Source: Nitrososphaerota archaeon
Lineage (GTDB): Archaea > Thermoproteota > Nitrososphaeria > Nitrososphaerales > Gagatemarchaeaceae
Assembly: GCA_016200045.1 (NCBI GenBank)
Contig: JACQFN010000018.1
Coordinates: forward strand, 62,001 to 126,000
DNA: 64,000 bases
Reading direction: 5' to 3'
Shown: positions 1 to 64,000 of the stretch, piece by piece
How the letters are laid out: the number at the start of each line of letters is the position of its first letter
Numbering within the stretch: position 1 is the first letter of the stretch
The notes under the pieces: generated by a model
The model's input: only the letters and a program-made list of their open reading frames with translations
What the model was told of the DNA's origin: nothing
The model's database searches: none
Translations under genes and position numbers: made by a program

Positions 1-248
1 CTTGCGTCCTCCCAAAGAAGGCCCTCGTCGACGACGAGCGCAGACAGCGCGACGGGCTCTGAGAGGTACCTGTAGCGCACGCCTTCTCCGAACTTCTTCG
101 AGACGACAATCAGGTCGTAGTCCGAATCCGGCTTCGCGTAGCCAGCGACCTTGGACCCGTAAAGACAGGCGGCAACGATGGAAGACTTGTCAGCCAGTGA
201 CGAGGCCACCCCAGCCAAGACCGTTCTCTCTTCGTTGCCGAGCGTCAT
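1..248 (-). CDS. Nucleotidyltransferase-domain protein (3' end outside window)
   Basis: Reading leftward from an ATG at 248, the protein contains GSKVAGYAKPDSDYDLIVV, the GS-x-DxD signature of the MNT/DNA polymerase beta-like nucleotidyltransferase fold (about residues 28-46). The gene runs off the window edge, so only about 82 residues are seen. Its start overlaps the stop of the metalloprotein gene by one base (TGATG), so the two are probably translationally coupled. Target unknown; such domains occur in HEPN/MNT toxin-antitoxin pairs and in stand-alone enzymes, and no HEPN partner is visible here. Confidence 0.75.
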   Translation of the reverse strand, partial: MTLGNEERTVLAGVASSLADKSSIVAACLYGSKVAGYAKPDSDYDLIVVSKKFGEGVRYRYLSEPVALSALVVDEGLLWEDA

Positions 249-931
249 CAGCTCATCTTCTCTTCTATCTGGGCGACCTTCCTCACCAGGGCCGGGTCGA
301 ACCTCGCCGAAGAGACATCGTTCATTCCCAGTCGGACCACGTTCTCCTCTGGGGGGACCCATCTTATCGGCAGGCCCTTCCCCACCCACTCCTGTTCGAC
401 CTTCTTGCTCAGCGCCGGGTCGACCAGGGTGTCCTTGAACTTCCTGCTGATCAGTGCCACGAGGGCCCGGTCGGAGAAGAGTAGCTTCGGTGGGACTGTC
501 CTCCCGGGGTCCGCGAGGGCGGACCCGAAGAGGGTCGTCTCCTTCTCGTCGCTCGTCAAGTTCTTGGTGGTCATCCTCCTGACCAGGTCGACGTAATGCG
601 TGAACTCGTGGGCGGCCACGGCTTCTATCGTTCCCTTAGTCCCGTAGGCGACGAGGGCGGCGCTGAACTGGACGAAGATGGACAAGGTCCCGCCGGCGGT
701 TATGGGGACGACCCTCGCGAAGAGGACCCCCATCTGGCCGTATTCCACAGTCCCTTTCGACACGGGCAGTATCGGCTCAACATAGAACGGAGGGTACGGG
801 AGACCGCTTGCCTTTTCCGTCCGGCGGACTCCTCCGACGACGTACTTCAGTCGGGTCCTGACCTTGGTGGCAATCTTCCTTGGGATTTTCTCTTGAGCCA
901 CCGCCTGGTCAAGAAGGATCAGCGGGTCCAC
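248..931 (-). CDS. Putative HExxH metalloprotein (zincin-like)
   Basis: 227 residues. The only recognisable motif is AAHEFTHYVDL near residue 110, an HExxH zinc-binding/catalytic helix as in gluzincin or minimal metallopeptidases. There is no signal peptide and no obvious transmembrane helix, so it is probably cytosolic. It is followed directly by the nucleotidyltransferase gene. I do not recognise the family. A metallopeptidase function is inferred from the motif alone, and the third zinc ligand was not identified. Confidence 0.6.
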   Translation of the reverse strand: MDPLILLDQAVAQEKIPRKIATKVRTRLKYVVGGVRRTEKASGLPYPPFYVEPILPVSKGTVEYGQMGVLFARVVPITAGGTLSIFVQFSAALVAYGTKGTIEAVAAHEFTHYVDLVRRMTTKNLTSDEKETTLFGSALADPGRTVPPKLLFSDRALVALISRKFKDTLVDPALSKKVEQEWVGKGLPIRWVPPEENVVRLGMNDVSSARFDPALVRKVAQIEEKMS

Positions 932-965
932 GATTTTCGCGAGCCCCCCGGTGTCCTTAAGAGTT

Positions 966-1424
966 TTAGTCGGTGAGTTTGAAATTCACTGGCGGGATTC
1001 GTCTGGAGACTTCCATGAAGACCTCGGCGTGCATCACCCCTGGCAGTTTGCCAATGTTGTCGTACACGGCCTTGTGAAGCTCGTCAAGAGACCTCCCCTT
1101 AAGATTGATGATTACGTCGAACCTTCCAGTAACCTCCCTCATCAGCCTCACCCCCTCGACCTTTTCTATCTCATTCAGGACGGATTCCCTCTGCTTCGGG
1201 TCGATGTTCAAGCCTGCCAGAGCCCCCGCCCTGAATCCCAGGTTGTCCTCATTGACCTGGACGGTGAACCGCTCAATGACCCCGCGCTTCTGCAGGCGCT
1301 TTATCCTGCTGTATGTCACCGAGAGGTTCACCCCAAGCTGCTGGCTCAGCTTCGGGACTGAGACAGAGGCGTCAGCATACAGAGCCGACAAGATTTTCAT
1401 GTCTACCTCGTCCAATCTAGCCAA
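966..1424 (-). CDS. Lrp/AsnC family transcriptional regulator
   Basis: 152 residues with the standard layout: an N-terminal winged HTH (LDEVDMKILSALYADASVSV onward, about residues 4-55), then a RAM ligand-binding/oligomerisation domain (about 70-145). Length is normal for the family. The start is TTG at 1424; an ATG lies nine codons in but would cut the first HTH helix. It is transcribed alone, between S6e and the HExxH gene. The effector is unknown; members usually respond to amino acids. Confidence 0.88.
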   Translation of the reverse strand: MARLDEVDMKILSALYADASVSVPKLSQQLGVNLSVTYSRIKRLQKRGVIERFTVQVNEDNLGFRAGALAGLNIDPKQRESVLNEIEKVEGVRLMREVTGRFDVIINLKGRSLDELHKAVYDNIGKLPGVMHAEVFMEVSRRIPPVNFKLTD

Positions 1425-1491
1425 TCTGCCGCACCTTGTGCAAATATTGCAGCAGAGATATTTCTACTTTTTCGGCCCTGACAGGGTCTTC

Positions 1492-1869
1492 TCAGTTCTT
1501 GCCGCTGGCTTTAGGGGGCGCAGTTCCCCTTTCTGACCTAACTGCATTCACCTGGTAGACCTCCTCGCTGATGGTGTTCCCCCGGACCAGCTTCCGCTTC
1601 TTGAGCCCTTCGGTCTTTGAGGTCAGGCCCACCCCTCTTGTGAGAAGGATGTGCTTCTTCCCTCCTCCCGACACGTCGGCGCGCATGGGGAACCCCGCCC
1701 TGTCACTCCCCCCGGTAATCGTCACCTTTCCGGCCAGGCCGATGAGCGCCCCGTCGATTGTCTCGCCGATCTTGCGGCCGAGGAGAATCTGCGCGCTCGA
1801 GTCTTTCAGCTCGACCACCTCCGACTTCGTGGTGTTCCGGTCGGAGAGCACGAGCTTGAAATTTACCAT
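1492..1869 (-). CDS. rps6e: 30S ribosomal protein S6e
   Basis: 125 residues. The core (GRKIGETIDGALIGLAGKVT and the following GGSDRAGFPMR) is the S6e signature. Length matches archaeal S6e, which lacks the long phosphorylated eukaryotic tail. ATG start at 1869. A TATA-like box about 25-32 nt upstream (1893-1901) suggests its own leaderless promoter, even though IF-2 lies just upstream on the same strand. Confidence 0.95.
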   Translation of the reverse strand: MVNFKLVLSDRNTTKSEVVELKDSSAQILLGRKIGETIDGALIGLAGKVTITGGSDRAGFPMRADVSGGGKKHILLTRGVGLTSKTEGLKKRKLVRGNTISEEVYQVNAVRSERGTAPPKASGKN

Positions 1870-1892
1870 TCAGGGAAACCCGGCTTCGGCGC

Positions 1893-1901
1893 AGATATAA
1901 G
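1893..1901 (-). promoter_or_regulatory. TATA-like box of rps6e
   Basis: On the minus strand this reads CTTATATCT. It ends about 25 nt before the S6e ATG, the spacing expected for an archaeal leaderless transcript. Confidence 0.5.
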
Positions 1902-1904
1902 TTC

Positions 1905-3701
1905 TCAGAAACCATAGAGGGGATCGGAGGTGGACCTTATCCTCACGATGTCGTTCAGGGCCTCCAGCTCGTCTTGTGACAAGGAACCGAGCAGCTTTGT
2001 CCTCAAGAGCTTTGCTTCGTGGCTCTTGGGCATCGTATAGATCTCGTCGTTCTCCTTGACCTGCCTGCCTAGGGTCGGGCCGTCCACCGAAATCGCGACC
2101 TTGTCCCCCTGTTTCGCCTCCGCCAGGGTCTTCCCCTCGTCCTGGACCTGTTCGACCGTACCGAGTTCTCTCCCCTCACTCGACATGAGCTTGACCTTAG
2201 GCCTGAGCCTTCCCCCCAGGACTTCGACCCCGAAGACGGCCGGGTCGTTCCTTCTGAAGAATGCTCCAGGTATGGCCTTCAGCTTGCATGGCCGGGTCAG
2301 GCCGGAGAGAGCGGCACGCTCATCCTGATCCCTCTTCGACACTGACCAGTTCACGTAGTTGTCTATCACCTCGTAAATGATACCGGACACGAAGATCGGG
2401 GTCTTTCCGACGAACTCCTTCGCCTCCGGGAGGACCTTCGCGTCGAACCCGAGGATTGCCGCGAGGTAAGGGTCGTGTTCTCCGACGACCTCCGCGTCCA
2501 CGATGTCGTTCTTCGAGATGTCGCCGATGTCGGCCTGCCTCACCGGGACACCGCGTTCTTCGAGCATCCTGAGGAGAGCTTCCAGCCCTCCGACGCTCCC
2601 GGCTTTCACTATCACGCCCATGTTGTCGGTCCTCATCACTATGTTCGAGAGCTCGTGTTCCATCTCCTTCTTTATCGACTGGAACTGGTCGTCGCCAGAG
2701 AACGAGGCGACCGTCGTCCCCGCGATCACCCCGGACAGGTCTGGGGTCAGGAGCTTCACCCCGGCAGCCGCGTTGACCGACTCCACGGGGGTGAACTTGT
2801 CTCTTGGGTCGCGCATCTCGTCGAGGGGCTTCGGCATGAATAGGGCCTTGACCTTGGACTTGAACGCGCCGTCCTTCCTAACAAGTGCAATCGGGTCCCC
2901 GACTCGTAGGACTCCCTCAGTAAGAATCACGTTCGCAGTCTCCCCAATGCCCACCTCCTCCTGCAGCTCGAGTATGATTCCCCTCGCCCTTCTTCCCTTT
3001 TCAACGTGGAGGGCGAGCCTCCCTTTCAAGAACTGCTGCGAGAGGCCGATCAGCATCGCCAGGAGCTCGGGGATTCCTGCCCGGGCCCGAGCTGAAACGG
3101 GAACGACCGAGACCTGCTGCCGAAAGTCCTTCACCCTGTAGTAGGCGTCTGCCTGAAACCCCAGGCGCGAGACTCCCCCCACCACGTTGTAGAGCCTCTC
3201 CTCCAGCTCGTCGTTCCACTCCGGGTACTGGTCCTTCATTACCTGGAGAAGCGGGCCCTTGCTCCCCTTCTTCCAACCCTTGATCATGTCGACCTTGTTG
3301 AGTGCGATCAGGAACGGGACCTTCCTCTGCTTCAAGATGTCGATGCTCTCGAGAGTCTGGTTCTCGAGCCCCTTCAGGACGTCGACAACCACGATTGCGA
3401 TGTCGGCCGCGGAGCCTCCGCGGAGCCTCAGGTTCGAAAAAACTGCGTGCCCGGGCGTGTCGATCATCAGGAGACCCGGGATTTCAAGCTCACCTCCCGC
3501 CCGGTTCAGAAGGGGACCGCAGATCGTGAAAAGCGTCTCCATTGGGAAAAAACTCGCGCCTATCTCCTGGGTTATCCCCCCCACCTCCCTGGCCTGGACC
3601 GCAGTCCCCCTCAGCGCGTCTAACAGGCTGGTCTTCCCTGAGTCAACGTGCCCGAGGACTACGACTACAGGCTGTCTTAGCTGGCCGCTTGGTTCCGACA
3701 T
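1905..3701 (-). CDS. infB: Translation initiation factor IF-2 (aIF5B)
   Basis: 598 residues. It opens with the G domain: G1 GHVDSGKTSLLDALRG (about 17-32), G3 DTPGHAVF and G4 NKVDM. Domains II-IV follow, with the C-terminal beta-barrel typical of aIF5B. Length fits archaeal aIF5B, without the bacterial or eukaryal N-terminal extension. It is a ribosome-dependent GTPase for subunit joining and initiator tRNA placement. The neighbourhood (S6e, Ndk, L24e, S28e, L7Ae) is a common archaeal arrangement. Confidence 0.97.
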   Translation of the reverse strand: MSEPSGQLRQPVVVVLGHVDSGKTSLLDALRGTAVQAREVGGITQEIGASFFPMETLFTICGPLLNRAGGELEIPGLLMIDTPGHAVFSNLRLRGGSAADIAIVVVDVLKGLENQTLESIDILKQRKVPFLIALNKVDMIKGWKKGSKGPLLQVMKDQYPEWNDELEERLYNVVGGVSRLGFQADAYYRVKDFRQQVSVVPVSARARAGIPELLAMLIGLSQQFLKGRLALHVEKGRRARGIILELQEEVGIGETANVILTEGVLRVGDPIALVRKDGAFKSKVKALFMPKPLDEMRDPRDKFTPVESVNAAAGVKLLTPDLSGVIAGTTVASFSGDDQFQSIKKEMEHELSNIVMRTDNMGVIVKAGSVGGLEALLRMLEERGVPVRQADIGDISKNDIVDAEVVGEHDPYLAAILGFDAKVLPEAKEFVGKTPIFVSGIIYEVIDNYVNWSVSKRDQDERAALSGLTRPCKLKAIPGAFFRRNDPAVFGVEVLGGRLRPKVKLMSSEGRELGTVEQVQDEGKTLAEAKQGDKVAISVDGPTLGRQVKENDEIYTMPKSHEAKLLRTKLLGSLSQDELEALNDIVRIRSTSDPLYGF

Positions 3702-3734
3702 TGCCCGATTCGCCCCTTATCGCGCCCTCACCGC

Positions 3735-4148
3735 TCACTTTCCGAAAAAGGTCTTCTGTTCGCGGGCGAAGCTCTCCTGAGAGTCCGAGGCGTGTATCGT
3801 GTTGTCGGTGAGCCCCAGACCGTAGTCCCCGCGAATGGTTCCGGCTGCGGCCTCCCAGCTCTTCGTGGCGCCCACCATCCTACGGACTGTTGCTACCGCG
3901 TCCCGACCGGTGAGGACCATCCCGACGACGGGGCCGGAGGTTATGAACGAGACCAGCTCCCCGAAGAACTGCTTCTTGCGGTGAACCGAGTAGAATTCCT
4001 CTGCCTGCGCCTTGGTCATGGTGAGCATCTGGACCCGGGTTACAGAGAACCCCTTCGCTTCAAACCTTCGGAGAATCTCCCCGACTAGGCCGCGCCTCAC
4101 CCCGTCCGGCTTCACGACGATCAGGGTCTCTTCGGGGACCGAGCTCAT
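3735..4148 (-). CDS. ndk: Nucleoside diphosphate kinase
   Basis: 137 residues. It has the N-terminal IVVKPDGVRRG motif and the active-site NTIHASDSQESF, whose His is the phosphorylated residue. It balances NTP pools, for example ATP + GDP to ADP + GTP. The ATG at 4148 overlaps the L24e stop by four bases (ATGA); the open frame further upstream is only the out-of-frame shadow of L24e. It is co-transcribed with L7Ae, S28e and L24e. Confidence 0.96.
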   Translation of the reverse strand: MSSVPEETLIVVKPDGVRRGLVGEILRRFEAKGFSVTRVQMLTMTKAQAEEFYSVHRKKQFFGELVSFITSGPVVGMVLTGRDAVATVRRMVGATKSWEAAAGTIRGDYGLGLTDNTIHASDSQESFAREQKTFFGK

Positions 4149-4327
4149 TGGGCTCTGTTCCTTCGCGCCCACTTGAACTTCCGCGGGTCTCTGCCGAGTT
4201 TGGTGTCGTTGATCTTGCACTTCGAGGAGCAGTACGGCCGGGTCGACCCGTCGTTCCTCACGAAGAGGATTCCCAACCCCAGGCGGATTTCCTTGCCGCA
4301 GAACGAGCATCTCTTTGGGATGTACAT
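4145..4327 (-). CDS. rpl24e: 50S ribosomal protein L24e
   Basis: 60-residue zinc-ribbon protein: CSFCGKEI and YCSSKCKIND supply the CxxC...CxxxC cluster, followed by a basic tail (RKFKWARRNR). Length and sequence match archaeal L24e. It sits 13 nt after S28e and overlaps ndk by 4 nt. Confidence 0.96.
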   Translation of the reverse strand: MYIPKRCSFCGKEIRLGLGILFVRNDGSTRPYCSSKCKINDTKLGRDPRKFKWARRNRAQ

Positions 4328-4340
4328 CGCAAGATATCAC

Positions 4341-4556
4341 TCACTTGAGCTTTCTAGCTTCGCGCTCCGTCTCCCGGAGTACGAGGACGTCGGCCAGCCT
4401 GATCGGGCCCTTCACGTTCCTGGTGAGAATTCTTCCCTTTTCCTTCCCTTCGAGGATCTTCACCCGGACCTGCGTAATCTCTCCCGCGACCCCGGTCCTG
4501 CCTACAATCTGGACGACCTCAGCCGGAGTAAGCGATTCTACTTCTTTCTTGCTCAT
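4341..4556 (-). CDS. rps28e: 30S ribosomal protein S28e
   Basis: 71 residues with the OB-fold core ([20 protein letters not shown]) and the conserved end [12 protein letters not shown], typical of S28e. It overlaps the upstream L7Ae gene by 4 nt, so the two are translationally coupled. Confidence 0.96.
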
Positions 4557-4933
4557 TCGGGCTTCTTCAGCCTCGCGAGTTCCTGGGTGACCTGCTCGAG
4601 GATCTGGGCACCCTCTCCCGCGTCAAGGACTGCCGCGGATGCGGTGGAGACGTCTATCCCGATCGCCGGTCCTATCTGGTCCTTCGAAGGAACGAATACG
4701 AAGGGAATCTTCCTCTCTTCGCAGAGAATCGGGAGATGCGCGACGACCTCGGGGGGCTGAACGTCCTCTGCGATCACAACCAGCTTCGCCATCCCCCGCT
4801 CGATGGCCTTCGTCGTCTCGTTTGTTCCCTTCCTTACTTTGCCGCTTCTTGACGCCTGCCTCAAGACCTCGTATGAGGCCTCAGCGACTTCCTTCGGAGT
4901 CTCGACCTTTACGTAGTAAGCCTTTGGGGTCAT
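4553..4933 (-). CDS. rpl7ae: 50S ribosomal protein L7Ae
   Basis: 126 residues. It has the kink-turn RNA-binding L7Ae/L30e fold: [14 protein letters not shown] near residue 36 and [20 protein letters not shown] in the middle. In archaea it also binds C/D and H/ACA guide RNPs (working with Cbf5, encoded here at 27607) and RNase P. It is the first gene of the L7Ae-S28e-L24e-Ndk run, with a TATA-like box at 4971-4980. Confidence 0.96.
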
Positions 4934-4970
4934 TTCTCAACCAATCGCCCGAGAATGCCCTTCCGGGCCA

Positions 4971-4980
4971 GCATATAAAC
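4971..4980 (-). promoter_or_regulatory. TATA-like box of the L7Ae operon
   Basis: Minus-strand GTTTATATGC lies about 38-47 nt upstream of the L7Ae ATG, in the 95-nt gap after gltX. Confidence 0.5.
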
Positions 4981-5028
4981 GGTTGTAGCTTCGCCGCGGA
5001 ATTCCGGGACATCCCGAGTCGGCAGGGG

Positions 5029-6750
5029 CTATTTGTGGGCGAGGACCATCGTGTTGCGGGAGTCGAGTCTGCAGAACCCGAAGCGCGGGAACTGCACAAT
5101 ATCCCCGACTTTGACCTGCGAGAACGCGTTCTCGACAAGCCCGTGGGCCTCTGTGAGGCTGTGCTGGTCGTACTTTCCCGTCTCGTCGAAGAGAGGGCCA
5201 GCCACCAGTACCTTGATCTCGGTCTGACCCTCCGTCACCCACTGCACCTTCTTCGTGTCCGGGACCAGCCCGTCCCCGGCATAACGAGCTGCCGGCTCTT
5301 CCCCCTTCGAAAGGAGCGTCAGGTTGTAGAGGTCCATCAGCCTGAATACATCACCCTTCTTCAGTGAATCCAGGTCTGCCCGAGGGATGAAGAAATCAGA
5401 GCGGGCTTCGATGGTCCTGGCTCCGAGGTTCTTGTCGGGGTGGTATCGGACTTCGACGCTCCTGGGGGGAGCCCTTTCCACTGAAAGATGAACCGGGTCG
5501 GGCACGAAGAACAGCCTCTTCGTTACCGGGTCGAGGAGCTTCCTGTTTACTGCGTAAAGGAGGCTCCAGTCGTACTCGTGTTCTGACTTCGTGTACCCCA
5601 CCTGCAGGGTGAACTGCCGGATAGCCTCCGGGATGATCCCCCTTCTCCGTATTCCGTCGACGGTGGGCATACGCGGATCGTCCCACCCCGACACGAGCCG
5701 CTCCTCGACGAGCGGCCTGAGGAGCCTCTTCGAGACGGGCGTCCCTTTGAAGTTGAACCTCGAAAACTGGACCACCTCCACAGGCCTGAGACCGAGCCGT
5801 TCACGGAAGAGCCGCTGAAGCTCGTTGTGGAACTCGGAGCTCCTCAGGATGTGGGTTATGCCGCAGAGCTCGTCCTCTATCGTGTTCGCAAGGTCGTAGG
5901 TCGGCCAGAGGGTGTACTTCGTGCCAGTCAGAGTATGGGGGTGGTCGATGACCCTGAAGATGTTCGGGTCGCGGAGCGAATAGTCGAGGCTCTGCATTTC
6001 TCCCCTGAACCTGACGACAAACTTCCCTTCCCCGTGTTTCTTCGCTACGAGCTCCTCCCATATCGCGAGGCTCTCGGGTGGCGGCCTCTCTCTGTGTTCG
6101 CAGGCCTTCCCGTCGAACCTGAGCGCCTTCACGCGCTCGAGGTCGCAGGAACAGACGTACGCGACCCCGTCTTCGAGCATCTTCCTTCCGTAGCCGTAGG
6201 TCACTTCCACGTCGTCCGACACGTTCTTTTCGTGGTCGACCATGATTCCAAGCCACTTCACCCCCCTCCTGAAGCTCTCGTAGTAACGCTTGGAGGCCTT
6301 CCGCGGGTTAGTGTCCTCGAACCTGAGCCAGAGCTCGCCGTCATACATCTCCTTGTAGAGCGAGTTGATGCTGAACGCCATCGCGTGGCCGACGGTCATG
6401 AAGCCAGATGGCTCCGGTGGGAGTCTGAACGCCGTCTTCCCTTTGACCGCGTTCCTGAGGGGCGGGAGCCCCGTCCGTCCCTCTCTTTGCACCAATTCAG
6501 TGGTGCCCGGGTACCGCTCCTGCAGCAGCTTGGCCTGGCCGGCTGGGGACATCTTGTTCACACGGTTGACCGCTGCACTAGCTTCTTCCGCCACGAAAGA
6601 CGGCTCTGACCGGAGGTCTGGGTACTGCCCAAGGATCCTTCCGAGGACAGCCCCGACCTCGGCCTTTCCTCGGTGGTTCGAGGCGTTGAGGAGCGTCTCC
6701 TTCTCTATGGAAGAGAGGACTTCGCGCGGGAGCCTGCCCTTTGCTACCAT
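5029..6750 (-). CDS. gltX: Glutamyl-tRNA synthetase
   Basis: 573 residues. It is an archaeal/GlnRS-like class I synthetase: the degenerate HIGH region is PEPSGFMTVGHA (about 110-121) and the KMSKS-like loop is GTPVSKRLL. The C-terminal half is the beta-barrel anticodon-binding domain of the archaeal type. It probably charges tRNA-Glu and tRNA-Gln, with GatDE correction elsewhere. The ATG at 6750 overlaps the prenyl synthase stop by 7 nt; the open frame continues 22 codons upstream, but only inside that gene. Confidence 0.93.
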   Translation of the reverse strand: MVAKGRLPREVLSSIEKETLLNASNHRGKAEVGAVLGRILGQYPDLRSEPSFVAEEASAAVNRVNKMSPAGQAKLLQERYPGTTELVQREGRTGLPPLRNAVKGKTAFRLPPEPSGFMTVGHAMAFSINSLYKEMYDGELWLRFEDTNPRKASKRYYESFRRGVKWLGIMVDHEKNVSDDVEVTYGYGRKMLEDGVAYVCSCDLERVKALRFDGKACEHRERPPPESLAIWEELVAKKHGEGKFVVRFRGEMQSLDYSLRDPNIFRVIDHPHTLTGTKYTLWPTYDLANTIEDELCGITHILRSSEFHNELQRLFRERLGLRPVEVVQFSRFNFKGTPVSKRLLRPLVEERLVSGWDDPRMPTVDGIRRRGIIPEAIRQFTLQVGYTKSEHEYDWSLLYAVNRKLLDPVTKRLFFVPDPVHLSVERAPPRSVEVRYHPDKNLGARTIEARSDFFIPRADLDSLKKGDVFRLMDLYNLTLLSKGEEPAARYAGDGLVPDTKKVQWVTEGQTEIKVLVAGPLFDETGKYDQHSLTEAHGLVENAFSQVKVGDIVQFPRFGFCRLDSRNTMVLAHK

Positions 6751-7784
6751 TCGCGCTCGACTGCGTACTTCGCGAAAGACTCCAAAAGGGCGGCTGACGA
6801 CCTGTCCCCCGGCCACTCGATCTTCTTCAGCGTGAGGAGCGCCATCTTCAGAAGTTCCTCCGCCCTCTTCCTAGCATATCCGATTGCGTCGTGCTTGTCT
6901 ACCAGGGAAAGGACGTATGAGATGTCCTCGGGAGTCTTGTCATCGCGCGGCTTGTTCATGATCGCGCGGAGCCTGGACTTCTCAGGGGGTCCGGCTGAAT
7001 CCATCAGGTGAAGGAGGATGAGGGTGCGCTTCCCTTCGGCGATGTCGTCAGATTTGGCCTTGCCGTACTTTCGCTCATCTCCAGTCAGGTTGAGGGCGTC
7101 GTCCTGAATCTGGAAAGCGACCCCCAGGTCGGTCCCGAAGGAGCGGAGGGCCTCCAGGACTGATGGCTGCGCACCAGCGACGATCGCCCCGAGCCGACAC
7201 GGGCTGGCTACGGTATACCAAGAGGTCTTCTTCGTGCACATCAGGAAGTAGTCCGCTTCGGTGAGATCCCATCTCTTGTTCTCGACCCAGCCTAGCTCCA
7301 TGTGCTGGCCTTCGGTGGTTTCGTTCACCATCCGAGAGAATTCCCCCAGGACGCCGAGCGTCCGCTCGTGGCCGAGCCTCTGAGAGTTCCCGAGGAGGGC
7401 CCCCCACATCCTGGCGTGAAGAGCGTCCCCGGCGTTGAGCGCCAAGGACACCGGATACTTCCTGTGGAGGGTGGGCTCCCCACGTCTGAGCTGCGAACCG
7501 TCTTCGATATCGTCGTGGATCAGTATCCAGTTCTGGAACATCTCTATGCTTGCCGCAGTCAGGATCGCGTCTTCCTCCGTCCCCCCCGCAGCCTTGCAGG
7601 TCGTGACGCAGAGAAACGGTCGCATCCCCTTGCCCTGACGCGTCGGGTAGTCTCGCATCATCTTGAATAGAAGGTCGACCTCGTGGACAGAATCTGAGAT
7701 GGGAAGGAGACTTCCCAGCATGAGGGAATCGACCTTGTCCTTCACCCGCCTTATCTCTTCCTGGAGATTGTTCGTTCCCCTCAC
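6744..7784 (-). CDS. idsA: Polyprenyl (geranylgeranyl) diphosphate synthase
   Basis: 346 residues. It is a trans-prenyltransferase with the first Asp-rich motif ILIHDDIEDGSQLRRG and the second QIQDDALNLTGDE. It condenses IPP onto allylic diphosphates to make the C20 chain of archaeal ether lipids. The start is GTG at 7784. It lies 15 nt after the isopentenyl phosphate kinase gene, whose product supplies IPP, so substrate and consumer share an operon. Product length (C15/C20/C25) cannot be read from sequence by eye. Confidence 0.92.
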   Translation of the reverse strand: MRGTNNLQEEIRRVKDKVDSLMLGSLLPISDSVHEVDLLFKMMRDYPTRQGKGMRPFLCVTTCKAAGGTEEDAILTAASIEMFQNWILIHDDIEDGSQLRRGEPTLHRKYPVSLALNAGDALHARMWGALLGNSQRLGHERTLGVLGEFSRMVNETTEGQHMELGWVENKRWDLTEADYFLMCTKKTSWYTVASPCRLGAIVAGAQPSVLEALRSFGTDLGVAFQIQDDALNLTGDERKYGKAKSDDIAEGKRTLILLHLMDSAGPPEKSRLRAIMNKPRDDKTPEDISYVLSLVDKHDAIGYARKRAEELLKMALLTLKKIEWPGDRSSAALLESFAKYAVEREW

Positions 7785-7799
7785 CTGAGGCCCTTCTTC

Positions 7800-8546
7800 C
7801 TATGCCCTGACCGTGGTCCCGTAGAAGTCCATCCCTCTTAGGGCCTTCGAAAACTCGTTGCGTCTGTACCCAGAGACGAAGCAGGCTTGCGAACCGTACG
7901 CCGCGACCTTCGCGGCTACCTCCAGCTTCAAGCTCATTCCACCGGTCGCATCGTCCCCCCTTGGGACCTTCATCTTCCTGATCCTTCCGGGGGTGAGTTC
8001 GGGGACGATCACCCGAGCGTTCTCCTCATACACCCCGTCCACGTCGAGCGCGAACACGCACCGTTCGGGCTTCAGGAGCTTCGCGAGCTCGAGGACGATG
8101 GTGTCACCCGACAGTATCCTGAAACCGCCTTTCTGGAGCGTCACGTCCCCGAAGGTTACGGGTGTTGCCCCGGCCTTCAGGAGCCCCTTGAGCCAGCTGG
8201 CGGACTCTGAGCTGGTTCCGTGAACTACGGAGTCGAACGGGGTGAACTGGTAGGGGTTGAGCTTGGACTCTGACATGGTCTTGCAGACAAGCGAGTTCAG
8301 CTCGAGCATGGCGGTTCTGGTCTGCGAGACCCCTGACATGGACTGGCTTGTCGTGTCGGAAGAGAGGCCGTGCTGTTTTGCAACGGTGTGTCCGTACGAG
8401 CCCCCTCCGTGGACGACGATGACGCTCTCCCCCGATGATGCTATCTCCTCGGCCAGGGCCGAGACGACGTCGGACCTGTAAGAAAATGGCTTTGACTTGT
8501 CAGTGATTACGGACCCGCCCAGCTTGGCTATCACTATTCTACCCAA
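7800..8546 (-). CDS. ipk: Isopentenyl phosphate kinase
   Basis: 248 residues of the amino-acid-kinase fold. It has N-terminal IAKLGGSVITDKSKPFSY, which binds the phosphates, and VIVVHGGGSYGHTVAKQHG with the glycine-rich turn and the catalytic His of IPK. It phosphorylates isopentenyl phosphate to IPP, the last step of archaeal mevalonate variants. The likely TTG start at 8546 overlaps the end of mevalonate kinase by 13 nt; a GTG four codons further in is the alternative. Confidence 0.94.
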   Translation of the reverse strand: MGRIVIAKLGGSVITDKSKPFSYRSDVVSALAEEIASSGESVIVVHGGGSYGHTVAKQHGLSSDTTSQSMSGVSQTRTAMLELNSLVCKTMSESKLNPYQFTPFDSVVHGTSSESASWLKGLLKAGATPVTFGDVTLQKGGFRILSGDTIVLELAKLLKPERCVFALDVDGVYEENARVIVPELTPGRIRKMKVPRGDDATGGMSLKLEVAAKVAAYGSQACFVSGYRRNEFSKALRGMDFYGTTVRA

Positions 8547-9457
8547 CTTTTCACTCCCCCAGCTGGCACGTGCGATTGGTAGGCTTCAATTCCTCGCGCC
8601 TTGAGCCTTGAAATTATCCTTTTTTCCTTTCCTTCAGGCGCGACCGCGACCACGCTCCCCCCGCCTCCTGCGCCCGTGAGTTTCGCGCCATAGCACCCCA
8701 TTGAGGTAAGTTCCTCCACAAGCGCGTCCAGCTCTCGGGAAGAGACCCCGAGGGTGGCGAGGAGCGCATGGTTGAATGCTAGAAGCCTCCCCAGTCCGAT
8801 CAGGTCCCCTGTTCTGAGTTCTTCAGCGGCCGTCTTGCTCACTCCGCTGATGGAACCTGCCAGGCCGTCGAAGAAGCCTTGGGAGGCGTTCCTGACCGCA
8901 ACCACCTTTGCAATCTGGCCCTTTGTGCTTCTGCTCTTCCCGGTGAACGCGACGAGGAGGGAAAGTCCGTGTTGGGGAACTACCCGTCTTGGTTTGGACC
9001 CGCGACGGAAGAGGACAACTCCTCCCATGGCGCAGACAGTGGGGTCGACCCCCGAAGCCTTCCCGTGGACGTCTGTTTCGCCGACCATCGAGCGGGAAAT
9101 CGTCTCCTCCACGGTAAAGGGGTGGCCCCGAAGCCGGGAGACCGCGGCGACTACGGCGACCATAGTCGCGGCCGACGACCCCAGGCCCGCCCCGTGGGGC
9201 AGGTCGGACTTGATTGAGAGCCTCATCCTTTGACTCCAAGAGAACTCACTTAACAGCGATTGCACGAAGTCCCTTACAGGCTTGAGGCCCGGGGTCCCCG
9301 CAGCGAACCTGTCCGAATCGATCGTGAGCTTCTCAGAGTCAGTCGCCTCGACCCTGACCTTCATCTGGAGCGCAGCGGCGAGGGACCAGGCCCCGTGGAC
9401 GACGAAGTGCTCCCCCGTGATTATGGCCTTCCCCGGGGCCTCGGCTACGGCTTTCAT
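8534..9457 (-). CDS. mvk: Mevalonate kinase
   Basis: 308 residues, GHMP kinase family. N-terminal APGKAIITGEHFVVHG, the ATP-binding loop PHGAGLGSSAATMVAV and the C-terminal KLTGAGGGGSVVAV are the three GHMP motifs. It converts mevalonate to mevalonate 5-phosphate. The ATG at 9457 follows the MEMO stop with a one-base gap; the longer open frame upstream is inside MEMO. The operon order mvk-ipk-GGPP synthase supports the role. Confidence 0.94.
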   Translation of the reverse strand: MKAVAEAPGKAIITGEHFVVHGAWSLAAALQMKVRVEATDSEKLTIDSDRFAAGTPGLKPVRDFVQSLLSEFSWSQRMRLSIKSDLPHGAGLGSSAATMVAVVAAVSRLRGHPFTVEETISRSMVGETDVHGKASGVDPTVCAMGGVVLFRRGSKPRRVVPQHGLSLLVAFTGKSRSTKGQIAKVVAVRNASQGFFDGLAGSISGVSKTAAEELRTGDLIGLGRLLAFNHALLATLGVSSRELDALVEELTSMGCYGAKLTGAGGGGSVVAVAPEGKEKRIISRLKARGIEAYQSHVPAGGVKSWVE

Positions 9458-9458
9458 C

Positions 9459-10298
9459 TCAGACGAACCTGACCGACCCGTATCCGACCACGCTGGACCT
9501 GTCTCCTCCCGTGTCTCCGCTGTTGGCATACTTCAGCAGTTCCCCCTTCTTCATCCCTAGCTCCACGGCAGCCGTCATGACCGCAGCGATCGGCCCGTAT
9601 CCGCAGGCGGTCACCCGAAGCATTTCGAGGCTTTCGTACATGCCCTCGACGTCGAGGCTGACTACCCGCTCGAGGACGGCCAGGTCTTTCGTTCTTGCTT
9701 GCTCGTAGGGTTCGTAGTGCGTCAGGTCTGACGAAGCGATCAGGACCGCCCTCCTGCCCTGGGCGACCTTTCCAATCGCCCTCCCCACGGCGGTAGCAGT
9801 TTCGATGTCCTGGAAGAGCAGCGAGACGGGGAGCAATGGCACTGAATTTCCGTAGATCTCCTGCAGGAATGGGAGCTGCACCTCGAGGGAGTGCTCCAAA
9901 CTGTGTGCGTCCGGGTCGAAGGAGACCACCCCTGCATGGTCCGCGAGCTGTTCAGAGGCCGCCGCGTCTACCTGCAAGGTCCCCAGTGGCGTCTCCCAAC
10001 TGCCTTCTCCAAACGTTGAGACCCCGCTCCCGATTCCGTAATGGTTGGGGGCGGCTATCACGATCAGGTCAGGGGAGGCGAAGGAAGAAGCATGCAGGTA
10101 GGAGTGGGCGGCCACCGGGCCTGAGTACTCGTACCCTGCGTGGGGGGCCACAAAGGCGACCGCGGTCGCACCGCGTCGAGCTGCTGGAGGGAGCTGTCCA
10201 GGCCCCACCGGCCCTTCGTAGCACTTGCGGATCGCCGCCCGAAGGCGTTCCCTGTCGCTCGGATAAAACGAGCCCGCGACTGCAGGCTTTCTTATCAA
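9459..10298 (-). CDS. MEMO1-family protein (AmmeMemoRadiSam system protein B)
   Basis: 279 residues. N-terminal RKPAVAGSFYPSD and the metal-site region FVAPHAGYEYSGPVAAHSY identify the MEMO family, related to class III extradiol dioxygenases, with SSDLTHYEPY further on. The biochemical role in archaea is not settled. It is commonly found beside S2 and mevalonate kinase in archaea, as here. The start is TTG at 10298. Confidence 0.93.
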   Translation of the reverse strand: MIRKPAVAGSFYPSDRERLRAAIRKCYEGPVGPGQLPPAARRGATAVAFVAPHAGYEYSGPVAAHSYLHASSFASPDLIVIAAPNHYGIGSGVSTFGEGSWETPLGTLQVDAAASEQLADHAGVVSFDPDAHSLEHSLEVQLPFLQEIYGNSVPLLPVSLLFQDIETATAVGRAIGKVAQGRRAVLIASSDLTHYEPYEQARTKDLAVLERVVSLDVEGMYESLEMLRVTACGYGPIAAVMTAAVELGMKKGELLKYANSGDTGGDRSSVVGYGSVRFV

Positions 10299-10337
10299 AC
10301 GCAGACCTTGATTGCGAGGCGGGTACCCGAATATAGG

Positions 10338-10964
10338 TTACTCGAGTTCCTCGTCTTTGGGCTCTTCCTCGGCCTTTGTCTCGAAGTCCTCGATGGAGTA
10401 CTTCATCTGTTGGTCTTCGGCGAGGAGCCCCCCGTGCACCAGGGCTGACCTGGCGAGCAGCCAGAATATCGCAGCAATCGACTTCCGGCCCCTGTTGTTC
10501 CCCGGAATCACGAGGTCGACGTCGTCCGTGATGTTGTCTGTGTCACACACTGCGATCACCGGGACCCCAAGCTTTCCTGCCTCGACGATCGCCTGCGTGT
10601 CTGACATCGGGTCAGCCACCACGACCAGCTCGGCGTCAAGGTGCCCGGGGTAAAGCGGGTTGGTAAACGTACCGGGCATGAACCTGCCTATCCGGGGGAC
10701 GGCCCCAGTGAGTTCGCAGAACTTTTCGACAGCGACCCCCCCGTGTTCCCTGCTGGTGTAGACCACGGTGTTCTTCATGCCGACCGCGGCGATGAACTTG
10801 CCGGCGACGTCGATGCGCTGGAGTGTCTTCGAATAGTCGATCATGTGCAGGCCGTCAGGCCTCGGTCGGGCCGTGAACTGCTCCATGGTCTTGGTCCGGA
10901 CGGGCGTCCCGATCCTTATCCCGGTGGCGAGGAGGGCCTTTTCGCTGAGCTGGGGGGCGACCAT
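10338..10964 (-). CDS. rps2: 30S ribosomal protein S2
   Basis: 208 residues. Diagnostic stretches are TGIRIGTPVRTKTMEQF near the start, RPDGLHMIDYSKT, and VVADPMSDTQAIVEAGKLGV. The acidic C-terminus (EEPKDEELE) is usual for archaeal S2. It follows rpoN by 60 nt; the usual rpoK and enolase genes of some archaeal versions of this cluster are absent. The ATG at 10964 is preferred, since no ATG/GTG/TTG lies between it and the upstream in-frame stop. Confidence 0.95.
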   Translation of the reverse strand: MVAPQLSEKALLATGIRIGTPVRTKTMEQFTARPRPDGLHMIDYSKTLQRIDVAGKFIAAVGMKNTVVYTSREHGGVAVEKFCELTGAVPRIGRFMPGTFTNPLYPGHLDAELVVVADPMSDTQAIVEAGKLGVPVIAVCDTDNITDDVDLVIPGNNRGRKSIAAIFWLLARSALVHGGLLAEDQQMKYSIEDFETKAEEEPKDEELE

Positions 10965-11024
10965 CTTGTCGGCGGATCCGGCTTCGTCATCTTCGAGCTG
11001 TGACAGAGTGACGACCCACCAGGC

Positions 11025-11237
11025 CTACTGAAGGTCCGCTTTCCTGCTGTAGAAGGGAAGGACCTGGTCGATTACGTCCACGGAAGAAATCAGCATCCTC
11101 CTGCAGCAGTACCTCTTCAGGCCTAGCTCGTCGAGGACCTTGCCGGCGTCCTCTCCCGCGTTGGCCCTCGACTGGAACGATGCGAACTTGTCCCCGATCA
11201 GCGTTCCGCAGGTGAAGCATCGGATTGGAATCATCAT
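11025..11237 (-). CDS. rpoN: DNA-directed RNA polymerase subunit N (Rpb10)
   Basis: 70 residues. The N-terminal zinc site [15 protein letters not shown] and the later [10 protein letters not shown] complete the atypical CxxCGx(n)CC zinc motif of Rpb10/RpoN. It assembles with RpoD (gene at 12455) in the platform of the archaeal RNA polymerase. It lies 6 nt after S9. Confidence 0.97.
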
Positions 11238-11243
11238 TTTGGA

Positions 11244-11687
11244 TTACCTGTAGCTCTTCTGGCGCTTCCTCCTCGCGCCCGGTCCTCCGAATTTCTTCGG
11301 TTCAGTCTGTCTCGGGTCCCCCGAAAGCAAGTACTTATTGAACGCATTCATCCTTTCCCTCATTTCGGCCCCCCTTACCTGGTCGACGTATGCTCTCGCA
11401 ATCGCCATCGCGGCAGCATCCGCCTGCCCCATGAACCCCCCGCCTGCCACGCTGACGTCGACATCGTACTTGTCCCTCAGTTCGCCCACTATGCTCACCG
11501 GTCCGAGGAGGTGCAGCCTCGCAGGCTCCGGCTCCCAGATTTCGACAGGAGTCCCGTTGATCCTAATCCTGCCGGCCCCGGGCATGATTGCGGCAGTGGC
11601 CCTGGCGGTCTTGCGGGCCCCCGAGTACAGCTTCGGGGCCTTCTTCGCCGGGGTTTTCTGAGGGTTGACCGTGCCTACCCGCTCCAC
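11244..11687 (-). CDS. rps9: 30S ribosomal protein S9
   Basis: 147 residues ending in the characteristic basic tail GPGARRKRQKSYR that reaches the P-site tRNA. The internal VAGGGFMGQADAAAMAIARA is the S9 core. It overlaps the L13 end by 13 nt. The likely start is the first codon at 11687; the next inner starts would shorten an archaeal-type N-terminus. Confidence 0.95.
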   Translation of the reverse strand: MERVGTVNPQKTPAKKAPKLYSGARKTARATAAIMPGAGRIRINGTPVEIWEPEPARLHLLGPVSIVGELRDKYDVDVSVAGGGFMGQADAAAMAIARAYVDQVRGAEMRERMNAFNKYLLSGDPRQTEPKKFGGPGARRKRQKSYR

Positions 11688-12115
11688 CCGAGGTTCTTGG
11701 AAAGTTCGTGCATCGTGACGTATACCGGGACCGGCCTAGTCGCTGCTGTGTCGGGGATAAGGGTCATCTCCGAGCCTTTCACGTCTTCAGGTACCCCGAC
11801 GTACACCCTAAGGTTCTTCATCGCAGCGGCTCCCTTCGGCTTCTTCCGGGGGACCATTCCGCGGACCATCCGCTTGAATATGTTGTCCGGCCTCCTCGGA
11901 TGGATTGGCCCGTAAATCGGGTTGACCCTGCTGCTGATTTCCAGCTTCTCCTTCCACTGCGTAAGGACCGAGTTCCTTGAGCCCGAGATGAGGGCCTTCT
12001 CTGAGTTGACTACCACGACCCTCTTCCCTGACAGGAGGAGCTTGGCGACCTTCGAGGCAAGCCTTCCCGCAATCTGGTCCGTGGCGTCGATGTACACGGT
12101 CCGCTCACTCGACAA
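11675..12115 (-). CDS. rpl13: 50S ribosomal protein L13
   Basis: 146 residues. VYIDATDQIAGRLASKVAKL and the central GPIHPRRPDNIFKRMVRGM are L13 signatures. It lies in the L18e-L13-S9-rpoN operon and overlaps L18e by 11 nt. Confidence 0.96.
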   Translation of the reverse strand: MSSERTVYIDATDQIAGRLASKVAKLLLSGKRVVVVNSEKALISGSRNSVLTQWKEKLEISSRVNPIYGPIHPRRPDNIFKRMVRGMVPRKKPKGAAAMKNLRVYVGVPEDVKGSEMTLIPDTAATRPVPVYVTMHELSKNLGWSG

Positions 12116-12458
12116 GCCTAACCCCGCTGCCCTTCGGAAACTTCTTGAGAAGCTGCTCCAGCGTCACGGCAGACCCTCCGGCTGCGGATATCTTCGCCTT
12201 AGCCGCGCCTGAGAACAAGAACGCCCCCACCACGACCTTATTGTCGATTATGCCCCCGCCCAGCACCTTCCCGGGGACGAGCAGCGCTTCACCGGGAGCG
12301 GCTATCCTCGAGAGTCTCCCCACGTTGATCTCCACCTTGGTCAGGCCGGGCCTCGACAGCATCCTTGAAGCCTCCGCCCATATCCGGGCCTTCCCCGCCT
12401 TCCCCGCGCGCTCAAGCATGACGGCCGCCCTCCTCAGCATCGGGTTAGAAGACGTCAT
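12105..12458 (-). CDS. rpl18e: 50S ribosomal protein L18e
   Basis: 117 residues from the ATG at 12458 (ATGA overlap with rpoD). LSRPGLTKVEINVGRLSRIA and PGKVLGGGIIDNKVVVGAF mark the L15/L18e fold. The open frame extends a further 57 codons upstream, but that is rpoD read out of frame. Confidence 0.96.
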   Translation of the reverse strand: MTSSNPMLRRAAVMLERAGKAGKARIWAEASRMLSRPGLTKVEINVGRLSRIAAPGEALLVPGKVLGGGIIDNKVVVGAFLFSGAAKAKISAAGGSAVTLEQLLKKFPKGSGVRLVE

Positions 12459-13093
12459 TTTGCCGCCGCCTCGATCGATACCTGCATCTCCTTCAGCTTC
12501 TCCTCTAAGAGTTGAATGGCTTTCAGGACAATCTTCTTTGCCGGCAGTCCTCCCGCAGACTCCACGGACAGGATGAACGACCCCTCGGACTTGCCGTCCG
12601 TCAGCACCGACACCGACGAAGGCTGCCACTTCGCGTGCTCCTTCCCCCTCCCGAGCCTTGCATAGGCCTCGAGCTTGACCGACTGTCCCTGGGCCAGCTT
12701 CACGAGGGGTATGGCCTCGCTCACCGGTCTGATCTCCCTGTCCTCAGAGACCAGGTCCCCGGAGTGGACGGTGGAGACCTTGTCCTTCCCTTTGGCGTCC
12801 AGGACGAACAGCACCCTGCACTTGTGACACCCTAGCGGGCTTCCGCAATCGCAAGCCTCAGGAAGAATGTACCTCTCGAGGTCGGTCCTAATCGGGACCA
12901 TCCCCAGCCTGTGCGCGAGTATCTCATCGTAGAGCACAGAAGAGTTCTCGAGAATTACGACGTCGTCGATGGCCATCGACGGGACTTCCGAAAGACAGAA
13001 CCGCCTGACCGCGTTGGCGTAACTGCGGTCGACCCCGTCGAGCTGCAGGCTCACGTAGTTCCCAGTATCCTCTAGCACCTTCACCTTAGCCAT
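12455..13093 (-). CDS. rpoD: DNA-directed RNA polymerase subunit D (Rpb3)
   Basis: 212 residues from the ATG at 13093; a GTG at 13102 would add three residues. N-terminal YANAVRRFCLSEVPSMAIDD is the alpha-motif shared with Rpb3, and EACDCGSPLGCHKCRVLF is a cysteine-rich insert. Fe-S or metal binding in this subunit varies between archaea; here it shows CxC...CxxC. It pairs with RpoL and RpoN. It is the first gene of the minus-strand operon and divergent from S13. Confidence 0.95.
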   Translation of the reverse strand: MAKVKVLEDTGNYVSLQLDGVDRSYANAVRRFCLSEVPSMAIDDVVILENSSVLYDEILAHRLGMVPIRTDLERYILPEACDCGSPLGCHKCRVLFVLDAKGKDKVSTVHSGDLVSEDREIRPVSEAIPLVKLAQGQSVKLEAYARLGRGKEHAKWQPSSVSVLTDGKSEGSFILSVESAGGLPAKKIVLKAIQLLEEKLKEMQVSIEAAAK

Positions 13094-13102
13094 GCCGACC
13101 AC

Positions 13103-13278
13103 CTACTAAATGACAATCGTGCGCCGTTACGAAACGCCCCGTTTCACGCCTCGCGAATGTTTTGGGGTTAAAAAGCTTGTGTAGAAAAATGTCGACGACG
13201 CCCTCCCTGGAAAATCTGGGGGTCGTCTCATGGCCGACCAAGACTTATATCCAGAAAAGCGCGGGCAGGTTCAACAAA
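13103..13278. promoter_or_regulatory. Divergent promoter region rpoD / S13
   Basis: 176 nt between the two divergent ribosomal/RNAP operons. For S13, GACTTATATCC (about 13241-13251) lies about 28-38 nt before the ATG, fitting a leaderless transcript. For rpoD, the minus-strand CTTTTTAACC (about 13165-13175) is a candidate box with a leader of some tens of bases. The open frame continuing upstream of the S13 ATG across this region is judged non-coding. Confidence 0.5.
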
Positions 13279-13776
13279 ATGTCGAGCTCGCAAGAATTCA
13301 GGCACCTTGTCCGGATAGCGGGGAGAGACCTGGAGGGGAGCAAGAAGCTTGTCGTCGCCCTTTCGGACCTGAGGGGGGTGGGCCACAACTTTGCAGGCGT
13401 CGTGATCACCAGGCTGGCCCTCGACCCGAGAACGAGGCTCGGCACGCTGTCAGAGGAACAGGTGAAGGGCATCGAGAAGGCCCTGCACGACTTGGCGAAG
13501 ACCTCGCTTCCGCAGTGGTACTACAACAGGAGAAGGGACCCTTACACTGGAGAGACGAAGCAGCTCCTGGGTTCCGACCTGGATTTCGCGATAAAGAACG
13601 ACGTGGAAGCGGAGAAGAACATCCAGAGCTGGAAGGGGGTGAGGCACAGCCTGGGCCTGAAGGTCAGAGGACAGAGGACAAGGACGACGGGGAGAAAGGG
13701 GGCGACGGTCGGGGTCAGGAAGGCGGCCCTGATCGCAGCGGCCAAGGAGAGCGCCGCGAAGGAAGAGAAGAAGTAG
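13279..13776 (+). CDS. rps13: 30S ribosomal protein S13
   Basis: 165 residues from the ATG at 13279, chosen because FRHLVRIAGRDLEG is the normal S13 N-terminus and a TATA box lies about 30 nt upstream. The C-terminal RGQRTRTTGRKGATVGVRK is the tRNA-contacting tail. It is the first gene of S13-S4-S11, whose orientation is reversed relative to rpoD. Confidence 0.96.
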   Translation: MSSSQEFRHLVRIAGRDLEGSKKLVVALSDLRGVGHNFAGVVITRLALDPRTRLGTLSEEQVKGIEKALHDLAKTSLPQWYYNRRRDPYTGETKQLLGSDLDFAIKNDVEAEKNIQSWKGVRHSLGLKVRGQRTRTTGRKGATVGVRKAALIAAAKESAAKEEKK

Positions 13777-14367
13777 ATGGGTGACCCGAAGAAGGCGCGC
13801 AAGACGTTCAGCAGGCCCAGGAGTCCATGGCGGGCCGACCAGCTTGCTCAGGAGCTCTACCTCCTTGGAACGTTCGGGCTCAGGAACAAGAGGGAGCTGT
13901 GGAAGGCCCAGACCAATCTGAGCTCGGTGAGGAAGCAGGCAAGGACCCTCCTGGCCGCGACCGAGCAGGTTCGGCTGCGTGAGGAAAAGAAGCTGCTGGA
14001 CAGCCTTCGAAGGAAGGGACTGGTCGCCGAAGAAGCGAGCCTCGACGACATCTTGAGTCTGACGGTCGAAGACGTCCTGGGCAGAAGGCTCCAGACAATC
14101 GTTTACAGGAACGGCATGGCGGTCTCCCCGCTCAATTCGCGTCAGCTCGTCGTGCACGGGCACGTCAGAATTGGAGAAAGGGTCATTACGATACCGGGAT
14201 ACGTCGTCAGGAGAGATGAGGAAGGGATGATTCAGCTTTCGGGGGGAGGCAGGAAGGAGGAAGCGCCCCAGGCACCGGCAGAAGCCCCAGCTCCCGTCGA
14301 GGCTCCGCCTCGGGCTGAGGGCCCGGAACAGGGAAAGGCGATGGAAGCTCCCGCAGAGGCGAAGTGA
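13777..14367 (+). CDS. rps4: 30S ribosomal protein S4
   Basis: 196 residues starting directly after the S13 stop. The S4 RNA-binding domain (GRRLQTIVYRNGMAVSPLNS, RQLVVHGHVRIGERVITIPG) lies at about 105-150. The last 35 residues are an Ala/Pro/Glu-rich, probably disordered tail, a common lineage-specific feature. Confidence 0.96.
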   Translation: MGDPKKARKTFSRPRSPWRADQLAQELYLLGTFGLRNKRELWKAQTNLSSVRKQARTLLAATEQVRLREEKKLLDSLRRKGLVAEEASLDDILSLTVEDVLGRRLQTIVYRNGMAVSPLNSRQLVVHGHVRIGERVITIPGYVVRRDEEGMIQLSGGGRKEEAPQAPAEAPAPVEAPPRAEGPEQGKAMEAPAEAK

Positions 14368-14373
14368 TGCAAG

Positions 14374-14781
14374 TTGGCTACCGAAGAAGAAGCTCTGCGC
14401 GACCGGTGGGGAGTGGTCCACATCTACAGCTCCTACAACAACACCATCGTTCACATAACCGACCTGACTGGTTCCGAGACGATATCCTTCTCCTCAGGCG
14501 GAAGGCACGTGAAAGCGGACAGGTTTGAGTCGTCCCCATACGCCGCGATGAGGAGCGCATCCGCCGCGTCCGACGTCGCAAAGGCGAAGGGGATTAGCGG
14601 GGTGCACATCAAGGTCAGGGCGGTCGGCGGGACGGGGCCGCGGACCCCGGGGCCCGGGGCTCAGGCTGCGATCAGGGCGATAGCAAGGGCGGGCTTCAGA
14701 ATCGGCAGGATTGAAGACGTCACCCCGATCCCGCACGATACGACCAGGAAGAAGGGCGGCCGAAGGGGACGGCGCGCGTAG
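14374..14781 (+). CDS. rps11: 30S ribosomal protein S11
   Basis: 135 residues. [20 protein letters not shown] at the start and the C-terminal [19 protein letters not shown]-like tail (here [20 protein letters not shown]) are S11 hallmarks. The likely start is TTG at 14374; the nearby ATG at 14367 is in another frame. Confidence 0.95.
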
Positions 14782-15777
14782 TCACTGTAGCCGCCTCAAT
14801 ACTTCGACCGAGTCCACCTTACCGTCCCCGTCCCTGTCGACTCCTCGGAGAACAGCCGCGAAATCGCCTGAACGATACTTGTGGAACAACGTGTCTGCAA
14901 AGTTGCAGACCCCGATAATGGCCGCCTTCGTCCCCGCACCCGTCAGGCCCGCCGCCACGACGCAGGTGTGTTGGGGGCTCCACGGGTTCTTGACCTTCGC
15001 CACTATCGAGTCCATCTCGGAGCTGTAGGACCGGCCAGCCTGGTCGACGATCGATCCCCAGAACCCCCCCTGCCTGAACCGAACGGGAAGATGGGGGTTA
15101 ATCTCCTGCGACAGGACGTTTGTCCTAGGCCCGCCTACCAGGACCAGGTTCGACTTCTCAAGTTTCTCCGCCTTTACGTCCACGTCGAGCTTCACCGGGA
15201 ACTTCGCAGGGAGTGAGACGAGCTGCCCTAGGGCGAACCCGAGCTGCACTGCATAGTGGCCGTCTCGCGCCTGGGTCTCGCTCTCCCCGTGCTGCAGGGG
15301 GGAGCCGACGACCACCCACCCGTCGAACGTCCCCCCCTTGGTGAATTCCTTGAAGAATCGTCCGATGACGTCAGACCTGTCGAGGGAGCGGAGGCTGGGC
15401 ATGGGTTCCCCCTTGACCGGGAACTCGACGGCGTATCCCCCCGATGACAGGGCGTAGACTGTGGCCTCCCCTCCCCTGATGCGTTCGCGACGGACGGGAG
15501 AGATGAGACCCGACTTCTCCAGCCTTGCTATGTGATAGTACACCGTCTGGTGGTGGGCCCCGATCGAGCGCGCTATCTCGGCGGGGTATTTTTCGCCCGC
15601 TGCCAGGAGAGTAAGGATCCTTTGCCCTACCTTTCCCGACGCGGCCTTGAACTCCGAAGGGTTGGGCGACACAAGGACCCTCTTCGCAACCCCCTCTGGG
15701 GACGAAGGGTCGACGAGGAACTCCTCCTTAGGCAACAAGGGCTTCCGATATGGGACCAATAATAAATGATTATGCAT
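14782..15777 (-). CDS. Winged-helix regulator with S-layer-like domain and C-terminal EF-hand loop
   Basis: 331 residues from the ATG at 15777. About residues 45-110 form an ArsR-like winged helix (GQRILTLLAAGEKYPAEIAR, HHQTVYYHIARLEKSGLISP). The middle and C-terminal part (VLVGGPRTNVLSQEINPHLP) resembles the GGP-x-N domain seen in archaeal S-layer-related proteins. The last 20 residues contain DRDGDGKVDSVE, a canonical EF-hand/dockerin-type calcium loop. No membrane segment is obvious. It is convergent with S11 and divergent from glmS, which it might regulate. DNA binding is inferred from the HTH. Confidence 0.65.
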   Translation of the reverse strand: MHNHLLLVPYRKPLLPKEEFLVDPSSPEGVAKRVLVSPNPSEFKAASGKVGQRILTLLAAGEKYPAEIARSIGAHHQTVYYHIARLEKSGLISPVRRERIRGGEATVYALSSGGYAVEFPVKGEPMPSLRSLDRSDVIGRFFKEFTKGGTFDGWVVVGSPLQHGESETQARDGHYAVQLGFALGQLVSLPAKFPVKLDVDVKAEKLEKSNLVLVGGPRTNVLSQEINPHLPVRFRQGGFWGSIVDQAGRSYSSEMDSIVAKVKNPWSPQHTCVVAAGLTGAGTKAAIIGVCNFADTLFHKYRSGDFAAVLRGVDRDGDGKVDSVEVLRRLQ

Positions 15778-15887
15778 GGTCAAGAGGCGGAGGGGGGCAC
15801 TCGTGGTCGGGCCCTGCACAGAACGCCCTGAACGGTATCGCCCGGCTGTTTGCGGAATTTATTACGGCCGCAGCGGGATCGGCGCGC

Positions 15888-17651
15888 GTGTGCGGCATCA
15901 TAGGATGCGTCTCTGACGAACCTGTCGCGGAGATCCTCCTCGACGGCCTCAAGAGAGTCGAGTACAGGGGCTACGACTCTGCGGGGATGGCCACAATCAG
16001 CGGCTCGAGGATCAGAGTGAAGAAGGGCGCCGGGAGAATCACGGAGATAGAGCAGAAGCACGGGCTCTCCAGCATGAAGGGGAACGTCGGGATGGCCCAC
16101 ACAAGATGGGCGACCCACGGAGGGGTCACGGACAGGAACGCCCACCCCCATACGTCCTGCCGCGAGACGGTCGCGGTGATACACAACGGGATAATCGAGA
16201 ACTACCTTGAGCTGAAGAGAGGCCTTTCGAAGAAAGGGCACAGGTTCAAGAGCGAAACGGACACGGAGATCATAGCTCACCTTGTCGAACGGGAGTACCT
16301 TAGGTCGAACGACCCGCTGAAGGCAGTAACCTCGGCAGTGAAGAAGCTGAAGGGGCAGTATGCGGTCGCGGTGATGTTTCAGGACAGGCCTGACACGATC
16401 ATCGGTGCGAGGAAGGACGCCCCTCTTCTCCTGGGGGTGGCCGACGGGAAGATGTTCATAGCTAGCGATATCCTCGCCTTCATAGAGCACACCGACAGGA
16501 CGGTCTTCCTCGACAATCACGAAGTGGTCGAGCTCACCAAGGACGGATACAGGATATTTGGGCCCAAAGGGTCGCAGGTTAGGAGGGCGCCCACACAGGT
16601 CGCCTGGGAGCTCTCCGACGTCTCGAAGACGGACTTCGCGCATTACACCCTGAAGGAGATCTACGAGCAGCCGGCCACCGTGGTGAGCGCTTCGATGCAG
16701 GACCCGAGGAAGCTATCGGAGTTTGCGTCATCGGTCAGGAAAGCCGATTCGCTCTTCATCACAGCCTCCGGGACGAGCTACCACGCAGGCCTGCTGCTCA
16801 AGTTCCGGCTTAACAAGGAAGCGGGCCTGAGATGCGACGTGATCGTTTCCGGTGAGCTGCGGGAGCACACAGGCTTTCTCCGAAAAGGGTCGGTGGTGAT
16901 CGTCCTCTCTCAGAGCGGCGAGACCGCGGACGTCTTGGGCGCGGTGAAGGAGGCGAAGGCCAGGGGTGCCAAGATACTTTCGATAGTCAACGCTGCAGGG
17001 TCGACCCTTGCAAGGGAGTCCGACATCGTGCTACTGCTGAACTGCGGGCCCGAGGTCGGGGTCGCGGCCACCAAGAGCTTCACGGCTCAGGCCGTCGTAG
17101 TCAACCTCGTAGCAGACGCAGTCCTTGGAAAGAAGACCAACGGAATGAAGGAGCTCTCGGAGGCCGTCCGGGACGTGCTGCAGGTCGAGCCGGACGTGAA
17201 AAGGTTGGCGGTCAAGTACTCGCAGAGGCCGGACTTCTATTTCGTAGCGAGGGGGTACCAGAGCCCGGTCGCCCTCGAAGGGGCGCTGAAGCTGAAGGAG
17301 CTTTCGTACATCCACGCTGAAGGGATGGCCGCGAGCGAGCTGAAGCACGGGACGCTCGCCCTGATAGAGAAGGGGACCCCCGTGGTGGTCGTCAACCCCT
17401 CGGGGGAGGCACACGCGGAGTCTCTATCGAGCGCAGAGGAGCTGAAGGCGAGAGGTGCAGATGTGATCGGGGTCTCAGACCAGGAGGACGCAGTGTACGC
17501 GCACACGATCAAGGTCCCCCGTGTGCAGCCGAAGTTCATGCCGATAATCGAGGTCATACCCCTCCAGCTCCTCGCGTACCACGCTGCCGTGGCCAAGAAG
17601 AACGACCCGGACTACCCCAGGAACCTCGCGAAATCTGTCACGGTGAAGTAG
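15888..17651 (+). CDS. glmS: Glutamine-fructose-6-phosphate aminotransferase (isomerizing)
   Basis: 588 residues. The GTG at 15888 is chosen because it places Cys at position 2 (CGIIGCVS), the N-terminal nucleophile of class II amidotransferases; the open frame upstream would bury it. The glutaminase domain (about 1-220, with RWATHGGVTDRNAHPH) is followed by two SIS domains (TASGTSYHAGLL, LSQSGETADVL). It makes glucosamine-6-phosphate for surface glycans. An AT-rich stretch 25-35 nt upstream suggests a leaderless promoter. Confidence 0.95.
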   Translation: MCGIIGCVSDEPVAEILLDGLKRVEYRGYDSAGMATISGSRIRVKKGAGRITEIEQKHGLSSMKGNVGMAHTRWATHGGVTDRNAHPHTSCRETVAVIHNGIIENYLELKRGLSKKGHRFKSETDTEIIAHLVEREYLRSNDPLKAVTSAVKKLKGQYAVAVMFQDRPDTIIGARKDAPLLLGVADGKMFIASDILAFIEHTDRTVFLDNHEVVELTKDGYRIFGPKGSQVRRAPTQVAWELSDVSKTDFAHYTLKEIYEQPATVVSASMQDPRKLSEFASSVRKADSLFITASGTSYHAGLLLKFRLNKEAGLRCDVIVSGELREHTGFLRKGSVVIVLSQSGETADVLGAVKEAKARGAKILSIVNAAGSTLARESDIVLLLNCGPEVGVAATKSFTAQAVVVNLVADAVLGKKTNGMKELSEAVRDVLQVEPDVKRLAVKYSQRPDFYFVARGYQSPVALEGALKLKELSYIHAEGMAASELKHGTLALIEKGTPVVVVNPSGEAHAESLSSAEELKARGADVIGVSDQEDAVYAHTIKVPRVQPKFMPIIEVIPLQLLAYHAAVAKKNDPDYPRNLAKSVTVK

Positions 17652-17687
17652 GCAAAGCAATTAAGCAGTTTTCCGGGAAGCCGAGCC

Positions 17688-18707
17688 GTGGTGTCGAAGA
17701 AGGAGGTACTCTCGAAACCGGTGAGCACAATCGAAGTCAGGAAGAAGAGCGTCTCCGCTCTGCTGGAGGAGATGTCACAGACCGGATTCCAGGGGAAAAA
17801 GCTCGGGGAGATAGCCGACATCTGGGGGCAGATGGTCCGCCAGAGGGACCTTACCGTGTTCCTCGGGCTGACAGGCTCGCTCAGCACCACGGGACAGTGG
17901 AAGATAATCAGGTGGCTCATCGAGAAGAGATACATCGACGTCCTGGTCTCGACCGGAGCCAACATCAGCGAGGACATCCTCGAGGCGCTCGGATACCACT
18001 ACTATCAGGGGACCTGGCTTGCGGACGACGAGGCGCTGCTGAAGATGAAGGTCGACAGGTTCTACGACGTGTACGCGGACGAGATGCAGTACAGGAAGCT
18101 GGAGAACACCATCTACAAGTTCGCCGGGACGCTGGACGACCGCCTTGTCTATTCGACGAGGGAGTTCCTGTACCTCTTCGGGGAGTTCCTCTCGAAGAAG
18201 GGGATCGACAGCATAGTCGCGGCCGCCTACGAAAGGAAGGTACCCATCTACTCCCCGGGCCTGATCGACAGCGGCTACGGGGTGGCTTTGAGCCTCCTCA
18301 AGCGGCAGAAGGGGAAGCTCATTCGCCTTGACCAGACAAAAGACATGGACGAGCTGGCTCAGATCGCCGAGAGGACCAAGAAGACCGGGGTCGTGTACCT
18401 CGGGGGCGGAGTACCGAAAGACACGATCCAGCTTTCTACCATCATAAAGTCGCTCGCTGTGGGAGGGAAGGAAGAGACTCCTCACGAATACGCCATTCAG
18501 ATCACAGCCGACAGCCCCCAGTGGGGAGGGCTCTCCGGGTGCACCCTGGAGGAAGCCATCAGCTGGGGGAAGATCTCATCGCGCGCAAAGAAGGCGACGC
18601 TCTACGCAGACATCACGCTTGCCCTACCGCTGGTCGCCCACGCGCTCAACGAGATCGTGGAGGAGAGGGCTTCCCCCCCCGACCTTGGCTGGGTCTTCGA
18701 GAACTAG
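17688..18707 (+). CDS. dys: Deoxyhypusine synthase
   Basis: 339 residues. It has the NAD-binding deoxyhypusine synthase fold, with the catalytic lysine motif AISWGKISSRAKK (Lys295) and the conserved TADSPQWGGLSGCTLEEA just before it. It transfers the aminobutyl group of spermidine to a lysine of aIF5A. Starts with GTG at 17688, about 20 nt after an AATTAAGC stretch. A HEAT-repeat protein resembling half of deoxyhypusine hydroxylase is encoded at 56771. Homospermidine-synthase-like paralogues exist in the family, so the substrate is inferred. Confidence 0.9.
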   Translation: MVSKKEVLSKPVSTIEVRKKSVSALLEEMSQTGFQGKKLGEIADIWGQMVRQRDLTVFLGLTGSLSTTGQWKIIRWLIEKRYIDVLVSTGANISEDILEALGYHYYQGTWLADDEALLKMKVDRFYDVYADEMQYRKLENTIYKFAGTLDDRLVYSTREFLYLFGEFLSKKGIDSIVAAAYERKVPIYSPGLIDSGYGVALSLLKRQKGKLIRLDQTKDMDELAQIAERTKKTGVVYLGGGVPKDTIQLSTIIKSLAVGGKEETPHEYAIQITADSPQWGGLSGCTLEEAISWGKISSRAKKATLYADITLALPLVAHALNEIVEERASPPDLGWVFEN

Positions 18708-18725
18708 TGGTGGGCCGGTCGCGGT

Positions 18726-19937
18726 TCACAGCACTATCGTGCTGGCCCGTTCTTCGCCGTGAGACAGGATGCTGACCTCGACCCCCAGCTCGGCCTCGAC
18801 GTAGTCGACCAGCTTCTTGGCCTGTGGGGGAATCGCGTCACCGAACTTGGAGCCGTAGAGCGAGAGAGGGGCTGCGAGGACCGGTCGGACTTCCCCGAGA
18901 TGAGAAAGCGACTTCTGGAAGTCAGTGGTCTGCGAGCCGAGGCGCTCGTACGCGACGCACACCATGAACTCTTTGACTTCAGAAAGGACGTCCAGCTTGG
19001 AGATGGCCACCTTCTTGACTCCGTTCAGCCTCACGGCGTACTTCAGCGCCACCAGGTCGAGCCAGCCGACGCGGCGGGGACGTCCGGTGGTGGCTCCGTA
19101 CTCGTTTCCGACCTTCCTTATTGTCTCGGCGAGGGTCCCATCCAGCTCGGTCGGGAAGGGCCCGCTCCCGACCCTCGTCGTATAGCACTTCATCACCCCC
19201 AGCGGCTCCCCGGCCATTCTCGGGGGTATCCCAAGGCTCGCGGGGATGTAGCTCGAGACCGTGTGCGAACTCGTGACGTACGGGTAGGAGCCGTGGAGGA
19301 GGTCAAGGAGGGTGCCCTGGGACGCCTCGAAGAGGACCGCCCCTCCCCCTTCGGTCTTCTCGACGACCCGGGCGCCGACATCCCCCACCATCCCCTCCAC
19401 CAACTTTCTGGAATCGGCAGCCCACTCCTGCAGCCCTGACGGGTCGACCCCGACTCTGACGTAGAACTGCTCCATCGGAGAGAAGTCGAACTCGGCGAGC
19501 AGATCCGAGACGACAGGGGTGAGGCGGAACGCCCTCATCGCATAAGCGGGGCCTATTCCTCGCATGGTTGTCCCGAGCGCCGAGGCGCCACGGATCTTCT
19601 CCAGGAGGGCGTCAAACTTCTTCTCCAGCGGGGAGACGAGCGTGGCTCGGCCGTCGACGAGCATCCTCCCCCTGGCTTCGGGCGGGAGAAGTGAGAGCTC
19701 GTCCTTAAGGACGACCGGGTCCAGTGCTACCCCTGGTCCGATCAGCAGTTCCTTGCCCTTCAGCGCACCAGAAGGGACCAGGTGAAAGGTGTGCTTCTTC
19801 GTTCCCAGCACCACGGTGTGCCCCGCGTTGCTCCCCCCGTTGAAGCGGGCGACCGCGTCGAACTGGCCTGCAAGGTAGTCGACTACCTTCCCTTTTCCTT
19901 CGTCCCCCCACTGGAGTCCCACCACCGAGAGGTTCAA
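18726..19937 (-). CDS. purA: Adenylosuccinate synthetase
   Basis: 403 residues. Residues 8-17 (LQWGDEGKGK) are the PurA P-loop-like motif, followed by FNGGSNAGHTVVLG with the catalytic His. It converts IMP + Asp + GTP to adenylosuccinate. The TTG start at 19937 lies 2 nt after the IMPDH stop, so the two IMP-branch enzymes (AMP and GMP arms) are in one operon. Confidence 0.95.
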   Translation of the reverse strand: MNLSVVGLQWGDEGKGKVVDYLAGQFDAVARFNGGSNAGHTVVLGTKKHTFHLVPSGALKGKELLIGPGVALDPVVLKDELSLLPPEARGRMLVDGRATLVSPLEKKFDALLEKIRGASALGTTMRGIGPAYAMRAFRLTPVVSDLLAEFDFSPMEQFYVRVGVDPSGLQEWAADSRKLVEGMVGDVGARVVEKTEGGGAVLFEASQGTLLDLLHGSYPYVTSSHTVSSYIPASLGIPPRMAGEPLGVMKCYTTRVGSGPFPTELDGTLAETIRKVGNEYGATTGRPRRVGWLDLVALKYAVRLNGVKKVAISKLDVLSEVKEFMVCVAYERLGSQTTDFQKSLSHLGEVRPVLAAPLSLYGSKFGDAIPPQAKKLVDYVEAELGVEVSILSHGEERASTIVL

Positions 19938-19939
19938 CC

Positions 19940-21415
19940 TCAGACCACGCTCCGGATGTCGTGCGGGAGGCTTTCCTTGTACCCGGCGGGGGTGATTCTT
20001 AGGAACTCGGCCTTGCCGCGGAGTTCGTCGGTGTCCCGGGCCCCGCAGTAGCTCATGCCCGACCTAAGGCCGCCCACCAGCTGCCGCACCACCTCATCGA
20101 CCCGCCCCTTGAAGGGGATGAGCCCCTCGACCCCCTCCGGAACCGATTCCGCTGCCGCCTCTTCGACGAGCTCGTCGTCCCCGGGGCCCACACCGGTCCG
20201 CTCCCTCATCCTGCGTCCGACCGTGGCGCCGAGGGAAGCCATCCCTCTCGTCAGCTTGAACCGGGCCCCCTCACGGAGGATTGTCGGCCCGGGGCTCTCC
20301 TCGGTCCCTGCCAGCAGCGACCCGACCATGACGGTCGATGCGCCGGCCGCGATGGCCTTCGTTACGTCCCCAGGGGTTCTGATCCATCCGTCCCCTATCA
20401 GCGGGACCGCGGAGTCTTTCGCCGCAAGGTAGCTGTCGACGATCGCGGTCAACTGGGGGACGCCGAACCCGGTCACCACGCGGGTGACGCAGATGCTTCC
20501 CGAGCCGACACCAACCTTCACCCCGTCCGCTCCGGCCCTGATCAGGTCCCTCGCGCCCGCTGAGGTCGCCACGTTCCCGGCGACCACTTCGACGCTTCCG
20601 AATTCCTTCTTTACCTTCCTGACCGTTTCGACCCCGTGCGCGGAGTGGCCGTGGGCTATGTCCACGACCAGCGCGTCGGCGCCTGCCTCGAGAAGGGCCT
20701 TCGCCCGCTCCATGTAGTCCCCCTTCACCCCTATCGCCGCGGCCACTCCGAGCCTCCCCTTGTTGTCTTTCGTGGCGGAAGGAAACTGTCGCCTTTTCAT
20801 GATGTCCTTGGAAGTGATGAGCCCGGCGAGCCTTCCCTTCTTGTCCAGGAGAGGGAGCTTCTCCACCTTGTTTTCGTGGAGGATCCGTTTCGCTCTCTCC
20901 ATCGATACTCCCCTGGGGGCTGTCACGAGTCTCCTCCGGGGGGTCATGACTTCTTTGAGCTTCCTCCCGGGGGAATCTTCGAGGGTGAGGTCTCTCCGCG
21001 TCACGAGCCCCAGGACCTTCCTGTCCGTTCCTACAATCAATATCCCCCCGATTTCTCGCTCCGCGATGAGGTCCCATGCCTCCCCCACAGTGGCGTCGGG
21101 GAGCATCGTCATCGGGTCCTCGATGACGACCCCTTCGGAGCGTTTCACCTTCGCGACCTCTGAGACCTGCTCCGCCGTTGTAAGGAACCTGTGGACGACC
21201 CCTATGCCGCCGAGCCTTGCCATCGCGATCGCCATCCCCGATTCCGTGACCGTGTCCATGTTTGCGCTGACGATGGGCACTCCGAGGCTGATGCTCCTCG
21301 AGAACAACGCGCGAGTGTCAACGTCCTTACGAGAACGGATGGCCGAATACTTGGGAACCAGAAGAATGTCGTCGAAGGTGAGGCCGACCCTAGGGACGGT
21401 ATCGGAACCCTTCAC
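19940..21415 (-). CDS. guaB: Inosine-5'-monophosphate dehydrogenase
   Basis: 491 residues. It is a TIM-barrel IMPDH with two CBS domains inserted at about residues 95-215 ([40 protein letters not shown]). The catalytic loop is [18 protein letters not shown], whose Cys forms the covalent XMP intermediate. It is the first committed GMP step. A minus-strand GCTATAAGG at about 21440-21449 is the candidate TATA box. Length is normal for full IMPDH. Confidence 0.95.
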
Positions 21416-21468
21416 TTGACTTCACCTTGAACATTGGCCTTATAGCGTTTGCGGGGCTTGTTGAATGC

Positions 21469-24400
21469 CTACTGCTTTGTGTAGGTCGCAGTGAAGGTGT
21501 TTCCGCCGGTCGTCAGGGTTCCAGTGCTCGAGGAAGTGACCAGCACCCAGACTAAGCTGCTCCCGGTCAGCGAGGATGGGAAGAATGCAGGAGTTCCGTA
21601 GTCAGCCCACCCTGAGCAGGAGGCGGTCGATGCTGCAGATGAAGCGCTGATGACGCAGATTGATGACCCCGTTGTTCCCAAGGCCGTCCCCTTCACTGTC
21701 CCAGTTAGAGAAGCACCCCAGGTCCCGCTTGAAGCCTTGACCGCGAATGTATTGTACTCCTGCAGGTAGTACAAACCCGTCTTCGTTGAACCGCCTGAGG
21801 TGATGGCCGTAGTGGTTCTGGTCGCGGAGGTAGGCGCCCACCTAGTGTTCGTGGCCGCGCCGGTAGGGTTGGCGAACGTCACGGGGAGGTTGCTATCCGA
21901 GAAACCCGAACACGAGTAGGCTCCTGCATAGGGAGTGGAGGGAAGCGTCACCTTGCAAATCGTCGACGAGGACCCAAGAAACGTGCCGGCCACGGAGAAG
22001 GTCAGGGAGCCACCGAAGGTGGTGGGCGACTTCGGACTGAAGGAGTAGGTGTTGATCCACTGTTTGTAGTAGTCCATGGTATAGTACGTGATTTGGGTGC
22101 TTCCAGACACGACCAGGACAAAGTTTGTGATTCCTTTGGCCAGCCAGCGCGAGTAAGCGGGCGATCCCGCTGGGGTGCTTGGGAAGTTTACCGGGGTCCC
22201 TGAGTCTGCCCAAGCGACGCAGTCGTACGAGCCCGACAAGGGCGTGGTCGGGACAGAGATTGTACAGAGTGCAGAGCCGCTGACCCCAATTACAGTCCCT
22301 TTGACCGCGAAGGATAGACCGGGATCGAATGTCGTCTGCGCCCTCGGATTGGCGTAGTAGGTGTTCTTCCACTGACTGTGGTAGACGATCGATAGCCCGG
22401 AGCAGGTCCCCGCAGCGCAAGTGCCAAAGGTTGCGCTGAGCGAGCCGCTCGCAAACCTGTACCTGATTGAGGAGCCGTCCGCCGGCACTGTGGCGGTGGC
22501 CGTGCAGGAAGGATTGGCCTTTATCGTGTGCGGGAGACCATCTGCGAGGACCGAAGTAGGAGAGACGCCGCAACCACTCAACGAGAACGTGGCCGCTGTC
22601 GAGCTTGATTCTGCCACTTTGAGAGTCAGGGACAGGATTATCCGCACAACGACGCGGTCTGCGGCCGAAGTCGCCCTCGCGGCAGGGATGCCGGTCGAGA
22701 CGTCGGTCACCACGTAGCAGTAGTAGGTGCTGGAGGCGGGAGTCGCGACGTATTTCGAAGACGTGGCTCCGGAGATGAGCGTGTCTGAAGAACACGTCGC
22801 GCTGCTCCCGGAGTACCACTGGTACGAATAGGGACTCGTGCCTGCAGAGGGGCTCGCGCTGAGGGTGACCGACTGGCCGAGGTCAATCGTCGGCGAAGCC
22901 GGGGCTACCGCACCCGCGACCAGAGTGGGGTTCACAGTGACCGCGTTCCCGGAAGAGCACTTCGCCACCGGGACGTAGGCTGAGTCGGTGACCCTGTAGT
23001 AGTAGGTGACGCTGGAAGCAGGTGAAGCGGCGTATGTCGAGGCTGTGGCCCCTGACATCGGGCTGGTGCAGGCCGCACCGGTATACCATTGGTACGAGTA
23101 TGGAACCGTCCCGCCAGTCGAGTGAGACGCGAGCGTAACAGACTGACCGTAGTCGATTGTGGGAGCAGCTGGGGTAATGGCACCGGCAGCTAGCGCGGCG
23201 TTTACGGTTACGGTGCTAGCCGGTGAACAAGCGTATGTGGCGCCCGCCCCGCTGCTGTCAGCCACCCTGTATGAATAGGCGGAGGTCGAGGCGGGTGATG
23301 CCGTGTATGTCGGGCCGGTCTGTCCAGTAATCGCGGTTGCGCATCCCGTCGCGCTATACCATTGATAGGAAAGCGGGGAAGTGCCACCCGCAGGGTTTGC
23401 GGTGAGGACGATGGACTGCCCCGCGTCGATCTTGGGGGAAGCCGGGGTGATTGCCCCCGCAGTAACCGGCGAGTTGACTGTCACAACGTCGCCTGAAGAG
23501 CACGCTGACGTGGAGGGAAGTCCCTGAGGCGAATCGGTTACCTTGTAGGAGTAGGTGGCAGTGGAGGCGGGCGAGGCTGAGTATGTCGAGGCTGTGGCCC
23601 CTGAAATTTGGTTGGTGCAGGCCGCACCGTTGTACCATTGGTACGAGTAGGTGTGTGAGCCTCCGGCCGGGCTGGCCGATAGCGCTATCGACTGCCCCTC
23701 ATCAATAGACAGGGAGGAGGGAGTGATGCCGCCCGCGGAGAGGGGTGTGGAGATCGCGAAGGTCGCGGTGATCGTCCCGGTGCCTCCAACAGTTGCAGAG
23801 GTCGATTCGGACCCCTGCGAAGCTATGCTGATCGACTGGGTGTCGGCCGCCCAAGTCACGAAGGACCAGTAGGTGTTGGGGACGGCGGAAATTGTTATCG
23901 AAGACCCTTCATCGTACCATCCTACATCTCCGCTGATTGGAGGGGGAGTGGTAGCCGACTCGCTGCCGCTGGTGCTCGGGTCCCCGGAAAACGCGACATA
24001 ATGCTGGAAGGCGGCGACGACGTGGAGGGCGTGGGGAGTGTCCATCGTGACCGACGATGTGGCGTAGGTCCCGGTCGTGGCCTCCTCAGTCACCGCATCC
24101 GAGTCCCAGTAGTAGCCCTCCGCCCTCTTTCCAGTGCCCCCGTTGCGTGTGCCGATTCCGCTGCATTGAAGGCTGAGTGACGTCCCGGAGTCATACCAAT
24201 CGTCCTCCGTTGGGGACACGGCGGAGGCCTCCGCGCTGTAGCAGTCCGCTGAGATCGCAAGGTGGTATTGGACAATGTACGTGGAGGAAATAGTGACCGG
24301 GGCGTTGACGACAATGGCCGACTCTGTCACAGTCCCGGAGCCCGACCTCGTGACCTGCGTCGTTGCGCTGCCCTGAGTGTATGACTCGAGGTTGTACCGG

Positions 24401-26946
24401 GAGGTGTCCGATACGAGCCCGTAGACGTTGTTGAGCACGATGACGACCGAGGTGCCAGAATCGTACCAGCTTGAATCGCCGGTGATTGTGGGGGGCGTTA
24501 TGCTGCTCTCGGCACCGGATGGATTGTTGTCGGTCAGGAAGTGTTGGACCACAACGGTGGCGGCTATGGAGTGAGACCCGTCAATCGAGGCAGTCGAGAA
24601 CGCAGTGAATGTGCCGATGGTCAACTCTGTGGTCGGGCTTCCGCCGTCCAGGGCGAAGGAGGCTACCCTCGAACCGGAGCCTCCGGACCTCCCGAACACC
24701 CCGTTGAGGGCGACGGCAACAGAGGATCCGCTGTCGTACCAGAAGTCGTCGCCCGAGATCGTGGGCGGAGTGATAGACGAGACTGCGCTGGCGGCGCCGG
24801 ATTCGAGGACAGTCTCGTATTGTGTGAGGCTGGCGAACGCGACCGAATGAGAGCCCGACATCGTGATACTGGAGGTGGTGACAGCGGCAGCGGAGGCAAC
24901 GTATGTGGGAGCGCTGAGGTCCAGCTGCCACAATCCGACCCTCATGCCGACCCCGGACGACCTGCCCCAGACCCCGTCCGACGAGACGGTCGTGCTAGTG
25001 CCCGAATCGTACCAGTTGCCCGGCGATGACGCAGGCGTTCCGTAGACGATGTCGTTCCCCCCCGTCACGGTGAGCAGGAATTGGTGATGGTATGCGAAGA
25101 CAATGGTCCGGGTAGCGTCGACGGTCGGGCATGTCGTGGCCGTGTTCCACCTTTCCGTTGATGTCGACCCAGTCGTGGGGTTCGTGAAGGCGCAGGTCGC
25201 ACCGAGGTCGAGCCAGTGGCCCACTGGATTCATGGTCAATGTCGGATTGTACGCGCTTCCGAACTGGGTCGAGGTCAAGGTGGGAGCCGCAGGGCTTCCT
25301 CCCCCTGTAACAGAGTAATCGAGGGTGTAGAGGTACTGCTCGTAGTAAGTGAAGGTGTTCGACCCGCCCCCGGAGACTATCGAGAACGACTGCCCGTCAT
25401 CGTCGAACCTATGCGTCCCGCTCGAGTCGACAGTTGGGTCAGTGGCTGTCGCCGGGGCCCCATTATCACAGTAGAACGCCTGGTCGGAAGTTGCGAGGAC
25501 CAGGGTCGCGGTCGACCCGTATTCGACACATGAGAGTGTCGGCGCGGTGGCAGAGACTCCGCCCACCACGGCGTACTTCCAGTAGTTGGACCACTGCTTG
25601 TAGCTGTTGCAGTTGTCTGTGTTGCCGCCGGTGGTCTGGGTGAACGAACAGGCTGCCGAGGACTGCCACCTTGAGTTAGAGGGAGGGTTGGAAGCGGCCT
25701 GCGGGATTGTGACCGCGAGGTTGTAGTCGAAGTAGGCGGTGCAGGAGTCCGTGGCGGCTACAGTCGAAGAGATGGCGCACCCAGTCGTTGAACCACTCCC
25801 TCCGATGGTGCCGGAGACGGCCCAGCTCATTCCAGAGTCGAAGTTGCTTTGGGAGTTGGCTGTGACCTGGTAGGTGTTCGACAGCTGCTTGTAGTACGTG
25901 AAGGCTCCCACCGTGTTCCCGCCAGTCGTAAGCGTGGATGTGGACGTCCCGTAGAGCTTCCACTGGACGTTGGCCGCCGACCCGGATGCGGTCGATGGGG
26001 CGGCCACAGCCCTGTTGTAGTCCGCCCACTCGGTGCACTGCGCAGTGATCGTAGACCCTGAAGTCGGGGTGATCGTACACACGGTGGAGCCGGCCGTTCC
26101 GGCCACCTGCCCTGTCGGGGCTATCGCGAGTCCGCTGTCCCAGGCGGGGGGGCCTTGGCCGTTCGTAGAAGCTTGGTAGGTGTTCTGGAGCTGTTCGTAG
26201 TTGGTGTAGGTCCATCCCGAGCAAGTGCCGCTCGCGCACGATGTGGCCGTTGTGGTAGTGGTCCCTCCGCCGAACCTGTATCTGGTGTTGCTGCCGTCCG
26301 CAGGCTCCGTCGAGGTGATGGTGGTTGAGGGGGCCGCGAAGATGTTGTGGGAGGAACCGTCGCATGCCAGGGTTGTTGGCGTTGAGCTGCCGCCTGATAC
26401 TGCGACTGTGGCCTGCGCTCCGGAATTGTCCATGGTGCAGGTTGACGGCTGGGTGACCTGGAACTTGTATTCCACCATCATCTCTATCCATCCTCTTGTG
26501 TTCTGGGTATCGGTGCTCCCTGAACTGATCGAAATGGGGGCGATGTTCGCTGAGAGCGAGGTGTCCGCCGAGTACTCGTCGGCTTGGTTCTGCTGGTCGA
26601 AGAAGTTTCCTAATATGCAGTGGGTCGTGGTGGCGAAGTCCGTCCCCTTCCCAGTCCCTGGGGTGTACGAACCGTATGCGACTGATGAAGTGGAGGCGCA
26701 GGTCTGGTAGGCGGTGTAGACGTACACTAGGTCGTGAGACGTCGGGGTGAAAGACCCTGAAAGAGCCGCGGATATTGTCCCGGAAGAGACCGTGCCTGAG
26801 CCGGAGCCCGTAGCCCTCACGACGTCGGCGGTGCCGCTGAATTCCAGGCAGGTAATCCACACCACTGTTGGCGCGGCGCTAAGTGACACGGTTATCGTGT
26901 CCGCGCCAGTCGTGTGCGTCTGCTGGGCAGAGTAGACGTAGCCCAC
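21469..26946 (-). CDS. Giant repetitive secreted/surface protein (main frame)
   Basis: 1825 residues, rich in Ser/Thr/Gly/Ala and poor in Lys. Visible layout: lectin/jelly-roll-like start (1-160); cysteine-bearing repeats built on YYKQ...NTYQ...F/W-DSG...CTAY/WADYN (about 160-640); about six WYDSG-type beta-repeats (640-1030); four Ig/PKD-like repeats beginning ITP-x-SP-x-IDxGQS...YSYQWY (about 1065-1420); then the YYKQ repeats again to the end (TGGNTFTATYTKQ). No C-terminal membrane anchor is seen. The first Met here is only the first one in this uninterrupted stretch: sequence similarity in style continues upstream in another frame (see 26947-27309). Adhesin or sheath role is inference. Confidence 0.8.
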   Translation of the reverse strand: MGYVYSAQQTHTTGADTITVSLSAAPTVVWITCLEFSGTADVVRATGSGSGTVSSGTISAALSGSFTPTSHDLVYVYTAYQTCASTSSVAYGSYTPGTGKGTDFATTTHCILGNFFDQQNQADEYSADTSLSANIAPISISSGSTDTQNTRGWIEMMVEYKFQVTQPSTCTMDNSGAQATVAVSGGSSTPTTLACDGSSHNIFAAPSTTITSTEPADGSNTRYRFGGGTTTTTATSCASGTCSGWTYTNYEQLQNTYQASTNGQGPPAWDSGLAIAPTGQVAGTAGSTVCTITPTSGSTITAQCTEWADYNRAVAAPSTASGSAANVQWKLYGTSTSTLTTGGNTVGAFTYYKQLSNTYQVTANSQSNFDSGMSWAVSGTIGGSGSTTGCAISSTVAATDSCTAYFDYNLAVTIPQAASNPPSNSRWQSSAACSFTQTTGGNTDNCNSYKQWSNYWKYAVVGGVSATAPTLSCVEYGSTATLVLATSDQAFYCDNGAPATATDPTVDSSGTHRFDDDGQSFSIVSGGGSNTFTYYEQYLYTLDYSVTGGGSPAAPTLTSTQFGSAYNPTLTMNPVGHWLDLGATCAFTNPTTGSTSTERWNTATTCPTVDATRTIVFAYHHQFLLTVTGGNDIVYGTPASSPGNWYDSGTSTTVSSDGVWGRSSGVGMRVGLWQLDLSAPTYVASAAAVTTSSITMSGSHSVAFASLTQYETVLESGAASAVSSITPPTISGDDFWYDSGSSVAVALNGVFGRSGGSGSRVASFALDGGSPTTELTIGTFTAFSTASIDGSHSIAATVVVQHFLTDNNPSGAESSITPPTITGDSSWYDSGTSVVIVLNNVYGLVSDTSRYNLESYTQGSATTQVTRSGSGTVTESAIVVNAPVTISSTYIVQYHLAISADCYSAEASAVSPTEDDWYDSGTSLSLQCSGIGTRNGGTGKRAEGYYWDSDAVTEEATTGTYATSSVTMDTPHALHVVAAFQHYVAFSGDPSTSGSESATTPPPISGDVGWYDEGSSITISAVPNTYWSFVTWAADTQSISIASQGSESTSATVGGTGTITATFAISTPLSAGGITPSSLSIDEGQSIALSASPAGGSHTYSYQWYNGAACTNQISGATASTYSASPASTATYSYKVTDSPQGLPSTSACSSGDVVTVNSPVTAGAITPASPKIDAGQSIVLTANPAGGTSPLSYQWYSATGCATAITGQTGPTYTASPASTSAYSYRVADSSGAGATYACSPASTVTVNAALAAGAITPAAPTIDYGQSVTLASHSTGGTVPYSYQWYTGAACTSPMSGATASTYAASPASSVTYYYRVTDSAYVPVAKCSSGNAVTVNPTLVAGAVAPASPTIDLGQSVTLSASPSAGTSPYSYQWYSGSSATCSSDTLISGATSSKYVATPASSTYYCYVVTDVSTGIPAARATSAADRVVVRIILSLTLKVAESSSTAATFSLSGCGVSPTSVLADGLPHTIKANPSCTATATVPADGSSIRYRFASGSLSATFGTCAAGTCSGLSIVYHSQWKNTYYANPRAQTTFDPGLSFAVKGTVIGVSGSALCTISVPTTPLSGSYDCVAWADSGTPVNFPSTPAGSPAYSRWLAKGITNFVLVVSGSTQITYYTMDYYKQWINTYSFSPKSPTTFGGSLTFSVAGTFLGSSSTICKVTLPSTPYAGAYSCSGFSDSNLPVTFANPTGAATNTRWAPTSATRTTTAITSGGSTKTGLYYLQEYNTFAVKASSGTWGASLTGTVKGTALGTTGSSICVISASSAASTASCSGWADYGTPAFFPSSLTGSSLVWVLVTSSSTGTLTTGGNTFTATYTKQ

Positions 26947-27309
26947 GAATTTCAGCGTCGACTCTGATTGGGGTTACGGTGTTGTCCCGCTGAAACACGT
27001 TCCCAAGAGTATCTGCCACGGATGTGACGGTCACGGAAGTAGGGTAGTAAGAGAAGGAGACGACCAGGAGATTGTTCTGCGATGGACCGCTGGCGTATTG
27101 GCACGTCGGGGAGGAGGATCTCGAACTAGTACCGGCTTTCTGCTGAACAAAGCCCGAGGCAGCCTCGACCCCAGGCGCATAAACGGACAGAATGAACTGA
27201 ACGGCGATAGGGCAAGTGCCACTGGCAGCGCAGAGCGGCTTGGTGCCTTTCGGGCAGAATGGGTCGGGGTGCCCCCAGCAGCCGCTAGCTTGGTCGAAAT
27301 CATGTACAT
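26947..27309 (-). other. Split 5' coding segment of the giant surface protein (apparent compensating frameshifts)
   Basis: An ATG at 27309 is in the same frame as the giant ORF and opens with basic residues and a hydrophobic run (RSALPVALALSP), about 55-60 nt after a TATA-like box. That frame then stops at 27031 and again at 26974-26976. In the neighbouring frame, between about 27205 and 26955, sequence continues naturally: AVQFILSVYAPGVEAASG (end of a signal peptide), then a beta-domain with NNLLVVSFSYYP and VADTLGNVFQRD, which joins well to FVGYVYSAQQTH in the giant ORF. Two opposite-sense frame changes about 230-250 nt apart would restore one protein. Either real lesions (pseudogene) or base-calling errors. 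Confidence 0.55.
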
Positions 27310-27360
27310 TGTTGCACAGCCTGCTCGGGACCCGTATCCGGATTTCCTCCCTCGAAGAAG

Positions 27361-27370
27361 CGTATAATAC
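27361..27370 (-). promoter_or_regulatory. TATA-like box of the giant surface-protein gene
   Basis: Minus-strand GTATTATACG about 52-61 nt upstream of the ATG at 27309. A transcript would start near 27335. Confidence 0.4.
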
Positions 27371-27449
27371 CCTTTCGAACTTCGTGTGAACAGTGCGCCA
27401 AGGAACGGAGCTCTTCGGAACTATTAGTGCAGATTCTAACTTAGAAGGA

Positions 27450-27566
27450 CGCCGGGAGTGGGATTTGAACCCACGACTCGCTTTCGCAAGACAGGCTAGC
27501 CGGCGATTCGGATTCCAGGCTTGCGCCTCCATGAGGCTGCGCCCTACCAGGCTAGGCGACCCCGGC
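27450..27566 (-). tRNA. tRNA-Ser(GGA) with two probable introns
   Basis: The 5' acceptor strand GCCGGGG (27566-27560) pairs with TCCCGGC, with discriminator G at 27450. The D-arm GCCT/GGGC, long variable arm CTTGC-GAAA-GCGAG and T-arm GTGGG-TTCAAAT-CCCAC make a class II tRNA. A perfect anticodon stem CAGGC/GCCTG with loop CTGGAAA (anticodon GGA at 27514-27516) forms only if 16 nt (27521-27536, position 29/30) and 15 nt (27498-27512, position 37/38) are removed. Mature length would be 86 nt with the discriminator. A 27588-27596 TATA box fits. Confidence 0.85.
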
Positions 27567-27587
27567 AATCGGCGGCGACAGATGACT

Positions 27588-27596
27588 CCTTAAAAG
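27588..27596 (-). promoter_or_regulatory. TATA-like box of tRNA-Ser
   Basis: Minus-strand CTTTTAAGG, 22-30 nt upstream of the tRNA 5' end. Confidence 0.5.
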
Positions 27597-27606
27597 CGTA
27601 GAGAGG

Positions 27607-28620
27607 TCACGCGGGACGTCCGGTACCTTTCTCCGGGCCTCTGATTTTCGCGTGGGTCTTCCAGAGCTTCGGGTAGGTCCCGGCCTTCATCACTACCCTC
27701 TCAGTGGTCGACGCGAGCCCCTTCGCTCCCGCCCCCATTTCGTCGCCGGACATCATGGCGTTACCGAGTGCCACGAGTTCTCCCTTCCCCGACATCAGCG
27801 CTATGCTCTCCCCTTTGGCGATTCCTTCGGAAGCAGAAAGGACCCCTGGCATGGCAAGGCGCGCGCCGTGGCACACGGCGTCGACCGCGGAGTCTCTGAT
27901 GACTATCCTCTTCGTCCCCCCCAGGCAGTCCTCTATTGGCCTCAACGCTCCACGGATGACCGACTCATCACCGCTCTTCAGCCTGAACACCGCGTCGCTC
28001 AGCGTGTGGAGGGTCGTTAGTCCTGCTTCCTCGGTAAGAGGGCCGACCTTGGTCCGCCGAAGCTCAACCATGGTCCCGCCGACCCCCAGGACCTCTCCCA
28101 TATCGTACATCAGCTTCCTGATGTAGGTCCCCGACTCGCACAGGCACTTCAGGAGGTACAGGTTTCCCTCGGTCTCGACGACCTCGAGCTCGTGGATCCT
28201 CCTTGTCCTGACTTCTCGCTTGACTGAGGACCGCTGCGGAGGCTTCTGGAAGATGTCCCCCGTGAACTCGGCGACCACTGCGTCCACCACGTTCCGCGGG
28301 ACCGAAGAGTGCAGACGCATCAGCCCAACGTACTCCTTGGGGAAGGAGAGGAGGACGCTGAGGGCCTTCGTCGCGTGGCCGAGTCCGATGGGTAGGACCC
28401 CCGACACGGGGGGGTCCAGGGTCCCGCTGTGCCCTGCCTTCTCTGTTCCGAGCATCTTCCTTACCCACGCGACGACTTCATGGCTGGTCGGCCCTCTCGG
28501 CTTGTCCAGGGCGATGAGCCCGTACTGCAACATCGCCTCCACGCTCCTTGAGAGGGGAACCGAGCCGTACCGGGGGTCCGACTCCTCCTCGTCGATGACG
28601 ACGGTTCTTTGTTTATGCAA
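27607..28620 (-). CDS. cbf5: tRNA/rRNA pseudouridine synthase Cbf5 (TruB family)
   Basis: 337 residues. The TruB catalytic domain contains KAGHSGTLDPPVSGVLPIGLG (catalytic Asp69) and ESGTYIRKLMYDMGEVLGVG. A C-terminal PUA domain (about 255-330, ending VMKAGTYPKLWKTHAK) completes the Cbf5 layout. It is the catalytic subunit of H/ACA RNPs (with L7Ae, Nop10, Gar1) and can modify tRNA U55 alone. It is the last gene of the ribosomal-Sec operon and overlaps cmk by 8 nt. Confidence 0.95.
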   Translation of the reverse strand: MHKQRTVVIDEEESDPRYGSVPLSRSVEAMLQYGLIALDKPRGPTSHEVVAWVRKMLGTEKAGHSGTLDPPVSGVLPIGLGHATKALSVLLSFPKEYVGLMRLHSSVPRNVVDAVVAEFTGDIFQKPPQRSSVKREVRTRRIHELEVVETEGNLYLLKCLCESGTYIRKLMYDMGEVLGVGGTMVELRRTKVGPLTEEAGLTTLHTLSDAVFRLKSGDESVIRGALRPIEDCLGGTKRIVIRDSAVDAVCHGARLAMPGVLSASEGIAKGESIALMSGKGELVALGNAMMSGDEMGAGAKGLASTTERVVMKAGTYPKLWKTHAKIRGPEKGTGRPA

Positions 28621-29182
28621 TTAAGTCTCTCCTGTTCTTCACGTAGTGGAGAATTATCTCTGCCACGCGGTCCTCCCCTATCGTGTCAGTATCCACCACG
28701 AGGTCGAAGGGTTTCAGGTCTTTCCCGAACTCGATCTTGTAAATCCCCAGGTAAAGCCTGTAATTCTCGACGTCCCTGACCTTCAGCACCTCCTCGCACC
28801 TTCTCCTGTCCATGTGGTCCCTCCTCGACATCCTCTCCGCCCTGCTCTGCACGCTTCCGGAGAGCCAGACCTTGACACCGACCTTGGCGAGCCACGGGAG
28901 AGGATAGCTGGTGATCACCACGTCTCCCTGCTTCGCCTTCCGGAGGAGCCTCGCGTCTACTTCCTTGTCGAAACCAGGGGAGCGCTTTCGTTCGCGCAGG
29001 AAGCGCATGCCTTTCTCGGTGTCCCACCAGTCCTCTCCCCCCGGCTCGTACCCCTCCTCCACTGCCATCTCCTTCAGGACGTCCCCCCCTCCCAGGACTG
29101 GGACGGAGAGTTTGGACGCGATTGTCCTGGAGACGGTCGTCTTTCCCACCGCGGGCATTCCCGACACGATGATGGCGTCCAT
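28613..29182 (-). CDS. cmk: Cytidylate kinase, archaeal type / AAA-family nucleotide kinase
   Basis: 189 residues from the ATG at 29182. The P-loop is GMPAVGKTT (about 8-16), and DHMDRRRCEEVLKVRD resembles the lid of archaeal CMP kinases. The position between DUF106 and cbf5 matches the archaeal order secY-adk-DUF106-cmk-cbf5. The longer open frame upstream is antisense/out-of-frame to the DUF106 gene. The exact substrate (CMP/dCMP) is inferred from family and context. Confidence 0.85.
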   Translation of the reverse strand: MDAIIVSGMPAVGKTTVSRTIASKLSVPVLGGGDVLKEMAVEEGYEPGGEDWWDTEKGMRFLRERKRSPGFDKEVDARLLRKAKQGDVVITSYPLPWLAKVGVKVWLSGSVQSRAERMSRRDHMDRRRCEEVLKVRDVENYRLYLGIYKIEFGKDLKPFDLVVDTDTIGEDRVAEIILHYVKNRRDLIA

Positions 29183-29196
29183 TCGTCCGCCCTTCT

Positions 29197-30090
29197 CTAG
29201 GTGGTCGTGCGCAGCAGCTTGGCCAGCAGGGAGGAGAACGTGAAGGAACAGACGAGGTACCACCAGAACAGGACCATCACGCCAGTGGATTCCGTCAGAT
29301 AGGGAATCGAGAAGGGCGACAGGGCGACGATGATGTTGTACCCCCCGAGCAACGGGGTCATGAGGTAGTAGAATGCGAGCAGAGGGAGGAAGGTTATCGG
29401 GACCACCTTCAGCCTCGCGCTGGATATCTTCGCCTGGGTCTGTTTTATCGCAGGCTCCTTCTTCTTTAGCTTGTCGAGTTTCGCCGTGTCCTTCGAGAGG
29501 GTCGCGGCCCTCTTCTCCTTGTTGAAGGCGTTTACTTCCGTCTTCATTCTCCTCTCTGAATTCAGGTCGACGAGGAGCCTGGTTGCGACCTGGGTGGTGA
29601 GGCCGAGGCCGATCGACGTCGCCGCGACCACGAATGTGGACGTGGGAATCGGGAGCCCGACCTGGGAGCACTCGAGAGCCTGGGAGATGTTCGCCCCGGG
29701 GTTCAGCACCTGAAGGGTGAAGAGGGTCAGCTTCGAGGCGTCCCCTGACCGCGCGAGGATCCCGAGCTGGTAGGACCCCGACGCCTGGGTCGAGTTCTCG
29801 ATCCTCATCGAGATCGTCGCGTCCAAAGGCGAAGCTCCTGATGCGGGAGCGACGGTCAGGCTCGAATTGTGGGGGAACGCCCCCACGAGGGTCAGGCCCA
29901 CCTGCCCCCCCGATCCTTGTCCAGTCGAGCCGGTCACTTGCGACGTGACCGTGGTCCCCGGGAGCGCGACGACGCACTGCGGTGATACCGTAGTTTCGAG
30001 CCCTCCCTGAGCGGCGACCCCGGGAGGGATCACTGCGAAGACCGAGAGGACCGCGATGAGGGAGAGGACGGCCCTCACTGACGCCTTCAT
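29197..30090 (-). CDS. DUF106 / EMC3-like membrane protein (YidC/Oxa1 superfamily) with secreted N-terminal domain
   Basis: 297 residues. Residues 1-28 form a signal peptide (AVLSLIAVLSVFAVIPPGVAAQ). About 30-145 is a Ser/Thr-rich beta-type extracytoplasmic domain. Then come one membrane helix (about 148-170), a basic coiled coil (RRMKTEVNAFNKEKRAATLSK to about 215) and two or three more helices. The membrane core with its cytosolic coiled coil is the archaeal DUF106 insertase-like family (Ylp1). The location right after secY and adk supports a role in membrane protein insertion. The exported N-terminal domain is an unusual addition. Confidence 0.8.
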   Translation of the reverse strand: MKASVRAVLSLIAVLSVFAVIPPGVAAQGGLETTVSPQCVVALPGTTVTSQVTGSTGQGSGGQVGLTLVGAFPHNSSLTVAPASGASPLDATISMRIENSTQASGSYQLGILARSGDASKLTLFTLQVLNPGANISQALECSQVGLPIPTSTFVVAATSIGLGLTTQVATRLLVDLNSERRMKTEVNAFNKEKRAATLSKDTAKLDKLKKKEPAIKQTQAKISSARLKVVPITFLPLLAFYYLMTPLLGGYNIIVALSPFSIPYLTESTGVMVLFWWYLVCSFTFSSLLAKLLRTTT

Positions 30091-30662
30091 CTTTCCGAGT
30101 CCCTCAGCATCCTTGATATCGTCCGGGCCGCGGTCTCCGACCCTCCCTCGCGGTTCTCGACGATCAGCGAGGGGGCCCCCGTGATGGTCGAAATGATCGG
30201 GAGGAAGCTGCGCGCGAACGCGAGCTCGCCTGCCAGGCCTTCCTTCGTCACCTCGTCCCGGTATCTTCCGCTGTCGCTCGCCCTCCGTGCTAAGACCTCC
30301 TCTGCGCTAGCTTCGACGAGGACCACATGAGTGGGCTTGAGGGCACGGACGACTTCGAAAGGGAGGCCAGGCCAGAATCCCTCCGCTGTCTTGATGAAGA
30401 GGTGCGTGTCTACGATGACCGCCTTCTCCTTCATTTTTGAGATCCTCGCTGCCGTCGAGGTCTGCAGCCTCCGCTGCTTGGCCACCGAGAGCTTCCGCAA
30501 CTCATCCCTGTGCCTTATCCACTTGAGCCTGATCCCGTGCTCGAGCATCAGGCTGCCGAAGTTGACCAGCCTTGCCCCCCTGACTATCTCAGCCAGCCGA
30601 GTGACCACGGTCGTCTTTCCGACCCCGGGGATCCCGACGACGACAACCCTGAGCCTCGCCAG
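30087..30662 (-). CDS. adkA: Adenylate kinase, archaeal type, probable CTG start
   Basis: 191 residues if started at CTG 30660-30662. The P-loop VVVVGIPGVGKTT lies at residues 6-18, and HGIRLKWIRHRDELRKL and VDTHLFIKTAEGFWPGLP follow, all typical of trimeric archaeal AdkA (AMP + ATP to 2 ADP). No ATG, GTG or TTG exists between the in-frame stop at about 30673 and the P-loop; the first normal start (GTG 30608) would delete the P-loop. The CTG follows the SecY stop by one base, so re-initiation is likely. It overlaps DUF106 by 4 nt. Confidence 0.85.
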   Translation of the reverse strand: MARLRVVVVGIPGVGKTTVVTRLAEIVRGARLVNFGSLMLEHGIRLKWIRHRDELRKLSVAKQRRLQTSTAARISKMKEKAVIVDTHLFIKTAEGFWPGLPFEVVRALKPTHVVLVEASAEEVLARRASDSGRYRDEVTKEGLAGELAFARSFLPIISTITGAPSLIVENREGGSETAARTISRMLRDSER

Positions 30663-30663
30663 C

Positions 30664-32112
30664 CTAGCCCGCCCCTATGAGCCCGGCCAAGGCGGGGGAG
30701 ACCTCCTCCACCTGCTCCTTCAGCAGCATCTGGTAGTATTGGAGAATGATGTCGCACATCAGCAGCATCCCGATGCCTGACCCGAAAACCCCAAACAGGT
30801 CGGAGATGCCGGCTATGAGGCCGATCAGTATCCCGCCTATGATGGTCAGGGTGGGTATGTACCTGTTGAGGACCTGTTCTATGGAAAGGCCGGTCCTCCT
30901 GAAGCCTGGGACCTGCACGTCGGCGTCCATGAGGTTCTTTGCTACCGCTCTTGGGTTCAGGCCCCCGATTTCGACCCACAGCTTGGCGAACACAACGGCC
31001 ATCCCGATGAGGTAAAGAAGGTAGATGACGGCATGAATCGGGTCCTTCACTGTCGCGTCCACCTGCTGAGGGGCCGTGATGTAGTAGACGAGTCCCCCCG
31101 TAGGGTAGGACGAGTTCGTGTCCCAACGTCCGAGTATCGAGAGCCATCCCGTCCCGCTCGGGTTGTAGTGGTAGAGCAGCTTGGTGAAGAAGGTCACGTT
31201 CGCACCGAGTGCCGACACCAGAATGACCGGGATGTTGGAGACGTACAGGAGCTTGATCGGGTAGACCCCCTGGAACCCTCTGTACTTTATGGAAGTGATC
31301 GGGAGTTCCACCCGTATCCCTTCGATGTAGACCAGGACGAGGAGCATCACGGCTGTCAGGACGAAGGTCAGGAGGCTGGGGTAGCGGAAGCCCCTGACTA
31401 CGATGTCCGGGAGGGTGTTGGTGAAGAAGGAGCTGATCAGGGCCGGGATGAACCCGAAAATCTCGCTGGAGGTGCTCGATACCTGCACGGAAAGGGGGGA
31501 GAAGGTGTACCACATGACCGTCTGGCATACCCCTGCGAGGATGAAGAGGGAGACCCCGCTTCCGATCCCCCACCCCTTCTGGATCATCTCGTCCAGCAGG
31601 AGGACCATGAGGCTGGCCACGAAGAGCTGGACGAAGATCACCAGCTCCTGGTTCGGGGCGAGGCAGTTGGAAGTTATCCCCGGACCGCAGCTCGGGCCGA
31701 GCGCACCTCCCAGTATGTAGGCGAGCGATTCGCCCACAATCACTATCATTGTGAGGAACTTCGTGGAGGAGCCGAAGATCGCCCTGTCCTTGGGGTCGCT
31801 CATGTTCAGCTTGATGATTTCGCTGCCTACGAGGAGCTGGAGGATGAGCCCGGAGGTGACGATGGGGCCTATGCCGAGCTCCATGAGGGTCCCCTGGGTG
31901 GAAGCGAAGACGACCCTCAAGAACGCGAGCTGGTCCTGCTGGTGTCCCGGGCCCCCGAAGCCGTAGAGGGGGGTAGTTGCCATCACGAGGTACGCGATGA
32001 GGGCGAACCCGGTCCAGACGAAGCGCTCGTTGAGGCTGGGCTTTCGTTCTGGCTTCGGAATCTCAGGCAGGACGGTCGCGAGGCTTTTGACGAACTCACG
32101 CATAGACGCCAT
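30664..32112 (-). CDS. secY: Preprotein translocase subunit SecY
   Basis: 482 residues and about ten transmembrane helices. The N-terminus (KPSLNERFVWTGFALIAYLV), the plug-region TPLYGFGGP and the cytosolic loop with LPITSIKYRGFQGVYPIKLL are typical of Sec61alpha/archaeal SecY. It is the channel for secreted proteins such as the giant surface protein. It lies 12 nt after L15. Confidence 0.96.
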   Translation of the reverse strand: MASMREFVKSLATVLPEIPKPERKPSLNERFVWTGFALIAYLVMATTPLYGFGGPGHQQDQLAFLRVVFASTQGTLMELGIGPIVTSGLILQLLVGSEIIKLNMSDPKDRAIFGSSTKFLTMIVIVGESLAYILGGALGPSCGPGITSNCLAPNQELVIFVQLFVASLMVLLLDEMIQKGWGIGSGVSLFILAGVCQTVMWYTFSPLSVQVSSTSSEIFGFIPALISSFFTNTLPDIVVRGFRYPSLLTFVLTAVMLLVLVYIEGIRVELPITSIKYRGFQGVYPIKLLYVSNIPVILVSALGANVTFFTKLLYHYNPSGTGWLSILGRWDTNSSYPTGGLVYYITAPQQVDATVKDPIHAVIYLLYLIGMAVVFAKLWVEIGGLNPRAVAKNLMDADVQVPGFRRTGLSIEQVLNRYIPTLTIIGGILIGLIAGISDLFGVFGSGIGMLLMCDIILQYYQMLLKEQVEEVSPALAGLIGAG

Positions 32113-32124
32113 CCGGAGAGACCT

Positions 32125-32526
32125 CTACTCCTGACCTACGACCCTTCCGCCTGCGGCCTCAACCTTGGCTTGGGCCCTCTTGGTGAAATAGTCTACCTTG
32201 ACGGCATAGGAGCCTTTGACGCTCCCCGACCCGAGGAGTTTTTGGATACCCAGCTTCGCAAGGTCGACCTCTCCCTTCCCCCTTGCTATCGAATCGAGGT
32301 CTCCGACGTTCAGCCATGCGCTCGGTTTCACGTACCCAGGTGGCCTGAAAGGGTCCCTCCCGAAGTGGTTCGGGTCGTTTATGACAAGCCAGCTCCACTT
32401 GTGCTTGTGGAGCCCCGCGTTCCCGTGCCCGCCTTGCTTGCCGGAGTGCCTGTGCTGCCCAATCTGACCGTAACCGTGGGTCCTTGACCCCCTGTACCTG
32501 CGTCCCTTCCTAGCCCTGGTCGGCAC
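32125..32526 (-). CDS. rpl15: 50S ribosomal protein L15
   Basis: 133 residues, GTG start at 32526. The glycine/histidine-rich N-terminus (RGSRTHGYGQIGQHRHSGKQ) and the C-terminal AGGRVVGQE fit archaeal L15. It directly abuts L30. Confidence 0.95.
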   Translation of the reverse strand: MPTRARKGRRYRGSRTHGYGQIGQHRHSGKQGGHGNAGLHKHKWSWLVINDPNHFGRDPFRPPGYVKPSAWLNVGDLDSIARGKGEVDLAKLGIQKLLGSGSVKGSYAVKVDYFTKRAQAKVEAAGGRVVGQE

Positions 32527-32991
32527 CTATACCATCCTCCTCATAATCTCTGGTAGCTTCGGGTTCCTCCCGAGCGTCCCCCTCTCCGTCGCCTGCCTTC
32601 TAAGCGAGCTCTTGAAACCTCCCCTCGGCGGCCCCAAACGGAAGAACGGCCGGACCCCCTTCACAGCGGAGAGTCTGATCCCTCCCTTGAGCATCTCGTC
32701 TGCCATCTGGGCGTGGTCCTTGTACCCGAGTTTCTTCACCGCAGCCGCGTCGAGTGTCTTGCTCTCGCTCACCATCCCCCTTTTCTTCAGCAGAGCGGTC
32801 AGAAGCTCTGGCTCCGCGTCCGTCCACGCGAGGTAGTCCTTGCACAGCTTCAGCATCCCGACCGTGGTGACGTCGTCGGTGACCACCGAGGCTGTGAACT
32901 TGCGGACCACCCTTAGCTCCTCCAGGGTCTTCCTGACTCCTGAGGAGGAGTTTATCGCCCCGTGGAGGTTGAGAACCAGGATTAGTTTCAT
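32527..32991 (-). CDS. rpl30: 50S ribosomal protein L30
   Basis: 154 residues, the archaeal long form. It begins with the L30 core (LVLNLHGAINSSSGVRKTLE). The extended C-terminal part is rich in basic residues (FFRLGPPRGGFKSSLRRQ). Confidence 0.95.
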   Translation of the reverse strand: MKLILVLNLHGAINSSSGVRKTLEELRVVRKFTASVVTDDVTTVGMLKLCKDYLAWTDAEPELLTALLKKRGMVSESKTLDAAAVKKLGYKDHAQMADEMLKGGIRLSAVKGVRPFFRLGPPRGGFKSSLRRQATERGTLGRNPKLPEIMRRMV

Positions 32992-33002
32992 TTCTTCTTA
33001 CC

Positions 33003-33635
33003 TCAGACGTTCAACCCGTGAGACATCCTGAAAGCGTCGTAGACTGCGTTGGCGAGAGATGACATCGTGTTCGTCGACCCGAACGTCCTGATCCAGGCGT
33101 CCTTCACCCCCGCGAGCTGGAGGAGGTTCTTGAGAGCAGGCCCCGCGACGAGTCCCAGCGCCCTCGGCCCTGGGATGACTTCGACCGTAACGCTCCCGGC
33201 CTTCCCGCGGATCCTGTACGGGACGGAGTGCGTCCGACCGCACCTGCACTCCCAGCTCCCGCACCCCAGCTTGACGGGTATGATGTTTAGCAGGGCGGCG
33301 ACCGTGGCCTTCTCGATCGCTTCTCTTGTCTGCATTGCCTTCGCCTTTCCCACTCCGAACCAGCCGGCCCCGTTTCCGACCGCAACGACCGCCGAGAACC
33401 TCGTCAGCTCTCCCGCGTCCGTCTGTTTCTGGACCACGCTCACCCCGACCACTTCGTTCCTGAGGTCCGGAAGGAGCTTTCTGACTATCTCAGACTCCCT
33501 TACTCTCTGCCCGCTTCGGAATACTTCCTCCAGCGACGTCACCTTTCCCTCGTTTACAAGGGTACCGAGCTTCGTCCGCGGGACCCAGACTTCCTGTTCC
33601 TCTTCCCTCTCCCTTCTGGCCATCATAGACATCAC
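33003..33635 (-). CDS. rps5: 30S ribosomal protein S5
   Basis: 210 residues. RFSAVVAVGNGAGWFGVGKAK is the S5 double-stranded RNA-binding signature, and CGRTHSVPYRIRGKAGSVTV is the archaeal/eukaryal S2e-like insert. The start is at 33635 or a few residues in (MMSMMARRE); a 4-nt overlap with L18 favours 33635. Confidence 0.95.
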   Translation of the reverse strand: MMSMMARREREEEQEVWVPRTKLGTLVNEGKVTSLEEVFRSGQRVRESEIVRKLLPDLRNEVVGVSVVQKQTDAGELTRFSAVVAVGNGAGWFGVGKAKAMQTREAIEKATVAALLNIIPVKLGCGSWECRCGRTHSVPYRIRGKAGSVTVEVIPGPRALGLVAGPALKNLLQLAGVKDAWIRTFGSTNTMSSLANAVYDAFRMSHGLNV

Positions 33636-34213
33636 TTCTTCGACCCCACAATCGCGGCCTTTGTCTTCTCGAACTCCTGAGGATATTCTTCCGGTCTGAA
33701 CCCTCCCTTTAGGAGGCCCGAAAACCTGCGAGAATAGGAATCCTTGTCCTCCGCCGCTAGTTTGGCTGCGAAATCGGCGATCGACCTGCCGCTAATCCTG
33801 TCGCCAGAGGGGAGGACCTCTTCCCCAACCGGGACCTTGATCCCTGCGTCGACCACGCCTTTCACGAACGCGGAGACCCTCGCCCCGGATACGAAAGGTG
33901 CGAGGCCGTTGTAGACTATCGCCTCTTTCACCCCCTTCGACAGGGCGCCTCTCCCGGCAAGCGTCCCGAGCAGATAGCTCGCCGGGGTCGAATTCAGAGA
34001 ACCACGCCATCCGAACTTTCGGAGCTGCCTGGAATGGGCGGAAGCCAGGACGATGTCACCGTTTACCTGGGGCCGCACGAACTGCGCTGACACGTTCTTG
34101 TTCGAGACCCGGACGACGAGCAGCGGCACCTTCGATGAGATGACCTTCTTCCTCGCTCGGTAGTCGGTCACTCCCTGGCGCCTCCTCCTCTGCAGCGGAA
34201 CGTGCCCCTCCAT
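33632..34213 (-). CDS. rpl18: 50S ribosomal protein L18
   Basis: 193 residues, archaeal L18/L5e type that binds 5S rRNA with L5. N-terminal YRARKKVISSKVPLLVVRVS and GWRGSLNSTPASYLLGTLAG are diagnostic. Overlaps S5 by 4 nt and abuts L19e. Confidence 0.95.
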   Translation of the reverse strand: MEGHVPLQRRRRQGVTDYRARKKVISSKVPLLVVRVSNKNVSAQFVRPQVNGDIVLASAHSRQLRKFGWRGSLNSTPASYLLGTLAGRGALSKGVKEAIVYNGLAPFVSGARVSAFVKGVVDAGIKVPVGEEVLPSGDRISGRSIADFAAKLAAEDKDSYSRRFSGLLKGGFRPEEYPQEFEKTKAAIVGSKK

Positions 34214-34648
34214 CTACTTCCGCTCCTCCTTCATCAATTCGAGAAGGTGCTTGACGCCTCTGACCTGTCCTCCCTTGACCTGCTTGTACAGCTTCTTGTA
34301 GGCCACCTGGCTGAGTTCTCCTCTCTCCTGGGCGACCTTCAGCCTCCATCGTAACGCCCTGACTCTGGTCACCCATATCGTCTTTCTCGGGTTCCGGGCC
34401 CCCTTGCTCCCTTCCGTCGAGCCCGACCCTCTACCTCTCTTCAGCCGGGCCGCGCGCTCCCGCTTCCTGCCACTCGATATGCCCTTCTCTGGCGCGGCCT
34501 TTATCGCGCCGAAGCCGATCAGGCCCCTGATCGTACTGCGGGTAATGGCGTCCTGAATCAGGTCCGAGTACTCTTCGTCGAATATGACCCTGTCGACACC
34601 CACGCCGAGGACCGATGCGGCCAGCCTCCTCTTACTCCTCAGATTCAA
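34214..34648 (-). CDS. rpl19e: 50S ribosomal protein L19e
   Basis: 144 residues, TTG start at 34648. LRSKRRLAASVLGVGVDRV and the basic GRKRERAARLKRGRGSGSTE region are L19e hallmarks. The start lies inside the last codons of L32e (17-nt overlap). Confidence 0.95.
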   Translation of the reverse strand: MNLRSKRRLAASVLGVGVDRVIFDEEYSDLIQDAITRSTIRGLIGFGAIKAAPEKGISSGRKRERAARLKRGRGSGSTEGSKGARNPRKTIWVTRVRALRWRLKVAQERGELSQVAYKKLYKQVKGGQVRGVKHLLELMKEERK

Positions 34649-35060
34649 CTATCCTCAACCCCGTGGGATTGACAACCCTGAGCCCCAGTTCGTTCGCCCT
34701 GGTGAGGATCGCCTCCCTTTTTTTCGCGCCTACCGTCCCTCCGATCCGGGCCACGTTCCTTCCCGGTACGAGCCCGTCAAGGTCCGAGACCTTGTAGACA
34801 AGCACTTCGATGTGCCCGCTGGGATGAATTCCCCTGGATTCGACCGGGCCGCGGTAGCCTACCTTGACGAGCGCGGGCCATCCCTTGTCCTGACGCCGCA
34901 CCTTGTTGTCTACCCCCTTCGGCCTGCGCCATTCAGGATGGATCCTGACGTAGCGCCAGCTCTCCTGTCTGACGAACTCCGGTCTGTGTTCTGCGAGCTC
35001 CTTCCTCTTGACGACCAGCGCCTTCAGGCGGTTCTCCTCGGAAACCTTCGGCTTCGGCAA
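34632..35060 (-). CDS. rpl32e: 50S ribosomal protein L32e
   Basis: About 142 residues from the TTG at 35060, two bases after the L6 stop. The core ESWRYVRIHPEWRRPKGVDN and KVGYRGPVESRGIHPSG is typical L32e. The open frame continues upstream, but only within L6. No ATG or GTG is available between the L6 stop and the conserved part, which supports the TTG. Confidence 0.92.
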   Translation of the reverse strand: MPKPKVSEENRLKALVVKRKELAEHRPEFVRQESWRYVRIHPEWRRPKGVDNKVRRQDKGWPALVKVGYRGPVESRGIHPSGHIEVLVYKVSDLDGLVPGRNVARIGGTVGAKKREAILTRANELGLRVVNPTGLRIVESEE

Positions 35061-35062
35061 TT

Positions 35063-35608
35063 TTACCAGCCCTTCTCCTTCGCGTATATGTATACGCCGT
35101 CGAGGAAGATCCTCTGGTCCTTCCTCTTGATCTTGGTCGCGAGCTCGACATTGGCCGCGGTCTGGCCGACGTCCTCGACCGAGACCCCCTTCACCACTAT
35201 GTCGTCCCCTTCGATGCTCACCTTGCACTTGCCAACGACCTTCGCGACCCTCGGGGAGCGTTCCCCCACGAAGTTCTCGACAAGGATCTCGTCCCCCTTC
35301 GTCTTGACCGAGATCGGGAAGTGGGCGTAGACTACCTTCAGCCTGTAGGTGTACCCTTCGGTCACGCCCGTGGCCATGTTGTTGATCAGGCTGGAGACGG
35401 TGTTGACTATGACGCGGTCCTTCTTCTTCTTGGAGAACGGGGTCAGTACCACCTTGTTCCCGTCGAGGTCAACGTTGATGTTGATCTTCTCGAAGTTTTT
35501 CTTCGTCTCGCCCAGCTTTCCCTTAATCGTCAGGGTCCTCCCGTCCATCGAAGCCGTCACTGCTTCGGGGAGTTCGACCGAACCCGCCGGGACCTGCTCA
35601 GTAGACAT
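35063..35608 (-). CDS. rpl6: 50S ribosomal protein L6
   Basis: 181 residues with the two L6 repeats: VTASMDGRTLTIKGKLGETK at the start and VKVVGKCKVSIEG-like sequence in the second domain, ending in QRIFLDGVYIYAKEKGW. Overlaps S8 by 11 nt. Confidence 0.95.
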   Translation of the reverse strand: MSTEQVPAGSVELPEAVTASMDGRTLTIKGKLGETKKNFEKININVDLDGNKVVLTPFSKKKKDRVIVNTVSSLINNMATGVTEGYTYRLKVVYAHFPISVKTKGDEILVENFVGERSPRVAKVVGKCKVSIEGDDIVVKGVSVEDVGQTAANVELATKIKRKDQRIFLDGVYIYAKEKGW

Positions 35609-35990
35609 AGCCGACCAGCCTCCCCCCTATCCCCTTCTCCTGCGCCTCCGAGTGAGGCATGACCCCCTGGGGGGTCGAGACGATGAGCGTCCCCACCCCG
35701 ACCGCGGGGAGGTACCTGTGCTCCCAGTCCACGAGCTTCGAGGACTTCACCGGGAACCTAGGTGAGATGACTCCGCACTTGTTGATCCTTCCGAGCAGCT
35801 GGATGCGGAGCTTCCCCCCAACCCCGTCGTCGATGAATTCGAACTCTCCGACGTACCGCCTCTTCTGGAGGACCTTCAGGACCTCGCTTGCGAGGCTGGA
35901 CGCGGGTATCACCATGCACTCGCGCTTGTTGCGCAATTCCGCGTTCTGGAGACTGGCGAACAGGTTAGAGAGGATGTTTGTGGCCGCCAT
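35598..35990 (-). CDS. rps8: 30S ribosomal protein S8
   Basis: 130 residues. N-terminal DILANLLSSI-equivalent is NILSNLFASLQNAELRNKRE, and the C-terminal VSTPQGVMPHSEAQEKGIGG is the S8 signature. Ten nt after S14. Confidence 0.95.
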   Translation of the reverse strand: MAATNILSNLFASLQNAELRNKRECMVIPASSLASEVLKVLQKRRYVGEFEFIDDGVGGKLRIQLLGRINKCGVISPRFPVKSSKLVDWEHRYLPAVGVGTLIVSTPQGVMPHSEAQEKGIGGRLVGYVY

Positions 35991-36000
35991 GCTGGTTCGC

Positions 36001-36162
36001 CTAGTCGTACTTCCTGAAGCCGAGCTTCTCCGCGACTTCCCTGAAACACTGCCTGCAGAGGACGAGGTCGTATGAGCGGATTACCGCCCCGTACTGCCCG
36101 CACCTTCGGCAGTAGTGGCTGGACTTCCCGTACTTCCGCTGCTTTGTGTGCCTCTCCTTCAT
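36001..36162 (-). CDS. rps14: 30S ribosomal protein S14 (zinc-binding, type Z)
   Basis: 53 residues, found by translating the gap between S8 and L5: [20 protein letters not shown] onward. Four cysteines at 18, 21, 36 and 39 (CRRC...CRQC) form the zinc site. The sequence ends KLGFRKYD, as in archaeal S14. The ATG at 36162 overlaps the L5 stop by 4 nt. Easy to miss because it is so short. Confidence 0.95.
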
Positions 36163-36686
36163 GGCGTTGAAACCCCGAAGTTCTCGCGGAAGTAACGCAA
36201 CGACTCCTCCTTGTTCACCAGATGAGACCTCCCCACGCGAGAGGTCCTCCTCGCCCTCCTCGCAACGCTGTAACCCGTTCGCTCAAGTAGGATTGAGACG
36301 TTCATCCCGAGGATCCCTACCGCTGGGTCGTATTTCGTTCCCGGTATCTCGATGTGTTCCTTGATCCCGAACGAGACCGACCCTCGATCGTCGAAGCAGG
36401 AATCTGCCAGCTTCTTCTCCCGCGCCGTCAGGAGCTTCTCGATGAGCTCGCGAGTCCTCTTGCCGCGGACCGTGACCACGACACCTATCGGCTCCCCCTC
36501 GTGGATCCCGAAGTCCCTGATCGACTTTTTGGCCTTCCTCTGGCTCGGCTTCTGCCCCGTAACCTCCTGCAGCACCCGCTTTCCTCTCTCGATAGCCTCC
36601 CCCGACTTCCCAAGCCCGATGTTGACTACGACCTTCCCGACCCTGATCGACCGCATGGGGTTGTCCTGGACAGCTTCCTGGGTCAT
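36159..36686 (-). CDS. rpl5: 50S ribosomal protein L5
   Basis: 175 residues. [20 protein letters not shown] and the central [20 protein letters not shown] are the L5 core that binds 5S rRNA. It overlaps S4e by 4 nt at its 5' end and S14 by 4 nt at its 3' end. Confidence 0.95.
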
Positions 36687-37411
36687 GCCGATTGGGCTCC
36701 CACCCCGATCAGCGGGGAATCTGCGCCCACCGGGAACACGAGCCTGGACGGAATCTCGGCGTCCCCGCTCGGGAGCGTGATCTTTACCATCCTCTCTCTG
36801 GATATCGTCCCCTTCTTGACATCCCTGATCTTGCCCGTCTGCCCTGCCCTGTCCCCCGAGAGGACTAGCCCCACCGAACCCTTCTGCAGCTTGACCTTCG
36901 CGAGGACCTTCTGGGACGGGACCTCGAGGAGGACGGCGTCTCCGGGGGCCAGGTCGAGGGCGTCGTCGAGAAGAGAGCGGCCGTCGTGAAGGCCGTACTG
37001 GAAGTGGCCCCCCCTGATCTTGGTCTTTGTGTGGACGCTGCAGAGCTTCTTGCCGCCTTCATCCCCTTCCACCTTCAGGGGGGAGAGTCCCTTGGGGGTC
37101 GGTATGAGCCTGAAGGACGCTCCCTCGACTGGTATGCTGACCACGTTGAAGAGCCCGACCGGGAAGCTCGGGGAAGCCCTTGGAGTGCCGTCAACGAGGA
37201 CCTTTCCGGTCTTCATCACCAGTCTCAGCTCTCTACCGGTCTCCGCCATCCCCACGAGATCCCGCACCACCACTCCCAGCGGGTACGAGGCCACTATCGG
37301 ATGCGGCCCGGGGAGTGGCTTGTAGATGAACCGGTCCGACTTCCTCGAAATGTCCCAGGTGCGGGGCGCGGCGACCCGCTTCAGCTTGTTGCGCCCTCCC
37401 TTGATCCCCAT
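36683..37411 (-). CDS. rps4e: 30S ribosomal protein S4e
   Basis: 242 residues. The N-terminal GGRNKLKRVAAPRTWDISRK, an S4 domain around VLVDGTPRASPSFPVGLFNV, and a C-terminal KOW motif (GLVLSGDRAGQTGKIRDVKK) give the standard S4e layout. Directly abuts L24. Confidence 0.95.
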   Translation of the reverse strand: MGIKGGRNKLKRVAAPRTWDISRKSDRFIYKPLPGPHPIVASYPLGVVVRDLVGMAETGRELRLVMKTGKVLVDGTPRASPSFPVGLFNVVSIPVEGASFRLIPTPKGLSPLKVEGDEGGKKLCSVHTKTKIRGGHFQYGLHDGRSLLDDALDLAPGDAVLLEVPSQKVLAKVKLQKGSVGLVLSGDRAGQTGKIRDVKKGTISRERMVKITLPSGDAEIPSRLVFPVGADSPLIGVGAQSA

Positions 37412-37702
37412 CTAAGCCCCGACCTCCAGCTTCGCGGCCCTCAGCTTGTCATCCAAGGTTAGCGATGTGATGACAACGTTCGATGACTGGATCCCCACTG
37501 GGGAGGTTCCTCCTTTGATCTTGTCGCGGGTGACCCCCTCGACGTTGAGCCTTCCTTCTCCGGGGAAGACCATTGTGACCTTCCCTTCGATCCCCTTGAA
37601 CTCTCCTCTGACTATCTTGACTGAGTCGCCCACTCTGGGGGTGAAGCTCCTCCTGTGATGCCTTTCCCGTAGGTCCTTCGACAGGGCTGCGCCGAATTTC
37701 AA
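37412..37702 (-). CDS. rpl24: 50S ribosomal protein L24
   Basis: About 96 residues from the TTG at 37702. The HHRRSFTPRVGDSVKIVRGE block holds the KOW motif of L24/L26e. The open frame reaches an ATG at 37753, but that would overlap L14 by 40 nt with unfamiliar sequence, so the inner start is preferred; the exact start is uncertain. Confidence 0.9.
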   Translation of the reverse strand: MKFGAALSKDLRERHHRRSFTPRVGDSVKIVRGEFKGIEGKVTMVFPGEGRLNVEGVTRDKIKGGTSPVGIQSSNVVITSLTLDDKLRAAKLEVGA

Positions 37703-37713
37703 GTCAACTCGCC

Positions 37714-38148
37714 TCAGATTATTATCGAAGCCAGGTTGGCTATCCTCGGCCACTTTTCTGCGGCCTCGCTCGCTACGGGTCCCTTGATGTCGGTCCCCTT
37801 CAGGTCCCCTTCGGGGGTGACGATGACGGCTGCGTTGTCCTCGAACGAAACCCTCAGCCCGCTCACCCTCCTCACGGGATACTTCTGCCGAATAATGACC
37901 GCCCCAAAGACCTGCTTCCTCAGGTCGGGGGGGCCTCGCTTTACCACGCAGACTATGCTGTCTCCGACCGACGCTGCAGGGAGCCTGGCGAGCCTAGTCT
38001 TGGCCTTCGTCACCTGGACCACCCTCAGGGTCTTCGCACCCGTGTTGTCGGCGCATGTGATGACGGCATTCAGGGGAATCGCCCTCGTGATGTAGTTCTT
38101 GAACTCTTCAACGCCCTTCGCCGAGACCGCGCGTGACTTCGTCGACAC
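37714..38148 (-). CDS. rpl14: 50S ribosomal protein L14
   Basis: 144 residues, GTG start at 38148 overlapping the S17 stop by one base. ITCADNTGAKTLRVVQV and the ending GPVASEAAEKWPRIANLASI are L14 signatures. Confidence 0.95.
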   Translation of the reverse strand: MSTKSRAVSAKGVEEFKNYITRAIPLNAVITCADNTGAKTLRVVQVTKAKTRLARLPAASVGDSIVCVVKRGPPDLRKQVFGAVIIRQKYPVRRVSGLRVSFEDNAAVIVTPEGDLKGTDIKGPVASEAAEKWPRIANLASIII

Positions 38149-38480
38149 TATGCCCCTCTCCCGGCCTCAACCACCACGAACGAGATCGTCTTCGAAAGCG
38201 GCCTGCACTCCCCTATCGTCACCCTGTCTCCTTCCTGGGCGTCGATGCAGGGCGGCAAGTGCGCGCTGACCCTGCTCCGCCTCCTCTCTCCCCTGTTGAA
38301 CTTCCCCACCATGTGCAGATACTCCATCTGGACAACGACGAAGCCCTTTCCCTCTGCTGAGACGGCCTTCCCCGTGAGCAGCCTCCCCCTGACCTTGAGG
38401 CTCCCGTGGAAGGGACACCTGTCGTCCTGGCACTCCTTCTTCGGAGCGACGACCTCGAGGCCAGCGGCGGTCATCTTCAT
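38148..38480 (-). CDS. rps17: 30S ribosomal protein S17
   Basis: 110 residues. CPFHGSLKVRGRLLTGKAVS and EGDRVTIGECRPLSKTISFV are the OB-fold S17 motifs in the archaeal S11e-like form. Overlaps the RNase P gene by 4 nt. Confidence 0.95.
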   Translation of the reverse strand: MKMTAAGLEVVAPKKECQDDRCPFHGSLKVRGRLLTGKAVSAEGKGFVVVQMEYLHMVGKFNRGERRRSRVSAHLPPCIDAQEGDRVTIGECRPLSKTISFVVVEAGRGA

Positions 38481-38707
38481 TTCGCTCCGAGGCGCTCTTC
38501 GGGCCTTCCAATGACGTCGTCACCGTTGACCATTCGGCCGGAACCACTGACCAGGAAGGCGGCGCCCTTCTTTTCCACTCTGATCTTCCCGTCCCGAAAA
38601 CCGATGACAAAGGTCTTCGCCGACTCGGTCAGCACCTTCCCCGCCCTACCCACCTTTGTGGGGTCGGTGGAAGCGACGACGGTCACGTGCTCTCCGACGA
38701 TGCTCAT
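38477..38707 (-). CDS. rnp1: Ribonuclease P protein component 1 (Rpp29/Pop4)
   Basis: 76 residues, small but complete in the Sm-like core: GEHVTVVASTDPTKVGRAGK, then TFVIGFRDGKIRVEKKGAAF. It is a structural subunit of archaeal RNase P, which removes tRNA 5' leaders. Its place between L29 and S17 is the standard archaeal position. Overlaps at both ends by 4 nt. Confidence 0.93.
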   Translation of the reverse strand: MSIVGEHVTVVASTDPTKVGRAGKVLTESAKTFVIGFRDGKIRVEKKGAAFLVSGSGRMVNGDDVIGRPEERLGAK

Positions 38708-38910
38708 TCGGCGACTCCTCCCTCTTGCATGACTGTAAGAACCCGCGCGATGTCCCTGCGAATCCTCCTGATGTTGCCCACGTCCTTCTTCACGACGCCC
38801 CTTTCGGCGCCGCCCTTCAGCTTGGAGAGCTCTGACCGGAGGTCGAAGAGCGTCTGCCTTAGCTTGTCAGCGTCCTGCTTCCTCAGTTCCTTCGGCTTGA
38901 GTTTGGCCAT
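38704..38910 (-). CDS. rpl29: 50S ribosomal protein L29
   Basis: 68 residues of two helices: KPKELRKQDADKLRQTLFDL and VGNIRRIRRDIARVLTVMQE. It starts 44 nt inside the 3' end of S3, an unusually large overlap for this operon. Confidence 0.95.
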   Translation of the reverse strand: MAKLKPKELRKQDADKLRQTLFDLRSELSKLKGGAERGVVKKDVGNIRRIRRDIARVLTVMQEGGVAE

Positions 38911-39541
38911 TCTCCTTCTTTTCCTCTTCCTTGATGTCTTCCTTGAGCACGAAGTCGGGCGGGAGCGCGTCCTTCAGGGCGATCTTGACTTTAATCCCGT
39001 AGAGCCCGAGCTTCAGGAGCACGTCGGTGGTGGCTTCGTTCACCGAGCGGTCTGCGGTGTCGCCGCTCTTCGGAACCACTCCTGCCCTGTACTTCTCGCC
39101 GTGAGACCTGTCGCTCCTGAGCTTCCCGGCCACTGATATCTCGACCCCTGCCGCGCCGGCGTTCATCACGTTGTTGACGGACCACTGCGCCGCCCTCCTG
39201 AAGGCGGTCCCGCGTGATACGATCTGAGCAATCCTGGCCGCCATTATCCGGGCGTTCAGCTCCGGGTTGGCCACCTCGGTCACCGCTATCTGCGGGTTCT
39301 GGAGCCCAAAGCGGGCTGCCACGTTTTCGGTCAGCTCCTTGATGCCGGTCCCCCTCCTCCCTATCGCGAGCCCGGGCCTGGCCACGTAGACCTTGAGGGT
39401 TATCCCGACGGGGGACTTCTGGACCTCGAGCCCGCCGTACCCGGCCTCCCTGAGCGCCTTTTCCAGGTATTCGTCCATGTCCGCGAAGGAGCGGCTCGTC
39501 ATGAGGATGGACTTCACGGAAGTTCTTTGCTGAACTGACAT
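38867..39541 (-). CDS. rps3: 30S ribosomal protein S3
   Basis: 224 residues. The KH domain contains GLAIGRRGTGIKELTENVAA, and the C-terminal lobe contains GVEISVAGKLRSDRSHGEKY. The Glu/Lys-rich tail extends over L29. Confidence 0.95.
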   Translation of the reverse strand: MSVQQRTSVKSILMTSRSFADMDEYLEKALREAGYGGLEVQKSPVGITLKVYVARPGLAIGRRGTGIKELTENVAARFGLQNPQIAVTEVANPELNARIMAARIAQIVSRGTAFRRAAQWSVNNVMNAGAAGVEISVAGKLRSDRSHGEKYRAGVVPKSGDTADRSVNEATTDVLLKLGLYGIKVKIALKDALPPDFVLKEDIKEEEKKENGQTQAEGTEEAGR

Positions 39542-39543
39542 TC

Positions 39544-40005
39544 CTATACTTCCTTGCCTACGAGTTCGATGTGGACGAGCTGATGGAAGTTCGGGGAGCT
39601 TCGGCCGAAGGCTCTCGGTGTGAAGTCCTTGATCGTCCTCCCGGCATAGCCGGACGCGTGGATGATTTGCACCCTCTCGGGGTCGAGGCCCTTGAATTCG
39701 GCGTTGCTCTGCAGGTTGCTCAGGACGTTCAGGTATGCGCCCGCGGCCTTCACCGGGAACGAGCCTGTAGGGAACCCCTGCAGCTCGCTCCTGTGGCCCA
39801 CCTTGAGCTTGTGCCGCCTGAAGGCAATCGCCTTCTTCTTCTCCCTGACTAGCTCTAGATACTCGATGGCGTCTGTGACTGTCATCCCCTTTATCGTGAC
39901 CGCTATTTCGCGGGCGGCCTTCGGGGAGACGTTGACCTCCCTCCCGCTGGCCCGCACGTGTACCGTTGGGTCGAAACCCTCGAAACTGTAACCATATTGA
40001 GGCAC
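39544..40005 (-). CDS. rpl22: 50S ribosomal protein L22
   Basis: 153 residues, archaeal L17e-like form. MTVTDAIEYLELVREKKKAI and the ending FGRSSPNFHQLVHIELVGKE fit L22. It is the first gene of the minus-strand operon here: L3, L4, L23, L2 and S19, which usually precede it, are not in the window. Confidence 0.95.
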   Translation of the reverse strand: MPQYGYSFEGFDPTVHVRASGREVNVSPKAAREIAVTIKGMTVTDAIEYLELVREKKKAIAFRRHKLKVGHRSELQGFPTGSFPVKAAGAYLNVLSNLQSNAEFKGLDPERVQIIHASGYAGRTIKDFTPRAFGRSSPNFHQLVHIELVGKEV

Positions 40006-40209
40006 TTTATCCCTCTCGTAGTCTTTCGCGTTTTCTCAGTGGCGTTAAAAGCTTTGTGAAGCACTTTTGAGAATTTGGTCTTCTCGGGTCGGGTGGAGGC
40101 CAGCGAAGTTCGAGCCGCGAGAGTCTCGTCAGAGTTTATAATCGCGAGAAGGCGGGCTCAGTTACTGTCGGCTGTCAACTTGTGGTCTTCCAGGACTCCT
40201 CCGAAACTG
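40006..40209. promoter_or_regulatory. Divergent promoter region L22 operon / sdhA
   Basis: For the ribosomal operon, minus-strand CTTTTAAC (40044-40051) is a TATA-like box. For sdhA, GTTTATAAT (40134-40142) is a good box that would start a transcript near 40167. Nothing else is recognised in the gap. Confidence 0.5.
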
Positions 40210-41937
40210 GTGGCAAAGGACGATAGGACGCGTTCCGAGAGGACCTGCGACGTCCTTGTCGTCGGCGCGGGCGGGGCCGGACTAAGGGCAGCAATCGAGT
40301 CCCACGACGCCGGCGCGGATACTCTGATTGTCTGCAAGACGCTCCTCGGGAAAGCTCACACCGTCATGGCCGAGGGCGGGATCGCAGCCGCCCTCGGGAA
40401 CGTAGACCCGGAGGATTCGTGGAAGGTCCACTTCTCGGACACCGTCGTCGAAGGGCAGAACCTCAGCAATTGGAGGATGGCCGAGATATTCGCGAAAGAA
40501 GCGATCGACAGGGTATACGAACTGGAGGAATACGGGGCCCTCTTCGACAGGACTCCGGAAGGGAAGGTGAGCCAGAGGGCGTTCGGCGCACACACCTACA
40601 AGCGCCTGTGCCACATAGGCGACAGGACCGGGCTCGAATTGATTAGGACCCTTGAGGACCAAGTCGTCAAGCGCGGAGTGACGGTCATGGACGAGGTCGC
40701 GATTACCAGGATCCTCCGGTCTCGGGAAAGCGGGAATGCGACGGGTGCACTCGGGATCGACATACGGACAGGGGGGCTGATATTGTTCAGGTTCAGGGCG
40801 CTGATCCTGGCCACCGGTGGGTGCGGGAAGGTATACCAGGTGACCTCGAACTCCTACGAAAGCACTGGAGACGGCCTCGCGCTTGCGTACAGGGCCGGGG
40901 CTAAGCTGATGGACATGGAGATGATCCAGTTCCATCCGACCGGCATGATTTACCCGATAGGGGTGAGGGGCCTGCTAGTCACGGAAGCGGTCCGCGGAGA
41001 GGGAGGGGTGCTGACGAACGCCATGGGGGAGCGCTTCATGTCGAAGTACGACCCGAAGAGGATGGAGCTCTCCGCCAGGGACATAGTGGCGAGGGCCATC
41101 TATTCGGAAATCGTAGCTGGCAGGGGGACGCAGAGCGGCGGGGTTTACCTTGACATTTCCCACAGAGGGGCGGAGTACATCCGGAACAAGCTCCCGAGCA
41201 TGTACGACCAGTTCATCGAGTTCGCAGGGGTCGATATCACGAAGCAGAAGATGGAGGTAGCCCCAACGGTCCATTATCAGATGGGAGGTGTAAGGGTCGA
41301 CCCCGAGTCGGGAGAGACCTCGACGAAGGGGATCTTCGCCGCAGGGGAGGTCGCCTGCGGCCTACACGGCGCAAACCGCCTGGGGGGGAATTCGCTATCG
41401 GACATCCTTGTATTCGGCCGAAGGGCGGGCGCGGCGGCCGCCGTCTTCTCCGCGTCGACCGTGGCGGAGAGCGTAGATGATGCCGAGTTGGAGAAGGAAG
41501 TGGACAGGGTCCTGGCACCGCTCTCTGACAAGCCCGGCACGAACCCGTTCTGGATGAAACGGCAGATAGCGAAGAACATGTGGGAGCACGTAGGGATAGT
41601 CAGGAACAAGGCCGACCTGGATGCAGGGCTCGCGGAGGTGGCGCGTCTGGGCGAGGCGGCCGCAGAGGTCAGGGCACCAGGGGAAAGGGCGTACAACCAA
41701 GCATGGCTCGACACCCTCCAGGTATCGGACATGCTCCTCGTCTGCGAGGCGATAATCAGGTCTGCCCTGGCCAGGACTGAGAGCAGAGGAGCCCACACGA
41801 GGTCGGACTATCCGCGCCCGGACCCGAAGTGGCTCGCAAACATAATAACGGTGGAGAGGGACGGAAAGATGAAACACGAGCTTGAACCTGTCCCCGTGCC
41901 GCCCCCCGAGCTCGACGCGCTCATCAATAGAGAGTAG
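40210..41937 (+). CDS. sdhA: Succinate dehydrogenase/fumarate reductase flavoprotein subunit
   Basis: 575 residues from the GTG at 40210; a TTG at 40180 is an alternative. FAD site VLVVGAGGAGLRAAIESHDA at about 16-35, the covalent-FAD HTVMAEGGIAAALG, the active-site FHPTGM and LTEAVRGEGG-like VTEAVRGEGGVL, and GANRLGGNSLSDILVFGRRA are all SdhA features. It oxidises succinate to fumarate. It is followed after 6 nt by sdhB. Confidence 0.95.
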   Translation: MAKDDRTRSERTCDVLVVGAGGAGLRAAIESHDAGADTLIVCKTLLGKAHTVMAEGGIAAALGNVDPEDSWKVHFSDTVVEGQNLSNWRMAEIFAKEAIDRVYELEEYGALFDRTPEGKVSQRAFGAHTYKRLCHIGDRTGLELIRTLEDQVVKRGVTVMDEVAITRILRSRESGNATGALGIDIRTGGLILFRFRALILATGGCGKVYQVTSNSYESTGDGLALAYRAGAKLMDMEMIQFHPTGMIYPIGVRGLLVTEAVRGEGGVLTNAMGERFMSKYDPKRMELSARDIVARAIYSEIVAGRGTQSGGVYLDISHRGAEYIRNKLPSMYDQFIEFAGVDITKQKMEVAPTVHYQMGGVRVDPESGETSTKGIFAAGEVACGLHGANRLGGNSLSDILVFGRRAGAAAAVFSASTVAESVDDAELEKEVDRVLAPLSDKPGTNPFWMKRQIAKNMWEHVGIVRNKADLDAGLAEVARLGEAAAEVRAPGERAYNQAWLDTLQVSDMLLVCEAIIRSALARTESRGAHTRSDYPRPDPKWLANIITVERDGKMKHELEPVPVPPPELDALINRE

Positions 41938-41943
41938 ACAGGC

Positions 41944-42822
41944 ATGAGCCAGGCCATGGCTACGACTCCTTCGCCCGGGCCGGTTCGGCTGAGAGTCAGG
42001 AGGGGGTCTGGCTCCGACCCTTCCGTGTTCAGGTACGACTCCTTCGAAGTCCCCTGGGAGGAAGGGATGGTCGTTCTGGACGCAGTCCACTACGTCCAGG
42101 CCATGGTGGACCCTACCCTCTCCGCGCGATGGAACTGCAAGGCGGCCAGGTGCGGGTCCTGCTCCGCCGAAATCAACGGGAGGCCCAAGCTAATGTGCAA
42201 GACCCGCGTGGACTCGATCGACGGAGAGATTACCGTCGAGCCGATGAAGGCCTTTCCGCTCCTGAAGGACCTGGTGACAGACGTAGGCGAAAACTGGAAG
42301 GTCGCTGCCATGATACCGGCCTTCTCCCCGAAGTCGCCAAAGGCGCGCGAGTGGAAGTTCTACCAGAGGGACGTCGAGCGGTCGCGCGAATTCAGGAAAT
42401 GCATCGAATGCTTCCTCTGCCAGGACGTCTGTCACGTGATCAGGGAGCACGAGGCGGAATACATCGGGCCGAGGTGGGTCGTCAAGGCAGCCTCTCTCGA
42501 CATGCATCCGATGGACTCCCTCAACAGGTCGAAGTTCATGAAGGATGCCGGCGGGCTCGGATACTGCAACATCACGAAGTGCTGCCAGGAAATCTGCCCA
42601 GAACACATCGTCATAACGGACGACGCGATAATCCCGGAGAAGGAGAGGGTCGTAGACAGGCGATACGACCCGGCCGTCTGGCTCTACAGAAACCTTCCCC
42701 GCGACCAGCGGCAGCTTGAGGTCGCCATCAAGAAGGTGTTGAAGCTGGCTTTCTGGGCGGCCCTGTTGGCTCCCCTTGTCGCGGTCCCGATACTCTTCCT
42801 GGCAAAGGCCCTCCTCGGCTAG
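41944..42822 (+). CDS. sdhB: Succinate dehydrogenase iron-sulfur subunit
   Basis: 292 residues. Cysteines 65, 70, 73 and 85 form the [2Fe-2S] site (CKAARCGSC); 153, 156, 159 and 163 form the [4Fe-4S] site; 208, 214 and 218 sit as for a [3Fe-4S] centre, with an extra Cys213 beside 214. Unusually for SdhB, the C-terminus ends in a hydrophobic segment (about 268-290, FWAALLAPLVAVPILFLAKA), which could anchor the subunit in the membrane. Faces two convergent anchor candidates. Confidence 0.95.
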   Translation: MSQAMATTPSPGPVRLRVRRGSGSDPSVFRYDSFEVPWEEGMVVLDAVHYVQAMVDPTLSARWNCKAARCGSCSAEINGRPKLMCKTRVDSIDGEITVEPMKAFPLLKDLVTDVGENWKVAAMIPAFSPKSPKAREWKFYQRDVERSREFRKCIECFLCQDVCHVIREHEAEYIGPRWVVKAASLDMHPMDSLNRSKFMKDAGGLGYCNITKCCQEICPEHIVITDDAIIPEKERVVDRRYDPAVWLYRNLPRDQRQLEVAIKKVLKLAFWAALLAPLVAVPILFLAKALLG

Positions 42823-42831
42823 GCCCGGCGG

Positions 42832-43011
42832 CTATCGTATCGCGACGGATAGGAAGACGAGGGTGAAGCCCCCGGCCGCGATGATGCCTATTGTGGAAGG
42901 TCCGTAGCCTATCGAGCTCGCCGCTATGCTGCCCAGGATAATAATCGCGAGTCCCAGTGCGAAAAGTGGATAGCGGGCGCGCTTCGGCATCCGCTGCTCC
43001 TTTCCCATCAT
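42832..43011 (-). CDS. Small two-helix membrane protein, candidate SDH anchor subunit
   Basis: 59 residues (or 58 from the second ATG at 43008), found in the gap after sdhB. A basic N-terminus (KEQRMPKRARY) precedes two hydrophobic segments, LFALGLAIIILGSIAA and TIGIIAAGGFTLVFLSVAI. It starts 4 nt after the stop of the upstream multi-helix protein, so they are co-transcribed. By position it may be a small SdhD-like subunit, but no haem or quinone residue is evident, so function is inference only. Confidence 0.6.
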   Translation of the reverse strand: MMGKEQRMPKRARYPLFALGLAIIILGSIAASSIGYGPSTIGIIAAGGFTLVFLSVAIR

Positions 43012-43015
43012 TCTT

Positions 43016-43711
43016 TCAAAGCCTCAACAGTGTCGGGTCCGGGAATCCTGCCGCAACCCCTCTAAGGAAGAGGTCCGCAAACACAATTGTGAGTAGGCTT
43101 ATCCATGCGAGTGCCTCGTGATGCTTGTTCAGCCAGCTCTGCTTGTCGTAGACACTCTTCCTCAACCCCCCGCCGAAGGCGCAGCTGTAGCAGTTCATGT
43201 TCCCTCCGACGATGTGCCTGAAGGCGTGGCACGAGAGTGTCCAGCCGCTGAGCAAGAGCGCGTTCGCGAGGAGGACGATGCTCCCTAGCCTGAGGGTCCC
43301 CGAGTAGGCAAGGGACTGGTAGAAGTCGAAATAGAAGAACGGAAGGATCGCAATGCCCGCGTAGAGGAAGTATCGATGGAAATTCTCAAGCTGAAAGACA
43401 GCGCTCCTCTCTCCGGTGTACTTCCTCTCCGTCCCGTCTCCTCTGTCCGGGTTCGCGCACCCCAGAGGATGCTTGAATAGGTGCCTGTGGTAGTCCTTCC
43501 TGTACGCGTAGCAGGTAAGGCGGAACGCCCCCGGTAGGGGGACGATTAGTACAGTCGGGCTGTAGAACGGGTCGATGTAGCCGGCGAAGGCTTCCATCGG
43601 GTAAGCCAAGAGCGCCCAGAAACCCGCCGCGAGCACCGCAACAAACGACCATAGCCTCCAGTTCGGCTCGATTAGCTCGTAAGGGAAGAGCCCCTTGATG
43701 TCTATCTTCAC
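43016..43711 (-). CDS. Polytopic membrane protein, probable SDH cytochrome-b/anchor subunit
   Basis: 231 residues and about five transmembrane helices (about 20-40, 48-65, 110-130, 145-165, 200-220). Conserved-looking polar motifs are TCYAYRKDYHRHLFKHPLGC, the stretch LENFHRYFLYAGI, and SCHAFRHIVGGNMNCYSC, with several His that could ligate haem. It is encoded convergently next to sdhAB. I recall similar RKDYHRH-type proteins beside sdhAB in some archaea and actinobacteria, but this could not be verified here. It is unlike classical SdhC/SdhD and SdhE. Confidence 0.55.
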   Translation of the reverse strand: MKIDIKGLFPYELIEPNWRLWSFVAVLAAGFWALLAYPMEAFAGYIDPFYSPTVLIVPLPGAFRLTCYAYRKDYHRHLFKHPLGCANPDRGDGTERKYTGERSAVFQLENFHRYFLYAGIAILPFFYFDFYQSLAYSGTLRLGSIVLLANALLLSGWTLSCHAFRHIVGGNMNCYSCAFGGGLRKSVYDKQSWLNKHHEALAWISLLTIVFADLFLRGVAAGFPDPTLLRL

Positions 43712-43769
43712 GACTGTCTCGTCCCTTGCATGGGCTCACTCCAAGGGCTAAAAGCCATTCTCGTTCAGC

Positions 43770-44192
43770 CTAGCGCGACCCTTCCGTGCCGTCCTGGCCG
43801 TCGTAAGTAGCTCCCAGGTACCCGTAGACCCCGGTCTTCAGCGCCTTCATTCCGAGCAGCGCGCACTTGATCCTGGAGGGTCCCAGTTCGGGGTTTCCAA
43901 GCATACCGAGGATGTCCTGCTTCGAGAGCTGCTTCACCCACTCGAGCTCCTTCCCCTTGGCGAGCTCGGTCAGCATGGAGGCGGAAGCCTGGCTTATTGC
44001 GCAGCCGCGCCCTGAGAACATGATCTCTTCTATGGTCTTGCCGTTTCCGACCTTGATCTGTATGTCGACCTCGTCACCGCACAGTGGGTTGGTGTCGTGG
44101 GAACTGATGTCGAAGTGCTCGAGCTTGCCGAAGTTCCTCGGGTTCCGGTAGTAGTCGAGGACGACCTCTCTGTAGATGTCGGCGCTGCTCAA
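43770..44192 (-). CDS. sufU: Fe-S cluster scaffold protein SufU/IscU-like
   Basis: 140 residues. The three cluster/zinc cysteines are in NPLCGDEVDIQ, SGRGCAISQAS and SRIKCALLGMKAL. SufU-type proteins accept persulfide from SufS; IscU-type are scaffolds, and the distinction is not certain here. It overlaps sufS by 4 nt and closes the operon. Confidence 0.92.
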   Translation of the reverse strand: MSSADIYREVVLDYYRNPRNFGKLEHFDISSHDTNPLCGDEVDIQIKVGNGKTIEEIMFSGRGCAISQASASMLTELAKGKELEWVKQLSKQDILGMLGNPELGPSRIKCALLGMKALKTGVYGYLGATYDGQDGTEGSR

Positions 44193-45457
44193 AGCCTGAA
44201 GATCCGCCCTGCCTTCTCGAGACCGGCCTTCAGCGCGTCGACGTCGTCCTGTCCGTTGTAAACATGGAAGCTCGCCCTGCTAGTTGCGCTCACGTCGAGC
44301 CAGCGCATCAGCGGTTGGGCGCAGTGGTGTCCCGAGCGAATTGCGATGCCTTCCTCGTCCAAGATGGTAGCCAGGTCGTGAGGGTGGACGTCCCCCAGGT
44401 TGAAGGAGAGCACCCCTCCCTTGTTCTCCGGCTCACGGGGGCCGTAGTGCTTGAACCCCTTCACCCCTGTCAGCGACTCCAGCGTATACCTCAGCAGGGC
44501 CATCTCGTGTTCCCTCACCTTGTCCATCCCGACATGCGTCAGGTAGTCGACCGCAGCTCCGAGCCCGATCGCGTCCGCTATGTTCACAGTCCCGGCCTCG
44601 AACTTGTAGGGCACGTCGTTCCATGTCGAATGGTCGAGGAACACCTCCTTGATCATTTCTCCTCCGCCGTGGAACGGGTCAATCTCTTCTAGGAGCTCCT
44701 TGCGCGAGACGAGCGCCCCGATGCCGGTGGGGCCCAGCATCTTGTGTCCCGAGAAAGCGTAGAAATCGCAGCCGATGGCGGCAAAGTCCACCGGGAAGTG
44801 GGGGACCGCCTGGGCCCCATCGACCACCGTGGCCGCCCCGACTTTCCTTGCCATCGAGCAGACCTTCGCGACGTCGTTTATCGTACCCAGCACGTTGGAA
44901 CAGTGAGTGACCGCGACGAGCGCGGGAGAATCCCGCAAGACCTCTTCCAGACTCGCGATGTCGAGCGTCCCCTCCGGGGTCAGGCTTACGAACCTCAGGT
45001 TGGCTTCCTTCCTCTTTGCGAGGAGCTGCCACGGGACTATGTTGCTGTGGTGCTCCATCAGAGTGGTGACGAGCGTGTCCCCCTTCTTGACGAACTTCTC
45101 ACCCCAAGAGAACCTCACGAGGTTTGTGGACTCTGTGGTCCCCCGGGTGAAGACCAGTCCCTTCGGAGACGCGCCCACGAAGCGCGCCGCCTTTTCGCGT
45201 GCCCCCTCGTACGCCTCGGTGGCCTCCTCGCCCAGCCTGTGGACGGAGCGGTGCACGTTGGAGTTGTACCTTGAATAGTAGTCGACGAGTGCCTCGATCA
45301 CCTGCCGGGGTTTCTGAGTGGTGGCGGCGTTGTCTAGGTAGACGAGCCGCTTGCCGTTGACCTCTCTCTTCAGAATGGGAAAGTCCCGTCTGATGGCCTC
45401 CAAGTCGATAGGTTCAGTTTTCAGCAAACCCGGTGAGACTCCTTCAGACCTCGACAA
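44189..45457 (-). CDS. sufS: Cysteine desulfurase SufS
   Basis: 422 residues, class V PLP enzyme. YLDNAATTQKPRQVIEAL at the start, the PLP lysine in FSGHKMLGPTGIGALV, and the catalytic cysteine in RSGHHCAQPLM show the group II (SufS/CsdA) form. It provides sulfur for cluster assembly. The TTG start at 45457 overlaps the Rieske gene by 14 nt. Confidence 0.95.
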   Translation of the reverse strand: MSRSEGVSPGLLKTEPIDLEAIRRDFPILKREVNGKRLVYLDNAATTQKPRQVIEALVDYYSRYNSNVHRSVHRLGEEATEAYEGAREKAARFVGASPKGLVFTRGTTESTNLVRFSWGEKFVKKGDTLVTTLMEHHSNIVPWQLLAKRKEANLRFVSLTPEGTLDIASLEEVLRDSPALVAVTHCSNVLGTINDVAKVCSMARKVGAATVVDGAQAVPHFPVDFAAIGCDFYAFSGHKMLGPTGIGALVSRKELLEEIDPFHGGGEMIKEVFLDHSTWNDVPYKFEAGTVNIADAIGLGAAVDYLTHVGMDKVREHEMALLRYTLESLTGVKGFKHYGPREPENKGGVLSFNLGDVHPHDLATILDEEGIAIRSGHHCAQPLMRWLDVSATSRASFHVYNGQDDVDALKAGLEKAGRIFRL

Positions 45458-45752
45458 AAATCGTCCCGCCCTCTATTTTAACATTGAAGCGTCTCAACGG
45501 CTCGGTCGCAGGCGGGTTCATCACCTCCCCGGTCCTAAGGTCGAACTGCGAAAGATGGAGGGGACAGACCACCCTCTCTTCGAGGACGAACCCGAGCCCC
45601 AGGTCGGTCTCTTCGTGGGTGCAGGTCCCGCTCACAGCGGAGACCACTCCCTCTATCTTCGACATCAGCAGATGCTCACCCCCTATGTCGAGGGGCCTCA
45701 TGGACCCCTCTTCGAGGTCGGAGTCCTTCAAGGCTGGGACAAACTGGGGCAT
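45444..45752 (-). CDS. Rieske-type [2Fe-2S] ferredoxin
   Basis: 102 residues. Ligands Cys44, His46, Cys63 and His66 (CTHEETDLGLG, CPLHLSQFD) define a soluble Rieske ferredoxin like those of dioxygenase systems; no membrane anchor. A GTG at 45761 giving a 4-nt overlap with sufD is an equally possible start. It lies inside the suf operon, between sufD and sufS, so it may donate electrons during cluster assembly or be an assembly client; that link is inferred. Confidence 0.9.
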   Translation of the reverse strand: MPQFVPALKDSDLEEGSMRPLDIGGEHLLMSKIEGVVSAVSGTCTHEETDLGLGFVLEERVVCPLHLSQFDLRTGEVMNPPATEPLRRFNVKIEGGTIFVEV

Positions 45753-45757
45753 CGGCT

Positions 45758-47188
45758 TCACCTGTACTTGTAATGCCTTTCGAAGATGTCTTCCGTCTGC
45801 TTGACTTCCGGACCCGACTCTCCGGTCTCTCCAAGGAGAGCCTCCCGGTCGACGAGCCTCCGGTTCTGCCCTTGCCACTTTCCTTCGATCATGAACCTGG
45901 CCCCTTCGCGGGTCTGCTCGATGGGGACCCTGGAGAGGACGGGCTCGAAGAACCCAAGCACGACCGTCCTCTTCGATTCGTCAAGGTCCAGACCCCTCGC
46001 CATGAGATAGAACAGCTGCTCCTCGTCGATCTGGGCGACCGAGGCGGAGTGCGTCGCCCTCACCTCGTTGTTGTCGATTTCAAGCCCGGGTATCCCGTCA
46101 GACTTCGCCGAGCGGTCCAGGATCATCGCGTGGTGGGCGAGGTATGAACGGGAGTTCTTGGCGGCGTGGACGATCCTGATCATGCCCTTGAAGATCGACT
46201 GCGATTCCCCTTTCAGCACCCCCCTGGCCTGGGTCGAGCCGGTCGAGTCCGGGGAGTTGTGGACAAGGTTCGTCTCGAAGTCGTAGCGCTGCTTGCCGTC
46301 GGTGAAGAAGATCTCGAACCCCTCGGCAACGGAACCCCTGCCGTTCAGGAGGAAGTTTGTCCTTGACCGGGAGACGGACGCTCCCAGAGAAACGGAACTT
46401 GCCGTTGCCTTCGAATCGTTCTCGGTTTCGATGGCCCGATTTGAAAGGTGGACGGCCTGGCCGTCGAGGAGCTGCACGGACGAAAGGTCGACATGAGACC
46501 CGGGCTTCGAACGGACCTCTAGGGTCGAAGCCACCAGGGACGGTGCTGCGCTTCCCTTGGAGTACAGCTCTTCGAGGAACACGAGCTTCGACCCCTCTTC
46601 GGCGAGGATGAAGTTCTGCTCGACCACCGCCGTATCTGGTGCGGAGGTCAGGAGCATCCGTCTAAGGGGCTTGTCCATTATGACTCCCTTCGGGACGTAC
46701 ACGAAGGTGCCGCAGTTGAAGAACGCGTTGACGAAAGCCGCGTATCTGTCGCCCTCGGAGGCTACCAGCCTCCCCTCGAACAGGCTCTTCAGCAGCAGCT
46801 CGTGCCTAACTAGAGCCGAATGGAGCGGAAGAAGCTCGACCCCCGAGGACCTGACCGAGTCCTCTAGCTCGGAGTGGACCTCGGTCCTGTTCCCCTGCAG
46901 GAGGATGTTGCTCTCCTTCCCTGTGAGGAAGCCGCTGAAGAATTCTCGGAAGTCGATCTCCTGCGCCTCCCCGCTTACCCTGAACTGGGAAAGGTCGAAC
47001 CCGGCGATCGAAACATACTTCGTGTAGAGCGGGTTCTTCTCGAGGGGAAGCGAAACGAAGCTCTGGTAGGACTTCAGCCTGGAGTCGGTCAGCCACCCGG
47101 GCTCTGCGAGGGACTTCGAAAGGGCGGCGACAGACTCTTCTCCGAACGCGCCCATCGCCGACTGGTAGACCTCTGGGATTGCGCTCAC
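45758..47188 (-). CDS. sufD: Fe-S cluster assembly protein SufD
   Basis: 476 residues of the SufBD beta-helix family. The C-terminal half carries ARGVLKGESQSIFKGMIRIV and DEEQLFYLMARGLDLDESKR. Compared with the SufB at 47280 it is the more divergent paralogue. It forms SufB-SufC2-SufD. Ends within a few bases of the Rieske gene. Confidence 0.93.
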   Translation of the reverse strand: MSAIPEVYQSAMGAFGEESVAALSKSLAEPGWLTDSRLKSYQSFVSLPLEKNPLYTKYVSIAGFDLSQFRVSGEAQEIDFREFFSGFLTGKESNILLQGNRTEVHSELEDSVRSSGVELLPLHSALVRHELLLKSLFEGRLVASEGDRYAAFVNAFFNCGTFVYVPKGVIMDKPLRRMLLTSAPDTAVVEQNFILAEEGSKLVFLEELYSKGSAAPSLVASTLEVRSKPGSHVDLSSVQLLDGQAVHLSNRAIETENDSKATASSVSLGASVSRSRTNFLLNGRGSVAEGFEIFFTDGKQRYDFETNLVHNSPDSTGSTQARGVLKGESQSIFKGMIRIVHAAKNSRSYLAHHAMILDRSAKSDGIPGLEIDNNEVRATHSASVAQIDEEQLFYLMARGLDLDESKRTVVLGFFEPVLSRVPIEQTREGARFMIEGKWQGQNRRLVDREALLGETGESGPEVKQTEDIFERHYKYR

Positions 47189-47195
47189 CCGGGGG

Positions 47196-47282
47196 TCAGC
47201 CTACCGCGTTCGTCATTTCGAGAGACATGAGCCTGTTGAACTCAACGGCGTACGCCATAGGGAGCTCTTTGGCAAAGGGCTA
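47196..47282 (-). other. In-frame TAG and conserved 27-codon SufB C-terminal extension
   Basis: After the TAG, the same frame reads PFAKELPMAYAVEFNRLMSL then EMTNAVG and a TGA. This is what SufB proteins carry after the MVVNGF motif. The extension ends 7 nt before the SufD start, restoring the tight spacing seen elsewhere in the operon; without it there is a 91-nt gap. A GAG-to-TAG change would explain the codon. Confidence 0.8.
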
Positions 47283-48605
47283 GAGGAACCCATTGACCAC
47301 CATGCTGAGGGCATCCCCCTCCGAGATTCCCCTGGACATCAGGTAGAAGAGCTGCTCCTCCCCGACCTTTCCCACGCTCGCCTCGTGCGTCACAGTGGCG
47401 TCGTCCTCCTGGATCTCCATGTACGGGTAGGTCGCGGTCGTGCTCTGCGGGTCGATCAGGAGCGCGTCGCAGCGGACGGTGCTCTTGACGTTCTTCGCCC
47501 CCTTCGCGATGTGCAGGAGGCCGCGGTACGCGGTGTGCCCCCCGTCTTTGGAGACTGAACGGGAGATGATCCTGGAGGTGGTGTCCTTCGCAAGATGGAT
47601 TGCCTTTCCGCCCGTGTCCTGAACCTGTCCTGCGCCGGCGTACGCGACCGAAATGATGTCGGCCTTGGCCCTGGGCCCGAGGAGATAGATCGAAGGGTAT
47701 TTCCTGGTGAGCTTGGAACCCCCGTTGAAGTCCACCCAGCTGACGGTTGCCTCCTCGTGGGCGTGCGCCCTCTTTGTCACGAGGTTCAGGACGTCTCTCG
47801 ACCAGTTCTGCAGTGTCGTATACTTGACGAAGGAGCCCTTGCGCGCCACAATCTCCACGATGGCGGAGTGGAGAGACTGGGACGAATAGACGGGAGCGGT
47901 ACAACCCTCAATGTAGTTGACCTCGCTGTACGGCTCGGCCACTATCAGAGTCCTCTCAAACTGCCCCATGTTCTTCTCGTTGATCCTGAAGTACGCCTGC
48001 AGAGGCGTCGTCACCTTGACCCCCTCGGGGACGTGCACGAAGCTCCCTGCGCTCCACACCGCGGTCTGAAGCGCAGCGATGTAGTTGTCCTTGTACGGGA
48101 CCACGGTCCCGAAGTACTTCTTCATCAGTTCGGGGTACTCCTTGAGCGCGGTGACCGTATCGGAAAAGACGACGCCCTGCTTCGTAAGCTCCCCCTGGAG
48201 GCTGTGGTATACGGCCTCGCTCTCGTAGATCGCGCCGACGCCCGCCAGGAATTTCTTCTCCGCTTCTGTGATGCCCAGCTTGTCGTACGTCCTCTTGATG
48301 TAGTCCGGGAGCTCGTCCCAGGACTCCGCAGCCTTGTTGGTGGGGCTGGCATAATAGTGGAACGACTGATAATCGATTTCCGCGAGCTCGGGGGCCCAGG
48401 CCGGGGGCTTCAAGTCGAGGAAGTACCGGAGGGCAGCCATCCTGATCTGCTCCATCCATGCGGGTTCGTCGTGCATGCGGACGATCTCCTGGACGACTCT
48501 CTCGCTCAGCCCCTTGGTCCCCTTGACTGCGTATGAGTCGACCGGGTCGCTGAAACCGTACTTCTCCTTGTAATCCTCCGTGACTACGTCTACTTTGGAA
48601 GCCAT
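47280..48605 (-). CDS. sufB: Fe-S cluster assembly protein SufB, interrupted by in-frame TAG near the C-terminus
   Basis: 441 residues up to a TAG at 47280-47282. Signatures are YASPTNKAAESWDELPDYIK early, VPYKDNYIAALQTAVWSAGS in the middle and GEEQLFYLMSRGISEGDALS near the end. The frame continues past the TAG without change for 27 codons to a TGA at 47196, encoding PFAKELPMAYAVEFNRLMSL, the expected SufB C-terminal helix. Full length would be about 469 residues, normal for the family. So either the stop is read through, or this is a nonsense mutation or sequencing error. The palindrome at 48625-48638 lies just upstream. Confidence 0.95.
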   Translation of the reverse strand: MASKVDVVTEDYKEKYGFSDPVDSYAVKGTKGLSERVVQEIVRMHDEPAWMEQIRMAALRYFLDLKPPAWAPELAEIDYQSFHYYASPTNKAAESWDELPDYIKRTYDKLGITEAEKKFLAGVGAIYESEAVYHSLQGELTKQGVVFSDTVTALKEYPELMKKYFGTVVPYKDNYIAALQTAVWSAGSFVHVPEGVKVTTPLQAYFRINEKNMGQFERTLIVAEPYSEVNYIEGCTAPVYSSQSLHSAIVEIVARKGSFVKYTTLQNWSRDVLNLVTKRAHAHEEATVSWVDFNGGSKLTRKYPSIYLLGPRAKADIISVAYAGAGQVQDTGGKAIHLAKDTTSRIISRSVSKDGGHTAYRGLLHIAKGAKNVKSTVRCDALLIDPQSTTATYPYMEIQEDDATVTHEASVGKVGEEQLFYLMSRGISEGDALSMVVNGFL

Positions 48606-48624
48606 CCATCTCTCACTGCTCTGT

Positions 48625-48638
48625 ATAACATATGTTAT
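48625..48638. promoter_or_regulatory. Palindromic operator in front of sufB
   Basis: ATAACATATGTTAT is a perfect 14-bp palindrome, 20-33 nt upstream of the sufB ATG. A TATA-like CTTTTATCGG lies further upstream (about 48645-48654), so the palindrome sits near the transcription start, a repressor position. It matches the site before sufC at 13 of 14 bases. Confidence 0.6.
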
Positions 48639-48655
48639 TTTCCCCGATAAAAGCG

Positions 48656-49435
<780 letters not shown>

Positions 49436-49459
49436 TCAGAACGGCGACCCTTCAGAATC

Positions 49460-49485
49460 TATTTAAGCCTATAACATAGGTTATA
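49460..49485 (-). promoter_or_regulatory. sufC promoter: TATA box plus near-palindromic operator
   Basis: Positions 49470-49485 (TATAACATAGGTTATA) form a 16-bp inverted repeat with one mismatch. Immediately downstream on the minus strand, GCTTAAATAG (about 49459-49468) is the TATA box, about 25-34 nt from the sufC ATG. The operator thus overlaps the BRE side, unlike at sufB where it lies downstream of the TATA box. Confidence 0.6.
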
Positions 49486-49728
49486 CCAAAGGAACTGCTC
49501 TGAAGCCTGGCGACCCCTGGAGTCAACAGTTCTGCTCAACCACGGCGAGTCAGTCGAGTTCGAGTGGCGGAGGGGGCGGGATTTCCGAATTCCCGGCCAA
49601 GCTCGGGGCTGCAATTCTCGTCACCGTCACCATTGCAGGGGCCAATGTCCTGGTTGGACGCATCAGCGTCCCAGGCGCCTGGGGCTCGGGACGGCATCGA
49701 GAAACGCGATTTACGCTTGGAAAAGGCG
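49486..49728. other. Gene-poor gap upstream of sufC
   Basis: About 240 nt without a confident gene. On the plus strand, one frame from about 49500 reads through a Ser/Gly-rich stretch and then FPAKLGAAILVTVTIAGANV, which looks like a membrane helix, to a stop near 49790, but it has only a CTG to start from and overlaps the GAF gene on the other strand. It may be a decayed gene or chance. Confidence 0.3.
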
Positions 49729-50205
49729 CTACCAGAGCGAAGCCAGTCTGGCCGCCACGGCTTCTAGGAATTCTCTGTCGAGGGTAGAAAATGCGTCTTT
49801 GTGGTCACTATCGATGTCGATTTCACCTACGACCTTCCCCCCGGCGTGGATAGGGACGACTATCTCCGATTTGGTCGAGACGAAGCACGAGAGGTATCGC
49901 GGGTCCTTGCTGACATCTGAGACGATCTCCGTCCTGCCCGCCTTCGCAGCGAAGCCGCAGACCCCCTTCCCCAGGGGTATCCTAGTATGTTCAGTAGCGG
50001 CCGGACCCGACCATGCGTCGAGGACGAGGTCTTTCCCTTCCACCGAATAGACTCCCACCCACGAGTATGCGGGTACAGACCCGTTCAGGTATCTGACAGC
50101 GGCTTCTCTGGCGGCCCGACCGGTCGAGTTTCCTAGGGCCGATTCAACACCCCCCAGGTGGGTGCGGGCCTGTTCCCTACTGAGTCTAGCAGACATGGCG
50201 TTCAT
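49729..50205 (-). CDS. GAF-domain protein, free methionine-(R)-sulfoxide reductase-like
   Basis: 158 residues, one GAF domain. RIPLGKGVCGFAAKAGRTEI, YLSCFVSTKSEIVVPI and VVGEIDIDSDHKDAFS closely match the fRMsr pattern, including two cysteines in the positions used for catalysis. It would reduce free methionine-R-sulfoxide with thioredoxin. A pure ligand-sensing GAF protein is the alternative. Monocistronic. Confidence 0.75.
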   Translation of the reverse strand: MNAMSARLSREQARTHLGGVESALGNSTGRAAREAAVRYLNGSVPAYSWVGVYSVEGKDLVLDAWSGPAATEHTRIPLGKGVCGFAAKAGRTEIVSDVSKDPRYLSCFVSTKSEIVVPIHAGGKVVGEIDIDSDHKDAFSTLDREFLEAVAARLASLW

Positions 50206-50246
50206 CGGGCCGAACCGAGCTTCCGTTGAGGTATTTATCTGCGCCC

Positions 50247-50963
50247 CTAAGCCGCTGTCTCAATCAGCCTCCCGTAGACAAGCCCTGCTATGGTTGCGCC
50301 CAAGACGGGCCCTATCCAATAGATGTACCAGTAGCTCGGTATGGACAGGCTTGCGATCATGGGACCCATCGCCCGGGCCGGGTTCATCGCAGCCCCCGTC
50401 AAAGGTCCGCCGACGAGCACGTCTGCCAGGACTGCAAGGCCAATCCCCAGGCCTCCTATTTTGGGGGCCCTGGAGTCGACCGCTGTGCCAAATACTGCCA
50501 TGACGAGGACGAAAGTCAATAGGGCCTCGACGCCGACCCCCTGCATAATCGAAAGCGAGGACGAAAGAGTGGGTGCCCCCCAGTTGGCAGCATTGCCGAG
50601 AGATGAGGGAATGACCAGTACGAGGGCTCCCCCGGCAAGAGTCGCGCCCAGGAGTTCGGCCCCGATGTAGGAAAGCACATGGGACGCCTTGATCTTCCCG
50701 CCGGCCGCCAGGCCGATCGCGACCGCAGGATTGAGGACTCCACCGGAGACCCCCATAGTTGCGCTGACTGCCATGGCAAGACCAAGGCCGTTGCCGAGCG
50801 CGGCGGCTAGCAGAGACAGCCCGGGGTCGGAGGCCCCCGAGGCCGCCGCTCCAATGGCCGAACCCGCACCGACAAGGACAAAGATTAACGTGCCTGCGAA
50901 CTCAGCAGACACCCTACGGGAAAGCGGCGCGTCCAATTTCTTCTGCCGACGAGACCGGAACAA
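50247..50963 (-). CDS. Aquaporin / MIP family channel
   Basis: 238 residues with six membrane helices. The two NPA boxes are at 78-80 (GGVLNPAVAIGL) and 194-196 (GAAMNPARAMGP). Residues around the selectivity filter were not resolved by eye, so water versus glycerol or other small solutes is open. TTG start at 50963. Monocistronic. Confidence 0.92.
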   Translation of the reverse strand: MFRSRRQKKLDAPLSRRVSAEFAGTLIFVLVGAGSAIGAAASGASDPGLSLLAAALGNGLGLAMAVSATMGVSGGVLNPAVAIGLAAGGKIKASHVLSYIGAELLGATLAGGALVLVIPSSLGNAANWGAPTLSSSLSIMQGVGVEALLTFVLVMAVFGTAVDSRAPKIGGLGIGLAVLADVLVGGPLTGAAMNPARAMGPMIASLSIPSYWYIYWIGPVLGATIAGLVYGRLIETAA

Positions 50964-51066
50964 GCGTCTTAAGATTATCTGGGAGGAATGCTTTTCGCGA
51001 TTCCCCCAGGCTCACGTCCGTGCAAAGGATCGAGGTAGTCCCCGCCGTGGCTGAATCATGAGAATT

Positions 51067-51075
51067 GTTATATAC
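51067..51075 (+). promoter_or_regulatory. TATA-like box of the thermosome gene
   Basis: GTTATATAC, 30-38 nt upstream of the ATG at 51105. Confidence 0.5.
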
Positions 51076-51104
51076 AACTAATAGTGGTATACCGCAGAAT
51101 TATC

Positions 51105-52742
51105 ATGTCTGGCACGGGCACACCGGTAATCATTCTGAAAGAAGGCTCGGGCGAGTCCAGAGGCAGGGAAGCCCAAAGGAACAACATCACGGCGGCGAAG
51201 CTCATCTCGGAGCTCGTTAGGACCTCTCTTGGTCCGAGAGGGATGGACAAGATGCTTGTGGACACGATGGGGGACGTCACGATCACGAACGACGGAGCGA
51301 CCATGCTGAAGGAGCTAGACATACAGCATCCGGCCGCGAAGATGATGGTGGAAATCAGCAAGGCTACGGACAACGAGGTCGGGGACGGGACGACCTCCGC
51401 GGTGGTCTTCGCGGGGGCTCTCCTCGACAAGGCTGAGGAACTGATCGAGAAGGACGTGCATCCGGTGGTGATAGTCGACGGGTATTCGCGTGCCGTGGAG
51501 AAGGCTCAGAAGATCCTGGAAGACATTGCGGAGAAGGTGGACCCTCTGAGCCGCCCTGACCTTCTGAAGGTTGCGAACACCAGTATGCTCACCAAGCTTG
51601 TGAACGAGGACGCCCCTCACCTGGCCGGGGTCGTGGTGGACGCCATACTCATGATTTCCGAGAAGGGCGACAAGGGAATGAAAGCTGACATAGACAACGT
51701 GAAGGTCGAGAAGAAGCCTGGGGGAGCGATAACAGACACACAGCTCATCAGAGGGATGGTTCTGGACAAGGAGGTCGTCCACTCTGGGATGCCGAAGAGG
51801 GTCGAGGAAGCCAAGATAGCCCTCATCAACTCGGCTCTGGAGATCGAGAAGACGGAGTTCTCCGCGGAGATTAGGATCAACGACCCAGAGCAGATGCAGC
51901 AGTTCATGGACGAAGAGAGCAACATCCTGAAGGGGATGGTCCAGAAGGTCAGCGAAGCCGGCGCAAACGTGCTCATATGCCAGAAAGGGATTGACGACCT
52001 CGCGCAGCACTTCATGGCGAAGGCGGGCGTCCTGGCCGTGAGGAGGGTGAAGGAGAGCGACATGTCCAAGTTGGCGAAGGCCACAGGCGCGAGGATGGTC
52101 ACCAACCTTGACGACCTGACCTCAAAGGACCTCGGCTATGCGAAGCTGATCGAAGAAAGGAAGCTGGAGGAGGACAAGTGGGTGTTCATCGAGGGATGCA
52201 AGAATCCGAAGGCCGTGACCATCCTTGTCCGCGGAGGCACGCAGAGGATCGTCGACGAAGCGGAGAGGGCCCTCCACGACGCGCTGATGGTGACCAAGGA
52301 CGTGGTCGAGCTCCCGGCAGTAGTCGCAGGAGGGGGTGCGCCCGAAGAGGAAGTGTCGCTCCAGCTCCGGACGTGGGCCCAGAAGCTTTCGGGCAGAGAA
52401 CAGCTCGCGGCGATGAGGTTCGCCGACGCGATAGAATCCATTCCCCTGACGCTCGCGGAGAACGCCGGGATGGACCCGATAGACACCCAGGTCGACCTGA
52501 GGGCCAAGCACGGGAAGGAGGGGAAGTGGTTCGGGGTGGATGCTATGAACGGCAAGGTCGCAGACATGTACGCGAAGTCGGTGGTCGAGCCGCTGGCAGT
52601 GAAGCTGCAGATCATCAGGTCGGCAACCGAGGCAGCCTCCATGATTCTAAGAATCGACGACGTAATCGCGGCAGGGAAGATGAAGGCTCCGCCAGGTCCG
52701 CCCGGCGGGGGCGGCATGGGCGGAATGCCTCCGATGGGCTGA
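51105..52742 (+). CDS. thsA: Thermosome subunit (group II chaperonin)
   Basis: 545 residues from the ATG at 51105. Nucleotide-site motifs VRTSLGPRGMDKMLVD, ITNDGATMLKEL and GDGTTSAVVFAGALL and the C-terminal VVAGGGAPEEEVSLQLR are all present. The tail PPGPPGGGGMGGMPPMG is the flexible GGM end that projects into the cavity. It folds cytosolic proteins. The upstream seven codons (MVYRRII) are ignored because the TATA box is too close to them. Confidence 0.97.
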   Translation: MSGTGTPVIILKEGSGESRGREAQRNNITAAKLISELVRTSLGPRGMDKMLVDTMGDVTITNDGATMLKELDIQHPAAKMMVEISKATDNEVGDGTTSAVVFAGALLDKAEELIEKDVHPVVIVDGYSRAVEKAQKILEDIAEKVDPLSRPDLLKVANTSMLTKLVNEDAPHLAGVVVDAILMISEKGDKGMKADIDNVKVEKKPGGAITDTQLIRGMVLDKEVVHSGMPKRVEEAKIALINSALEIEKTEFSAEIRINDPEQMQQFMDEESNILKGMVQKVSEAGANVLICQKGIDDLAQHFMAKAGVLAVRRVKESDMSKLAKATGARMVTNLDDLTSKDLGYAKLIEERKLEEDKWVFIEGCKNPKAVTILVRGGTQRIVDEAERALHDALMVTKDVVELPAVVAGGGAPEEEVSLQLRTWAQKLSGREQLAAMRFADAIESIPLTLAENAGMDPIDTQVDLRAKHGKEGKWFGVDAMNGKVADMYAKSVVEPLAVKLQIIRSATEAASMILRIDDVIAAGKMKAPPGPPGGGGMGGMPPMG

Positions 52743-52749
52743 AGTCCGC

Positions 52750-53691
52750 TCAACCGAGGTCGACTTCGGGAAATCCCCCGGCCTTTAGCGCCTTGTCGTA
52801 AATTAGGCTGGCAGCGGCCACATCTTCAATCGCGGCTCCGTGCGACTTGAACAGCGTCCTTCCTTCGGGCTTTGCCTTCCTCGACACTACATCCTTGAGC
52901 TCGGTCGCCCTGTGCCATTCAAAGACCCCCGCCGCCTCCGCCTGGATGAGGTCGCCTGCTTCGTATTTCGCCTGAACCAGGTCGTCGACCACGAACGTCT
53001 GAAAACGAGACACCGCAGAGGGGAGTGCCTCCGCCCGTCGGGGGGAGTTTGACCCACAGAGGTTCAGATGCCTCACGCTAGAGATGTCGGCCCCGTCGAT
53101 GAACCCATCCTTGGATGAGGTGATCGCCGACGCGACCTCTGTCCCTGCCAAGGCCTGCCTGGGTGAAGCGGAAGCCCTCGCCCTGAGGCCATGACCCCGC
53201 AGTTCCACCGCGAACTTCTCCACATGTGTGGGGGTTGGACTCCAGATCTTCACCTCACGGATGGACGCAACTACGCCGAGAGCAAGCACCTGCGTAAGCG
53301 CCTGCCACCCAGACCCGAACACGGCCAGGGACAGGTCCTTCTGAAGGAAGAGGTGCTTCGTGGCAACCGCCGACGCCGCGCCCGTCCGGTTCCTTCCCAG
53401 GACGTCGGCTCCCATCACCGCGAGCGGGGTCCCGTCAGTCAGGTCGAAGAGGATGAACACGAACCGGCTCCCCGCCTTGGATGTGATGTAGGACTTCACC
53501 CCGGCCCTTCCAAGGTAGGGGAGCGAGGCATGCATGACGTTGAGGCTCGAACCCGGAACGGCTGACCGGGTCCTGGGCGAGTTGACCGCATTTGAGGAAG
53601 CCTGTCTGGAGAACGCCTCTTCGACGGCGGTTACGACCTCCTTCATTTCGACGAGCCCTTGAACGTCCCCCTCAGAGAGGACCAGGGTCAA
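52750..53691 (-). CDS. Ornithine cyclodeaminase / mu-crystallin family dehydrogenase
   Basis: 313 residues. N-terminal substrate domain with NSPRTRSAVPGSSLNVMHAS, then a Rossmann domain with VFGSGWQALTQVLAL and GADVLGRNRTGAASAVATKH. Family members include ornithine cyclodeaminase, archaeal alanine dehydrogenase and ketimine reductases, so the substrate cannot be assigned. Converges on the thermosome gene with 7 nt between. Confidence 0.85.
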   Translation of the reverse strand: MTLVLSEGDVQGLVEMKEVVTAVEEAFSRQASSNAVNSPRTRSAVPGSSLNVMHASLPYLGRAGVKSYITSKAGSRFVFILFDLTDGTPLAVMGADVLGRNRTGAASAVATKHLFLQKDLSLAVFGSGWQALTQVLALGVVASIREVKIWSPTPTHVEKFAVELRGHGLRARASASPRQALAGTEVASAITSSKDGFIDGADISSVRHLNLCGSNSPRRAEALPSAVSRFQTFVVDDLVQAKYEAGDLIQAEAAGVFEWHRATELKDVVSRKAKPEGRTLFKSHGAAIEDVAAASLIYDKALKAGGFPEVDLG

Positions 53692-53698
53692 GGCACGG

Positions 53699-53941
53699 TC
53701 AGGACTCTTCCTTGTGCTCTTCCGTTTCGAGCCTTCCCCATCTGCCTACCTTCGGCAGGTCTTTGGTCCTGAACAGGGCGAGCCCTTGCTGGTACCTCTG
53801 CAGCTCCACTTCGAGGAACTTGATGTCGGAGTTCACAGAAGCGAGTTCCTTTTCCTTTCCCTTCTTTCCCTTCAGCTCGGCAGCCTTCGCCTTCTTTTCT
53901 TGCGCCATCCCCGCGAGCAACTGCTCGTACTCGGTCGTCAC
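53699..53941 (-). CDS. Small charged coiled-coil protein of unknown function
   Basis: 80 residues, over a third Lys/Glu. About residues 5-55 should form a coiled coil (QEKKAKAAELKGKKGKEKEL, VNSDIKFLEVELQRYQQGLA). No recognised family. It lies 7 nt upstream of the ornithine cyclodeaminase-like gene on the same strand. A near-continuous open frame with normal start at 53941 supports it as real. Confidence 0.55.
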   Translation of the reverse strand: MTTEYEQLLAGMAQEKKAKAAELKGKKGKEKELASVNSDIKFLEVELQRYQQGLALFRTKDLPKVGRWGRLETEEHKEES

Positions 53942-54000
53942 GGAAGAATCGTCCCCTCGGCCCGTCTAAAGTATAAAGGCGTTATCGAAAACCTGATGGT

Positions 54001-54321
54001 ATGCGCCAGCAGCTCTTCGGTGCCGGACTCCTCATAGCGGGGACTGGGATACTCCTTTACGTCATTGGCTCGCTGTTCCCGCAGACCTACGTCGACACGT
54101 CTTCCGGGCAGGTGGTGACCGTTCCGGGGATAACCCCGGTGTTTAGCGTACCGTTCATCATAGGGGGCGCCGTCATGATAGCGGTCAGTCCTCTTCTGAA
54201 ACCCAGCGAACTGCCGATCCCTCCCTCTGAGGGGTACAAATACTGCGTCTTCTGTTCGAAAACAATCCCCACCGGGTCTCAGAGGTGCGACCGGTGCAAC
54301 GGGATTCAGCCAAAGGGGTAG
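54001..54321 (+). CDS. Small membrane protein with C-terminal zinc ribbon
   Basis: 106 residues. Two hydrophobic helices (about 5-25 and 47-65) are joined by a short extracytoplasmic loop. The cytosolic tail has YCVFCSKTIPTGSQRCDRCN, a CxxC...CxxC zinc ribbon. Unknown function. First gene of a plus-strand run with DUF371 and the decarboxylase-like gene. Confidence 0.7.
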   Translation: MRQQLFGAGLLIAGTGILLYVIGSLFPQTYVDTSSGQVVTVPGITPVFSVPFIIGGAVMIAVSPLLKPSELPIPPSEGYKYCVFCSKTIPTGSQRCDRCNGIQPKG

Positions 54322-54325
54322 AAGA

Positions 54326-54784
54326 ATGTCCGGTACCATGGGTCAGGTTGTGGACGGGGAAGCCCGGGCAGTTGGGAGGATAGCCTTTCGCGGACATCCG
54401 ATGGTAAGGTCCCTCCACCCCACCACGATAGAAATCACCACGGAGGACAACCTGACTGAGCGCGGTGACTGCATCGTCGGGGTAGGGGCAGAGCGAGGGT
54501 GTTCCGGTCTAGACGAGCGGGTCAAGACAGCCATCAGAAACGAGAACGCGTCGATCAAATTCAGGATATTGGTAGACGCTGACATCTTCGAGTTCTCGGG
54601 ACGCGGAGACCCGCGGCTCTCCCTCGCCCATGCTCACGACATCGTGATCAGGAGAAGCAGGTTCATCAGCGAAAGGACGATCGCAGTGGGGGCAGACGCA
54701 GCGGCGAAGGACATTCCTCGCAGCATCGTGGCCAGGCTTAGAAGCCCTGACGCGCGAGGGTTCCTAGAATTGGAGGTCGTCTAG
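54326..54784 (+). CDS. DUF371 family protein
   Basis: 152 residues. FRGHPMVRSLHPTTIEITTE followed by ERGDCIVGVGAERGC is the DUF371 signature; these are conserved archaeal proteins of unknown function. It begins 4 nt after the zinc-ribbon gene and lies 4 nt before the decarboxylase-like gene, so the three are probably one operon. Confidence 0.85.
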   Translation: MSGTMGQVVDGEARAVGRIAFRGHPMVRSLHPTTIEITTEDNLTERGDCIVGVGAERGCSGLDERVKTAIRNENASIKFRILVDADIFEFSGRGDPRLSLAHAHDIVIRRSRFISERTIAVGADAAAKDIPRSIVARLRSPDARGFLELEVV

Positions 54785-54788
54785 GATC

Positions 54789-55730
54789 TTGCGAATCCGT
54801 GCAACGGCGTTCACGATGCAGGCGTTGGTGAAGTACCATGGGATGAAGGACTGGAAGCTGCGGCTACCGTACCATGACAGCATTTCAGTGAACACGACCT
54901 GCATGAAGACGGTGGCCGAATTGGACGATTCAAGGAAGGGAGGGGTCTACATCAGAGGCAAGCCGAATGAATCCGCGAACGCCCGGCTGGGTCCTGTTCT
55001 TGCAAGGTTCGACCCTGGTGCCGAGGTCCGCCAGTTCAGGATCGACAGCAAGAACATTCCGGCCGGGGAGGCGAAGGGCATCGGATACTCGTCGTCGGCG
55101 GGGGCGGCGCTCACGTTGCTTTGCCACAAGAAGCTGATCGGGGGAGAGCCGAACCTCGAATCTCTCTCCAAGACGGCGAGGCTGTTCGCCGCGTCCGCGT
55201 CGAGGTCCCTTGTCGGGGGATTCTCGCGCCTGCATGCAGGAGAGGGCGACGCGGACACATACGCGGAGAAGTTCGCGGACGAGAAGGACATGGACCTGAG
55301 AATGGTCGTGGTGCCCCTGCGGTCGCAGGTGAAGACCGAGGATGCGCACCGGGAGGTCCTGACCTCTCCCTTCTTCGAGGCAAGGGTGAGGTCGGCGCAG
55401 AGACGGTGCGATGACATGGAAAGGGCGATCCTAGACAACGACCTCGAGCGGGTCGGGGTACTGACGGAGAAGGACACTCTCGAGCTCCACAGCCTGACGA
55501 TGACCGGCGAGGGGAGGATGCTGATCATGACGGAAGACTCCCTGAGGATCATCGGCAAGGTCAGGGAACTGAAGGAGTCGGGGACCGAGGCCTATTTCTC
55601 AATGCAAACTGGACCCTCGGTGTTCATCAATACTTCTGAGAAGGACCAGGCGAAGGTCCTTGCCGCGGTCAAAAGGATGGGATACAGGGCGTTCACATCG
55701 GGGGTGGGAGGACCCGCGACCCTTTTCTGA
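54789..55730 (+). CDS. Diphosphomevalonate decarboxylase-family GHMP protein lacking the catalytic Asp
   Basis: 313 residues, TTG start. The family is clear from ALVKYHGMKDWKLRLPYHDS (Lys15), the GHMP loop GIGYSSSAGAALTLL (about 97-111) and SRSLVGGFSRL (Arg139). In ATP-dependent decarboxylases the C-terminal motif is DAGPN; here it is QTGPS, with Gln273 in place of the catalytic Asp. It could therefore be a decarboxylase of a different type (for example on 3,5-bisphosphate), a mevalonate-type kinase, or a phosphomevalonate decarboxylase working with mvk and ipk in this window. Confidence 0.75.
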   Translation: MRIRATAFTMQALVKYHGMKDWKLRLPYHDSISVNTTCMKTVAELDDSRKGGVYIRGKPNESANARLGPVLARFDPGAEVRQFRIDSKNIPAGEAKGIGYSSSAGAALTLLCHKKLIGGEPNLESLSKTARLFAASASRSLVGGFSRLHAGEGDADTYAEKFADEKDMDLRMVVVPLRSQVKTEDAHREVLTSPFFEARVRSAQRRCDDMERAILDNDLERVGVLTEKDTLELHSLTMTGEGRMLIMTEDSLRIIGKVRELKESGTEAYFSMQTGPSVFINTSEKDQAKVLAAVKRMGYRAFTSGVGGPATLF

Positions 55731-55771
55731 GCCGCCAACGATTATTAGGTCACCCGAACTCTAACGGAACC

Positions 55772-55981
55772 GTGGCGAGCAAGACCGTCGAAAAATACCT
55801 GGAAGACCTCGAGAAAGTCAAGAAGGAGAAGCCCGATCAGGTGAAGGAGGGCCTCGAGCTTTACGTGGACCTCTGGAGGAAGGCCATCGCCGCAGGCGTC
55901 ATCTCCTCGGCGGACGAGGTCGATGCGGCTCTCGAGAAGCTCGAAGAGAAGGGGGGGCTGTACCAGGCGGCTGAAGGGTAG
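55772..55981 (+). CDS. Small helical protein of unknown function
   Basis: 69 residues, GTG start, acidic and Lys-rich and predicted all-helical (EKYLEDLEKVKKEKPDQVKE, VDLWRKAIAAGVISSADEVD). No family recognised. It lies about 40 nt after the decarboxylase-like gene and ends just before the convergent SDR gene. Confidence 0.6.
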   Translation: MASKTVEKYLEDLEKVKKEKPDQVKEGLELYVDLWRKAIAAGVISSADEVDAALEKLEEKGGLYQAAEG

Positions 55982-55982
55982 G

Positions 55983-56729
55983 TCATCGCATGACCTCCCC
56001 TCCGTCGAGCACGATTGCCTGTCCCGTGATGTAGCTGGATTCGTCGCTCGCCAGGAAGAGCGCCAGATTCGCAGCCTCCGAAGGCTTCCCGAAGCGCCTC
56101 ATCGGGATGGCGGAAACATACGAGCCCAACTGACTAGGGTCGAGCCACTCCACCCAGCCGGTCTCGATCGAGCCGAACGCCATGCAGTTCACCCTGATCC
56201 GGGGGGCGAGCTTCTTGGCGAGCATCCGGGTCAAGGAAAGGACGGACCCCTTTGCGGCGGCATACACCATCCCCTCGGTGTCCCCCGCGAGTGCGGGGGT
56301 CGACGAAACGTTGACGATCGAGCCCTTCTTCATCACCTTCAGGGCGGCCTGCGCGCACAGGAAGGTCCCGAAGGCGTCGACCGAGAATACCCTGTTCCAC
56401 ATTTCAGGGGTCGTCTCTTCGATGTCGGCGTTCCAGATCCTGCTGTCGGAAAGGCCTGCCGCGTTGACGAGGATGTCGAGCCCTCCGAGCCTCTGCCGCG
56501 CTTCAGCGAAGAGGCGTCTCACAGAAGCGGGGTCCGATACGTCCGCGTGGAACGCGGAAGCGTCTCCTCCTGCCTTCGTTATCGAATTGACGACCGAGTC
56601 GAAGTGTCTCTCAGACGGCCTATGGCTGATTACTACCCTAGCACCCTCCCTCGCGAAGAGTCTGGCGACCTCTGCCCCGATTCCCTTGGAAGAACCGGTG
56701 ACAAGCGCCCGCTTCCCCGTGAGTCTCAA
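55983..56729 (-). CDS. Short-chain dehydrogenase/reductase (FabG-like)
   Basis: 248 residues. It has TGSSKGIGAEVARLFA (TGxxxGxG), the NAA motif VNAAGLSDSRIWN, and the catalytic Ser/Tyr/Lys in NVSSTPALAGDTEGMVYAAAKGS; the C-terminus YITGQAIVLDGGEVMR is typical. Coenzyme and substrate are not evident; the family covers 3-oxoacyl reductases and sugar dehydrogenases. Confidence 0.9.
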   Translation of the reverse strand: MRLTGKRALVTGSSKGIGAEVARLFAREGARVVISHRPSERHFDSVVNSITKAGGDASAFHADVSDPASVRRLFAEARQRLGGLDILVNAAGLSDSRIWNADIEETTPEMWNRVFSVDAFGTFLCAQAALKVMKKGSIVNVSSTPALAGDTEGMVYAAAKGSVLSLTRMLAKKLAPRIRVNCMAFGSIETGWVEWLDPSQLGSYVSAIPMRRFGKPSEAANLALFLASDESSYITGQAIVLDGGEVMR

Positions 56730-56770
56730 CGGTCTCTTTTCCGATGGGCCGTTGACTTAAGGCTTGGCGG

Positions 56771-57283
56771 CTACGGCCTCGGGGCGCGGTCCCTTGCGGT
56801 ACCCCCCACGGAATACCTCCTCAGGAATTCGATGTTGAAGAGCGATGCCCTCGCAGAGTTGCTCACGATGTCGGCCTTGTCGTCAAGGGCCTTCTTCAGC
56901 ACCTCCTCCGCCGCCGGGCTGCCGATCGAGCCGAGTGCGGCCGCCGATTCGTGCCTTACTATGGGATCAGGGTCGGTCAACACCGCGTTCTCGAGGGCGA
57001 CGTTTGCCGCAGGAAGTCCCATCTGTCCGAGAGAGAAGGCGGCTTCGTGTCTCACGAGAGGATCAGGGTCGCGGGCAAGCACTTCCGCCAAGGCAGGTAT
57101 GCACATCTCCCCACCGACTTCGGCCAAGATTGTCACCGCATGGACCCTGAGCACGAGGCTGGGCTCCTCGGTCAGGACCTTGACGAAATAAGACTCGTCC
57201 TTCTTTGCGAAAGCCTCCTCCATTTCCCTCATCACGTCCATGCAGTGCGCCTCGTCGTCGATGACCACGCTCGTGTATTTCAC
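56771..57283 (-). CDS. HEAT-repeat protein resembling one half of deoxyhypusine hydroxylase
   Basis: 170 residues of about four HEAT repeats. Two repeats carry His-Glu pairs in RHEAAFSLGQMG (His79-Glu80) and RHESAAALGSIG (His111-Glu112), 32 residues apart. Deoxyhypusine hydroxylase has four such HE pairs in two halves, with 33-residue spacing, and similar LGQ and LGAIG sequences; this protein would be one half. It could also be a general PBS-lyase HEAT scaffold. The genome has deoxyhypusine synthase (17688), which gives the idea biological sense. Confidence 0.65.
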   Translation of the reverse strand: MKYTSVVIDDEAHCMDVMREMEEAFAKKDESYFVKVLTEEPSLVLRVHAVTILAEVGGEMCIPALAEVLARDPDPLVRHEAAFSLGQMGLPAANVALENAVLTDPDPIVRHESAAALGSIGSPAAEEVLKKALDDKADIVSNSARASLFNIEFLRRYSVGGTARDRAPRP

Positions 57284-57326
57284 GTGGCCGTTCCACCGTC
57301 CTCAATCTATAAAGTGAGCGAAACGG

Positions 57327-58481
57327 TCAGCGAAGAGCCTGCTTGAGGTCGGCGAGCAGGTCCTCCGAGTCTTCGATCCCTACCGAGAACCTGACGAGTC
57401 CGTCTGACACCCCGACCTTCTCCCTTTCCGAGGCTGGTACGCTTGAATGGGTCATGGTCGCCGGATGGTCGACCAGCGACTCCACTCCTCCGAGGCTTTC
57501 CGCAAGCGAGAACGTCCTGAGCCTGCCAAGGAACCTCTTGACCGCAGGGAGGCCTCCGCGAAGTTCTGCCGAGAGCATTCCCCCCGGGGCGCGCATCTGC
57601 CTTTCCGCCAGGCCGTGCTGGGGATGGGACGGGAGCCCCGGATAGTGGACGGCAGCGACCTTCGGGTGGCGCAAAAGGTACGAAGCGACCCGCATTGCGT
57701 TTTCGCTGTGCCTCTCCATCCTGAGCTGGAGGGTCTTCGCCCCTCGCATGACGAGAAAGCAGTCGATAGGCGACGGGACAGCGCCGATGGAGTTCTGGTT
57801 GAACTTGAGCCTGGCATAGAGTTCCTTGTCTGAGAGCATGACCGCCCCGCCCACCACGTCGCTGTGCCCCCCGATGTATTTCGTCGTGCTATGGACGACC
57901 GCTGTTGCCCCAAGTTCCAGCGGGTTCTGGAGGCAAGGGCTCGCGAACGTGTTGTCCACGATGGACACCACCCCATGCTTGGATGCGGCATTCGCTATCG
58001 ACCGGATGTCGCATATCCTCATCAGGGGATTGCTTGGGCTTTCGAGCCAGACGACCTTCGTCTTACGGGTGAGAGCCTTCGTCACCATTGTAGTGTGCCT
58101 CGAATCGACGTACGAGGTGCTGACCCCGAACTTCCTGAACGTCGTCTCGAGGAGGCGACGGGTCCCGCCGTATAGGTCGTCCCCAGCCACCACGTGGTCT
58201 CCCTCAGACAGGATCGTGAGCAGTAGGGTCGCCTCCGCGGCCATCCCGGACGAGAAGGCGAGTCCGAACTTCGCGTTCTCCAATGCGGCAAGCTTCTTTT
58301 CCAGCGCGGACCTCGTGGGGTTTTCCGTCCTGGAATACTCGAGTCCCTTCGGAGGCTTGTCAACCTCACGCCTGGCGAAGGTCGCGGAGAGGTGGATGGG
58401 AGAGACGACGTCCCCACCGGACTTGAAGTCGGGTTGCTCTCCTGAGTGGACGGCTTTTGTAGAGAACTTCAAACGCATCAT
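57327..58481 (-). CDS. Cystathionine gamma-synthase/lyase family PLP enzyme
   Basis: 384 residues. PLP lysine in VHSTTKYIGGHSDVVGGAVM, SGMAAEATLLLTILSEGDHV for cofactor phosphate, and NPTRSALEKKLAALE at the N-terminus are family hallmarks. Overlapping the cystathionine beta-synthase-like gene by 4 nt, it most likely acts as cystathionine gamma-lyase in reverse transsulfuration (Met to Cys); synthase activity cannot be excluded. Confidence 0.9.
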   Translation of the reverse strand: MMRLKFSTKAVHSGEQPDFKSGGDVVSPIHLSATFARREVDKPPKGLEYSRTENPTRSALEKKLAALENAKFGLAFSSGMAAEATLLLTILSEGDHVVAGDDLYGGTRRLLETTFRKFGVSTSYVDSRHTTMVTKALTRKTKVVWLESPSNPLMRICDIRSIANAASKHGVVSIVDNTFASPCLQNPLELGATAVVHSTTKYIGGHSDVVGGAVMLSDKELYARLKFNQNSIGAVPSPIDCFLVMRGAKTLQLRMERHSENAMRVASYLLRHPKVAAVHYPGLPSHPQHGLAERQMRAPGGMLSAELRGGLPAVKRFLGRLRTFSLAESLGGVESLVDHPATMTHSSVPASEREKVGVSDGLVRFSVGIEDSEDLLADLKQALR

Positions 58482-59842
58482 CTGCCCGAGAGGTATCTTA
58501 TGACGTCTGCGGCCGACATCACGGCGACGACACGCGCCCCTTTTGTGACCGCGAACGACCCACGCCTGGCCAGCAGGGATGCAAAGTCTCTGACGCGCGA
58601 CTTCACCTCGACCGAAGGGAGGGGCTCTTCCATGATGTCTTCGACCTTCATTGGCCGGCCTTTCCCTTTCGGCGACATGCCCTTGATTAGGTCGAGGGCC
58701 GAGATGCTCCCGACCTGCGTCCCCCGGTCGACGACCGGGAGTGCCGAGGCTCTGGTTCCCTCTAACAGCTTCAGCGCAGTGGGCAGGGCGTCGCCAGGCT
58801 TCGGGAACGGCGGTTGGCCATGGCTGACCCTCATCATTGACCCGACCGATACACTGGGCCCTTCCCTGAGGAGGAAACCGTGCTCTGCCATCCAGTCGTC
58901 GTCGTAGAACTTGTTTACGTAGTTCCGCCCCGTGTCGGGAAGTATGACGACCACGGTCGATGAAGCCCCGAGCTCTTTCGCGACCTTCAGGGCGGCGTAT
59001 ACGGCTGCCCCTGAGGACCCGCCCGCCAGCAGCCCTTCCTCCTTTGCCAGCCTTCTCGCAGTTTCGAACGCCTGCTTGTCTGTCACGGTTACGAACTCGT
59101 CGATGATGGACATGTCAAGGGTCTTGGGGATGAAGTCTTCCCCGATCCCTTCGACACGGTAGGTCTCGGGGGCGGACTTTAGTCCGCGGAAGGTCCCCGC
59201 GAGTATTGAGCCCGCTGGGTCAGCCCCTACGACCTTGACACAGGGGTTCCGCTCCTTGAGGTATCTCCCAGTCCCGCTAATCGTCCCTCCTGTTCCGACG
59301 CTTGCCACGAGAACGTCCACCTTCCCTTTCGTCTGACGCCAGACTTCCGGGCCAGTGGTCTCATAGTGTGCACGCGGGTTAGCCATGTTCTCGTACTGGT
59401 TCGGCAGGAACGAGCGGGGAGTCTCCCTGGCTATCCTCTTTGCTAGTTCGACGTGGCTCCTGGGGTCGTCGGGGGCGACCTTCGTGGGAGTGACCCTGAC
59501 CTTCGCCCCTACGGCCTTCAGAAGGTCGATCTTCTCTCGGCTCATCTTGTCGGGGACAGTGAAGATGATCTTGTATCCCCTTACCGCCGCTGCCAGCGCC
59601 AAACCCATCCCCGTGTTCCCGGAGGTCGGTTCGATAATGGTGTACCCCGGTCTCAGGAGCCCTCTCGCCTCCGCGTCGAGGACCATCGAGAGGCCTATCC
59701 TGTCCTTGACGCTCCCCCCTGGATTGGAGTATTCGAGTTTCGCATAGACGTTCGCCTTCAGGCCTCTCGTGACCCTGTTGAGGCGGACGAGGGGGGTACC
59801 ACCGATAAGTTCGAGCACGTCGTTTGCCACGGCAGAGTTCAA
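58478..59842 (-). CDS. Cystathionine beta-synthase / cysteine synthase with two CBS domains
   Basis: About 454 residues from the TTG at 59842. PLP lysine at Lys46 (YSNPGGSVKDR), TSGNTGMGLALAAAVRGY, and SVGTGGTISGTGRYLKE show the fold-type II synthase; the last 120 residues are a CBS pair (VEDIMEEPLPSVEVKSRVRD). No haem domain. A GTG at 59830 is an alternative start, and the frame stays open to 59956 inside the ammonium transporter gene. Partner of the gamma-lyase-like enzyme. Confidence 0.88.
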   Translation of the reverse strand: MNSAVANDVLELIGGTPLVRLNRVTRGLKANVYAKLEYSNPGGSVKDRIGLSMVLDAEARGLLRPGYTIIEPTSGNTGMGLALAAAVRGYKIIFTVPDKMSREKIDLLKAVGAKVRVTPTKVAPDDPRSHVELAKRIARETPRSFLPNQYENMANPRAHYETTGPEVWRQTKGKVDVLVASVGTGGTISGTGRYLKERNPCVKVVGADPAGSILAGTFRGLKSAPETYRVEGIGEDFIPKTLDMSIIDEFVTVTDKQAFETARRLAKEEGLLAGGSSGAAVYAALKVAKELGASSTVVVILPDTGRNYVNKFYDDDWMAEHGFLLREGPSVSVGSMMRVSHGQPPFPKPGDALPTALKLLEGTRASALPVVDRGTQVGSISALDLIKGMSPKGKGRPMKVEDIMEEPLPSVEVKSRVRDFASLLARRGSFAVTKGARVVAVMSAADVIRYLSGR

Positions 59843-59903
59843 CCTAGAATGGGGCGAGGGCCCTGCGAGGCGCGTGATAAACTGGGCGGTGGAAGCGGCA
59901 TTG

Positions 59904-61142
59904 TCAGCTGTACGCATCTTCGCCGTGTTGGCTCTCGTCAAGACCAAGCTCTTCATCCTCGGGGGTGACCCTGATGGGAGTGAAGACTCCGATGGCCTTT
60001 AGGAGAACAAACGAGCCGAGGAAGGCGAAGGCGCTCACGACGGCTATGGCGAACAGTTCAATTCCAAGGAGCGAAGGGTTCCCGTAGAGGGCGCCGTCGA
60101 CGCCGTTGATTGCGCTCGACGCGAAGATTCCGGTCGCGATGACCCCCCACATGCTTCCCGCCCCGTGGCACGCGAAGACGTCCAGGGAATCGTCGAATAT
60201 ATTACGGCTTGCGCGCAGGTTGGCGACGAGGTTCGAGCTCACCCCCACTACAAGGCCGATCACTATGGCTGCTGTGGTGTTAACGTATCCTGCCGCAGGA
60301 GTGATCGCGACCAACCCGCAGACGGCTCCGACCGATATGCCCACGGCGGAGGGCTTCCCTTTCCGGGACCAGTCCACAAGCATCCATGTCACCGCGGCCG
60401 CGGCGGCTGCCATGTTGGTGTTGACCAGGGCCTGTACGGCCAGCTCGTTCGCGGCGAGGGCGCTTCCCCCGTTGAAACCGAACCACCCGAACCAGAGGAT
60501 GGCGGCGCCGAGTATAACGAATGGGACGTTGTTGGGCCGGACCTCCTCAGGCTTCGAGACCCCTTTCCTCCTGCCGATGACAATCGCGGCCGCAAGCGCG
60601 GATACTCCCGCAGAAATGTGGACGACCAAGCCGCCTGCGAAGTCGACGACTCCCATCGACTGGAGCCACCCTCCTCCCCAGACCCAGTGCGCGATCGGGG
60701 CGTAGATCAGGGTGGCCCAGGCCATGGTGAAGAGCAACAGCGCCTTGAACCGTATCCTCTCGGCGAAGGCCCCGATTATCAGCGCAGGGGTAATGGCAGC
60801 GAATTTCAGCTGGAAGGCGAAGTAGAGGAGTTCAGGGATGGGCTGGGACCCGAGCGGAGATGCGCCCACCCCCATGAGCCCGACCTTCGAGAGGTTCCCG
60901 ATGACCCCTCCTACCGACGGCGCGAAGGCTTCGCTGTATCCCCACAGGGCCCAAACGAGGCTCACCACGGCGAAGATCGTCATCGTCTGGACTATGGTCG
61001 AGATCAGGTTCTTCCGTCTGACGAGGCCCCCGTAGAAGAAGCCGAGAGCGGGGGTCATGATCATGACCAGGGCCGTCGAAGTAAGGACCCAGGCGACAGC
61101 CCCAGAATCAATCAAAAGAATTTCGTCGCCCTGCTCGGCCAT
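59904..61142 (-). CDS. amt: Ammonium transporter (Amt/MEP/Rh)
   Basis: 412 residues, about eleven membrane helices. ALGFFYGGLVRRKNLISTIV, FAFQLKFAAITPALIIGAFA, DFAGGLVVHISAGVSALAAA and FACHGAGSMWGVIATGIFAS are Amt signatures, including the two pore histidines. The C-terminal tail (after about 380) is cytosolic. No glnB/PII gene is adjacent, unlike many prokaryotic amt loci. Confidence 0.95.
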   Translation of the reverse strand: MAEQGDEILLIDSGAVAWVLTSTALVMIMTPALGFFYGGLVRRKNLISTIVQTMTIFAVVSLVWALWGYSEAFAPSVGGVIGNLSKVGLMGVGASPLGSQPIPELLYFAFQLKFAAITPALIIGAFAERIRFKALLLFTMAWATLIYAPIAHWVWGGGWLQSMGVVDFAGGLVVHISAGVSALAAAIVIGRRKGVSKPEEVRPNNVPFVILGAAILWFGWFGFNGGSALAANELAVQALVNTNMAAAAAAVTWMLVDWSRKGKPSAVGISVGAVCGLVAITPAAGYVNTTAAIVIGLVVGVSSNLVANLRASRNIFDDSLDVFACHGAGSMWGVIATGIFASSAINGVDGALYGNPSLLGIELFAIAVVSAFAFLGSFVLLKAIGVFTPIRVTPEDEELGLDESQHGEDAYS

Positions 61143-61246
61143 CGGTCTGAGGTATTAAGGGTGGTGAGGCGCAGGGATGAGACTGGTGCTTGTGCTTCGA
61201 GGCTTGGGGAATCGGACTCCAACGTCTGTCTGCGTGACGATGAGAG

Positions 61247-61372
61247 CGGGCCCGCTGGGATTCGAACCCAGGGCATGCTGGTGACTCCGGCGTGACCTAA
61301 GAGCCAGCCGATCTAGGACGTCCTCTCTAACCTGGCTTCTCGCAGATTTTCTCTGCACTGAGCCACGGGCCC
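61247..61372 (-). tRNA. tRNA-Lys(CTT) with three probable introns
   Basis: Acceptor GGGCCCG/CGGGCCC, T-arm CTGGG-TTCGAAT-CCCAG, discriminator G at 61247. A standard 75-nt tRNA (D-arm GCTC-AGCCAGGTTA-GAGC, anticodon stem GCTGG/CCAGC, loop CTCTTAA, variable loop ATGCC) is obtained exactly if three segments are removed: 61336-61357 (22 nt, D-loop; can form hairpin GCAGA/TCTGC), 61311-61324 (14 nt, near position 24/25) and 61283-61297 (15 nt, position 37/38). Intron ends may shift by a base or two. Anticodon CTT at 61299-61301. TATA at 61397-61405. Confidence 0.88.
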
Positions 61373-61396
61373 ACCTTATTGGCGGCCCTTGTGATT

Positions 61397-61405
61397 GATT
61401 AAAGC
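61397..61405 (-). promoter_or_regulatory. TATA-like box of tRNA-Lys
   Basis: Minus-strand GCTTTAATC, 25-33 nt upstream of the tRNA 5' end. Confidence 0.5.
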
Positions 61406-61520
61406 GTTGCCGGTGGAGGAAGAGATTTGGGGTATGGGCAATCAAGTGCATGAACTTCGTCGTTTGGCCTCGCGATGGCAATCCAACCCGGCAGAAGGAC
61501 GAGCGTGATACCATTCGCTT

Positions 61521-61530
61521 CTTGATATAC
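61521..61530 (+). promoter_or_regulatory. TATA-like box of the diphthine synthase gene
   Basis: TTGATATACC, 26-35 nt before the ATG at 61556; fits a leaderless transcript. Confidence 0.5.
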
Positions 61531-61555
61531 CGAGACCCGCACTCGCTTGGATGGA

Positions 61556-62596
61556 ATGGGCAGGCTCAGCTTCGTAGGCCTGGGACTCGGCCCAAAGGGG
61601 GTTAGCCTAGAGGGGATTGAAGAAATGAGAAACGCAGACAAGGTCTATCTCGAGTACTACACCACCCCTCACGAGCCAAGGCTCCTTAGTAGGCTTCAGG
61701 AATACTCGGGTAACCAATTGACCATAGTCGACAGGGAGTTCGTGGAGGACGGGGGAAAGATTCTGGACGAGGCGAGGAAGGGGAAGGTGGTGTTGGCCGC
61801 CCTTGGCGACCCGATGATAGCGACGACCCACGGCGAGCTTAGGGTGAGGGCAATCAGATCCGGAGTCGAGACTAGGGTGGTCCATTCGTCGAGCATATCT
61901 TCGGCCTCGGCCAGTGAGTCGGGCCTACACTACTACAAGTTCTCGAGGACGGTCACGGTGACCAGGGAGGCGGTGAGGAAGCTCTCCCAGCCATACCACA
62001 TGGTTCATGAGAACCTCCTGATGGGAGCCCATACTCTTCTGCTCCTGGAGTACGATGTACAGAGCGGGGAAGGCGTGTCCCCTGCGGATGCCATTTCGGG
62101 GTTGCTCAATGCGGAGACGAACTTCAAGAGAGGAGCGCTGGGTGAACGGACATTCGCGCTTGCCCTGACAAGGGTAGGCAGGGAGGACGAGCAGCTTGCC
62201 GCAGGAGAGTTCAGTGAGCTCGGACGGAAGAAGTACGGAGAGCCACCTCATTGTCTGGTGATACCCGGGACTTTGCATTTCACGGAGACGGAAGCGATAT
62301 CGGCGATTTTCGGCATCGAGATGTCAAGGGTACACGGGAATTCTGAAGAGACGCCCAGGACGGCGCAGACCTTGGTGCCGAGATACGTGGAGAAGACAAA
62401 GCGGGCATTGGCGTCGCTCAAGGGAAGGGTGGGGCCTGAACATGCGGCCGTCATCGAGAACGCCGAGCTTTATCTGAAAGACGCCGAGAGCAACATAGCG
62501 AACGGGGAGGACGAGATGGCCATGCTCAACGTCGGCTACGCAGAAGGGCTGATCGACTCCCTAGGACTCTCCGGCGCGGCGAAGGTGGAGTGGTAA
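61556..62596 (+). CDS. dph5: Diphthine synthase with fused C-terminal DUF357-like domain
   Basis: 346 residues from the ATG at 61556. Residues 1-262 are the SAM-dependent methylase (LSFVGLGLGPKGVSLEGIEE, ALGDPMIATTHGELRVRA, PYHMVHENLLMGAHTLLLLE) that makes diphthine on EF2. Residues about 275-346 (RYVEKTKRALASLKGRVGPE, then AELYLKDAESNIANGEDEMA) look like the helical DUF357 domain, often an independent protein in archaea. It is followed without gap by the HTH-nucleotidylyltransferase gene. Confidence 0.9.
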   Translation: MGRLSFVGLGLGPKGVSLEGIEEMRNADKVYLEYYTTPHEPRLLSRLQEYSGNQLTIVDREFVEDGGKILDEARKGKVVLAALGDPMIATTHGELRVRAIRSGVETRVVHSSSISSASASESGLHYYKFSRTVTVTREAVRKLSQPYHMVHENLLMGAHTLLLLEYDVQSGEGVSPADAISGLLNAETNFKRGALGERTFALALTRVGREDEQLAAGEFSELGRKKYGEPPHCLVIPGTLHFTETEAISAIFGIEMSRVHGNSEETPRTAQTLVPRYVEKTKRALASLKGRVGPEHAAVIENAELYLKDAESNIANGEDEMAMLNVGYAEGLIDSLGLSGAAKVEW

Positions 62597-63193
62597 ATGG
62601 AAAAGCGGTTCCTGGGAGAAGTCTACGCCTTGCACCTGCTGGGGAGGGAGGCGACGGTCGATGCGGTCGCCCGCAGAATGGGGACGTCCCGAAGTCAGGC
62701 AGCGGGGGTGGCTAGGCGCCTAGCGAACGGGAAGATGGTCGGGTCTGAGGGGGGAAAGCTTAGAGTCACACCCAAAGGTCGGAAAAGGATCAAGGTAGTG
62801 TTCATCGGCGGGGGGTTCGAAGTAATCCATCCGGGTCACCTCCACACGATAGAAGGGGCGAAGGCATTGGGCGACGTCCTAGTGGTCGTCGCGGCGCGGG
62901 ATAGCACAATTAGGAAGAGGAAGGGGAGAGAGCCGATTTCCGGTGAAAGGCAGAGGGTAAAGTTGCTTTCCGCGCTTAGACCGGTTGACGCAGTCCTCTT
63001 GGGGGTAGAGGGGAACATATACCGAACCCTTGCGAAGGTCGCCCCGGACATAGTCGCCCTCGGATACGACCAGCATCACCAGGAGGCGGAAATCCTGAGG
63101 GAGGGCCATAGGCTTGGTATGAAGTTCAAGGTCGTAAGGCTCGGATCCCCGATTCCTTCGCTCAAGACCACGCGGATTCTGGACGTAGCATAG
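62597..63193 (+). CDS. ribL: FAD synthetase-like cytidylyltransferase with N-terminal winged helix
   Basis: 198 residues. About 1-62 is a winged helix (ATVDAVARRMGTSRSQAAGV). About 64-198 is an archaeal RibL/TagD-type nucleotidylyltransferase with HPGH at 78-81 (GGGFEVIHPGHLHTIEGAK) and GERQRVKLLSALRPVDAVLL. RibL converts FMN + ATP to FAD. The HTH fusion suggests DNA binding, but a purely structural use is possible. The start codon touches the dph5 stop. Confidence 0.8.
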   Translation: MEKRFLGEVYALHLLGREATVDAVARRMGTSRSQAAGVARRLANGKMVGSEGGKLRVTPKGRKRIKVVFIGGGFEVIHPGHLHTIEGAKALGDVLVVVAARDSTIRKRKGREPISGERQRVKLLSALRPVDAVLLGVEGNIYRTLAKVAPDIVALGYDQHHQEAEILREGHRLGMKFKVVRLGSPIPSLKTTRILDVA

Positions 63194-63195
63194 GC

Positions 63196-63867
63196 TCAGG
63201 GTCTGCGGTCGAGCTTCTTCTGCAGCTTCCCCATCGACGAGATCACAGACTCCCTCCTCATCTCCTCTGTCATCAGGCCGCGGGTGTCTTCGACCAGCAT
63301 CCTGGCGACGTCTATCTTCCGCCGCGCGCCGTTGACTACATGGTCGTACACCGCAAGGGGGGAGCACAGAGAATACAGTTCTTGCATTAACGAAAACAGC
63401 CTCTCAGCCTTCGCGACGTCACCGTGCATTATGGAGTCGAGGACCAGACGCTTGAGCTCCCCGACCGTGTCGAGGAGGCCGAGCAGATACGCCTCCGGCG
63501 AGACGCCAAGTGACTCGCTTGTGGGGATGGCCCTGCCCCTCGCAATCGCGATCACAGAAGCCGCCTCGACGAATTCTGTTTCCGGCGGTATGAGATACCT
63601 TGATGTGTGCCCTTCTCCCCCCTTCCTCAAGGAAACCAGGAGCCTCCGGGCCCCTGCGAGGTCGGCGTCTGCCTGTCTCATCTTGCCGCCATGAACGCTG
63701 ATGATGGCCCTCGAACAGGAGGATATGATATCCCTGCTGTCCTTGAGTAGCTTTTCCCTCCTGTTCAGGTGTTCCGAGAGCGCCGACTCGACCTCGCGGA
63801 GAGAGGACCTGACACCGCTCATGACTTTCCCGACCACACCTGCAGGGCGAGATAAGCTTAGCCTCAT
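63196..63867 (-). CDS. Translin family protein
   Basis: 223 residues, all-helical. LNRREKLLKDSRDIISSCSR and the central YLIPPETEFVEAASVIAIAR with EAYLLGLLDTVGELKRLVLD match translin/TRAX. Archaeal members form octameric RNA-binding or RNase shells. The ATG at 63867 gives the full length; an ATG at 63822 gives an N-terminus more like known members, so the start is uncertain. Converges with ribL. Confidence 0.87.
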   Translation of the reverse strand: MRLSLSRPAGVVGKVMSGVRSSLREVESALSEHLNRREKLLKDSRDIISSCSRAIISVHGGKMRQADADLAGARRLLVSLRKGGEGHTSRYLIPPETEFVEAASVIAIARGRAIPTSESLGVSPEAYLLGLLDTVGELKRLVLDSIMHGDVAKAERLFSLMQELYSLCSPLAVYDHVVNGARRKIDVARMLVEDTRGLMTEEMRRESVISSMGKLQKKLDRRP

Positions 63868-63907
63868 TGCTCACACTTTAACGACCTGCGCCCGCTGCCC
63901 GGATGCT

Positions 63908-64000
63908 TTGGCACGAGAGTCGGTGTCCCCCCTCCTGCAGACAGTCGTGACCGCAGTGCTCTGGGGGACGTCGTTTCCGGTCGTAGACTACGGGCTGAAG
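63908..64000 (+). CDS. DMT/EamA-family transporter (5' end only)
   Basis: Only the first 31 codons are inside the window: TTG (or GTG at 63923) then LLQTVVTAVLWGTSFPVVDY. The AxLWGTSFP-type first helix is typical of EamA drug/metabolite transporters. A TATA-like CTTTAAC lies near 63877-63883. It is divergent from translin. Confidence 0.6.
   Translation, partial: MARESVSPLLQTVVTAVLWGTSFPVVDYGLK

Follow-up and report, generated by a model that had tools for sequence, protein, structure and literature searches.

A half-size HEAT-repeat protein resembling one half of deoxyhypusine hydroxylase in oxygen-respiring Nitrososphaeria and related archaea: a candidate homodimeric hydroxylase

Deoxyhypusine hydroxylase (DOHH; EC 1.14.99.29) is the eukaryotic enzyme that completes hypusine at the expense of O2, and it consists of one chain of about 300 aa in which eight HEAT repeats form two symmetrical halves of four repeats each. 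The window presented here, a stretch of 64,000 nucleotides from a Nitrososphaerota contig (JACQFN010000018.1, positions 62,001 to 126,000), encodes a HEAT protein of roughly half that size, and the question is whether two copies of it could do the work of DOHH; if so, they would represent a simpler version of that enzyme. An archaeal DOHH was not identified in the literature searched and no report was found of hypusine in Thaumarchaeota or ammonia-oxidising archaea, although most subscription journals and all preprints lay outside the search and a report could have been missed. The gene, whose family is called family A below, and its sites of interest are located as follows.

56771..57283, minus strand: family A half-DOHH-like HEAT protein (ORF call; GTG start; 170 aa)
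57044..57049, minus strand: first His-Glu pair, H79-E80; its counterparts in human DOHH are H56-E57 and H207-E208 (alignment to both halves); invariant
57023..57031, minus strand: L85-G86-Q87, part of HExx[FY]x[LM]GQ; G86 corresponds to DOHH Gly214 and to G63 of its N-terminal half
56948..56953, minus strand: second His-Glu pair, H111-E112; its counterparts in human DOHH are H89-E90 and H240-E241; invariant

The ORF is a real gene, since relatives are conserved at 69-74% identity in the same genus and at about 45% identity farther away. Its product is modelled by AF2 as an all-helical HEAT solenoid (pLDDT 90.4). The sequence-only reading had described two His-Glu (HE) pairs 32 residues apart with the local sequences HEAAFSLGQMG and HESAAALGSIG, and these are indeed found at residues 79-80 and 111-112. 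Both pairs are invariant in all 85 aligned rows and in a set of 68 distinct family A sequences, in which G86, Q87, G118 and G121 are likewise constant; conservation of the HE pairs is thus far beyond chance. The same genomes also encode generic long HEAT proteins; none of those alignable with the profile has HE at both sites, and where other HEAT stretches align, the His positions are occupied by residues such as A, R, S or C. The weaker matches that do have HE are each a fragment of family A or a member of the paralogous family B described below. A scan of six-frame ORFs (487,504 residues) gave 69 occurrences of HExx[FY]x[LM]GQ, always in family A and always with a second HE 30-35 residues on; in human DOHH it occurs at 56 and 207 only, with the second HE 33 residues on in each half.

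Relatives in public genomes belong to Nitrososphaerales/Thaumarchaeota MAGs. Family A matches were obtained in 222 of 300 genomes of the class (E ≤ 1e-10, mostly single copy), a few of the weakest being other HEAT proteins, and a profile built from 15 family A sequences (A1) detected the family in 81 of 398 genomes of the phylum, including the families f35, f50 and f77 outside the class. Families f35, f50 and f30 belong to one order, which we take to be Caldarchaeales, while f40 presumably belongs to Sulfolobales. The genome of the window (1.54 Mb, 97% complete) has a single family A copy and one further HEAT_2 gene, encoding a long protein. Relatives on viral contigs or on plasmids were not found. 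Two loci (L132, G275:C11:6500-9000; L133, G282:C77:21000-24000) hold short or decayed family A remnants with the second HE only, perhaps through gene loss or assembly error, and a split of the gene in genome G113 proved to be only apparent, being caused by masked (N) stretches.

The invariant positions acquire meaning from mutagenised residues of the human enzyme, in which, according to a review, the ligands of the two irons are H56, H89, E90, H207, H240 and E241, and the residues that contact the deoxyhypusine chain are E57, E90, E208, E241, G65 and G214 (PMC9117371). In the human sequence that we used, whose residues 1-289 are letter-identical to 4d4z, G214 has G63 as its equivalent in the N-terminal half. 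The five site positions of each DOHH half (H, E, G, H, E) fall on H79, E80, G86, H111 and E112 of family A, invariant in the 68 distinct sequences. Against the A1 profile, the DOHH halves reach nearly the same score (67.8 and 65.3 bits), which is what a homodimer equivalent would lead one to expect. They share 41% identity with each other and 31-38% with the window protein, whose predicted model superimposes on 4d4z_A with an rmsd of 1.7 A over 129 columns. The sequence-only interpretation is thus supported in part: the likeness to one half of DOHH extends to the mutagenised iron and substrate residues, and the predicted fold and the distribution treated below agree with it.

The explanation that we favour, which we hold to be about evenly balanced between right and wrong, is that family A is a homodimeric O2-dependent DOHH-like hydroxylase with aIF5A as its substrate. 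A DOHH-like action as a homodimer is the most likely part of this reading, and aIF5A is the probable substrate. Each subunit would be a short HEAT solenoid carrying H79-E80 and H111-E112 on two equivalent helices that follow each other, and two identical subunits would come face to face with two-fold symmetry, like the pseudo-symmetric halves of DOHH. The dimer would then bring together eight His/Glu side chains, with H79, H111 and E112 of each subunit holding one iron and E80, E112 and G86 contacting the deoxyhypusine side chain. The putative di-iron centre would turn O2 into a peroxo species, and the aminobutyl chain on aIF5A would be hydroxylated from deoxyhypusine to hypusine.

An O2-dependent enzyme of this kind can be compared with the distribution of oxygen respiration, represented here by COX1 (haem-copper oxidase, PF00115). 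Within the class, 198 genomes carry both family A and COX1, 24 family A only, 36 COX1 only and 42 neither. Outside the class, COX1 is found in eight of nine family A-bearing genomes, the ninth being 81% complete. When deoxyhypusine synthase (DS) family genes are also counted, family A is present in 30 of the 38 genera with COX1 and at least two DS genes, against 2 of the 41 other genera (sampled genomes). Only two A-bearing genera, g27 and g63, have a single DS gene, and they are represented by drafts or by one genome each. Family A is missing from 18 genomes of the sample that combine COX1 with two DS genes, some of them incomplete. By these counts, which are uncorrected for shared ancestry, family A is confined almost wholly to O2-respiring archaea with DS-type genes.

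The synthase genes also bear on the identity of the substrate. One of them lies in the window, 38 kb from the family A gene, and is a possible pathway partner.

17688..18707, plus strand: deoxyhypusine-synthase-family gene of the PRK00805/GGGVPKD subtype (Pfam DS, E = 2.8e-93)

The statement that dys is present at this position holds for the gene family; however, the gene is a GGGVPKD paralogue, and the canonical synthase (PRK01221, GGGISKHH) is encoded on another contig (G000:C12:71370-72227; L131). Its GGGxxKHH subtype is shared by the window genome and an archaeon with a single DHS (G358), and NCBIfam names both the PRK00805 and the PRK01221 types deoxyhypusine synthase. The aIF5A gene, with the PGKHG modification loop, is located outside the window (G000:C3:98771-99157). 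Nearly all genomes with family A have two DS-family genes, which adjoin each other in some. In one f35 genome (G414; locus L089), the start of family A and a divergent PRK00805-type gene are 75 bp apart, and the latter abuts a PRK01221-type DHS, so that the canonical DHS, the PRK00805-type DHS and family A stand in a row at 4126-6642. Another f35 genus (G314 and G342) has its nearer DHS at a distance of 5 kb from family A. Elsewhere, the distance is 24-65 kb in several genomes and hundreds of kb in others, and DHS proximity as a general test is not significant beyond f35; adjacency limited to one lineage gives modest support.

Since the occurrence of family A follows that of the second DS-type gene and of COX1, the substrate may be something other than canonical deoxyhypusine. 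It is possible, if unlikely, that family A, as a dimeric di-iron oxygenase of the DOHH type, acts on a different target, for instance the PRK00805-type product, a polyamine, or a side chain of another protein or of tRNA. The immediate divergent neighbour in L089, being the PRK00805 paralogue and not the canonical DHS, points the same way, and so does a second half-size HEAT family of the same order, family B (alignment A2; L110-L117 and L120-L124), in which both HE pairs are invariant and G86/Q87 are mostly missing, a sign that the scaffold has diversified. Against another substrate stands the Gly position with which DOHH binds deoxyhypusine, because it is invariant in family A.

Other genes near family A are described here as observations in their own right. 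Within the genus of the window, family A is found beside sulfur-amino-acid and mevalonate genes. Specifically, cystathionine gamma-synthase-like and cystathionine beta-synthase-like genes lie upstream of it at 57327-59956, and the latter is kept beside family A within the genus. A dph5 diphthine synthase (TIGR00522, E = 2e-57) that carries a fused DUF357 domain at its C terminus is located at 61547-62596, 4.3 kb from family A, and a dph5 homologue is also near family A in three f77 loci (L091-L093). In L089, a ferritin-like gene is placed at 7213-7695, 0.6 kb beyond family A. Apart from the DHS genes in f35 and dph5 in f77, no neighbours recur across families.

Slightly less probable than a change of substrate is that no catalysis takes place, family A being an ordinary HEAT_PBS adaptor whose HE pairs are structural or protein-binding and whose likeness to DOHH is convergence in a widespread type of repeat. 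The general searches can be read in this way. Pfam gives HEAT_2 (PF13646) with 112.3 bits against a cut-off of 27.7 (E = 1.4e-32) and HEAT_PBS (PF03130) with 52.3 bits against 20.9, and designed consensus HEAT proteins top the PDB searches; as these lack HE and outscore DOHH overall, the similarity beyond the motif is that of ordinary HEAT repeats. Furthermore, a tree computed without the HE columns does not join family A to DOHH (supports 46-77), which means that the functional likeness rests on the site and that common ancestry is not established. The sequence-only reading had named a profile search of DOHH versus PBS-lyase HEAT families as a check, and the placement with HEAT_2 and HEAT_PBS was obtained; however, Pfam and NCBIfam returned no DOHH model, so this placement does not refute kinship with DOHH. 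Among natural proteins the searches favour DOHH: it is the best match of the window protein in the PDB (phmmer, 1.7e-23), the family A profile gives it 6.4e-37 vs 3e-8 for YibA and 7e-7 for CpcE, and it is the only natural protein among solved structures that the predicted model retrieves in a fold search (E ≤ 0.001). What speaks against an adaptor is that both HE pairs and G86/Q87 stay invariant down to about 45% identity while the long HEAT proteins that align in these genomes lack HE, that every mutagenised site residue of DOHH has its match, and that human DOHH is the first PDB match of the family B profile (2.8e-21), above the designed repeats. Finally, chromophore binding in the manner of the NblB/CpcE phycobilin lyases is very improbable, as the weak NCBIfam matches to these proteins (NblB 42.2 bits, CpcE and CpcF 14.7 and 15.9 bits) are far below the curated cut-offs of 300, 330 and 220 bits and the profile search places CpcE some 30 orders of magnitude behind DOHH.

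If family A is a DOHH-like hydroxylase, its relation to family B and to the eukaryotic enzyme has to be considered. Family B is found in 53 of the 300 class genomes, all of families f2 and f4, which are presumably ammonia-oxidiser families, and is not present in the window genome; its fold search also has human DOHH as first match. Most genomes with family A, including that of the window, lack family B, so family A must work without it, and family B is possibly a heterodimer partner of family A or a separate oxygenase. A more far-reaching version, which we offer tentatively and consider doubtful as a whole, is that family A is the homodimeric deoxyhypusine hydroxylase of O2-respiring Nitrososphaeria and their relatives, a surviving single-half state from before the duplication and fusion that gave DOHH, and that A and B may heterodimerise in some ammonia oxidisers as a DOHH in trans. 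A role of the half-size protein as the general archaeal hydroxylase is not supported. Sulfolobus acidocaldarius, Acidianus, Pyrodictium and Thermoproteus reportedly contain hypusine (PMC5178350), and no HEAT_2 protein was found in the S. acidocaldarius control genome, so that the hydroxylase of this organism must be of another kind. Family A is nevertheless a concrete candidate hydroxylase for one large archaeal group, including ammonia oxidisers, and it raises the questions of whether hypusine is made in these archaea, whether a homodimer builds the DOHH di-iron site and whether eukaryotic DOHH consists of two fused halves.

Compared with known systems, family A is closest in its site to human DOHH (4D4Z). 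Both are built of HEAT repeats and share HExx[FY]xLGQ with a second HE one repeat on, and the iron ligands H, H and E and the substrate positions E and G of one DOHH half all have counterparts in family A. They differ in length (302 aa in DOHH, 170 aa in family A), in HE spacing (33 vs 32) and in the number of HE pairs, which is four per DOHH chain and two in family A, becoming four only if it dimerises. A form of family A with both halves in one chain was not seen in the loci examined. Judged by its sequence, with one half and two HE pairs, family A is by strict membership not DOHH. The paralogous family B agrees with family A in length and in the HE spacing of 32, but has the GQ of the first motif mostly replaced by AA. 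The alphaRep designed HEAT-like repeats share the overall repeat sequence and the fold and reach the highest bit scores, reflecting how well family A also fits a generic HEAT pattern, but they are artificial and have no HE pairs in the matched stretches. NblB, CpcE/CpcF, E. coli YibA and MTH187 have the HEAT_PBS repeat type in common with family A, but score far below DOHH.
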